Source of the DNA: Desulfobacteraceae bacterium
GTDB taxonomy: Bacteria > Desulfobacterota > Desulfobacteria > Desulfobacterales > Desulfosalsimonadaceae
Direction of reading: 5' to 3'
Length of the DNA stretch: 34,944 nt
Assembly (NCBI GenBank): GCA_021737545.1
Contig: JAIPDT010000014.1
Coordinates: 1-34,944 of the forward strand
Shown: positions 1-34,944 of the stretch, piece after piece
How positions within the stretch are numbered: the stretch's first letter is position 1
Layout of the letters: each line of letters opens with the position of its first letter
Made by a program: the position numbers and the translations under genes
Notes under the pieces: generated by a model
Database searches by the model: none
Told to the model about the DNA's origin: nothing
What the model saw: only the letters and a program-made list of their open reading frames with translations

Positions 1-93
1 ATTGCCGGCGTTGGCCAGGTTGTTGACAGCTACTTCCATTTGCCGCATCCGGGCCAAACCGCCGGATAATGCACTGTAAATGCCGGAACCCAT
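1..93 (-). CDS. flgF: Flagellar basal-body rod protein FlgF (5' end only)
   Basis: Only the first 31 codons are present; the gene continues off the left edge. The translation begins MGSGIYSALSGGLARM and reaches NNLANAGN, the N-terminal signature of the rod/hook family (FlgB, FlgC, FlgE, FlgF, FlgG). The MGSGIYSALSG opening is typical of FlgF in delta-type proteobacteria, though FlgG cannot be fully excluded from so short a piece. An AAGGGGGG ribosome-binding site lies just upstream of the ATG. The protein would be exported by the flagellar type III system and form the proximal rod. It is preceded by a sigma-28 promoter at 193-219, so it probably heads a late flgF-flgG operon. Confidence 0.8.
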   Translation of the reverse strand, partial: MGSGIYSALSGGLARMRQMEVAVNNLANAGN

Positions 94-153
94 TTAAAGA
101 GCCCCCCTTTTTAGTGTTTGGTGCCAATCAACAAACTCGAATTTCTAATATCG

Positions 154-172
154 AAATCCGATACCCGGATTT
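154..172 (-). other. Small hairpin in the flgF leader
   Basis: A 7-bp perfect stem (AAATCCG, 154-160, with CGGATTT, 166-172) encloses a 5-nt loop. It would fall near the 5' end of the ~93-nt leader made from the sigma-28 promoter. On the plus strand it is followed by a T-rich run and could look like a terminator, but no plus-strand gene lies upstream. The role is unknown; it may be a leader structure. Confidence 0.35.
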
Positions 173-192
173 TTTCTTTATCCTTTTTCTTC

Positions 193-219
193 TTATCGGC
201 CTATTTCATTAAAGCTTTA
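193..219 (-). promoter_or_regulatory. Sigma-28 (FliA) promoter upstream of flgF
   Basis: Read on the minus strand, the -35 box is TAAAGCTT (219-212), the spacer is exactly 11 nt (211-201) and the -10 box is GCCGATAA (200-193). Against the enterobacterial FliA consensus TAAAGTTT-N11-GCCGATAA there is one mismatch in 16 positions. Transcription would start near 186, about 90 nt before the flgF ATG. The site lies between the DUF2802-like gene and flgF, so it separates the early operon containing fliA from the late rod genes. Confidence 0.85.
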
Positions 220-246
220 GGAAGCTTCATCTACGGCCTGATTCTC

Positions 247-633
247 TTATGCCGATTCCTTGCGTGAGTCGGCGAGTTCTATCATCTGCTCGGCTTCATT
301 CCGTGATACTTCCAGGATTTCAGCAATATCGGAAACCCCGAGACCGGAACGTATAAGCTGTGACACGTACCGATATTTTGACGAAACAACGAACCGCCCA
401 TACTCCCTGGTCTCAAAACGCGACTCAAGCTGTTTTTCTGTCAGCCCGCCGCCCTTGCGGGTGTCCTCGTGTTTTACCCGGGATTCCGCCTGCTGCAGCC
501 TGGTAGTCAAATCATCGATTTCAGCCCGGTGCCGCCTTAATTGCCTGCAAACCCGAAAATAGAATATCATGGCAAGCATTGCCCAAAATACACATATCGC
601 CCCTGTCAGGCACAAAAACACGATCTCTGCCAT
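247..633 (-). CDS. DUF2802-like small membrane protein
   Basis: This 128-residue protein has one N-terminal transmembrane segment (about residues 4-26), a charged region likely to form a coiled coil (about 30-55) and a C-terminal helix-turn-helix-like segment (about 88-120, VSQLIRSGLGVSDIAEILEVS). The plan of membrane anchor plus short C-terminal HTH-like motif resembles DUF2802 proteins found in flagellar and chemotaxis operons of proteobacteria. No biochemical function is known to me for that family. It starts 21 nt after the fliA stop and is the last gene of the operon before the sigma-28 promoter of flgF. The family assignment is by pattern only. Confidence 0.6.
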   Translation of the reverse strand: MAEIVFLCLTGAICVFWAMLAMIFYFRVCRQLRRHRAEIDDLTTRLQQAESRVKHEDTRKGGGLTEKQLESRFETREYGRFVVSSKYRYVSQLIRSGLGVSDIAEILEVSRNEAEQMIELADSRKESA

Positions 634-654
634 TTCAATCCGACCTTTCAGTGC

Positions 655-1368
655 CTAATTTCGCAATGCAGCCTTTAACTTGATTAAAGCCTGGCTGTGT
701 AACTGGGAAATACGGCCCTCGGAAAGCTCCAGGACCTCTGCGATCTCTTTTTGGGTAAATTCTTCGTAATAAAACAGGCTCACCACCAGCCGCTCTTTTT
801 CCGATAAATTATCAAGCGCGCCGGCAAGCTCTCTGACCCGCTCCTTTCTGTCCACCGTGTCTTCAGGGCTCTGACCTGCGTTATCCTCGAGCTTATCCAT
901 AAAAGTATCCCCGCCGGAAGCCTCGTCCAGGACCTCGTGGAGACTCACGATTCCGAGGTGCCCTATTTCGTTTAACACCTGCTGGTATTCCTCCAGGGTC
1001 ATGTTCATTGATTCTGCAATTTCTTCCTCTGCGGGCGGACGACCCAGTTTCTTTTCGAGTTGTTTGATTTCATTTAATACCCGGTTATGTTTTTCGCGCA
1101 TGGAGCGGGAAAACCAGTCCATTTTCCGAAGCTCATCGCGCACCGCACCCCGGATCCGGGTTTCGGCAAAGGTTTTAAACAGCACGCCCTTGCCGGGATC
1201 AAACCGGCTGGCAGCCTCCATGAGTCCATGCAGAGCCGCGCTTCTCAATTCGTCAATGGAAACATATGCCGGAATCTGAGGCCGCATCCTGTAGATCACG
1301 AATTCCACAAAATTCAGGTGCGCCCTGATCAACTCGTCTCTTTGATCATAAGCAGTTGCGTGATACAT
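655..1368 (-). CDS. fliA: RNA polymerase sigma factor FliA (sigma-28)
   Basis: FliA directs RNA polymerase to late flagellar promoters. The 237-residue product starting at MYHATAYDQRDEL has sigma region 2 (about residues 18-90, including SIDELRSAALHGLMEAASRF), region 3 and a region 4 helix-turn-helix near the C-terminus (LSEKERLVVSLFYYEEF to SEGRISQLHSQA). The reading frame stays open to 1431, but that would put the start inside a hairpin, and the extra residues do not look like sigma factor. The ATG at 1368 fits the usual family N-terminus and has GGGAG and AAGG upstream. It follows flhG across a perfect inverted repeat. A matching sigma-28 promoter lies downstream at 193-219. Confidence 0.95.
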   Translation of the reverse strand: MYHATAYDQRDELIRAHLNFVEFVIYRMRPQIPAYVSIDELRSAALHGLMEAASRFDPGKGVLFKTFAETRIRGAVRDELRKMDWFSRSMREKHNRVLNEIKQLEKKLGRPPAEEEIAESMNMTLEEYQQVLNEIGHLGIVSLHEVLDEASGGDTFMDKLEDNAGQSPEDTVDRKERVRELAGALDNLSEKERLVVSLFYYEEFTQKEIAEVLELSEGRISQLHSQALIKLKAALRN

Positions 1369-1393
1369 ATCCTTTTCATCTCCCTTGCCGGAG

Positions 1394-1452
1394 CTAGTTA
1401 GTATCCATCCAGAAATTGCTAATTTGCCCAATTTCTGGATGGATACTAGTTA
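1394..1452. repeat. Perfect 20-bp inverted repeat flanked by 7-bp direct repeats
   Basis: The arms 1399-1418 and 1429-1448 are exact reverse complements separated by a 10-nt loop. The heptamer CTAGTTA occurs directly at 1394-1400 and again at 1446-1452, like a target-site duplication overlapping the arm ends by a few bases. The flhG stop codon (1446-1448) lies inside one arm. No T-tract follows on the minus strand, so this is not a standard rho-independent terminator. It may be a small insertion or an mRNA structure between flhG and fliA. Confidence 0.75.
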
Positions 1453-2342
1453 AAAGACAGCAATCTTTCCCAGAAAAATTGCTGAGTTCCTTTTGGTTCA
1501 TGACTTTCGGACCGCAATTCCAGGTTTCCCACAAGTTCTGCAAACGCCGTGCTGGGCTTTGAGGCCGGATAAAGTTCCGCAAGAGCCTGCTGTCTGCGCA
1601 CGGAATCCGTAAACCGCTTATCCAGTGGGATTGCGCCCAGAAAATCAATGGAAATGTCTATAAAACGGGTACTGACAAGTGTCAGCTTGTGATAAACATC
1701 CAGGGCTTCGTTTTCCGAAACAACACAGTTTACGATAAGCTTGAACTGCTTTTCATAATAACGCGTGGAAAGCAGCTTCATCAAAGCGTAAACATCTGAA
1801 ATTGCTGTGGGTTCAGGAGTTGTTACCACCAGGATCTCCTGTGCGGCCACGTTAAAATAAGTAACGTTTTCAGAAATTCCGGCCTCTGTATCGATCAACA
1901 CAACATCGAACTGACCGTGCAGGGCTTCCAGGCCTTCCATGAGGTTTAATTTATGAGCGGATTCCAGGTTTGTATATTGCTGAGCCCCGGAACCTGCGGG
2001 CAAAACCGTGATACCCTCTGCGGCCGGCACCAGAATTTCATCCAGACTTTTTTGCCCGGCAAAAAAGTGATTCAGGTTAAACTGCGGGCTCAGCCCGAAA
2101 TAAATATCAATGTTTGCCAGGCCCAGGTCCGCGTCAATTACCAGCACCCGGTAGCCCTGCCTGGCCATTACCACCGCCAGGTTGGCCACGCAAACCGTCT
2201 TGCCGACACCGCCCTTGCCGCTGGTCACAGACATCACACGGGCCGCCCTCATCTCCTTTTCTTGTGGGCCGTTTTCCGCTTTGCACTCCCGGCTTAACTG
2301 GCGAAGCGTTCCGGCCTGGTCTCTTCTTCCTTGATATTGCAT
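1446..2342 (-). CDS. flhG: MinD-like ATPase FlhG (FleN/YlxH)
   Basis: FlhG is a ParA/MinD-type ATPase that limits flagellar number and works with the SRP-type GTPase FlhF. The deviant Walker A motif SGKGGVGKT is at about residues 41-49, followed by ADLGLANIDIYFGL and the DTEAGI switch motif. The N-terminus contains DQAGTLRQL, matching the DQAxxLRxL activator helix by which FlhG stimulates FlhF, so the start at 2342 is supported even though it overlaps flhF by 49 nt. The length of 298 residues is usual. The overlap suggests translational coupling to flhF. The stop codon lies within the inverted repeat at 1394-1452. Confidence 0.93.
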   Translation of the reverse strand: MQYQGRRDQAGTLRQLSRECKAENGPQEKEMRAARVMSVTSGKGGVGKTVCVANLAVVMARQGYRVLVIDADLGLANIDIYFGLSPQFNLNHFFAGQKSLDEILVPAAEGITVLPAGSGAQQYTNLESAHKLNLMEGLEALHGQFDVVLIDTEAGISENVTYFNVAAQEILVVTTPEPTAISDVYALMKLLSTRYYEKQFKLIVNCVVSENEALDVYHKLTLVSTRFIDISIDFLGAIPLDKRFTDSVRRQQALAELYPASKPSTAFAELVGNLELRSESHEPKGTQQFFWERLLSFN

Positions 2343-3550
2343 TTTTCCACTACCTCATCAGGGTTCAGTATCATTTTGGCCAGCACACGGGGCTCGGGCA
2401 AAAGCAGGTCTTCGGGGACCTTCTGACCGTTTGTCAAAAAACTCAAAGGACGGGCCGCCTCAAGCCCCACGTTCAGAATCTGCCCCAGAACATCACATTC
2501 ATCGAGTTTGGTCATAACAAGCCCGTGAAGATTTAAATGCCCGAACCTGTCAATTGCTGCGTGCAGATCGCGCTCTCCGGTCGCGGCCGAAAGCACCAGG
2601 TAATTTTCGGTCTGAAGGCAGGGATCCAGAAAATCGGCAAGTTCCTGTTGCCGGATTTTGTCTTTCGGACTTCTTCCTGCGGTATCCACAAGAATCAGAT
2701 CCTTGTCCTGATGCCTGGAAAAAATATCTCCCAACTCTTCGGGCGACCGGGCGACCTCGACCGGCACTTCCATGATCTGCCCGTAAATCTTGATCTGCTC
2801 CACCGCTGCGATCCGGTAGTTGTCAATGGTGGCGAGCATGATTTTTTTACCGTAATTGAGCATGCAGCTTGCCGCCACCTTGGCTATCGTCGTGGTCTTG
2901 CCTACACCGGTGGGACCGATAAAAACCAGGCGCTTCTGTCCATGCCCAAGACCTGTCAGGGGATTTTTCATTTTCAGGGTCTCGGAAATAAAACTCTCCA
3001 GGAAACCTCCCAGCCTCTCCGGGTCTTTGGCTGCCTCCATGTCCCCGGAATCAACAATGACGTGCGAAATCATCCGGCTGGCTTGGTCTCCGATGCCCAG
3101 TTCAAAAAGATCCGGGCAAAAATCATTTATGCCTTTGCTATCGCCGGCTTCCGCCTTTTCATCCGTTGGAAACCCCGGCAGCCGATTTGCCGCTCTATGG
3201 TCCTTGGCCCTGGAAAATTCCTTTGCCAGATCCTGAAACGAGTGCCTCATCTGGCGCAGCTCTTCGAGCAAAGCCGCATCTTCCTTTGCCTCGGGCTTTG
3301 CGGATGCCGTCTGTTGTTCATGATTTTTCAGATAAGCCTGAAAATCTTTGGCCGGAGCGTGGTCTGTTCCGGCGGCATCCAGATCAGTGTCAACTGCCGC
3401 GGTGACCTCGACGCCTCCTTTACCGCGCATCCCGAACCGCCCTTTGGCCGCACTTCGGGTCGATAAAATAAGAGCGTCCGGGCCAAGGGCTTTTTTGACC
3501 TTCTCCAGGGCCGAGCGCATATCCTCTGCTTCAAACACCTTAACCTGCAT
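2294..3550 (-). CDS. flhF: SRP-type GTPase FlhF
   Basis: FlhF positions flagella, usually at a cell pole. The 418-residue protein has the typical N-terminal B domain (MQVKVFEAEDMRSALEKVK), a low-complexity linker rich in Ala, Lys and Glu, and a C-terminal NG GTPase domain. The P-loop GPTGVGKTT is at residues 212-220, DTAGRS lies near residue 290 and TKLDE is the G4 motif. It overlaps the end of flhA by 11 nt and the start of flhG by 49 nt, giving a tightly coupled flhA-flhF-flhG-fliA block. Confidence 0.95.
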   Translation of the reverse strand: MQVKVFEAEDMRSALEKVKKALGPDALILSTRSAAKGRFGMRGKGGVEVTAAVDTDLDAAGTDHAPAKDFQAYLKNHEQQTASAKPEAKEDAALLEELRQMRHSFQDLAKEFSRAKDHRAANRLPGFPTDEKAEAGDSKGINDFCPDLFELGIGDQASRMISHVIVDSGDMEAAKDPERLGGFLESFISETLKMKNPLTGLGHGQKRLVFIGPTGVGKTTTIAKVAASCMLNYGKKIMLATIDNYRIAAVEQIKIYGQIMEVPVEVARSPEELGDIFSRHQDKDLILVDTAGRSPKDKIRQQELADFLDPCLQTENYLVLSAATGERDLHAAIDRFGHLNLHGLVMTKLDECDVLGQILNVGLEAARPLSFLTNGQKVPEDLLLPEPRVLAKMILNPDEVVEKCNIKEEETRPERFAS

Positions 3551-5624
3551 TTAAACTCACCGTGCCAAGAGATTGAATTTTGACCTGAGGGGCTATCTCG
3601 TTGTGCGAAATAACCGTCAAACCAGGGAAATATCTTTCAGTCAGTTTTTTGACATGCAACCGGATTGCCGGCGGACACAATAAAACAGGACCGGTGCCGC
3701 CGGTAAATTTTTCAATATGCTTGCCTATGGCCTCGAGTATGGATCTTGCCTTGCCGGGTTCAAGAGTTATAACACTGCCCTGCCCGCCGGACTGGATCGA
3801 ATTCTGAATGGCTTCCTCAACCTCTTGATCCAGGGTAATAATGGGAATTGTATCGCCGTCTCCGGCAATCGAGATACTGATCTGCCGGGCCAGGGCCTGG
3901 CGCACGTATTCTGTAAGCAGATCCGGGTCCTGAATATGGGGGGCATAATCAGCCAGAGTCTCCAGGATAGTCCGAAGATCCCGGATAGATACATTTTCTT
4001 TTAATAAATTCTGCAGCACTTTCAGCACGCCTCCTAAACTCATCAGGTTGGGAAGTAATTCCTCTGTCAGTTTGGGATACTTCTTGGCAATATTATCTAG
4101 CAAGTTCTGTGCCTCCTGCCGGCCCAGCAATTCATGAGCATGTTTTTTCACCACCTCGCTGATATGGGTGGCCATGACAGTGTTGCAGTCGACCACGGTA
4201 TATCCGGCCATCTGGGCCCGCTCCTTTTTGTCCTCGGAAATCCAGATGGCGGGCAGACCGAAGGCCGGCTCCACCGTGGAAACACCCTTGAGCTTTTCAG
4301 TAACATTGCCCGAGTCCATTGCCATAAAATAGCCCGGCATCATCTCGGCCGAGGCGACCGGCACTCCCTTTAACAGCAGACGATACTCGTTGGGCTTTAA
4401 CTCCAGGTTGTCCTTGATATGAATGGGCGGCATGATAAATCCCAATGAATAGGCGAACTGTTTTCTAATCGAGCGGATCCTGGTCAAAAGCTCTCCGTCC
4501 TGTGCGACGTCCACGAATCTGATCAGCCCGTATCCCACCTCGAGTTCCAAAAGGTCGACCGAAAGCAGATCCTCATAGTTGTCTTCTGCTTCCTGACCTT
4601 CCTGTTCCGGCTCCGCCTCGACTTCGACTGGCGCAGTGGCCTGCTGCTTCTGAATAAAATAGGCCAGGGCAAACAGCAGAAGCGAGAGCACCAGAAAGGG
4701 CAGAAAGGGCAATCCCGGAATCAGGGCAAATCCCAGCAGAATTGCGCCCACCACCCATATGGCGCGCACGTTGAACCCGAATTGCTTTTTGATCTGACTG
4801 CCGAAATCACCCAGGCCGCCGCTTCTTGAAACCAGAATACCCGCGCCGGTCGAAATGACAAGGGCCGGCACCTGGCTTACCAGGCCGTCGCCGATAGTCA
4901 GGGTGGTATAATTCCGGGCGGCTTCGGCCAGCGGCATGTTCTGCTGGAGCACGCCGATAATAAAGCCTGCGCATATATTGATCACCGTGATTGCAATTCC
5001 GGCGATGGCATCTCCGCGAACGAACTTGCTCGCCCCGTCCATGGCCCCGAAAAAATCGGCTTCACTGGTAATTTCCTCGCGGCGGCTGCGGGCCTGCTCC
5101 TCGTTGATCAGCCCGGCATTTAAATCGGCATCAATGGCCATTTGTTTTCCGGGCATGGCATCCAGGGTAAAGCGCGCCGAGACCTCGGCCACCCGTCCCG
5201 CACCCTTGGTTATGACAATAAAGTTGATGACCACCAGGATCAAAAACACCACAATGCCCACCACGTAATTGCCTCCGACGACAAACTGGCCGAACGACTG
5301 AATTACCTTGCCGGCGGCATATTCGCCTGTATGCCCCTGAAGCAGGATCAGACGCGTGGAGGCAACATTTAGCGACAGGCGCAGCAGGGTGGTGACCAGC
5401 AGCACTGTCGGAAATATGGAAAATTCAAGGGACTTTTCCACGTAAAGCGTAATGACCAGTATCATCAGGGCGATCGTGATGTTTAACGCCAGAAACAGGT
5501 CCAATAGCATCGGGGGCATGGGAATGATCATTACCAGCAGGATCATTACCAGCCCCAGCGACACAAACACGTCGCTTCTTACCAGCACACGGTCCCATCG
5601 TTTTTCCATTATTTCGCGAATCAT
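3540..5624 (-). CDS. flhA: Flagellar export gate protein FlhA
   Basis: FlhA forms the ring-shaped export gate of the flagellar type III secretion system. The 694-residue product matches the normal family length. About eight transmembrane segments fill the N-terminal ~320 residues, including the conserved stretch LLRLSLNVASTRLIL. An acidic linker (EVEAEPEQEGQEAED) leads to the cytoplasmic domain that docks chaperone-substrate complexes. Start codon ATG at 5624 overlaps the flhB stop in an ATGA arrangement; MEKRW, five residues later, is a possible alternative start. Confidence 0.97.
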   Translation of the reverse strand: MIREIMEKRWDRVLVRSDVFVSLGLVMILLVMIIPMPPMLLDLFLALNITIALMILVITLYVEKSLEFSIFPTVLLVTTLLRLSLNVASTRLILLQGHTGEYAAGKVIQSFGQFVVGGNYVVGIVVFLILVVINFIVITKGAGRVAEVSARFTLDAMPGKQMAIDADLNAGLINEEQARSRREEITSEADFFGAMDGASKFVRGDAIAGIAITVINICAGFIIGVLQQNMPLAEAARNYTTLTIGDGLVSQVPALVISTGAGILVSRSGGLGDFGSQIKKQFGFNVRAIWVVGAILLGFALIPGLPFLPFLVLSLLLFALAYFIQKQQATAPVEVEAEPEQEGQEAEDNYEDLLSVDLLELEVGYGLIRFVDVAQDGELLTRIRSIRKQFAYSLGFIMPPIHIKDNLELKPNEYRLLLKGVPVASAEMMPGYFMAMDSGNVTEKLKGVSTVEPAFGLPAIWISEDKKERAQMAGYTVVDCNTVMATHISEVVKKHAHELLGRQEAQNLLDNIAKKYPKLTEELLPNLMSLGGVLKVLQNLLKENVSIRDLRTILETLADYAPHIQDPDLLTEYVRQALARQISISIAGDGDTIPIITLDQEVEEAIQNSIQSGGQGSVITLEPGKARSILEAIGKHIEKFTGGTGPVLLCPPAIRLHVKKLTERYFPGLTVISHNEIAPQVKIQSLGTVSLNAG

Positions 5625-6688
5625 GAGTTTTTCCTGTTTTTCAGGCTATATACGTATGCCAGGATTTCGGCCACCGCCTTAAACATCTCTTCCGGAATTT
5701 CGTCCCCGACTTCCACCTGGTAAAGCCCCCGGGCTACCACCGGGTTTTCCACCAGGGGCACGTCATTTTCATACCCGACTTCCCTGATTCGCCGGGCCAG
5801 GTGATCGGCGCCTTTTGCCGCAACCACCGGGGCATTCATTTCCTCGCGCCTGTAGCGAATGGCCACGGCGTAATGGGTGGGGTTGGTAATTATGACGTCT
5901 GAATCGGGCACATCGGACATCATCCTCTGCCGCGCCATGTCACGCTGAATGGAACGGACTTTCTGCTTGAGCTGCGGGTCGCCCTCGGTTTCCTTATGCT
6001 CCTCCTTGACTTCCTGCTTGGTCATCTTCATCTTCTGTTCCATTTCCCAGCGTGAAAACAGATAGTCGATCACTGCGATAAAAATGAGCAGCACACAGCA
6101 TTTAAGAAGAATCAAAAACATGAAGTCAGCCATATACGCCACGGCCGCACTAAGCTCCATGCCCGCAAGGCCCGGGAACTCATCAAAACGCCCCAGCAGG
6201 GTCCAGTAGGCCACCATCCCCACAAGAATAATCTTGCCGAAGGATTTCAGGGCCTCGAAAAAAGAACGCTTGGAAATAAGCTTTCCCAGGCCCTTTATGG
6301 GATCAAGCTTATTTAGATCAGGCTGCATGGGCTTGCCTGTAAACAGGAAACCCACCTGCAAATATCCGGATAATAATCCGAGCAGCACACCGGAAAACAA
6401 AAGCGGCCACAGGAGGTCTGCCGATTTTTGGATTATAAAAAGCAGCATTTGCTGGAAAGACAGAGTCGTAATTTCAAGCTCGGAACTCATACGCCAAAAA
6501 AAGGCTAAAAACGCCTTTAAATCCCTCCAGAACACCGGGGCATAAAACGACCACAAAAGCAGCAGGCCGGTGAGAAGCATGGCGGTATTGACCTCCCGGC
6601 TCTGGGCCACCTGCCCTTTTTCCCTAAACTCCCGGCGTCTTTTCTCAGTCGGCTCCTCGGTTTTTTCTTCCTGCTGCTCGTCTGCCAA
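5621..6688 (-). CDS. flhB: Flagellar export switch protein FlhB
   Basis: FlhB switches export specificity from rod/hook to filament substrates. The protein has 355 residues with four transmembrane segments. The self-cleavage site NPTH falls at residues 269-272, the same position as in the enterobacterial protein, and is followed by YAVAIRY. The N-terminus EEKTEEPTEKRRREFREKGQVAQSRE-type region is characteristic. Translation appears to start at TTG (6688), with AGGGAGG five bases upstream. FliK, its partner in the switch, is encoded at 14869-16575. Confidence 0.96.
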   Translation of the reverse strand: MADEQQEEKTEEPTEKRRREFREKGQVAQSREVNTAMLLTGLLLLWSFYAPVFWRDLKAFLAFFWRMSSELEITTLSFQQMLLFIIQKSADLLWPLLFSGVLLGLLSGYLQVGFLFTGKPMQPDLNKLDPIKGLGKLISKRSFFEALKSFGKIILVGMVAYWTLLGRFDEFPGLAGMELSAAVAYMADFMFLILLKCCVLLIFIAVIDYLFSRWEMEQKMKMTKQEVKEEHKETEGDPQLKQKVRSIQRDMARQRMMSDVPDSDVIITNPTHYAVAIRYRREEMNAPVVAAKGADHLARRIREVGYENDVPLVENPVVARGLYQVEVGDEIPEEMFKAVAEILAYVYSLKNRKNS

Positions 6689-6700
6689 TTCTTCCTCCCT

Positions 6701-7477
6701 TTAAAGCATCTGCAAAATCCGTGTAAGCCGCTGCTGCAGACCGAAAAACTCCTGTTCCAAAAGCAAAAGCACCATTTCCATGCTCAGCCCGATCAAAATC
6801 AGGGCCAGAGCAATATTGATCGGAAAAGAAAGCAAAAACACCTGCAACTGTGAAAACACCCTGGACATGATGCCCAGTATAAACATAGAGAGCATCAAAA
6901 CGATCATGACCGGGGCGACAAGCTGCAGGCCCAGCACGAACATTCTGCCTGTAAGCTGTATTAAAAAAGGAATCGCATTTCCGGAAAAATCCAGCCCGCC
7001 CGGGGGCAAAAGCCTGTAGGAATCAGCCATTACCCTGAGGATTATGTGGTGAATATTTAACGCCAGAAAAATGAGAATCGCAAAAACGTTCTGGAACTGG
7101 GAAAGAAGCGGCATTTGTTGCTGATGCTGCGGATCGAGAATATTTGCCGCAGCAAACCCCATTTGATAGCCCACGATAGTGCCGCCAAGCTGGACGGCAA
7201 AAAATATAAGCTGGGTCACGAATCCGAGCAACAGCCCCAGAAGAGACTCCCTGATTATTACAAGGCCGAAGCCCACCGGGCTCATTTGCTGCGGGGTCAA
7301 AGACAGATCAAGGACAGGAAAAAGAACCAGGGATATTGCCACGGCAAGCCCCAGGCGCAGACGGAGGGCGGCCTGTGAACTGGTGAATATGGGCAGAGAC
7401 CCTATGGTAGAGGCCATACGGGCTAAAATGGCCAGAAAAACGTACCAATTCTGCATTGAAAAAAGTTCAATTTCCAA
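6701..7477 (-). CDS. fliR: Flagellar export apparatus protein FliR
   Basis: FliR is part of the FliP-FliQ-FliR export channel core. This 258-residue protein is highly hydrophobic with about six membrane segments and carries family features such as RMASTIGSLPIF near the N-terminus and PVMIVLMLSMFILGIMSR in the second half. The start is TTG at 7477, with GGGAG eight bases upstream; it overlaps the fliQ stop by 11 nt. Position between fliQ and flhB is the classic order. Confidence 0.94.
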   Translation of the reverse strand: MEIELFSMQNWYVFLAILARMASTIGSLPIFTSSQAALRLRLGLAVAISLVLFPVLDLSLTPQQMSPVGFGLVIIRESLLGLLLGFVTQLIFFAVQLGGTIVGYQMGFAAANILDPQHQQQMPLLSQFQNVFAILIFLALNIHHIILRVMADSYRLLPPGGLDFSGNAIPFLIQLTGRMFVLGLQLVAPVMIVLMLSMFILGIMSRVFSQLQVFLLSFPINIALALILIGLSMEMVLLLLEQEFFGLQQRLTRILQML

Positions 7478-7733
7478 TGATCATGCTCCCGAAAATTTCG
7501 CTGGCAAGCCCCAGCACGATATTTAAAATCCAGGGCAGGGCAATAACCAGTGCGACCAGCACCGCCACGATCTTGGGGGCAAAGGTCATGGTCTGCTCGT
7601 TGATCTGGGTGGCGGCCTGAAAGATGCTCACCAGGAGGCCAACCACCAGGCCGGCGATCATCATGGGAGAAGCCGCCAGCAGGACTGCTCCCACCGCACG
7701 CCGGATTAGTTCAACCACCATTTCTTCAGTCAT
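7467..7733 (-). CDS. fliQ: Flagellar export apparatus protein FliQ
   Basis: This 88-residue protein has two hydrophobic hairpin segments, the expected size and plan for FliQ. The motif LVSIFQAATQINEQTMTF-type region (about residues 33-52) is the family hallmark, and the second segment PKIVAVLVALVIALPWIL follows. It lies 27 nt after fliP and overlaps fliR by 11 nt. Confidence 0.95.
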   Translation of the reverse strand: MTEEMVVELIRRAVGAVLLAASPMMIAGLVVGLLVSIFQAATQINEQTMTFAPKIVAVLVALVIALPWILNIVLGLASEIFGSMIIGN

Positions 7734-7760
7734 TGAAACCCCCTTTCCGCCTTGCTTTGT

Positions 7761-8519
7761 TTAATAAAATCCCTGCATTAGCGATCCTGCAATCAAATTC
7801 CAGCCGTCGACCAGCACAAAAAGCAGCACCTTAAACGGAAGGGAAATAATAATGGGCGGCAGCATAAGCATGCCCATGGTCATGAGCACTGAGGCGGTTA
7901 TCATGTCGATGACCAAAAACGGCACAAAAATCATAAACCCGATTTGAAAGGCGCGTTTTAACTCCGAGAGCATAAAGGCCGGGATCAGGGTAAGTGTCGA
8001 AATTTCCTCCCGATTCTCGGGATTTTTTTCGCTCGCGCCCATCTGCGTCATTAGCTTTAAGTCAGCTTCACGAACCTGGCCGAACATGAATTTTCGCATG
8101 GGAACCGCAGCCGTCTCCAAGGCCTCTTGCTCCCCGATCTGCTCTTCTAAATACGGCTGAAGCGCCTTTTCATTAATTTGATTAAACACGGGCGCCATGA
8201 TAAAGAAGGTCAAAAACATGGCCAGGCCAATTATGATCTGATTGGGCGGCATCTGCTGGGTACCCATGGCCTGGCGCAAAAAAGAGAGCACCACCACGAT
8301 GCGTATAAAAGAGGTGGTCATAAGCAAAATGGCCGGTGCCATGCTCAGCACGGTCAGAAGTATCAGGATCTGAAGCACGGTGGAAACCTGCTGCGGTCCC
8401 GTGGATTCGCCCATGTTCACGGACAGGCCGGGGACTTCCGCAGCAAGGGCAGCCGCCTGGCCGAGCAAAATAATCCCCCCAAAAATTGCGAACAGTAATA
8501 AAAATCTCATTCCCTTCAT
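7761..8519 (-). CDS. fliP: Flagellar export apparatus protein FliP
   Basis: FliP is the main channel-forming subunit of the export gate. The 252-residue product has a cleavable signal peptide (about residues 1-26), four transmembrane segments and the family signatures RIVVVLSFLRQAMGTQQ, PPNQIIIGLAMFLTFFIM and FVPFLVIDMITASVLMTMGM. It overlaps fliO by 4 nt (ATGA), so the two are probably translationally coupled. Confidence 0.96.
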   Translation of the reverse strand: MKGMRFLLLFAIFGGIILLGQAAALAAEVPGLSVNMGESTGPQQVSTVLQILILLTVLSMAPAILLMTTSFIRIVVVLSFLRQAMGTQQMPPNQIIIGLAMFLTFFIMAPVFNQINEKALQPYLEEQIGEQEALETAAVPMRKFMFGQVREADLKLMTQMGASEKNPENREEISTLTLIPAFMLSELKRAFQIGFMIFVPFLVIDMITASVLMTMGMLMLPPIIISLPFKVLLFVLVDGWNLIAGSLMQGFY

Positions 8520-8896
8520 TTTTCCGCCTCTACCCGTGCCTGGAGCTCATCCTCAAAACAGCCCGCATCCGGCGTCCCGTTGAAATGATAAAGCATATTC
8601 ACCCGGTCGTTTCCCACGCCCAACAAAAGGCGCTCGCCTTCGATTTCCACCAAACACAAGGATTTGCGCCCGCCCATGGGGCGGGTTTCCACGATCTTAA
8701 TCCGCCTGGACTGCCGGCTTTCAAGAAACTTGAAGCCTTTGCGGTTTAACACGTGAATCAACAGCATAATCCCGATTACAACTGCCATCCCTACAAACAG
8801 CTTCACACCGGAGGAAAAAAAATCAACCGGCTCCGGCGATGCGGCCCACAGCCGGGACGGCAGAAGCATAAAAAATATGAACAGTGCGCGGGCCAT
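8516..8896 (-). CDS. fliO: Flagellar biosynthesis protein FliO
   Basis: FliO helps assemble the FliP ring. The 126-residue protein has a signal-like N-terminus, a single membrane segment (about residues 32-50) and a short cytoplasmic domain containing GRKSLCLVEIEGERLLLGV, the conserved FliO core. FliO is poorly conserved; position between fliN and fliP and this core support the call. Confidence 0.88.
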   Translation of the reverse strand: MARALFIFFMLLPSRLWAASPEPVDFFSSGVKLFVGMAVVIGIMLLIHVLNRKGFKFLESRQSRRIKIVETRPMGGRKSLCLVEIEGERLLLGVGNDRVNMLYHFNGTPDAGCFEDELQARVEAEK

Positions 8897-8902
8897 TAAA
8901 TC

Positions 8903-9292
8903 TTACCTCAATTTTTCAATACGTTCCGAAGTACTGACCACATCTATCAACCGCAGGCCGAATTTCTCATTAACCACCACGGCCTCACCCCTGGCGATTA
9001 ACCTGTTGTTCACATACAGATCCAGCGGCTCATCAGCCATTTTGTCAAGCTCGATAACCCCTCCCTCCTTCATCTGCAGAAAATCCTTGATCAGCATTCT
9101 TGCGCGGCCGACCTCCACGGAAACCTGGAGCGGAACATCCAGTAGAAATTCGATTCCGGCAGCTTCTCCATGGCCCCGTTCGTTTTGCGAGTCGCCGGGA
9201 TTTTTTGCCTCCGGCTTTTCATTGTTCCGGTCCTTGGACGGGGCGGTTTTTTCTTCTGATTGGCCCTGATTATTTGTTTTGCTGTCCACCAT
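8903..9292 (-). CDS. fliN: Flagellar motor switch protein FliN
   Basis: FliN forms the lower C-ring with FliM and FliG. The 129-residue product has a hydrophilic N-terminal extension (about 50 residues rich in Asn, Glu and Lys) and a C-terminal SpoA/surface-presentation domain, including LLDVPLQVSVEVGRARM, GGVIELDK and LYVNNRLIARGEAVVV. The ATG is 3 nt after the fliM stop. Confidence 0.94.
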   Translation of the reverse strand: MVDSKTNNQGQSEEKTAPSKDRNNEKPEAKNPGDSQNERGHGEAAGIEFLLDVPLQVSVEVGRARMLIKDFLQMKEGGVIELDKMADEPLDLYVNNRLIARGEAVVVNEKFGLRLIDVVSTSERIEKLR

Positions 9293-9295
9293 AAC

Positions 9296-10309
9296 TTAGT
9301 CCCCCACGGATTCTTGTTTTGCAAGGCGTACCACCTTTTTTCCATTCCTTACCCCCGGCTTGGCGGAATACTTGGTTTTTTCACCGGCCATCACCTTGAT
9401 CGGAGAAGTCTCCTCATAATCAAAGCTAATGATATCCCCTTTGTTCAGGCTCAGGATCTCTTCAATTGTCAGGAACAATTCTCCCCAGACAGCCGAAACC
9501 GACATCTCCATTTTTCCAAGCTCGTTTTCCAGATGCTTGCTCCAGTTTCCGCCCTTTTTGCCTTCTTCCGAGAACTGGAAGCCTTCATCCCTGAGCCGAT
9601 CCTTAAACGGCTCCAACGAAAAATATGGTATAACCAACATGATATTACCTTTGAGCGACCCCACCTGAACTGAAAAATCCACTTCAATCACCTCTGTTTC
9701 CGGTGCCAGGATATTTATCAGTCTCCAGTTTGTCTCCACACGCGAAATTGCCGAATTCAACTCCCCCATCGGCCTGAAAGCCCGGTTAAAGACCCGGCAC
9801 CCTTCGGACATCAAGGACTTGATGATATTGATCTCAATGGCGCTCACGTCCCGATCAAGCACAACGAAATCGGTTGCCCCTGACATGCCGAAAAGCACTT
9901 CCACCAGGCCGAAACACAAATTTCTGTCAAATACAAGCAAACCGCTGCCCTTGAGCGGATCAAGCGACACCACTCCCGGCACCCCCGCCTGCTTTTGCTC
10001 GACCAGCAAATCCTCAAAAAAACGGGAAACAACATCGCCCTTGGAAATTGTGACCCCCTGCTGCAGGCTGTTTGAAAGCGCAATAGAGTAGTAGCGGGCA
10101 AAGGAATTAAAAATCACGTCCAGGTTGGCGATCCGCCACTTGCTGTAGTTCTGCCCCCGGATTAAATCAATGCTTGAGACCTTTTTCCCCTCTGCACCCC
10201 CAGAAGAAGAGCTCTTCTGGTTTCCGCTCTGCAGACCGGCATCGATATCTCCGTCGTCAAAGGCTGACAGAAGCTCATCAATTTCTTCCTGGTTTAATAT
10301 ACGTTCCAA
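9296..10309 (-). CDS. fliM: Flagellar motor switch protein FliM
   Basis: FliM binds phosphorylated CheY and sets rotation direction. The 337-residue protein begins with the CheY-binding peptide region (LNQEEIDELLSAF, about residues 5-17), has the middle domain (GSGLLVFDRNLCFGLVEVLFG) and ends with a SpoA domain (LNKGDIISFDY). Translation appears to start at TTG (10309) with AGGAG six bases upstream. The intact EIDELL motif implies a CheY partner elsewhere in the genome, since none is in the window. Confidence 0.96.
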   Translation of the reverse strand: MERILNQEEIDELLSAFDDGDIDAGLQSGNQKSSSSGGAEGKKVSSIDLIRGQNYSKWRIANLDVIFNSFARYYSIALSNSLQQGVTISKGDVVSRFFEDLLVEQKQAGVPGVVSLDPLKGSGLLVFDRNLCFGLVEVLFGMSGATDFVVLDRDVSAIEINIIKSLMSEGCRVFNRAFRPMGELNSAISRVETNWRLINILAPETEVIEVDFSVQVGSLKGNIMLVIPYFSLEPFKDRLRDEGFQFSEEGKKGGNWSKHLENELGKMEMSVSAVWGELFLTIEEILSLNKGDIISFDYEETSPIKVMAGEKTKYSAKPGVRNGKKVVRLAKQESVGD

Positions 10310-10321
10310 TTTGCACTCCTG

Positions 10322-10813
10322 TTATTGAACTACAAAATCGGTAAAATATAGATTAGTAACCTCTCCCTGCCCTGAAAGCTCCTGGATCCGGGCAAGCAGA
10401 TCTGCCTTTAACTGCATTTTTCCCTGCAGGTCCTTTATTTCGCTGTATCGCTTATTGCCCAGAAGCATCAAAACCGCGTCCCGAATCTGAGGGGCCCGCT
10501 TTTTTATCGCCTTGCTGCCTTCCTCGTCTTTTACCTCCATGGAAATGCCCAGCTTTAAGAACCGGCTGCTATCTTCGTGCATGATATTGACAACAAAGTC
10601 CTCCATTTTAACAAGAGGCCCGAGCTTCTCGTTTTCCCGCGCATCGCGCCGCTGCTGGCCGGCTTGCGCGGACCCGCCTGAATCAAATACACCCATGAAA
10701 TAAAACCCTGCGCCGCCGGCGGCAAAAAGTAAGATCAGCAAGGGCAGGCAGATAAGAAAAATCTTGTTTTTTGATTTTGCGGGTTTTTCCTGAGTTTCTT
10801 TTTCCTTGGCCAT
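10322..10813 (-). CDS. fliL: Flagellar basal-body associated protein FliL
   Basis: FliL surrounds the stator and supports torque. The 163-residue product has a Lys-rich cytoplasmic N-terminus, one transmembrane segment (about residues 18-40) and a periplasmic FliL domain with LGPLVKMEDFVVNI and RFLKLGISMEVKD. It ends with TNLYFTDFVVQ, the typical family C-terminus. It lies between motB and fliM and has an AAGGAG ribosome-binding site. Confidence 0.94.
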   Translation of the reverse strand: MAKEKETQEKPAKSKNKIFLICLPLLILLFAAGGAGFYFMGVFDSGGSAQAGQQRRDARENEKLGPLVKMEDFVVNIMHEDSSRFLKLGISMEVKDEEGSKAIKKRAPQIRDAVLMLLGNKRYSEIKDLQGKMQLKADLLARIQELSGQGEVTNLYFTDFVVQ

Positions 10814-10844
10814 TATAGCCGCTCCTTAATTTCGGGTTTTGTTT

Positions 10845-11603
10845 CTAAAACGGCAGTTGCTCGCTGGAATCTATGAGGTAGGGAAGCGATTCCCGGTAAT
10901 CCCCGCCAGATTCCAGCACGAATTCCACACGCCGGTTCAACGAACGGTTTTTTTCTGAAGTATTCGGAACCAAGGGTTTTTGGGTTCCATAGCCCACTGC
11001 TGACAGCCGGTCCAGGGCAAGCAGTTCATTTTCCGCAAAATACTTTAAAACCGAAATTGCCCGCTGTACGGACAAGTCCCAGTTGGTACGGCTTGGGGCT
11101 TCCAATGCCCGATTGTCGGCATGACCCTCGATGCGCATTTGAAAAGGCAGGGGCTTTACCAGTTTTGCGATTTTTTCCAATACCGGTCCCGCTTCTTTTT
11201 TCAGGCTGACAGCTCCGGACTCAAAAAGTATCTTTTCTTTGATGCGAAGAACTATTGCGCCCCGATCCTTTACCAGTTCAATATCCTCGTTTAATTCCAG
11301 GCTCTCTATGTTCTGCATGATTCTTCGGTATACGCTCTGCAGCATTTCATAGGGGATCGCCTCTATTTCCGGTACCACCGGCTGGGGTTTGGTCTTCTGC
11401 TGCGGCGTGGAATTGATAATCCCAAAGGCCCCTTTCAATGATACAGCGGCGCGTTCGAACTTGAGTTTGTCCATCTCGGCCATTGAAAGCATAAGAACAA
11501 AAAAGGTGAGCAGCAGAGTAACCATGTCGCTGTATGTAACCATCCACGCAGGAGCGGACGGGCCGCCGTTCTTTTGTTTTTTGTTTTTTCTTCTAAGCGC
11601 CAT
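10845..11603 (-). CDS. motB: Stator protein MotB
   Basis: MotB anchors the stator to peptidoglycan and carries the ion-conducting Asp. In this 252-residue protein the membrane segment (about residues 20-42) contains TYSDMVTLLLTFFVLML with the essential Asp. The plug region follows, then a C-terminal OmpA-like domain (about 110-245) with IEGHADNRAL and NWDLSVQRA for peptidoglycan binding. The segment looks closer to PomB-like/delta-type stators than to E. coli MotB, but the coupling ion cannot be decided from sequence alone. Confidence 0.94.
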   Translation of the reverse strand: MALRRKNKKQKNGGPSAPAWMVTYSDMVTLLLTFFVLMLSMAEMDKLKFERAAVSLKGAFGIINSTPQQKTKPQPVVPEIEAIPYEMLQSVYRRIMQNIESLELNEDIELVKDRGAIVLRIKEKILFESGAVSLKKEAGPVLEKIAKLVKPLPFQMRIEGHADNRALEAPSRTNWDLSVQRAISVLKYFAENELLALDRLSAVGYGTQKPLVPNTSEKNRSLNRRVEFVLESGGDYRESLPYLIDSSEQLPF

Positions 11604-11618
11604 GGAAAATCTTCTTTC

Positions 11619-12395
11619 CTATTTCTTTTTTTTATTAAAAACGCTCTGACGGTCCTTGGGCTGGAGATAGGCGTGCAGCTTCTGCTCCATGATACGCGGA
11701 TTCTCCCCGGCCAGAATCGAATTCATCCCTTCGACTATGAGCTCTTTTTTCAGGATTTCATGCTGCGATCGTGTTTTGAGCTTGCCGGACATGGGGAGAA
11801 ATAGTACATTGGCAAGAAGCGAGCCGTAAAACGTTGTCAACAGGGCGATTGCCATTGCAGGCCCGATGCTGGAAGGATCATCCATGGTTTGCAACATCTG
11901 GACAAGCCCTATCAGAGTGCCCACCATACCGATTGCAGGAGAATATGTTCCCAGAGAGGCAAAAATCTCCGCCCCGCTTTCGTGGCGTTCCCTTATATAA
12001 TCAATTTCACGGACCATCATATGTTCTAACGACTCGGGCTCATGGCCGTCTGCTGCCATCTGCAGGCCCTTGACCAGAAACGGGTCTTCTACCTGCTTGG
12101 CCATGGACTGCAGGGAAAGCAGGCCTTCTTTTCTTGCCTTGCCGGCAAATTCGGTAAGCTGCTCAATAAGGCGTGTGGGGGCAACATCCCTGAAAAAAAA
12201 GGTTTTGCGGGCCACGGAAAACGCACGCATCACCTCGCCGAAGGGATAGTGCACCAAAAGGGCACCAAGGGTGCCGCCGGCCACAATCATGATCGACTGG
12301 GGCTCTATAAAGACCATGAGGCTGCTGCCGCTCATGATAGCCCCGATCATCAGGCCAAAGGCTGCAATAATACCGACCAGCGTTGAAAAATCCAT
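11619..12395 (-). CDS. motA: Stator protein MotA
   Basis: MotA is the torque-generating stator subunit. From ATG 12395 the product has 258 residues and four membrane segments: FSTLVGIIAAFGLMIGAI and IMIVAGGTLGALLVHYP at the N-terminus, a large cytoplasmic loop, and SPAIGMVGTLIGLVQML plus ALLTTFYGSLLANVLFLP. The reading frame is open to 12431, but that start would lie inside a sigma-54 promoter. The 12395 start has AGGAGAT eight bases upstream and matches the family N-terminus. It is the first gene of the second flagellar operon. Confidence 0.94.
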   Translation of the reverse strand: MDFSTLVGIIAAFGLMIGAIMSGSSLMVFIEPQSIMIVAGGTLGALLVHYPFGEVMRAFSVARKTFFFRDVAPTRLIEQLTEFAGKARKEGLLSLQSMAKQVEDPFLVKGLQMAADGHEPESLEHMMVREIDYIRERHESGAEIFASLGTYSPAIGMVGTLIGLVQMLQTMDDPSSIGPAMAIALLTTFYGSLLANVLFLPMSGKLKTRSQHEILKKELIVEGMNSILAGENPRIMEQKLHAYLQPKDRQSVFNKKKK

Positions 12396-12426
12396 AGCAA
12401 ACCATCTCCTTTTCGCTTCTCTATGT

Positions 12427-12443
12427 TGCAATCATCATACCAA
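12427..12443 (-). promoter_or_regulatory. Sigma-54 (-24/-12) promoter of the motA operon
   Basis: Read on the minus strand the site is TTGGTATGATGATTGCA. It has TGG at the -24 position and TTGC at the -12 position, with 11 nt between the first T of each, which is the required spacing. It agrees with the consensus YTGGCACG-N4-TTGCW except for pyrimidine changes at two less strict positions. Transcription would start near 12416, about 20 nt before the motA ATG. Confidence 0.75.
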
Positions 12444-12455
12444 AAACAAAAGGCA

Positions 12456-12467
12456 GGCAAACTTGCC
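12456..12467. promoter_or_regulatory. Short palindrome, possible activator site upstream of motA promoter
   Basis: GGCAAACTTGCC pairs 5 bp on either side of a 2-nt centre. It sits just upstream of the -24 box of the motA sigma-54 promoter. That is closer than usual for an enhancer, so the assignment is tentative; it could also be part of the leader region or chance. Confidence 0.25.
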
Positions 12468-12489
12468 GCAGGACAGGTGATTTACAAAC

Positions 12490-12521
12490 AAAAAGGCCGA
12501 TCTTTACAGACCGGCCTTTTT
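12490..12521 (-). terminator. Rho-independent terminator after flgE
   Basis: A 10-bp perfect stem (12490-12499 with 12512-12521) has a GC core GGCCG and a 12-nt loop. On the minus strand the stem is followed by TTTTTG and more T-rich sequence, as expected for the end of the flgB-to-flgE operon. The T-run on the other side means it could also act on the plus strand, but no plus-strand transcript is evident here. Confidence 0.85.
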
Positions 12522-12550
12522 AAAAAAGACAAATTTTTGACCCAAAACTT

Positions 12551-12702
12551 GACAGTTTCATAAAAAGTCAATTTTTAGATGGCAAAGTAAAAAGTTCAAG
12601 ATCAAGGCGCGCAAATATCGCGGAATGCAGCGTACTTAATCGTACGTGAAATTCCGGAGATATGCAGCGCAACGCAGGTATTGGACTTCTTACGAAGCCA
12701 TC
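12551..12702 (-). repeat. Palindromic MITE-like element, copy A (152 bp)
   Basis: The ends read GACAGTTTCATAAAAAGTC on the plus strand and GATGGCTTCGTAAGAAGTC on the minus strand, forming terminal inverted repeats. The interior holds further inverted repeats, including GCGTAC / CGTACG around ttaat. It is an inverted copy of the element at 29660-29811, with about 10 mismatches in 152 positions by eye. It starts 5 nt after the flgE stop. No coding frame of note lies inside. Confidence 0.9.
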
Positions 12703-12707
12703 AAACT

Positions 12708-14024
12708 TTACCGCTTCATATTTATCACCTGATTGAGCATTTCGTCCGTGGTGGTAATAGTCTTGGAGTTTGCCTGGAAGGATCGCTGGGTGGTAATCAT
12801 CTTGGTAAATTCCTCAGCAATATCCACAGTGGACTGCTCCAGTGAATTGGAAAAAATGCTGCCCAGCCCGGAGCCCGGTGTGCCAACATCCGCCGGTCCG
12901 GAATCGTTGGTAGCTCGAAAAAGATTCTTCCCCAGTTTATCCAATCCATTATTGTTTGCGAATTTTCCCAGAGCCAGCTTGGCCAATCCCCGGGATTCAC
13001 CGTTTGAATAGGTGCCGGTGATCACGCCTTCCTTGTCCACGGAAATATCATTTAAATACCCGGATGAATATCCGTTTGCCTGCTGGGTGACCACTTTCGA
13101 GTCCGTGGCAAACTGGGTGATGTTCATTTCGTAAGTCAAGTCCTCTGAAGGAGGGTTTTCTGTGTTTGTCCAGTCCAAATAACTTGCGGAGATCGTGGTA
13201 GTAGACGTTCCGGAATTCGGATCAACAGCCGATCCGTCGAGTTCGTCCAACAACCCCTGATCATTAAAACCCAAACTGCCACTACCAACTTGTACAATCG
13301 TGCCGTCAGTACTTACATCTTCGCCAGTACTTGAAACCTCCTCTGCAGCAACTGTCTGATAGTAATTCCAAGCATTTGTCCCGCTCTTGCAAAAATAAGT
13401 AGTTATTAAATGGGTATTTCCAAGAGAATCATATACTTCGGAAGTTGTTGCAAAATCAGAATTGCCCGCGGGATCGTCAATATTCCAGGTTGAGGCGGAA
13501 GTATCGGTCTGGGCATTCAAATTGGTTGTTAGGCTGACCTCGGAAGAAGCCTGGGCCGGAACCGAAGACCGGGTGTTGATCTGGATATCGCTGGTCAAAT
13601 CTTCATATCCTCCGTCTCCACGGGCGGCATACCCCTGGGCAATATATCCCTCCGGATTTGTCAGGTACCCGGATTCATCCAGTCTGAAGCCGCCGGCACG
13701 CGTATAATTATTGGTCTGGTTCTCCGGATTGCGGACAATAAAAAATCCGGCGCCCTCTATGGCCAGATCCAGATTGGAACTCGTGCTCTCTATGGAGCCC
13801 TGGGTAAAAATGTTATCCACGGTAGAAAGGCCAGCGCCCCTGCCGATCTGGCTTGTACCGCCGGAACCGTTGACAGTGTCCGGGATCAGATCTGAAAACA
13901 AAGTGCGGCTTGCCTTGAATCCGGCAGTATTCGCATTGGATAAATTGTTTCCGATCGTACTCATGGCATTTGAAAAGGCCTGAAGCCCGGAGACGCCGCT
14001 GTTCATTGCACCGCCCAAACCCAT
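12708..14024 (-). CDS. flgE: Flagellar hook protein FlgE
   Basis: FlgE polymerises into the hook. From the ATG at 14024 it has 438 residues. The N-terminus (MGLGGAMNSGVSGLQAFSN, then NNLSNANTAGFK) and the C-terminal coiled-coil region (SLEQSTVDIAEEFTKMITTQ, SFQANSKTITTTDEMLNQV) are both hallmark FlgE segments. A TTG two codons earlier lies only 2 nt from the ribosome-binding site AGGAGG, whereas the ATG has the ideal 8-nt spacing. It is the last gene of its operon and is separated from flgD by repeat element C. Confidence 0.95.
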   Translation of the reverse strand: MGLGGAMNSGVSGLQAFSNAMSTIGNNLSNANTAGFKASRTLFSDLIPDTVNGSGGTSQIGRGAGLSTVDNIFTQGSIESTSSNLDLAIEGAGFFIVRNPENQTNNYTRAGGFRLDESGYLTNPEGYIAQGYAARGDGGYEDLTSDIQINTRSSVPAQASSEVSLTTNLNAQTDTSASTWNIDDPAGNSDFATTSEVYDSLGNTHLITTYFCKSGTNAWNYYQTVAAEEVSSTGEDVSTDGTIVQVGSGSLGFNDQGLLDELDGSAVDPNSGTSTTTISASYLDWTNTENPPSEDLTYEMNITQFATDSKVVTQQANGYSSGYLNDISVDKEGVITGTYSNGESRGLAKLALGKFANNNGLDKLGKNLFRATNDSGPADVGTPGSGLGSIFSNSLEQSTVDIAEEFTKMITTQRSFQANSKTITTTDEMLNQVINMKR

Positions 14025-14082
14025 AATCAATTCCTCCTGTTCTTTATTTCGATTTTTTGTAAAATATAAATAAATTAATCCT

Positions 14083-14166
14083 GACAGAATCGTAAAAAGT
14101 TGTTTCTGAGCGACATCTGAGCATTTTGAGCGCGGAGCGAAGAAATCGACTTTTTACGAAACCATC
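14083..14166 (-). repeat. Palindromic MITE-like element, copy C (84 bp)
   Basis: The terminal inverted repeats are GACAGAATCGTAAAAAGT at the left and, read on the minus strand, GATGGTTTCGTAAAAAGTC at the right. The core contains CTGAGCGACATCTGAGCATTT. The reverse complement matches the element at 32358-32456 except for a 15-nt shorter centre. The right end overlaps the flgD stop codon (TGATGG shares bases with the terminal repeat). Confidence 0.88.
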
Positions 14167-14851
14167 AATCCTGGGATCCCGCGGCCAGTGTCGAATTATT
14201 GACCCTGGTAATTTCTGAAAACGGAATCCGACCCGAAGTGGTCAACAGAATACTCTCTGAATCCGAAAAATCCACTCCGGTAACCCGACTTTCAACCATG
14301 GGCGTGCCTGCGATTTTCCCGCCTTCGGCCGTGGATCCGGCAACCTCTATATAATACTCGCCCTCCGGTACAGATTGCCCGTTCTGATCCGTTCCGTCCC
14401 ATTGTATAAAATTGTTCCCATCCAACGGCTGCTTCACTTCCACCTGGTCAAAAATTTGACCATTGCTCCCCTTGATGGTCACGGTCGCCTTTTCAACCGA
14501 ATCTGAAAACCGGAAGCCCATTTCCACCGGCTCGCCGTCAAACTTCAGTTTATCGGTTTCAGCCGTCACCTGCTTGTCGATTAAAGACAGGGCCGACATG
14601 CGGCCGAATTCCTCTTCCATGGAGCTTAAGCCATCCATACCTTCACTGATATTTTGGAGCTGCTCCAGAGAGCTGTATTGAGCCAACTGCGAGGTAAACT
14701 CGGTGGGATCGCTCGGTTTGAGAGGATCCTGGTTTTTAAGCTGCGTTACCAGGAGGTTTAAAAAGTCATTCTTGCCCAGCTCCTGACTGGCTTTGTCCGT
14801 TTTGTTCCCGGTTTGGACACCCATTTCCTGCAACGCGGATACGCTATTCAT
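14165..14851 (-). CDS. flgD: Hook assembly scaffolding protein FlgD
   Basis: FlgD caps the growing hook and is lost afterwards. The 228-residue product has the conserved N-terminal segment KNDFLNLLVTQLKNQDPLKP followed by EFTSQLAQYSSLEQL, and a C-terminal FlgD Ig/tudor-like domain (about residues 95-215) with WDGTDQNGQSVPEGEYYI. An AGGAGG site precedes the ATG. The stop codon overlaps the end of repeat element C, so the C-terminus may have been set by that insertion. Confidence 0.95.
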   Translation of the reverse strand: MNSVSALQEMGVQTGNKTDKASQELGKNDFLNLLVTQLKNQDPLKPSDPTEFTSQLAQYSSLEQLQNISEGMDGLSSMEEEFGRMSALSLIDKQVTAETDKLKFDGEPVEMGFRFSDSVEKATVTIKGSNGQIFDQVEVKQPLDGNNFIQWDGTDQNGQSVPEGEYYIEVAGSTAEGGKIAGTPMVESRVTGVDFSDSESILLTTSGRIPFSEITRVNNSTLAAGSQD

Positions 14852-14868
14852 ATTATTACTCCTCCTTG

Positions 14869-16575
14869 TTAAACCCGTAAACTCAATCCCTGTCCATGCC
14901 CCGCGGCCGGGGTGACCGGCTCCGGCTCGGCAGCCGCAGGCATCTCGTCTTCGCCGGCAGACTTACCTGCAGGCGTATGCCGGTTGGAATCGCCGAATCC
15001 ATGATCTTCAAATTGCGATTCACCTTGTCCGCCGCCTGAACCAACGCTTACCTGGAGATTTGCCACTGACACCCCCTGTTCTGTCAGGGATTGCTGCAAT
15101 CCCGGCAGATGTCTCTCCAGAACACCCGCAACCTGTTGGTTCTGTGACTGCAGGTGCACGTTTAAACCGTTTTTGTCTGAAATAATACGGACTTTCACTC
15201 TGCCGAGCTCCGGCGGATACATCTGAACGGTCATATTCTTGAAGCCGTTCTGGACTCCTGCGGAAAGGCGAACCGAAACCTGGCTGATGATCCGGCTTTC
15301 AGCGGCCTGCAACTGTCTGTCAAACCCGGTGTTTGCCTGTCGAACAGGTGTAGCGGGATTGATGGATTTTTCTCCGCCGACCGTTAAAACCCTGGCGATA
15401 TCCAAAGTTTCACGCCCGGCTTTATCCGAACTTAAATTTTTAAGCGCCTGTTTTCCAAGTTCTGCACTTTGTGCCGGATCCTGCGGGCTTTCTTTTAACA
15501 CTGACAAAATCTTCTTGGCTGCTTGCGTGCCTTTATCCCCGGAGGCAGAAAGCAGTGCCTGAAGCCGGCCGGCTGCATCAGTTTCTCCGCCATCCTTTGA
15601 TCCCTCTGCACCTCTTGCCGTATCTGCTGTTATGGAACGGCTGTTAAGAATATCTGAAATTTCCGAAGCTGACTGCGAAAAATTCCTGCCCCGCGCAACT
15701 TCCCCTTCCTTTACTTCCATACCTGAGAATAAAGCCCTGAGTTGTTCCCGCGCATCTGCTGGCCCGCCACTCTTTGAACTGTCCACACGATTTGCCGTTT
15801 CTGCAGTCATTGACGGGCTGTTAAAAGCTTCTAAAATCTTTGGAACTGACTGTGAAACTTTCCCGCCACCGCCGGAATCACCCTTGCTTGCCTCCATGCC
15901 GGAAAATAAATCCCGAAGATGTCTCTGGGTCCCTGTTGTTTCGACCTCATTTAATCCGTCTGAACGGTTTGTGATATCTGAGGATACTGCCATGTTGTTG
16001 TTCAGGACCTCGAAAAGCCGAACTATCTGCTGAGAAAAAGAAGAGCCCCCGGCGGCATCCATATTCTGCTCACCTTTAGCGGACATAAGCGACAAGAGCC
16101 TCTTTAGAGAACCTTCTGTAGCGCCGTCATCGGACAACGCATCCACATCCTTTTTTTCTGACTGCAGTTTAAGCGCAACTGCCTCCAGCAAATCAGCAAT
16201 CCCGAACTCTTGTTCCTGCAAAATATCAGATTCCTGAAGTCCCGGGAAAATACAGGCATAAAAGGAGCCGTCTTCTGTTTTGTTATCAGACTTAAACATG
16301 TCGGCCGGATAATTTGATTTTAATAAATCGAGCAACTGCTTTTCTATCTGCGCCCGGCTCGGAGAAGTTTCCTCATTTCCGCTGCCCGGCTTAATTCCTC
16401 CTTTTTCGGATTCCGTGCATGCAATTTGCGCCAATAAATTTAAAAAATCCGAGTCCTGCCGGCCCTGCCCTGAACCATCGGATTTTGCCGCTGCACTTTT
16501 TTTGCCGGATTCACCGGCCGCATCGGAAGATATGCAGGTTTTTGCATCCAATAGTCCCTGTGCTGAAAAAATCAT
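14869..16575 (-). CDS. fliK: Flagellar hook-length control protein FliK
   Basis: FliK measures the hook and triggers the FlhB switch. The 568-residue protein has a long, polar, Ser/Gly/Ala-rich N-terminal region and a compact C-terminal Flg_hook domain (about residues 420-512) with the family core MYPPELGRVKVRI and the GLQQSLTEQGVSVANLQV helix region. The middle (residues 156-370) consists of about three and a half tandem repeats of ~60 residues, each carrying (D/A)LFSGME, an SQ motif and an Asn-Ser segment. The tail is rich in Pro, Ala and Glu. It lies next to flgD and flgE, whose export it controls. Confidence 0.92.
   Translation of the reverse strand: MIFSAQGLLDAKTCISSDAAGESGKKSAAAKSDGSGQGRQDSDFLNLLAQIACTESEKGGIKPGSGNEETSPSRAQIEKQLLDLLKSNYPADMFKSDNKTEDGSFYACIFPGLQESDILQEQEFGIADLLEAVALKLQSEKKDVDALSDDGATEGSLKRLLSLMSAKGEQNMDAAGGSSFSQQIVRLFEVLNNNMAVSSDITNRSDGLNEVETTGTQRHLRDLFSGMEASKGDSGGGGKVSQSVPKILEAFNSPSMTAETANRVDSSKSGGPADAREQLRALFSGMEVKEGEVARGRNFSQSASEISDILNSRSITADTARGAEGSKDGGETDAAGRLQALLSASGDKGTQAAKKILSVLKESPQDPAQSAELGKQALKNLSSDKAGRETLDIARVLTVGGEKSINPATPVRQANTGFDRQLQAAESRIISQVSVRLSAGVQNGFKNMTVQMYPPELGRVKVRIISDKNGLNVHLQSQNQQVAGVLERHLPGLQQSLTEQGVSVANLQVSVGSGGGQGESQFEDHGFGDSNRHTPAGKSAGEDEMPAAAEPEPVTPAAGHGQGLSLRV
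15466..16110 (-). repeat. Tandem ~60-codon repeats inside fliK
   Basis: The translated motifs LLSLMSAKG (residue 160), DLFSGMEASKG (222), ALFSGMEVKEG (281) and ALLSASGDKG (340) recur at 61-, 59- and 59-residue steps. Each is followed by an SQ-containing helix segment and, in the first three, an Asn-rich then Ser/Thr/Ala-rich stretch. The two central units are the most alike; the first is diverged and the last is cut short. This is a protein-level repeat in the ruler part of FliK. Confidence 0.8.
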
Positions 16576-16586
16576 AAATATAATCC

Positions 16587-17102
16587 TTATTTATCCAGCT
16601 GTCCCAGCGAGGTGCTATAGTCCACGGCGGTAGCTTGTTCCATATTGTCCAGGATTTCGCCTGCATACTTATCCCGCATCCTGGACAGGACCGAAACCGC
16701 CAGCTCTTTATCCATGGCTGCCAGGCTTGCAGCCGCTGCCGCGGGTTCCCGTTTCTGGTATATTTTGCTGAGCTTTTTCACTTTTTCGTTTTCCCCCTGC
16801 TCTTTTTCAGCCAGCATTTCTCCGAGTTCGTCTCTTAGCTGCTTTAATCGCTCGATTTTCTTATCGACCTCGGCCTGTAAAATCTTTAATTCATTTTCCC
16901 GCTTATCAATCTCTTTTTCACGCCGGGAAAACTCGGCCCGTTCTTTTTTCAGCCCCGAGAGCACCCTTCGGGCCTGCACCCCGATATCACCGCATTCAAA
17001 CACGACCTTTGCATCCTGGCAGTAGCCGCAGATAGTAAAAAACAATACCATCAGCATGGCCGCAGGCATCAGGCAGGTCTTTTTTAATAATCTTTTTCTC
17101 AT
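16587..17102 (-). CDS. MotE-like periplasmic coiled-coil protein
   Basis: The 171-residue protein has an N-terminal signal sequence (hydrophobic about residues 10-28), then a long charged coiled coil (about 50-115, KKERAEFSRREKEIDKRE and following) and a C-terminal helical domain (LAAMDKELAVSVLSRMRDKYAGEILDNM) that resembles the MgtE N-terminal/FliG-like fold seen in MotE. MotE of rhizobia chaperones the periplasmic motility protein MotC; the same architecture is common between fliJ and fliK in delta-type proteobacteria. It overlaps fliJ by 4 nt. The exact role here is unproven. Confidence 0.75.
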   Translation of the reverse strand: MRKRLLKKTCLMPAAMLMVLFFTICGYCQDAKVVFECGDIGVQARRVLSGLKKERAEFSRREKEIDKRENELKILQAEVDKKIERLKQLRDELGEMLAEKEQGENEKVKKLSKIYQKREPAAAAASLAAMDKELAVSVLSRMRDKYAGEILDNMEQATAVDYSTSLGQLDK

Positions 17103-17536
17103 CTGCCGCCCCCGAAACCGAACACCGCAATTTCGTCCATAAACATCTTTTCCTGGCGCTCTTGCTTGCTTCGTTCGGATTCCTCACGTTTTTCTTTGAG
17201 AATTTCTAAAACCCGCTTATTCTGGCGGGCTTTGACCAACTCCTGCCTCTTTTCCCTGACTTTTGTATCGGCCCTGGTCAGTTGATATTTCAAATCCTGC
17301 ATTCGACGCTTTTTTGCATGGATGCACTGCTCGTAAAGCATTATTTCCTGTACTCTGAAATTCCCGGTTTTAGCTTCCTCCAATTCAGTACGCAGCCTGT
17401 GTATATCTATTTTTTCGGCCTCATTTGCTTCGGCAATTGCTTCGCGTTCTTCCATACAGAGCTGAAGCGTTTCATAGGCTTTATCAGCGAGTCTTTTCCG
17501 GTAGTCCAACAGCGACTGGAGTTTAAAGGGCTTCAT
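17099..17536 (-). CDS. fliJ: Flagellar export protein FliJ
   Basis: FliJ is a coiled-coil stalk protein that couples the FliI ATPase ring to the export gate. The 145-residue product is almost wholly helical and charged, starting MKPFKLQSLLDYRKRLADKA, a typical FliJ N-terminus. Its ATG overlaps the fliI stop by one base (TAATG), and it overlaps the MotE-like gene by 4 nt, so the three are translationally coupled. Confidence 0.92.
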   Translation of the reverse strand: MKPFKLQSLLDYRKRLADKAYETLQLCMEEREAIAEANEAEKIDIHRLRTELEEAKTGNFRVQEIMLYEQCIHAKKRRMQDLKYQLTRADTKVREKRQELVKARQNKRVLEILKEKREESERSKQERQEKMFMDEIAVFGFGGGR

Positions 17537-18846
17537 TAATCCTCCTCTTCGAACAGTTTGTTCATTTCAACCCGGGTTTGATCCAAATCGGACTTTTCTG
17601 CCAGATCCTGGCAAAGAAAACGGTTCACAGGATCGATATACTTGAGCGCCCGGTCGATTTTCGGATTGGTTCCCGGCTTGTAGGCACCTATATTGATTAG
17701 ATCTTCCTGCTCTTTATAAAGCGCAAGTATTTCCCGAATGCGGCCGCTTTGCCTGGCGTGATCCGCATCCACGATCCGGTTCATAACCCTGCTGGTTGAA
17801 TGCATAACATCAATGGCAGGGTAATGATTTTTTGCAGCCATTTCCCTTGATAAAACTATATGCCCGTCAAGAATGGAACGAACCGCATCTGCCACGGGTT
17901 CGTTCATATCATCTCCTTCTACCAGCACCGTAAACAATCCGGTAATACTGCCCCTACCGACAAAATTGCCCGCCCGCTCCAGAAGCTTGGGCAGCCTGGA
18001 AAACACCGAAGGGGTATATCCCTTTGTAGTGGGCGGCTCTCCCACGGCCAGGCCGATTTCCCGCATGGCCATTGCAAACCGGGTCACCGAGTCCATTAGC
18101 AACAGAACATGTTTGCCCTGAGAACAGAAATATTCCGCAGTCGCCATGGCCATAAAGGCCCCTCGCATCCGCAGAAGCGGGGATTCGTCAGAGGTGGCGG
18201 TAACCACGACGGAGCGTGCAAGTCCGTATTCGCCCAGGTCCTCCTCAATAAATTCCCGGACCTCCCTGCCCCGCTCTCCGATCAGAGCTATCACGTTGAC
18301 ATCGGCCCGCGTATTTCTGGCCATCATGCCCAGCAAAACGCTCTTGCCCACACCCGAGCCGGCCATGATACCCATTCTCTGTCCCGTACCGCAGGTAAGA
18401 AGTCCGTTGATAGACCGCACGCCCAGATCCAGCGGCTCGGAAATCCGGCTGCGTTCCATGGGCTTGGGAGGCAGCTGATAGAGCTCCTTTTTTTCATTGT
18501 ATTCCAGGGGGCCTTTGCCGTCGACGGGCTGAGCCATGGAATCTACAACACGGCCCAGCAAAGATTCGCCCACTTCCGCATGGGCGCTGGGGGCCAGCAC
18601 CCGGATCAGGCTTCCCACGCCCAGCCCGTGCATTTCACCCAAAGGCATGAGAAGCGCCACGGTATCCCGAAATCCCACCACTTCGGCCCGAATCGAATCG
18701 CCGGTGTGCAATGGCATTATTTCACATAAAGAACCAATGGCGGCCATGGGGCAATACCCTTCAATAATCATTCCCACGATCTTGGTCACTTTTCCCCTGA
18801 CCCGGATCGGATTAAGATTCTGAAGTGAATCGACAACCTGTTCCAC
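17536..18846 (-). CDS. fliI: Flagellum-specific ATPase FliI
   Basis: FliI powers early steps of flagellar export. The 436-residue protein is related to the F1 beta subunit. The Walker A motif AGSGVGKS is at residues 162-169, followed by VIALIGERGREVREFIEEDL and the Walker B stretch KHVLLLMDSVTRFAMA. The catalytic core motif VLVEGDDMNEPVADAVRSILDGHI is present. Translation starts at GTG (18846); no in-frame ATG lies nearby upstream, and fliH ends 3 nt before. Confidence 0.96.
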   Translation of the reverse strand: MEQVVDSLQNLNPIRVRGKVTKIVGMIIEGYCPMAAIGSLCEIMPLHTGDSIRAEVVGFRDTVALLMPLGEMHGLGVGSLIRVLAPSAHAEVGESLLGRVVDSMAQPVDGKGPLEYNEKKELYQLPPKPMERSRISEPLDLGVRSINGLLTCGTGQRMGIMAGSGVGKSVLLGMMARNTRADVNVIALIGERGREVREFIEEDLGEYGLARSVVVTATSDESPLLRMRGAFMAMATAEYFCSQGKHVLLLMDSVTRFAMAMREIGLAVGEPPTTKGYTPSVFSRLPKLLERAGNFVGRGSITGLFTVLVEGDDMNEPVADAVRSILDGHIVLSREMAAKNHYPAIDVMHSTSRVMNRIVDADHARQSGRIREILALYKEQEDLINIGAYKPGTNPKIDRALKYIDPVNRFLCQDLAEKSDLDQTRVEMNKLFEEED

Positions 18847-18848
18847 AG

Positions 18849-19544
18849 CTACATCACCGCCTGGCAGAGGTGGTCCTTAATTTCGGATAACTGGGTTTCG
18901 ATGGTCGCATCCACATCCCCGGCCCGGGATTCGGCCACACAGCCCCCCCTGGATATGCTTTCATCAGCCATGAAATGAATGTTTTGCAGTCCTTTCATAG
19001 CCGCCAGGAACAGGGGCTCATGCTCTTTGACAATGGCAAGGTCTTCGGGATGCACCCGTATGTAATATTCATCTGCAGCAACTGCGGCTTCCAGGGTTTT
19101 TTTGACCGTATTGACAATAATATCTTCTTTTTCCTCCACATCCGTCTGGACCACCTGGCGGGCAACTGCCATGACCAGCCGCACCATGTCTTCCTTGCTC
19201 TTTGAAAGCAGGGATTCGCGCAGCCGACTGATCTGCTCCAGAGCGTCGGCCAGGGACTGGGCTGTGGAATGCAGTTTTTTTTCAACTTCCGCCCTGCCCT
19301 CTTTTTTGCCCTTTGTGTAGGCTTCCTCCCTTATGGCCTCAATATCGACAGGCTGCTCGGTTATCTGCTCTTCTGTATGCGGGGCGGTCTGCCGGGCCTT
19401 GTTTGCGGGCGGATCCTGGTCGGCTGCTTTTTCTGCAGGGTACAGGCGTTCAAAAAAACACCCTTCGTTTCCGCCCCCTTCCAGGTCGGCAAAACGAACG
19501 TTGTATACCTCGACATCGCTTTCGGCTTGAATGATTCTAGACAA
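18849..19544 (-). CDS. fliH: Flagellar assembly protein FliH
   Basis: FliH regulates FliI and tethers it to the C-ring through FliN. The 231-residue product has a variable polar N-terminal half and a conserved C-terminal half with the coiled coil SLADALEQISRLRESLLSK, VMAVARQVVQTDV and the RGGCVAES motif near the end. The start is TTG (19544), with AGGA five bases upstream, overlapping the fliG stop by 8 nt. Confidence 0.92.
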   Translation of the reverse strand: MSRIIQAESDVEVYNVRFADLEGGGNEGCFFERLYPAEKAADQDPPANKARQTAPHTEEQITEQPVDIEAIREEAYTKGKKEGRAEVEKKLHSTAQSLADALEQISRLRESLLSKSKEDMVRLVMAVARQVVQTDVEEKEDIIVNTVKKTLEAAVAADEYYIRVHPEDLAIVKEHEPLFLAAMKGLQNIHFMADESISRGGCVAESRAGDVDATIETQLSEIKDHLCQAVM

Positions 19545-20547
19545 GAGTTTCCTGCCCCTTTCCGGGCAGCACGAGCTGCCCTTCTTCTTCGAGTCTCAAT
19601 GCGACCTTGACAATGCCCTGCTGGGCCCGTTCCACATCCGAAAGTTTAACCGGGCCCAGCGCTTCCAGGTCTTCGGCCACCATTTCAGCGGCCCTTTCAC
19701 TAATGTTCTCATAGATCTTTTCCCTGATGTTTTCAGGCGCGGTTTTCAAAGCAAGGGTGAGGGTGTCGTTCTGGATTTCCCTCAGGATCTTCTGCATACC
19801 CCGGTTATCGATCCTGTGCAGATCCTCAAAGGTCACCAGTGAATTGCGGATTACTTCTGCGGTATCCGCGTCCACATCTTCGATCCCGGACAAAATCTCC
19901 TGCTCCAATCCTTTTTCCATCCGGGTCAAAATCTCGACAACCTTGTCCACACCGCCGACGTGGTGCTGGTCTTTCTTGACAAACCCCCCGATTTCTCTTT
20001 GCAGAGCCTCCTCTATCTGATGGATAACTTCCGGGGAAACCTTTTCTATCCGGGCGATTCTGTAAACCACGTCCGAACGCAGGTCCTCGGGAAGATACTC
20101 CAGCACGTTGCCCGTATGATCGGCCTTCTGGGTGGAAAGAATCAGAGCTATGGTCTGGGGATGTTCATTTTTCAGCAAATCCGCCACCATGCGCGGCTCC
20201 ATCATGGAAATGGTCTCTAACGGCTTGCCATCAAACTCTGAATTAAGATCTTCCAGCAGGGATTCCACGCGCTTGGGATCGCCGGTGGAAGAAATGGCAT
20301 TGTTTATAAACTCCCCGCCGTCTACAAATAATCCTGCATAATCCATCTGGGTCTTGCGGTAATGGTCCACCACCTGCCGGGCAAGATCGGCCGGAACATG
20401 ATCCACGTTTCTCATGTAGCTGCTTATCCACCGGATCTCCTCATCCTTTAACTCCTTGAAAACTTCGGCAGTGGTCTCCTCGCCGAGACACAAAAGAAGA
20501 TAGGCCGATTTTTCCGCACCGGTCATCTTGGAGAAATCTTTTTTCAT
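19537..20547 (-). CDS. fliG: Flagellar motor switch protein FliG
   Basis: FliG sits at the MS-ring/C-ring boundary and meets the stator. The 336-residue protein has the N-terminal FliF-binding domain (KMTGAEKSAYLLLCLGEE), the middle domain with the EHPQTIALILS signature (about residues 127-137) and the C-terminal torque domain with TFEDLHRIDNRGMQKILREI, carrying the charged residues used for stator contact. Length and order are standard. Confidence 0.97.
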   Translation of the reverse strand: MKKDFSKMTGAEKSAYLLLCLGEETTAEVFKELKDEEIRWISSYMRNVDHVPADLARQVVDHYRKTQMDYAGLFVDGGEFINNAISSTGDPKRVESLLEDLNSEFDGKPLETISMMEPRMVADLLKNEHPQTIALILSTQKADHTGNVLEYLPEDLRSDVVYRIARIEKVSPEVIHQIEEALQREIGGFVKKDQHHVGGVDKVVEILTRMEKGLEQEILSGIEDVDADTAEVIRNSLVTFEDLHRIDNRGMQKILREIQNDTLTLALKTAPENIREKIYENISERAAEMVAEDLEALGPVKLSDVERAQQGIVKVALRLEEEGQLVLPGKGQETLV

Positions 20548-20551
20548 CTGC

Positions 20552-22084
20552 TTACCCCTCCTTTAGCCAGGTCCGGACCACCTGAGCCGGTGTTACCGAG
20601 GAATTCTCAATTTCTTTTCGCAGCCGGGCCGGTGAATCCATGGATTTTGACCCTTCTTCCGACTCATAGGCCAATTCAGGCCAACTGTCTTGCTGATATG
20701 ATCCGGTTTCTCCGCGCAGGGTTTTTATTACGGGCCGCAGTAGAAACAAATATACAAGCAGAGCGCAAACAAGCACTATTAAATACTTGATGTAAGGCAG
20801 ATAATCATAGATGCCGGGCTCTGTCGTTGAGGGTCCGGCATTGAGCACCTCCTTTTCAAAGGGCATTGAAACAACTTCAACCCGGTCGCCCCGGCTGTTA
20901 TCCAGGCCAATCGCACTTACGACCATTTTTCGGATAGATGTGAGTTTTTCATCAGATAGCGGCACATATGTACCCTTTTCTCCACTGCCCCCGGGCTTGA
21001 ACTTATCTGCGACCAGCACCGCAGCCGAGATATTCTCGACTTCTCCTACCGGCCGCTCAACCTGCTTTACTGTTTTGCTGATCTCATAATTTATAACTTC
21101 CGAGCTTTTGGTGGACGCTGTCGAATCGCCGGTTTGACGGGCTTCTCCCAGATTCGATTCCGTGCCTGGCACCCCTCCGCTTTGCCTGCGGCCGGATGTG
21201 CTTTCCGTAATCTTTTCACTCCTGGGCACCAGGCTGTCAGGGTCGTATTCTTCGGAAGTGACCTCCTCCCGGGTAAAATCAAGTTCAGCAGTAACCCGGA
21301 CCACGGAGTTGCCCCGCCCCAGGGCCTTGTCCAGCAGTGACTGCACCCGGTCCTCCAGGCGGGACTCCAGGGTATTCTTAAACTTTAGCTTGTCAGGAAG
21401 CATCGCCATCCCGGATTCCCGCCCTTTGCTTTCACTCAAAACCCGTCCCTTGGTATCAATCACCGTTATACGGGCCTTATCCAATCCTTCAATGCTTCCT
21501 GCCACCAGGTGGATAATCGACTGAGTCTGGCCGCCGTTAAGCCCGCTGCCGACGGCAAGGTCCACCACCACAGAAGCCTTGGCAGGCTCCTGCTGTTCTT
21601 GCAGCAGCCGGTCTTCGGGCAGAACCAGATGAACCCGGGACGATTTAACCGGCTCCAGCGCCGATATAGTGCGTGCCAGCTCCCCCTGCATGGCGCGCTG
21701 AAAATTGACCTTTTGAGTAAATTTCGTCACCCCGAAATTCTGCTTGTCAAAAATCTCAAAGCCTACGCCGCCCTGCTTGGGAAGCCCGGCCCCGGCCAGG
21801 TTAAGCCTTGTTTCATAGACCATGCCAGCGGGCACGTAAATCGACCGCCCGTTGTTTTCGAGCTTATACGGCACCCCCTGTTCCTTTAGCCAGGCAGTGA
21901 CCGAAGCGGCTTCCTGCCGCGGCAGTTCCGTGTACATGGGACGGTATTCCGCCTTGCGGGCCTGAAAAATAAGCAGACCGAAAAGAAGCATGCACAGCAG
22001 GGTCATCCCGGCCAGGGCAAGTTTACGTGAAAACGGCCAGTTTCGTATATTATCTACAATGCTTTTGTATGGAGTTTCCGCCAT
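20552..22084 (-). CDS. fliF: Flagellar MS-ring protein FliF
   Basis: FliF builds the MS ring. The 510-residue product has an N-terminal transmembrane segment (about residues 22-42), the YscJ/FliF ring-building motif region (MYTELPRQEAASVTAWLKEQ, ARTISALEPVKSSRVHLVLP), a second ring domain with a Gly/Ser-rich loop (about 290-325), a C-terminal membrane segment (about 430-450) and a cytoplasmic FliG-binding tail. The stop lies 4 nt from fliG. It is slightly shorter than E. coli FliF. Confidence 0.96.
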   Translation of the reverse strand: MAETPYKSIVDNIRNWPFSRKLALAGMTLLCMLLFGLLIFQARKAEYRPMYTELPRQEAASVTAWLKEQGVPYKLENNGRSIYVPAGMVYETRLNLAGAGLPKQGGVGFEIFDKQNFGVTKFTQKVNFQRAMQGELARTISALEPVKSSRVHLVLPEDRLLQEQQEPAKASVVVDLAVGSGLNGGQTQSIIHLVAGSIEGLDKARITVIDTKGRVLSESKGRESGMAMLPDKLKFKNTLESRLEDRVQSLLDKALGRGNSVVRVTAELDFTREEVTSEEYDPDSLVPRSEKITESTSGRRQSGGVPGTESNLGEARQTGDSTASTKSSEVINYEISKTVKQVERPVGEVENISAAVLVADKFKPGGSGEKGTYVPLSDEKLTSIRKMVVSAIGLDNSRGDRVEVVSMPFEKEVLNAGPSTTEPGIYDYLPYIKYLIVLVCALLVYLFLLRPVIKTLRGETGSYQQDSWPELAYESEEGSKSMDSPARLRKEIENSSVTPAQVVRTWLKEG

Positions 22085-22130
22085 AAGTATTCATCCGCAA
22101 AAATTTTTTGTGATCATAGATTTCTGAATA

Positions 22131-22142
22131 TTTCGTAAAAAG
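22131..22142. repeat. Isolated half of the repeat-family terminal arm
   Basis: TTTCGTAAAAAG in the fliE-fliF gap (22085-22190) matches the core of the terminal inverted repeat of elements A-D. No matching opposite arm is visible nearby. It may be a decayed remnant or chance; the gap holds no other recognisable feature. Confidence 0.35.
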
Positions 22143-22190
22143 CTCAATGTCGTTTTCAAAAACAGACCCCGACCTTGGCATCCTTGGAAA

Positions 22191-22490
22191 TTACACCTGC
22201 ATGCGCATGATTTCTTTGTAGGCATCCACCGCCTTGTTGCGCACCTGTACCAGAAGCCTCAGGGAGATATCCGCCTTTTCCATGGCAATCATCACATCGT
22301 GCAGTGCCGCCGGGCCGCCTGTATTGGTCTGCAGAATCGACTGATCGGCCTGTTTTAAGTTCTGGGCGGTTTCATTTAACATTTTTTCAAACGTATCAGC
22401 CGGACCCGTACCTGATTTAGCCTGTCCAGCCTCGGCGGCCTCGGCCATTATTTTACCGGCCCCGGCACCCTGGGATATCGGACTTGTCAT
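22191..22490 (-). CDS. fliE: Hook-basal body protein FliE
   Basis: FliE links the MS ring to the rod. The 99-residue product ends in the conserved C-terminal helix DISLRLLVQVRNKAVDAYKE-type segment with the terminal MRMQV, and the middle contains DTFEKMLNETAQNLKQAD. Size and place between flgC and fliF are standard. GGGAGG lies eight bases before the ATG. Confidence 0.95.
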   Translation of the reverse strand: MTSPISQGAGAGKIMAEAAEAGQAKSGTGPADTFEKMLNETAQNLKQADQSILQTNTGGPAALHDVMIAMEKADISLRLLVQVRNKAVDAYKEIMRMQV

Positions 22491-22495
22491 GATAT

Positions 22496-22927
22496 CTACC
22501 TCCCGATCTCAAGTGCTTTTGCGGCCATGCGCTGGGCAGTCTTTATGGCTGTGACATTGGCTTCGTAGCCGCCCTTGGCGTTCATCATGTCTGTCATCTG
22601 CTCAACCAGACTTATATCCGGTTTCCGCACATAACCTTGGGCATTGGCATCCGGATGTGACGGTTCATAAACATCCTTGACGCTGTCCGGATCCGTTTGA
22701 ATCTGCCGGACGCGCACGCCCTGGGCCATTTCCCGGGTGCTGTTTTCCAACTCTGCGGCAAATCCGGATTCCTGAGTGGTAAATACCACCGACTTCTTTT
22801 GATAAGGTCCGCCCTCAGGCGTCCGGGTGGTTTCCATATTTGCGAGGTTTGAACCGATTACGTTTAAACGGACCGTGTGTGCCCGCAGGGCCGAATAGCC
22901 GATGTCCATGGCGCCTAAAATATTCAT
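22496..22927 (-). CDS. flgC: Proximal rod protein FlgC
   Basis: FlgC is a proximal rod subunit. The 143-residue protein has the rod-family N-terminus (MDIGYSALRAHTVRLNVIGS, NLANMETTRTPEG) and a C-terminal helix with the FlgC hallmark DISLVEQMTDMMNAKGGYEANV. It is followed by fliE after 5 nt, with an AAGGAGG ribosome-binding site. Confidence 0.96.
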   Translation of the reverse strand: MNILGAMDIGYSALRAHTVRLNVIGSNLANMETTRTPEGGPYQKKSVVFTTQESGFAAELENSTREMAQGVRVRQIQTDPDSVKDVYEPSHPDANAQGYVRKPDISLVEQMTDMMNAKGGYEANVTAIKTAQRMAAKALEIGR

Positions 22928-22939
22928 TGGTTGCCTCCT

Positions 22940-23356
22940 TTATGCCCTTTCCTGAATTACAGTTTTTAACATATTGAATTTCTTTGATAACATCCGAATT
23001 GCCGCCTCATATCGAATCCGGTTTTCAGACAGATCCGTCATTTCCTGTTCCAGCACGACATTGTTGCCGTCGCCGATGACACTCTGCGCGGGTTCCCTGT
23101 ATACCTCGGCTTCAACGAATCCGAGATTTCCCTTCCCGGAAAAACCAAAATGCCGCGGATGGGTTGCCGCCGGCCCGGACTCATTGCCATTAGCCGCCCC
23201 GGCCAGAGCCTTTTCAAAATCCATTTTCATCCGGGAATACCCGGGGGTTTCTGCGTTGGCTATATTTGCGGAAATAATCTGAAGCTTTTGACTTCGCAAT
23301 GAAAGCGCCTTTTCAAGCGTCTGGATGGTTGTGTCAAAAATCGGACTTGCAGACAT
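22940..23356 (-). CDS. flgB: Proximal rod protein FlgB
   Basis: FlgB is the most proximal rod subunit. The 138-residue product contains the rod-family N-terminal motif LQIISANIANAETPGYSRMK, a variable Gly/Ala-rich middle and the C-terminal helix NRIRYEAAIRMLSKKFNML. It begins 11 nt after the end of the TPR-protein gene, so both are probably in one transcript from the sigma-54 promoter at 25824-25840. Confidence 0.96.
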   Translation of the reverse strand: MSASPIFDTTIQTLEKALSLRSQKLQIISANIANAETPGYSRMKMDFEKALAGAANGNESGPAATHPRHFGFSGKGNLGFVEAEVYREPAQSVIGDGNNVVLEQEMTDLSENRIRYEAAIRMLSKKFNMLKTVIQERA

Positions 23357-23367
23357 ACCTATTCTCC

Positions 23368-25800
23368 CTAGTTGATATGATCGAATTCAACGGCTGCACC
23401 GGCCAGCTCCAGCCAATACTCCTTTATATCCATTTCGGTCATTTTGCGGTAAATATTAAGCGCCCGGGACTTTTGGTCCAGGCCGGTATATATTTGAACC
23501 AGACGAAACCCTGCCGCTCCCTTGTAGCCCGGGGTTGCCAACAGTTTTTCATACAAGGGCGCGGCTTTTTCCCCGGCCTCAAGGGAAAAAAGCGCCTCGG
23601 CCCGCTTGAAACGAATTTCTCGGGACAGATCCGGATCCTTTGCGAATGCCGCCCATGCAAGATACTGTTGCGCAAGTTCGTATCTTTGCCTGTCAAAAAA
23701 AAGCATTCCCGCCAAATAATCGAGCTCCGGTGTGTGGGGCCTTTTGTTTTCGTGCAAAAGCTCGGCGGCCTTGTCCAGCTCGCCCTTCTCCATTAAGGCA
23801 TGAGCATAAAAATAAAGAATCCTCGTCCTGTCGCCTCCCCTGGAATACTTTTCAAGATAGGCAGAAGCATACTTTATTACCTGGTCATAATTTTTCTGCT
23901 GATGAAAGATCCGGATTAACGGAATAAAAATCTTTTCTTTTTTTTCAGATTTTTTCTCAAAATCCATAATATAAAGGTATGTGGATGCTGCTTGCCCCAG
24001 AAATCCTGCCTGACGATAGCTTTCGCCTAAGTCATGGAGAAAATTATAGGTTATACGGGCCTGGGCAAGAAGATCCCTATGTTTGGCCACCAGTGTCAGG
24101 GTCTCAAAAAATGCACCTTTTTTCACCTGAGACTGAACCACACCCGGAAAGATTTCAACAAACAAGCTTCTGGCCTCGTGCTGAAGCGGGCCTGCCCAGT
24201 AATCGTCAAAAAAACGTCCCAGCAGCCGTACCGCTTCAAGGTCGTTGCCGGCCAGATGTGCGGTCAGGATCTGCTTGAAAAACGCTTCTTCCCGCACCTG
24301 CCGAATATCGGCCCGCTCTATGATCTCCTTGTACTCCGGGATCAGGCTTTTAAAATCAGCTTCCGGGTTGTCAATCACATCCATGTCCATAAGTTTCAAC
24401 CAAGCCCGAAATCCCGGTTCGGTTCCAGCGGCATTTTCATCTATTTCCCAAAGCATCAGTCGTGCCCGCTGCGGCTGCCCTGCGCCAATCCGGGCCATGG
24501 CGGACCAGAAGTCAGCAAGCTTTTGCTGCTCCGGCAGTTGCCCTTTAATCGCCTCGGAAAGAAGGAAAAAATATCGATATGCCCGCCCATATCTCTGCTT
24601 TTGCCTGTAGAGAAGCGTTGCCCAGTTGGCCAAAGAGCATGGATGTTTTCGGAAAAAATGCAAATCCGAAGCCAGATTTGCGTATCCGTCAAATGCTTTG
24701 TCAAAGCGGCCCTTTTCATAAAATGCATCGGCACGGCGCAAAACACTTGCGCGAACGCACTCCTCCTGATCCCTGCAATCTGCTTGCAGATAATGCAGCG
24801 CTTTTTGCGGATTTTCCATGGCAAGCGCAATCTCTGCTGCAAGTATGGAAAACCAGGGCTTTAGACCATTTACCTGCATAGCGCTCTTTTCATGCTGCTC
24901 CACAAGGCGGTCCGCCTGAAAGTTCTTTTGCTCCAGAGCCAGGGCGTATGCCTCGTAATAGACCTTCCACGCCCTGATCGGATCATTGTCCGAATCCGAA
25001 GCGATGCGCCGTAGCACTTCGCGTGCCTTTTGGCTTTTTTTCTGCCGCAGCCGGCATTCGGCCAGAAACAGCCGGTAAAAGTCAGCCTGCTGACCTCCGG
25101 CGCCTTCTTCCAACAAACCGGCAACACGCTGTTCGGCCTGGTGCCATAAACCGCTTTTGGCCGGCTCCTGGAGTTTTTCAGGAAAAAATGCCCGGTTTTC
25201 TTTGATCATGGGACCCGGACCCGCCGGGAATGTAAAATGAATCGGGATCTCTATATTCGGGGGCCACTCGAAATCCCTGAAAAAATCGATCCAGCGGCCC
25301 GAATATTCTGAAGTTATTACCTTTTCAGCCACCGTTCCGTCCCGGATCGGTTTTAAACGGCCTATCTTACGGTCCAGGATAGCAGGACGGCTTTTCATGC
25401 GTTTTCGGTCCCAGAACACATTTACGGTAAAGCGCTCATGCCGGGCATCGGCCGCCACGTCCACGAATTCTGGAATATCCTGAAAATAGAGTTCAACCAC
25501 GCTTTTTCCCTCGGACTCCCTGGTTTCCACCCGTACCAGGGGGGCTGAAACCGCGTTGTCCGAAATTTTTTGAAAAGATGCCCCAAACCTGGTCTGCTGC
25601 AAAACCACTTGAACTCTCTGCCCAGATTGTTTCACTTCAAACTCGGGTATCATCTGATCGAAAACAAAGGAAAACCGGCTCATATCTTCTGTTTGTGCGC
25701 CGGTCATCTCCCTTAGCTTTGCCGGTGCCGCCAAAGCTGTGCTGTTACAGACCCAGATCAATATTAAAGCAAATCCGACCACCTGAACGGTCTTTTCCAT
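23368..25800 (-). CDS. Secreted TPR-repeat protein with AMIN-like N-terminus
   Basis: From the ATG at 25800, with an AGGAGG site six bases upstream, the product has 810 residues: a signal peptide (about residues 4-23, ending TALAA), a beta-rich region resembling an AMIN domain (about 30-150), and a long helical array of TPR-like pairs (about 230-800). No enzyme motif is seen. The frame is open to 25923, but the sigma-54 promoter lies between 25824 and 25840, so the longer start is unlikely. AMIN domains often localise proteins to the cell wall, so this may be an envelope scaffold for flagellar assembly. It heads the operon, ahead of flgB; the role is unproven. Confidence 0.75.
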   Translation of the reverse strand: MEKTVQVVGFALILIWVCNSTALAAPAKLREMTGAQTEDMSRFSFVFDQMIPEFEVKQSGQRVQVVLQQTRFGASFQKISDNAVSAPLVRVETRESEGKSVVELYFQDIPEFVDVAADARHERFTVNVFWDRKRMKSRPAILDRKIGRLKPIRDGTVAEKVITSEYSGRWIDFFRDFEWPPNIEIPIHFTFPAGPGPMIKENRAFFPEKLQEPAKSGLWHQAEQRVAGLLEEGAGGQQADFYRLFLAECRLRQKKSQKAREVLRRIASDSDNDPIRAWKVYYEAYALALEQKNFQADRLVEQHEKSAMQVNGLKPWFSILAAEIALAMENPQKALHYLQADCRDQEECVRASVLRRADAFYEKGRFDKAFDGYANLASDLHFFRKHPCSLANWATLLYRQKQRYGRAYRYFFLLSEAIKGQLPEQQKLADFWSAMARIGAGQPQRARLMLWEIDENAAGTEPGFRAWLKLMDMDVIDNPEADFKSLIPEYKEIIERADIRQVREEAFFKQILTAHLAGNDLEAVRLLGRFFDDYWAGPLQHEARSLFVEIFPGVVQSQVKKGAFFETLTLVAKHRDLLAQARITYNFLHDLGESYRQAGFLGQAASTYLYIMDFEKKSEKKEKIFIPLIRIFHQQKNYDQVIKYASAYLEKYSRGGDRTRILYFYAHALMEKGELDKAAELLHENKRPHTPELDYLAGMLFFDRQRYELAQQYLAWAAFAKDPDLSREIRFKRAEALFSLEAGEKAAPLYEKLLATPGYKGAAGFRLVQIYTGLDQKSRALNIYRKMTEMDIKEYWLELAGAAVEFDHIN

Positions 25801-25823
25801 AATACGCCTCCTGGAAGCCTTTG

Positions 25824-25840
25824 ATGCAAAACCAAGGCCA
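25824..25840 (-). promoter_or_regulatory. Sigma-54 (-24/-12) promoter of the TPR-flgB operon
   Basis: Read on the minus strand, the site is TGGCCTTGGTTTTGCAT. The TGGC and TTGC blocks have exactly 11 nt between their first bases, as in TGGCACG-N4-TTGC. Transcription would start near 25814, giving a very short leader that still holds the AGGAGG ribosome-binding site. The divergent gene at 26023 encodes a sigma-54 activator, which supports the call. Confidence 0.8.
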
Positions 25841-26022
25841 AAGTGTTTTCCAACAAGCCGGCAAATCCATTGTGAACCCCCAAAAATCCAGCGCTGAAAA
25901 AATTTTGAACTTTTGGTTTTCAATCATTTTCCAAGCAGAAAGACTTCTTGACAACTCCGGCGGATGTCAGTAATTTGACTATAATCAAATTCAGGAGAAT
26001 ATTTTTACAAAGTGGGCGGTAC

Positions 26023-27453
26023 ATGCTGAAAAACGTTTCGCTTCTGGTTGTCGAGCCCGGGGAAACCTCTGAGAGCAAGATGATCAGATTTTTAAAGAGT
26101 TCGACCGAAGCTGAAATTTACCATGCCAAAAAACCGACAGAGGCGTTGGAATTTATCAGCGAGCCTAATAAAATTACGCTACTGATAACCGACCTGTTTT
26201 TGCCCGAGAAAAAAGGGCTGGAATTAATCCAAAAGGGCATCGGCGCCAACCCGGCTGTAGTTCCCATAGCAATCATACCCGGCGGTGATCGTACCTGCAT
26301 TATTGAAGCCCTCCAGGCCGGAACCTGCTACTATATCCAGACCCCTTACTATGAACAGGAAATCCTGGAAGTGGTCAAAAATGCGCTTGAACATCAAAGA
26401 TTGCTCCAAATCAGCCTTCAGCGCAACCTGCGCCTGAGAAAACACGACGGGTTCCTCGGGATCATAGGGGAATCCAGTCCCATGAAAAAACTTTTCAAAA
26501 CTATGGAACAAATATCTGCCAGCAATTACGGCAATGTTTTGCTGTGGGGAGAAAGCGGCACCGGCAAGGAACTGGTGGCCCGGGCAATTCATGATCTGAC
26601 CCCTGAGAGAAACCGCTATAGCTTTGTTCCTGTCAACTGTGCCGCAATTCCTGAAGAACTTCTGGAGAGCGAACTTTTCGGATATGAAAAAGGCGCTTTT
26701 ACAGGGGCCAATCGCGCCAAAAAAGGAAGACTGCAGCATGCAGACCATGGCACCCTGTTTTTAGATGAAATAGGGGATATGAAACCGGGGATGCAGGCAA
26801 AACTCCTTCGTGTTCTGCAGGAACATGCATTTGAACCCATTGGATCGGTCCACACTATAGAAGTAGACATAAGGGTGATTGCGGCAAGCAACCAGAACTT
26901 AAAAGAGGCTGTAAAAAACGGAACCTTCCGTGAAGACCTTTATTACCGCTTAAGCGTGGTGCCTATCAATCTGCCGCCTTTAAGAAAGCGCACGGAAGAT
27001 ATTCCACAACTCATTGAAAAATTTCTGCTGATGTATAACAGAGGACGGCGGAACGCGCCGCTGGGGTTTACAGACCGGGCGACCGAAAGGCTCAAGGCCT
27101 ATGACTGGCCCGGAAACGTGCGGGAATTGCAGAATCTGGTCCAGAGAATGTGTATCCTGCACAGCGAAGACACGGTTGATGCCGATGCTCTGCCCAAAAA
27201 ATTCCGGAGTGCAGAAGAACCAGCCGCAGAGACGGCAAATCCCGGGGGAAAACCTGATGTGAAAATCGAAAACAATCCCGGGGAGCAGGCCATGGATTTT
27301 CACGCCATGACCAGTGAATACGAAGCACAGCTCATTTTAAAGGCCCTTAGCGCCACCGGCTGGAATAAAAAGGAGGCTGCCCGGCTGCTTAACATGAAGC
27401 GCACCACGCTTCTGGAAAAAATCAAGAAAAAGAAACTGGACCGGGAAAACTAA
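26023..27453 (+). CDS. Sigma-54-dependent transcriptional activator with degenerate receiver domain (FlrC/FleR-like)
   Basis: The 476-residue protein has a receiver-like domain (residues 5-120), a sigma-54 AAA+ domain (about 145-380) and a C-terminal Fis-type helix-turn-helix (about 435-471). The AAA+ part is complete: Walker A GESGTGKE (176-183), sigma-54 contact loop GAFTGA (224-229), Walker B TLFLDE (244-249) and the WPGNVREL sensor II stretch (362-369). The receiver keeps an Asp (57, in ITDLFLP) but has Glu-Pro (11-12) for the acidic pair and Thr107 for the conserved Lys. It is divergent from the flagellar operon and likely activates the two sigma-54 promoters nearby. ATG 26023 is the best start, with a weak GGGCGG upstream. 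Confidence 0.9.
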   Translation: MLKNVSLLVVEPGETSESKMIRFLKSSTEAEIYHAKKPTEALEFISEPNKITLLITDLFLPEKKGLELIQKGIGANPAVVPIAIIPGGDRTCIIEALQAGTCYYIQTPYYEQEILEVVKNALEHQRLLQISLQRNLRLRKHDGFLGIIGESSPMKKLFKTMEQISASNYGNVLLWGESGTGKELVARAIHDLTPERNRYSFVPVNCAAIPEELLESELFGYEKGAFTGANRAKKGRLQHADHGTLFLDEIGDMKPGMQAKLLRVLQEHAFEPIGSVHTIEVDIRVIAASNQNLKEAVKNGTFREDLYYRLSVVPINLPPLRKRTEDIPQLIEKFLLMYNRGRRNAPLGFTDRATERLKAYDWPGNVRELQNLVQRMCILHSEDTVDADALPKKFRSAEEPAAETANPGGKPDVKIENNPGEQAMDFHAMTSEYEAQLILKALSATGWNKKEAARLLNMKRTTLLEKIKKKKLDREN

Positions 27454-27537
27454 TAGCAAAGGTAAAGCCCCGCTGCTACGGGCTGCTCCATGAATCTCTT
27501 GCGGACTGCGGCCGGATTGGAAGGTTTGGATGGAGGA

Positions 27538-27939
27538 TTATGGGGATTTTTTTACAGTCAGCACCGGGCATGGGGCGTTTAGAATCAGGTACTGGGCGGT
27601 GGAGCCGAAAATCAGCTTGCCCATCCTGGAACGCTTGCGTATTCCGATTACCATTTCATCTATCTCCTGTTCTGCGGCATAAGACAACAGGTCTTCAGCA
27701 GGGGCCATTCCGCGCACCAGCAGATGGGTTTCACAAGGAATGCCCTCCTTTTTCAACTTATTTTCACCGGCTTTTAATGCTTGTTCAAGCTGGCCTATGG
27801 TTTTTTGCTCCTCTTCGGTCCCTTTTTCCAGCGATGCCACCAGATAAATCCCGGCATTCATCGCTTTTGCCCGCTGGATTGCAGTATAAAGCGCCTCGCG
27901 CGATTCACCGGATCCGGTATAACACACCATTATTTTCAT
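27538..27939 (-). CDS. Universal stress protein, UspA family
   Basis: The 133-residue product has the UspA alpha/beta fold: MKIMVCYTGSGESREAL at the N-terminus and a C-terminal ATP-binding motif of the G-x2-R-x-R-x3-G-x3-FGS type (VIGIRKRSRMGKLIFGS, about residues 104-120). The start at 27939 has a strong AAAGGAGG site, unlike the upstream in-frame ATG at 27966. It converges with the sigma-54 activator and lies 44 nt after the phosphopantetheinyl transferase gene, either at the end of that operon or on its own. The physiological role is unknown. Confidence 0.9.
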   Translation of the reverse strand: MKIMVCYTGSGESREALYTAIQRAKAMNAGIYLVASLEKGTEEEQKTIGQLEQALKAGENKLKKEGIPCETHLLVRGMAPAEDLLSYAAEQEIDEMVIGIRKRSRMGKLIFGSTAQYLILNAPCPVLTVKKSP

Positions 27940-27983
27940 ATTAACCTCCTTTCCATGACTCAACAAATAAACTTATTGTTCTT

Positions 27984-28670
27984 TTAGCTTTCCATGGCGC
28001 TCTGAAAGGCAAATGCCGCGAATCTGCCGTGATGACTGAGGCTTATGTCAATCTCTGCGGCATTTGTCCTGATATAGACCATAGGCGGGCCGAGTCCTTT
28101 TATGCTCCTGTGACGTCTGATTCCAATATCCGCAGCAGACAGATTCATGAATTCGGAAATGCTCCTGACGGCCGCCCGTCTCACGGCCGCGGATTCAAGC
28201 TCCGGATCCGAACCCGTAAAGAAGCTAATCCCTGAATCAATTTTCTCCACACCCCGTATAATCGTATCCGGACAAACTACGCCCGGTGTGCCGCCGATAC
28301 AGTGGATGTATTCTCTGTTTACAAATAGCAGCACCCTGACCGGATCCAGAGGAGTTTTAACCATGGCAGGGCACGGGGCCCGAAAAATGTCGTCCTCAAA
28401 GACCACATCATAATGCCGTGGCCACGAGGCGACGTCAGGGTTGGCCTTTACAAGAGCCTTGTAGGCGGTTTCCTTGGCTGCCCACACCGCCCACAGGTAT
28501 ATGTCAGGGGACTCGGCCCGGCCAAAGCAACGTCTTTCAGCCCCGGTCAAGACCCTGCGGACAAACCGAATATCCCCGGTTTTATCCGCTGTTTCGGCGG
28601 CATGCAGATCCACTATATCATTGCCAACGTGAAGCGAAATATCTTTTCTCCATATCGGCAAGATGTTCAA
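27984..28670 (-). CDS. AcpS-type 4'-phosphopantetheinyl transferase
   Basis: The enzyme moves the phosphopantetheine arm of CoA onto the Ser of acyl carrier protein. The 228-residue frame contains the three family blocks in order: VGNDIVDL (Mg2+/CoA site), WAAKETAYKAL and SLSHHGRFAAFAF. It is longer than AcpS, with an inserted region of about 100 residues between the second and third blocks. It overlaps the acyltransferase gene by 53 nt if the TTG at 28670 is used, but no ribosome-binding site is seen there. An ATT codon at 28640, with GGAG seven bases before it, would give the usual family N-terminus. Its target is probably the ACP at 29363-29629. Confidence 0.85.
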   Translation of the reverse strand: MNILPIWRKDISLHVGNDIVDLHAAETADKTGDIRFVRRVLTGAERRCFGRAESPDIYLWAVWAAKETAYKALVKANPDVASWPRHYDVVFEDDIFRAPCPAMVKTPLDPVRVLLFVNREYIHCIGGTPGVVCPDTIIRGVEKIDSGISFFTGSDPELESAAVRRAAVRSISEFMNLSAADIGIRRHRSIKGLGPPMVYIRTNAAEIDISLSHHGRFAAFAFQSAMES

Positions 28671-29358
28671 TGATCTGGCCGGCGCAGGCCCGGTAGGCGC
28701 GCAAGCCCCTAAGATTCGTATACGGCCGGCACTGTTCCACCATTACGGTAAACTTTTCACCGAACTTTGGAAAATCACCGTAGGTGGTCTGATGGTCCCC
28801 GCGAAGATATATGCACATTACCCTAACATTTTCAATATTGCAGAACCATTTGCCTACATTGTAGGTATAGTCGCTGGTATTTATCCTGCCTGTACGCGAA
28901 CGCGTGCCTTCCGGGAAAATCATAAGATTCTCCCCTTTGTAAAGGAGCCGGACGCACTTTTCCAGGCTCAGATTCACCACGTCCCGATCTCCGCCCCGCA
29001 CAACAGGAATGCACTTGGTAAGATAGCAGAATCCCCCCACCACCCGGTTGCGGTTAAAATTCATGTATTCCGGCATGTTCCACGGCACAAGGCGGAAATG
29101 AATCATGTACCTGTATGCCGGAAACATGACATATGCCAGTATAAAAGAATCGATCAAGGTGAGGTGATTGGCGCAGATCAGCCACGGCCCTTTGTGGCGC
29201 CGCATCAGCTCGTTTACCCTTCGCCGGATCCGCACCAGATTGCGTACCCTATATCCCACCAGCCTGATGACGAGAAAAATCAATGGAGCGGTAAACAGCA
29301 CTGCAAACCGGCCCAGGGCTTCCTGGAGATCAAGGGATCGCTTTATCTGATCTTCCAT
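28618..29358 (-). CDS. PlsC-like lysophospholipid/1-acylglycerol-phosphate acyltransferase
   Basis: Members of this family move an acyl chain from ACP or CoA to a hydroxyl, usually making phosphatidic acid. The 246-residue product has an N-terminal membrane segment (about residues 18-36), the catalytic NHLTLID (HX4D, residues 64-70) and the glycerol-phosphate-binding block IFPEGTRSRTG (about 147-157). The start at 29358 follows the ACP stop by 4 nt; a longer frame to 29400 would overlap it. Such genes also occur in polyketide-like pathways, where they release the finished chain onto an acceptor. The natural acceptor here is unknown. Confidence 0.85.
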   Translation of the reverse strand: MEDQIKRSLDLQEALGRFAVLFTAPLIFLVIRLVGYRVRNLVRIRRRVNELMRRHKGPWLICANHLTLIDSFILAYVMFPAYRYMIHFRLVPWNMPEYMNFNRNRVVGGFCYLTKCIPVVRGGDRDVVNLSLEKCVRLLYKGENLMIFPEGTRSRTGRINTSDYTYNVGKWFCNIENVRVMCIYLRGDHQTTYGDFPKFGEKFTVMVEQCRPYTNLRGLRAYRACAGQIIEHLADMEKRYFASRWQ

Positions 29359-29362
29359 AAGC

Positions 29363-29629
29363 TTATTTGACGGTCTGATCCGACTGCAGCCGGCCTGCAA
29401 TATAGTTTACCGCATCGCCTATGGTGCGAATGTTATCCGCATCGTCATCCTCGATCTCAATGTCAAAAGTATCCTCGAACTGAATAATGATATCTACCAG
29501 CCTTGCTGAGTTGACCTTGAGATCATCGAGAATGGAGGTGTCCATATCCACGTTTTCCAGCCGCGACTTATCTTTTACATACTCCTTTATAATGCCGATG
29601 ACATCGTTGAAAATCTGATCTTTATCCAT
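29363..29629 (-). CDS. Acyl carrier protein
   Basis: The 88-residue acidic product has the four-helix ACP outline. The attachment Ser is residue 41 within LKVNSARLVDIIIQFED; the usual DSL triplet is replaced by NSA. The rest of helix II and the FDIEIEDDDADNIRTIGD segment fit the family. A GGAGGG site precedes the ATG. It lies first in the ACP-acyltransferase-phosphopantetheinyl transferase group and probably carries the chain made by the enzymes at 29836-34944. Confidence 0.92.
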   Translation of the reverse strand: MDKDQIFNDVIGIIKEYVKDKSRLENVDMDTSILDDLKVNSARLVDIIIQFEDTFDIEIEDDDADNIRTIGDAVNYIAGRLQSDQTVK

Positions 29630-29659
29630 TTTTCCCTCCGTATTTTATTAATGAATCTT

Positions 29660-29811
29660 GATGGCAAAGTAAAAAGTCCAATATCTGCGTTGCGCTGCAT
29701 ATCTTCGGAATTTCACGTACGATTAAGTACGCTGCATTCCTCGATATTTGCGCGCCTTGATCTTGAACTTTTTACTTTGCCATCTAAAAATTAACTTTTT
29801 ACGAGACTGTC
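29660..29811 (+). repeat. Palindromic MITE-like element, copy B (152 bp)
   Basis: It starts GATGGCAAAGTAAAAAGTCC and ends TTTACGAGACTGTC. An inner palindrome has its arms at 29660-29677 and 29767-29784 (exact complements), and a second copy of the terminal arm follows at the right. The whole element is an inverted copy of element A (12551-12702), about 93% identical by eye and of the same length. It lies between the ketosynthase stop and the ACP start. Confidence 0.9.
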
Positions 29812-29817
29812 AATCTT

Positions 29818-29838
29818 CATATCACATATCACATATCA
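29818..29838. repeat. Three tandem copies of CATATCA
   Basis: The heptamer CATATCA is repeated three times without a break, ending in the stop codon of the ketosynthase gene (29836-29838). This short repeat could vary in number by slippage, but only the last copy touches the coding sequence. Confidence 0.8.
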
Positions 29839-31128
29839 CTTACCACTGCCACTGTTTTCCCATTTTCGCAATATAAGACATGAGTTCACATCCCCGAATC
29901 CGAAACATGCCTTGGCGATTGTTTTAAGTTCCCGTATTTCCATGTATTCGCGAACCACACTCCCTGCAAACTCTTCTAATTCCGGATGCAGGTCTTCGCA
30001 GTTGATCGAAGGATGCAGAAATCCCTTAACAAGTTCCAGGACTGCAGCCACTGTTTCAATAGCACCAGCAGCGCCCAGGCAGTGGCCTATCATGGATTTT
30101 GTGGAATTAATCCAGGGGAACCGCTCCGGACCCTTTTCAAGTGCTGCAGACCAGTTTTTGACCTCGTGAGGGTCCGCAAAGGTCGCGGTCAGATGACCGT
30201 TTATGGCATCTATTTCCCCGGCATCAATGCCGGCATCCTCAACAGCACCCCGGATGCAGCGCTGAACACCTTCCGGGTTGGGCGCTGTCATGGATCCGCC
30301 GTTTCTGTGGCCGCCGCTGTTGACCATTGCACCCAGAACTTCTGCATAAATACGGGCGCCACGGGCCAATGCGGTTTCAAGATCTTCCAGAACCAGGGCT
30401 GCAGATCCGGCGCCCGGCACAAAACCGCATGCTGATGCGCTCATTGGCCTGGAACCCTTTTCAGGGTCTTCGTTGAACTTGCGCGCAAGCACCCGCATGG
30501 AATCAAAACCGCTCCAGGTATAGGGCGAGGCCCCTTCGGCACCTCCTGCGACCATCCTTTTGGCCCGTCCGATCCGGATCTTCCAGGTGGCTTCCGCCAC
30601 TGCCTCGGATCCTGTACTGCATGCCGAGGAATTCGAAGTAACCTGGTTGCCAAGGGCAAGAATACCGGCAAGCCTTGCACTGGTGGCACTTCCCATAACT
30701 CGCTCCACCACCCGCGTGCCGAGCCTGCGCACTCTTCCTTCATTCACGGTCGGCACCACTTCTGATGCAATTACCTCCATGTCCGAGATGCCGCATCCGA
30801 AAACCGTACCCGTATCCCAGTCCGGAGGGTCATCGTCGGCCGGCAGAGAAAATCCGGCATTCTGCCAGGCGTTCATTGCCGATACCGCAGCATACCGTAT
30901 GGTTTCGCTGAAAAAAGACTGCTGCCGCCAATTTTGAAAATACTGACCGCACGAGTCCTCAAAATTCGGCGGTATGCCGCCGATACGGCAGCCGAATTTA
31001 AGATTCTCCAGTCTGGGGATAAACTTTATCCCCGATCTCCCCTGGCGAATGGCCTGTTCAAACTCTGAAAGACCAATGGCATTGGGGCTTACCACCCCCA
31101 TTCCGGTAATCACCACTCTGTTATACAT
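29836..31128 (-). CDS. Beta-ketoacyl-ACP synthase, FabF-like (KAS II type)
   Basis: The enzyme joins malonyl-ACP to a growing acyl chain. From the ATG at 31128 it has 430 residues. The catalytic Cys170 sits in SSACSTGSEA, His312 in NGHLTATFADP and His349 in MIGHCLGAAGAIE, with the C-terminal CFGFGDVNSCLIL. The first His block normally reads NAHGTST, so NGHLTAT is unusual. AGGAG nine bases upstream supports this start; the frame is open to 31299 but the extra 57 residues overlap the FabZ-like gene. It is one of two condensing enzymes here, the other being FabH-like. Confidence 0.92.
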   Translation of the reverse strand: MYNRVVITGMGVVSPNAIGLSEFEQAIRQGRSGIKFIPRLENLKFGCRIGGIPPNFEDSCGQYFQNWRQQSFFSETIRYAAVSAMNAWQNAGFSLPADDDPPDWDTGTVFGCGISDMEVIASEVVPTVNEGRVRRLGTRVVERVMGSATSARLAGILALGNQVTSNSSACSTGSEAVAEATWKIRIGRAKRMVAGGAEGASPYTWSGFDSMRVLARKFNEDPEKGSRPMSASACGFVPGAGSAALVLEDLETALARGARIYAEVLGAMVNSGGHRNGGSMTAPNPEGVQRCIRGAVEDAGIDAGEIDAINGHLTATFADPHEVKNWSAALEKGPERFPWINSTKSMIGHCLGAAGAIETVAAVLELVKGFLHPSINCEDLHPELEEFAGSVVREYMEIRELKTIAKACFGFGDVNSCLILRKWENSGSGK

Positions 31129-31591
31129 CGAGATTGACTCCTGTTCCCATAAGAACGCCGGTGCATACGGATTCCCCGTTTTCGCGAGCAATTCCGGCCC
31201 TTGTTTTGATGCTGCCCCTGCGGAAATATATTTTTTCCCCGGAAATGACCACTTTTTCTCCCGGGGCCACCAAACCGGTAAATTCAATGGATTCCGCAAA
31301 AGTAAACAGCGTCTTCATCGTACTTATCTCGGAGACCGGCTTTTGCTGATGCAAAAGTATCCCGATCCCCAGGGCTACAACCCCGGCCTGCGCCATGGTC
31401 TCAATCAGTATCACGCCGGGGGTTACAGGATGACCGGGGAAATGGCCCTCGTAAAAGTATTCGTCTTCCCGGAACCTGTATACTGCAGTAATTTTATTCT
31501 CGTCAACTTCCAGGATATCGTCGATAAACCGGAAGGGCCGTTGTTGAGGGATCAAATCAAAAATCTGACTTACCATAGACGAATCAGCCAC
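31121..31591 (-). CDS. 3-hydroxyacyl-ACP dehydratase, FabZ-like
   Basis: This hotdog-fold enzyme removes water from 3-hydroxyacyl-ACP. The 156-residue product has the active-site block GHFPGHPVTPGVILIETMAQ with His50 and Glu64, and the PFRFIDDILE stretch upstream. The start is GTG (31591), with GGAGGG seven bases before; it overlaps the fabG stop by 8 nt and the ketosynthase start by 8 nt. The locus carries a second dehydratase of FabA type at 32462-33055. Confidence 0.92.
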   Translation of the reverse strand: MADSSMVSQIFDLIPQQRPFRFIDDILEVDENKITAVYRFREDEYFYEGHFPGHPVTPGVILIETMAQAGVVALGIGILLHQQKPVSEISTMKTLFTFAESIEFTGLVAPGEKVVISGEKIYFRRGSIKTRAGIARENGESVCTGVLMGTGVNLDV

Positions 31592-32324
31592 CGTACATCC
31601 CTCCGTTTACATGAATTACACTTCCCTGAATATAAGTTCCGCCCGTGGCAAGAAATGCCACCACTTCTGCCACCTCTTCCGGTCTTCCGATGCGTCCCAG
31701 AGGTGTGTTCTCAAGGATTTGCTGCCGGATTTCCTCGGAGAGTTCGCCTGTCATCTCCGTATCAATAAAGCCCGGGGCCACGGAATTGACCAGTATATTG
31801 CGGCCGGCGACCTCCTTTGCAAGCGACCTGGTCATGGAGTCAATGGCCGCCTTTTCCATGGTGTAGGCTATCTGGCCTGCGTTTCCGGTATGGCCCACCA
31901 CGCTGGATATATTAACAATCCTTCCTTCCGAGCGTCGAAGCATAAACACCCGCAGCACCCGTTTGGTCAGATACCATGCACCTCTTGTAACGACACGCTG
32001 AGCGTCAAACGAGTCAATTTTCATGGAATATATCGGCTCATTTACGGATATGCCGGCATTGTTAACAAGAACATCCAGCCTTCCGGCTTCATCCTTGATC
32101 TGTTTGACCATGGCATCTATTTGCTGAGTGTCGCCAAGGTCGGCCTGAAGAAGAAAACCGCCCCCCTCTATTTCGGACAGAAGTTTTTCAGCCGGCTCCC
32201 GGCTTTTTCTGAAATGAATCCCCACCCGAAAACCTTTGGCGGAAAGTGCCCTGCAGCAGGCCGAACCAATGCCTCCTGCACCGCCGGTAACGAGGGCTAC
32301 CGGCTTATCTGTATTATCTGTCAT
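31584..32324 (-). CDS. 3-oxoacyl-ACP reductase, FabG-like
   Basis: The enzyme uses NADPH to reduce 3-oxoacyl-ACP. The 246-residue SDR has the cofactor motif TGGAGGIG (13-20), NNAG (88-91), catalytic Ser141, Tyr154 and Lys158 (YTMEK) and the APGFIDTEM stretch. The C-terminus GGMYGG is typical of FabG. It overlaps the FabZ-like gene and begins 38 nt after repeat element D. Confidence 0.92.
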   Translation of the reverse strand: MTDNTDKPVALVTGGAGGIGSACCRALSAKGFRVGIHFRKSREPAEKLLSEIEGGGFLLQADLGDTQQIDAMVKQIKDEAGRLDVLVNNAGISVNEPIYSMKIDSFDAQRVVTRGAWYLTKRVLRVFMLRRSEGRIVNISSVVGHTGNAGQIAYTMEKAAIDSMTRSLAKEVAGRNILVNSVAPGFIDTEMTGELSEEIRQQILENTPLGRIGRPEEVAEVVAFLATGGTYIQGSVIHVNGGMYGG

Positions 32325-32357
32325 AATTGGTTGACCTTTTCCACGGAATTTAGGCTT

Positions 32358-32456
32358 AATGGTTTCGTAAAAAGTCGATTTCTTCGCTCCGTGAGCATTT
32401 TGAGCGCGATTAAAATGCTCAGATGTCGCTCAGAAAGGACTTTTTACGATTCTACC
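32358..32456 (+). repeat. Palindromic MITE-like element, copy D (99 bp)
   Basis: The ends are ATGGTTTCGTAAAAAGTC and, at the right, GACTTTTTACGATTCTACC, which are near-complements. The core has an inner inverted repeat (TGAGCATTTT and AAAATGCTCA around a 10-nt loop). It matches the reverse complement of element C apart from a 15-nt longer centre. Its right end is 6 nt from the stop codon of the FabA-like gene. Confidence 0.88.
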
Positions 32457-32461
32457 AAAAA

Positions 32462-33055
32462 CTAGTTTCCGTCTATCTCATCAAGATCCTTGTCATCCTC
32501 CGGATAAGGATAGTTCTTATATGCAATACCTTTAAAAATTCCGGATCTTGCCTTTTTAATTGTAACAACCTGTTTGTCGTCGGCGAAAATGACCGCGTTT
32601 GCCATCACTATACACGATCCGCTGCTTTTCATATCCCGGAAACGCACCACATCTATTTCAAAACGTACCACTTTATTATGGGGGCGAATCTGACCGTTGA
32701 ACACCACCTCCTCGCATCCCAATGCACGGCCAGAGCCGATACCTCCGCGCCAGACCCCGTAGAAACCAAGTAGCTGCCATACCGCATCCACCCCCAGACA
32801 TCCGGGCTGTACCGGATCACCCGGAAAATGGCACTGGAAATACCATGCATCCAGCCGGATATCCTGTTCTGCCACGATCCCGCCCTTATTGCCGTTGCTT
32901 TCAATCGAGACAATACGGTCGACCATCAGAAAAGGGGGGGCTGGCAGCCGGGCTTCCAAACCTTCCGGCGGATCAGTGATAAGCCTGCCGTAGGAAAATG
33001 CTATCAGCTGCTCGAGATTAAAGTTTTTTTGCCGGAGAAACTCGTTGTATTTCAT
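32462..33055 (-). CDS. 3-hydroxyacyl-ACP dehydratase, FabA-like
   Basis: FabA dehydrates 3-hydroxydecanoyl-ACP and in some bacteria isomerises the product, giving unsaturated fatty acids. This 197-residue protein matches FabA closely at CHFPGDPVQPGCLGVDAVWQ with catalytic His76 and Asp90, LPAPPFLMVDR and GRALGCEEVVFNGQ. It is about 25 residues longer than E. coli FabA owing to an acidic C-terminal tail. No FabB-like partner is seen, so isomerase activity cannot be assumed. It starts directly after the FabH-like gene. Confidence 0.9.
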   Translation of the reverse strand: MKYNEFLRQKNFNLEQLIAFSYGRLITDPPEGLEARLPAPPFLMVDRIVSIESNGNKGGIVAEQDIRLDAWYFQCHFPGDPVQPGCLGVDAVWQLLGFYGVWRGGIGSGRALGCEEVVFNGQIRPHNKVVRFEIDVVRFRDMKSSGSCIVMANAVIFADDKQVVTIKKARSGIFKGIAYKNYPYPEDDKDLDEIDGN

Positions 33056-34051
33056 TTAACATTCATCCGATTCAATTTTCAACAATGCATGTCCCCAGGT
33101 CAGGCCCGAGCCTACTACTGCCACGGCGATATGGTCACCTCCGCCGAGACGTTCCCAATTCTGACTCAATACCGTCGGAGCACTTGAAGAACCTGTATTT
33201 CCGAAATCAGCAACATTGTGCAGGTGACGAGCCTGCGGGATCTCGCACCTGCGGCAAACCGTTGACAGCATCATGAAATTGGCCTGGTGGCCTACAAACT
33301 TGAACCGGTTTCTGTGCAGAGGATATTGATCCTGAAGCTTTCTTACCCCTTCTGTGGCCGTGCGGATGGCAAATCGCTGAACATAATTTCCGTCCTGATA
33401 AAAATGACCGCAGGTCGGGATTCTGACCCGGTCCCAGCCTGCCGGCCGGGAGCCGTAATCAAAGCACTCAAGGGTCATCTTCGAAGGCTCGCGCGCGGAA
33501 ATAACAGCCGCACTTGTACCGTCGCCAAACAGCGGCGCCACTTTGCGATCCGAGTAATCCACCGCGTGTGTATAGTTTTCAGGATTTAGCACCAGGATAA
33601 ACGACGGGGTCCGTGCAGGATCCATTGCATCAATATGGGCCAGCTGGACCACAAAAGTAGAGCAGGCTGCGTTGATATCAAGGCATGGTGCTTCGATATC
33701 CAGCTCTGCCGCAATAATGGCGGCTTCGGCGGGAATGGTATAATGCGGGGTTGAAGTTCCTGAAACCACCATCCCGATATCCCCGGCATCCAACCCGGCC
33801 CTTTGAAGTGCAATCCGCCCCGCCCCGGCGCCGGCCTCGGCGCGGGTATGGGTGCTTGCTTCCGGGGCCGCCCTGGGATCGCAATTTTTTGTCCTGCGGA
33901 TATAGTCCAGGGGCAACGACGTGCGGCGCTCGGCTATGCCCACCCGCTCCAGGATCCACTCTTCGTCGCTGCCTATGTCAAGTTCGCTGATAAACCTGTT
34001 GGTGATTACATTTTCAGGGTGAAAATGTCCCAGCCCGTGCAGATATAACAT
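33056..34051 (-). CDS. Beta-ketoacyl-ACP synthase III, FabH-like
   Basis: KAS III primes fatty acid synthesis by joining an acyl-CoA starter to malonyl-ACP. The 331-residue product has the Cys-His-Asn triad: Cys130 in INAACSTFVV, His255 in FVGHQANFMML and Asn285 in ADFGNTGSSSAP. The C-terminus VVGSGLTWGHALLKI is family-like. The starter unit cannot be inferred. It begins 7 nt after the SDR gene. Confidence 0.92.
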   Translation of the reverse strand: MLYLHGLGHFHPENVITNRFISELDIGSDEEWILERVGIAERRTSLPLDYIRRTKNCDPRAAPEASTHTRAEAGAGAGRIALQRAGLDAGDIGMVVSGTSTPHYTIPAEAAIIAAELDIEAPCLDINAACSTFVVQLAHIDAMDPARTPSFILVLNPENYTHAVDYSDRKVAPLFGDGTSAAVISAREPSKMTLECFDYGSRPAGWDRVRIPTCGHFYQDGNYVQRFAIRTATEGVRKLQDQYPLHRNRFKFVGHQANFMMLSTVCRRCEIPQARHLHNVADFGNTGSSSAPTVLSQNWERLGGGDHIAVAVVGSGLTWGHALLKIESDEC

Positions 34052-34057
34052 TTTTAG

Positions 34058-34944
34058 TCATCCGATCCTTTCGCCGCCGTCCGCGCAGATGATCGCACCG
34101 TTGATCCATGCAGCCTCGTCCGTGCACAAAAGACAGATGACATTTGCCACATCTTCGGGTGTGGTCAAGCGCCCGAAAGGATTGCGCAGTGCCGCCTGAG
34201 CCCGGATACGTGCGCTTCCGGGTATGGCCTGCAAAGCCGGGGTATCTGTGATCCCGGCCTGGATGACGTTCGTACGGATGCCGGAGGGGGCGAATTCCAC
34301 GGCCATTGCCCTGGATACCGATTCGAGCACAGCCTTGGCGGCGGAAATGGCTGCATATCCTTTCCATGCCACGCTGTTTCCCTCGCTGGTAAGACTCAGC
34401 ACCCGGGCGTCTTTGGCAAAAAGACCGTGGCTTATAATGCCCTGAACCCATTCCACAATATTGTATCCCATTGCATGCAGGGTACGGGAAAAATCCTCGG
34501 ACCCGAGAAATTGCCGGTTGCTGTAATCATCTGCATCGTCGACCAGGGTATAAACGGCGTTATACCCCTCGGCAAAAGCGCTGTTTACTATTTCGTCCAC
34601 GCGGCTTGCTGACAGGCCGGCTTCTTCTGCAATTTTGCTCCGCGCCGAGGACGGGGCTTCTGAGCCCGGATACGGACCCAGCAGTTTAAGATTGCCGAAT
34701 GCAACACTGTGCAGCAGAAGACGCACCTTTCCGGCATCCCCGAGTTTATCCGAAAGTCCGTCCAATACACGGGTACGCCCCTCTTCTGAAAGTCCGTCAA
34801 GATTGAAGGTTATTACCCCGACTCCGGTTTCGCGCAGCCTGTCAAACTCCGGCTCTATTCTCTTCATGGCGCTTTTACGGTCGCGATGCACTATGCACAG
34901 GTTCATGCCGCAGGCGGCGAGCTTTTTTGCCGCCGCCAGGCCGA
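34058..34944 (-). CDS. SDR-family reductase, FabI/FabL-like enoyl-ACP reductase candidate (5' end cut by window edge)
   Basis: The frame is open to the right edge: codons upstream of the ATG at 34906 read GLAAAKKLAACG, typical of the first helix after the Gly-rich cofactor loop, so 34906 is not the true start. The visible ~295 residues have LLLHSVAFGNLKLLG, a Ser/Asn substrate region, and GYAAISAAKAVLES, in which Tyr and Lys are 7 residues apart (Y-x6-K), the spacing of FabI and FabL rather than FabG. The C-terminus has ITDTPAL and NGAIICADGGERIG. This would supply the enoyl reduction step missing from the other genes. A ketoreductase role is still possible. Confidence 0.75.
   Translation of the reverse strand, partial: GLAAAKKLAACGMNLCIVHRDRKSAMKRIEPEFDRLRETGVGVITFNLDGLSEEGRTRVLDGLSDKLGDAGKVRLLLHSVAFGNLKLLGPYPGSEAPSSARSKIAEEAGLSASRVDEIVNSAFAEGYNAVYTLVDDADDYSNRQFLGSEDFSRTLHAMGYNIVEWVQGIISHGLFAKDARVLSLTSEGNSVAWKGYAAISAAKAVLESVSRAMAVEFAPSGIRTNVIQAGITDTPALQAIPGSARIRAQAALRNPFGRLTTPEDVANVICLLCTDEAAWINGAIICADGGERIG

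Follow-up and report, generated by a model that had tools for sequence, protein, structure and literature searches.

In models of the flagellar hierarchy the sigma-28 factor FliA acts once the rod and hook are finished. A putative FliA promoter in front of the rod gene flgF, found in a window of 34,944 nucleotides (the whole stretch of DNA analysed, which makes up contig 144 of an assembly of 2.64 Mb, 93% complete), raises the question of which sigma factor supplies the distal rod in this bacterium, and at what stage. The minus strand of the window carries a flagellar cluster (1–27453), which starts with a TPR gene, flgB, flgC, fliE, fliF-J, a MotE-like gene, fliK, flgD and flgE, and continues with motA, motB, fliL-fliR, flhB, flhA, flhF, flhG, fliA, a DUF2802-like gene and the 5′ end of flgF. 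The names fliG-J, fliL-O and fliQ were assigned without a family scan, from gene order and from tblastn comparison with the corresponding genes of relatives. The closest relatives with names are Desulfobacteraceae/Desulfobacterales MAGs. Apart from motif counts, which took in the whole assembly, the analysis covered stretches near flagellar loci and motif hits. The end of the cluster is arranged as follows:

1–93, minus strand: start of flgF, truncated by the contig end after 31 codons; 81% identity to the N-terminus of FlgF from G178, a genome of the same genus
193–219, minus strand: putative sigma-28 (FliA) promoter, with the −35 TAAAGCTT at 219–212, an 11-nt spacer and the −10 GCCGATAA at 200–193
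247–633, minus strand: DUF2802-like gene, located downstream of fliA and upstream of the promoter (PF10975, E 5.7e-6, 26.8 bits, under the 33.5-bit Pfam cut-off)
655–1431, minus strand: fliA, sigma-28 factor (TIGR02479, 254 bits against a cut-off of 189.6; alignment to solved FliA/WhiG chains)

Read from 219 to 193 on the minus strand, the site is TAAAGCTT-taatgaaatag-GCCGATAA (8 + 11 + 8) and thus has the −35 TAAA(GTTT), the 11-nt spacer and the −10 GCCGATAA of a FliA promoter. It agrees at 15 of 16 positions, with exact spacing, with the E. coli FliA consensus TAAAGTTT-N11-GCCGATAA used for scoring (PMC4183435). The −10 box lies 99 nt from the flgF ATG (93–91), with a predicted transcription start at about 185–187 and a predicted 5′ UTR of about 93 nt. 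Among 60 simulated windows that matched the real one in dinucleotide composition, with spacers of 10–12 permitted, none held a 15/16 match and 14/16 matches arose at 0.05 per window, so that the near-consensus sigma-28 site which the first-pass annotation had recognized at 193–219 stands. In the whole assembly the exact form TAAAGNNT-N11-GCCGATAA occurs twice, with 0.018 copies expected from base composition; the other copy lies 83 nt upstream of an HDOD-domain gene (L001 1501–1527 / L113 7933–7959), which is likely a non-structural FliA target. When up to two mismatches are allowed, the motif and its reversed pattern are equally frequent in the genome, so that only near-exact sites are informative; nor did genome-wide motif counts give a useful excess in FliA-plus over FliA-minus relatives, the pattern being too loose. 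The missing excess over the reversed pattern is what would speak for a functionless chance match, a reading that is made highly improbable by the near-exact match, its position and its conservation across lineages.

The same annotation had placed the site right after fliA and had considered its conservation unusual for a distant phylum. The first description is corrected by the DUF2802-like gene (128 aa), which intervenes, and the second lacks support, since the FliA consensus is in fact widely shared, so that a near-consensus site is to be expected for an active FliA. For Bdellovibrio, the FliA consensus is TTAAG-N16-CCGATA (PMC3627812). The genome encodes both a cognate FliA and FlgM (TIGR02479 and TIGR03824, above cut-off). 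A DUF2802-like gene is present between fliA and flgF in the window's clade and apparently also in several other sigma-28-type genomes, as judged by the end of the upstream gene.

The site is conserved in the orthologous position, being present before flgF in four divergent Desulfobacterales although the flanking DNA has diverged (the window; G178/L059, L059 being a near relative; L060; and G095, identical to L061). In G178, L060 and G095 the stretch between the DUF2802-like gene and flgF is otherwise unalignable, and TAAA-N15-GNCGATAA sits 50–67 nt upstream of flgF; in G095 it is a weak match (12/16). A gapless alignment anchored on the site has 11 of 13 invariant element columns versus 3 of 79 surrounding ones, where the anchor itself fixes 11 positions and the weight lies in finding such an anchor in each short gap, for which the chance is estimated at ~2e-5 per upstream region. 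A position weight matrix was trained on the flgM, fliC, HDOD and FliK-like sites together with the E. coli consensus, leaving the flgF sites out, and was scanned over the 200 nt upstream of flgF (smallest attainable p = 0.003). Twelve genomes reached p ≤ 0.01 (the window, G178, L060, G523, G506, G554, G536, G519, G464, G244, G559 and G366), nine of them from other families of the phylum, and G095 and G279 gave 0.04 and 0.06, respectively. By contrast, none of 20 own-order genomes fell below p = 0.1, and neither did the three genomes where fliA directly precedes flgF (G431, G218 and G342); no site was detected in the allied genomes G489 and G451, in which the upstream gene ends 18 nt before flgF.

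Elsewhere in the order flgF is mostly preceded by a different kind of site. Among 60 other regions upstream of flgF in the order, 48 have a sigma-54 site of at least 12.5 bits (reversed controls, 1 of 64), and 32 of 52 further genomes of the phylum have one of at least 13 bits (control, 0), but none of the four members of the window's clade does, the best scores there being 2.5–11.2 bits. These counts indicate two wirings of flgF within the phylum. In the FliA tree, which was calculated without G559, G366, G244, G489 and G451, the window's clade (100/99) falls, at 99/97, among genomes of other families within the phylum, and the remaining own-order FliA proteins are set apart from it (97/99). 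Similarly, FlgF of G178 shares 46–47% identity with the proteins of G523 and G506, and 31–35% with the best own-order FlgF outside the clade; fliA is absent from other genomes of the window's family. The simplest reading, suggested by the FliA and FlgF similarity, is that the flagellar system (cluster 1–27453) was transferred into the clade.

The genes for the proximal rod and for FliA itself lie behind sites of the sigma-54 type:

12427–12442, minus strand: sigma-54 −24/−12 site TGGTATGATGATTGCA before motA, also found before motA in G178 and G095
12489–12522, minus strand: strong intrinsic terminator 3′ of flgE, a 15-bp stem and T run, dividing flgE from the motA-fliA unit
22191–23356, minus strand: proximal rod genes flgB (22940–23356), flgC (22496–22927) and fliE (22191–22490), in a transcription unit other than that of flgF
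25825–25840, minus strand: sigma-54-like site TGGCCTTGGTTTTGCA, of low score, upstream of the unit TPR gene-flgB-flgC-fliE; retained in G178 as TGGCCCCAGTTTTGCA

TGGTATGATGATTGCA is presumably the promoter of motAB-fliLMNOPQR-flhBAFG-fliA-DUF2802. The −24/−12 sites expected of a polar flagellar programme before the flgB and fliA units are therefore both present, the one before motA…fliA being clear and the one before TPR-flgB weak but conserved, and a gene for a sigma-54 activator adjoins the TPR-flgBC-fliE unit in divergent orientation. Immediately upstream of flgB there is no sigma-54 site; the unit begins further up, at the TPR gene. The split rod proposed by the first-pass annotation, with flgB, flgC and fliE under sigma-54, is thus supported in so far as these genes belong to a unit that starts behind a −24/−12-like site, which is located before the TPR gene and not directly before flgB. 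A further sigma-54-like sequence at 4099–4114 (minus strand), AGGCACAGAACTTGCT or AGGCAC-N5-TTGCT, lies inside flhA and is retained in G178 and G095; it was set aside, coding conservation being the likely explanation.

Since the contig edge cuts flgF at codon 31, flgG and the genes beyond are deduced from relatives. G178 and G095 share the gene order flgF-flgG-flgA-flgH-flgI-flgJ-flgM-flgN-flgK-flgL, where flgM, flgJ and flagellin were confirmed with Pfam, while flgA, flgH, flgI and flgN are named by order and sequence appearance. The G178 FlgF orthologue scores 182.5 bits with TIGR02490 (cut-off 178.5), the window's own flgF comprising 31 residues only. Contig 184 of the window's genome carries flgJ, flgM, flgK and flgL as well as fliW-like and csrA-like genes, and comparison with G178 suggests that about 4–5 kb of sequence is missing between contigs 144 and 184. 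Twelve genomes of the window's layout (G178, G095, G523, G506, G554, G536, G519, G279, G464, G244, G489 and G451) carry flgM on the strand of flgF, 4.8–6.1 kb further downstream; among own-order genomes of the sigma-54 layout the two are linked in 3 of 10. This arrangement bears on the possibility that the promoter mainly serves flgM, flgN, flgK and flgL, that is, FlgM feedback and the hook-filament junction, with the rod and ring genes as passengers in front. Indeed, flgM, flgK and flgL lie within the same gene run as flgF, and the class 3 operons of E. coli include flgMN and flgKL (PMC4183435). However, flgM has a sigma-28 site of its own in G000, G178 and G095 (on contig 184, TAAAGTTT-N12-GTCGATAT about 140 nt upstream of flgM), and family f130 (G559 and G366) retains a strong flgF site although flgM is unlinked to flgF, so that such a role is improbable.

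Inferred from these sequence data are the activity and timing of the promoter and the reach of the operon in this genome: the flgF site is probably a working FliA promoter, which would drive flgF-flgG-flgA-flgH-flgI-flgJ and, judging by synteny, continue into flgM-flgN-flgK-flgL. The proposal of the first-pass annotation that flgF is under FliA is supported, given the conserved site and the cognate FliA and FlgM genes. Its assignment of flgF to the late genes is unlikely as stated. In the textbook order FliA is blocked by FlgM until the hook is complete (PMC7064773), and FlgM is not exported until rod and hook have been assembled, so that a purely late flgF would lead to a deadlock; since export requires the rod, either FliA must already act before the hook is complete or the genes must be primed by transcripts reading through from the fliA operon. 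Between the DUF2802-like gene and flgF no convincing terminator was found in the window or in G178, where hairpins occur at chance level only, and early read-through is therefore possible as well. In a dual supply of this kind, the sigma-54-dependent motA…fliA-DUF2802 transcript would first extend through flgF…flgJ, and the FliA promoter would be an internal booster. This would solve the deadlock directly and is consistent with the single strand of all the genes, the gap of 153 nt between DUF2802 and flgF without a strong terminator, and the −35 box of L060, which seemingly overlaps the DUF2802 stop codon. It would resemble the dual class 2/3 operons fliAZY, fliLMNOPQR, flgMN and flgKL of E. 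coli. In Geobacter sulfurreducens, a single operon with predicted control by RpoN is listed as containing fliA, flgA and the two flgG-like rod genes (PMC2725144). By contrast, the flgE-motA boundary demonstrates that strong terminators between units are used in this genome (−23.6 kcal/mol for a 66-nt piece, z −5.6), and the promoter was kept across many lineages, which argues that it matters even with read-through. We therefore regard dual supply as possible but rather unlikely, and favour FliA that is active before FlgM accumulates as the source of the first rod proteins.

In the favoured reading, sigma-54 and its enhancer-binding protein would transcribe the TPR-flgBC-fliE-fliF…flgE and motAB…flhA…fliA-DUF2802 units. 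The FliA made first would be active because FlgM is not yet made, an order of events compatible with the position of flgM downstream of flgF, and would transcribe the distal rod and P/L-ring genes along with flgM. FlgM would then build up, with the second FliA promoter adding to its expression, and restrain flagellin until it is exported by the finished hook, so that FliA would serve here as a middle factor in addition to a late one.

A FliA promoter may likewise stand ahead of the hook genes, as suggested by one further site:

16861–16888, minus strand: intragenic sigma-28 candidate TAAAGATT-N12-GTCGATAA ahead of fliK-flgD-flgE, retained in G178 and G095

In three divergent genomes TAAAG[AG]TT-N12-GTCGATAA lies within the MotE-like gene, about 290–320 nt before fliK (the window; L108 1897–1924; L114 15334–15361), and its codons are conserved beyond the rest of that gene (6 of 8 versus 12 of 66, a generous statistic since the site was chosen post hoc). 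In G178 (L105 11631–12974), a FliK-like gene close to the flagellin gene carries a 15/16 sigma-28 site, 8 nt upstream of the called start, and after this gene comes an open frame resembling the C-terminal 82 residues of FlhB.

The wiring is supported by comparative evidence and would represent a new variant of flagellar regulation; our literature search found no paper on FliA-dependent flgF in this phylum. More tentatively, we suggest that in one branch of the Thermodesulfobacteriota FliA acts upstream of the hook checkpoint, as the main factor for the distal rod and P/L-ring genes with flgM in the same operon, thereby coupling outer-rod assembly to arming of the checkpoint. If true, control of rod and ring genes by a conserved FliA promoter, with flgM further downstream, would place the checkpoint inside the FliA regulon, and free FliA is predicted to be needed before FlgM appears. 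The putative FliA promoter occupies the position where most of the order has a sigma-54 promoter, so that two wirings of one machine can be compared directly within a phylum.

In the polar flagellar programme of Vibrio cholerae, Campylobacter and Pseudomonas the rod and hook genes are under sigma-54, and in Bacillus subtilis the counterparts of flgF and flgG are flhO-flhP. The window resembles the polar programme in its sigma-54 sites before the flgBC-fliE and fliA units and in the sigma-54 activator gene alongside. However, flgFGHIJ of V. cholerae has its own sigma-54 promoter (PMC7064773), whereas flgF of the window is preceded by a sigma-28 site and lacks one for sigma-54. Distal rod genes beside fliA, with the fliA unit under sigma-54, are also seen in the fliA-flgG-flgG-flgA operon of G. 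sulfurreducens (GSU3056-3050); the part of the source that covers it describes an operon under RpoN with a mapped RpoN start for flgJ, and there reports no promoter of the sigma-28 type in the interval from fliA to the rod genes (PMC2725144). In E. coli, unlike here, flgF and flgG belong to the FlhDC-dependent flgBCDEFGHIJ operon; dual promoters are common in its flagellar operons, the rod operon lies outside the FliA targets, and FliA overexpression failed to rescue flgB (PMC4183435). The class 3 FliA promoters of E. coli and Salmonella (flgM, flgK, fliC) have the same promoter sequence and spacing as the site described here, and flgM and flgKL would, by synteny, be among the targets here.
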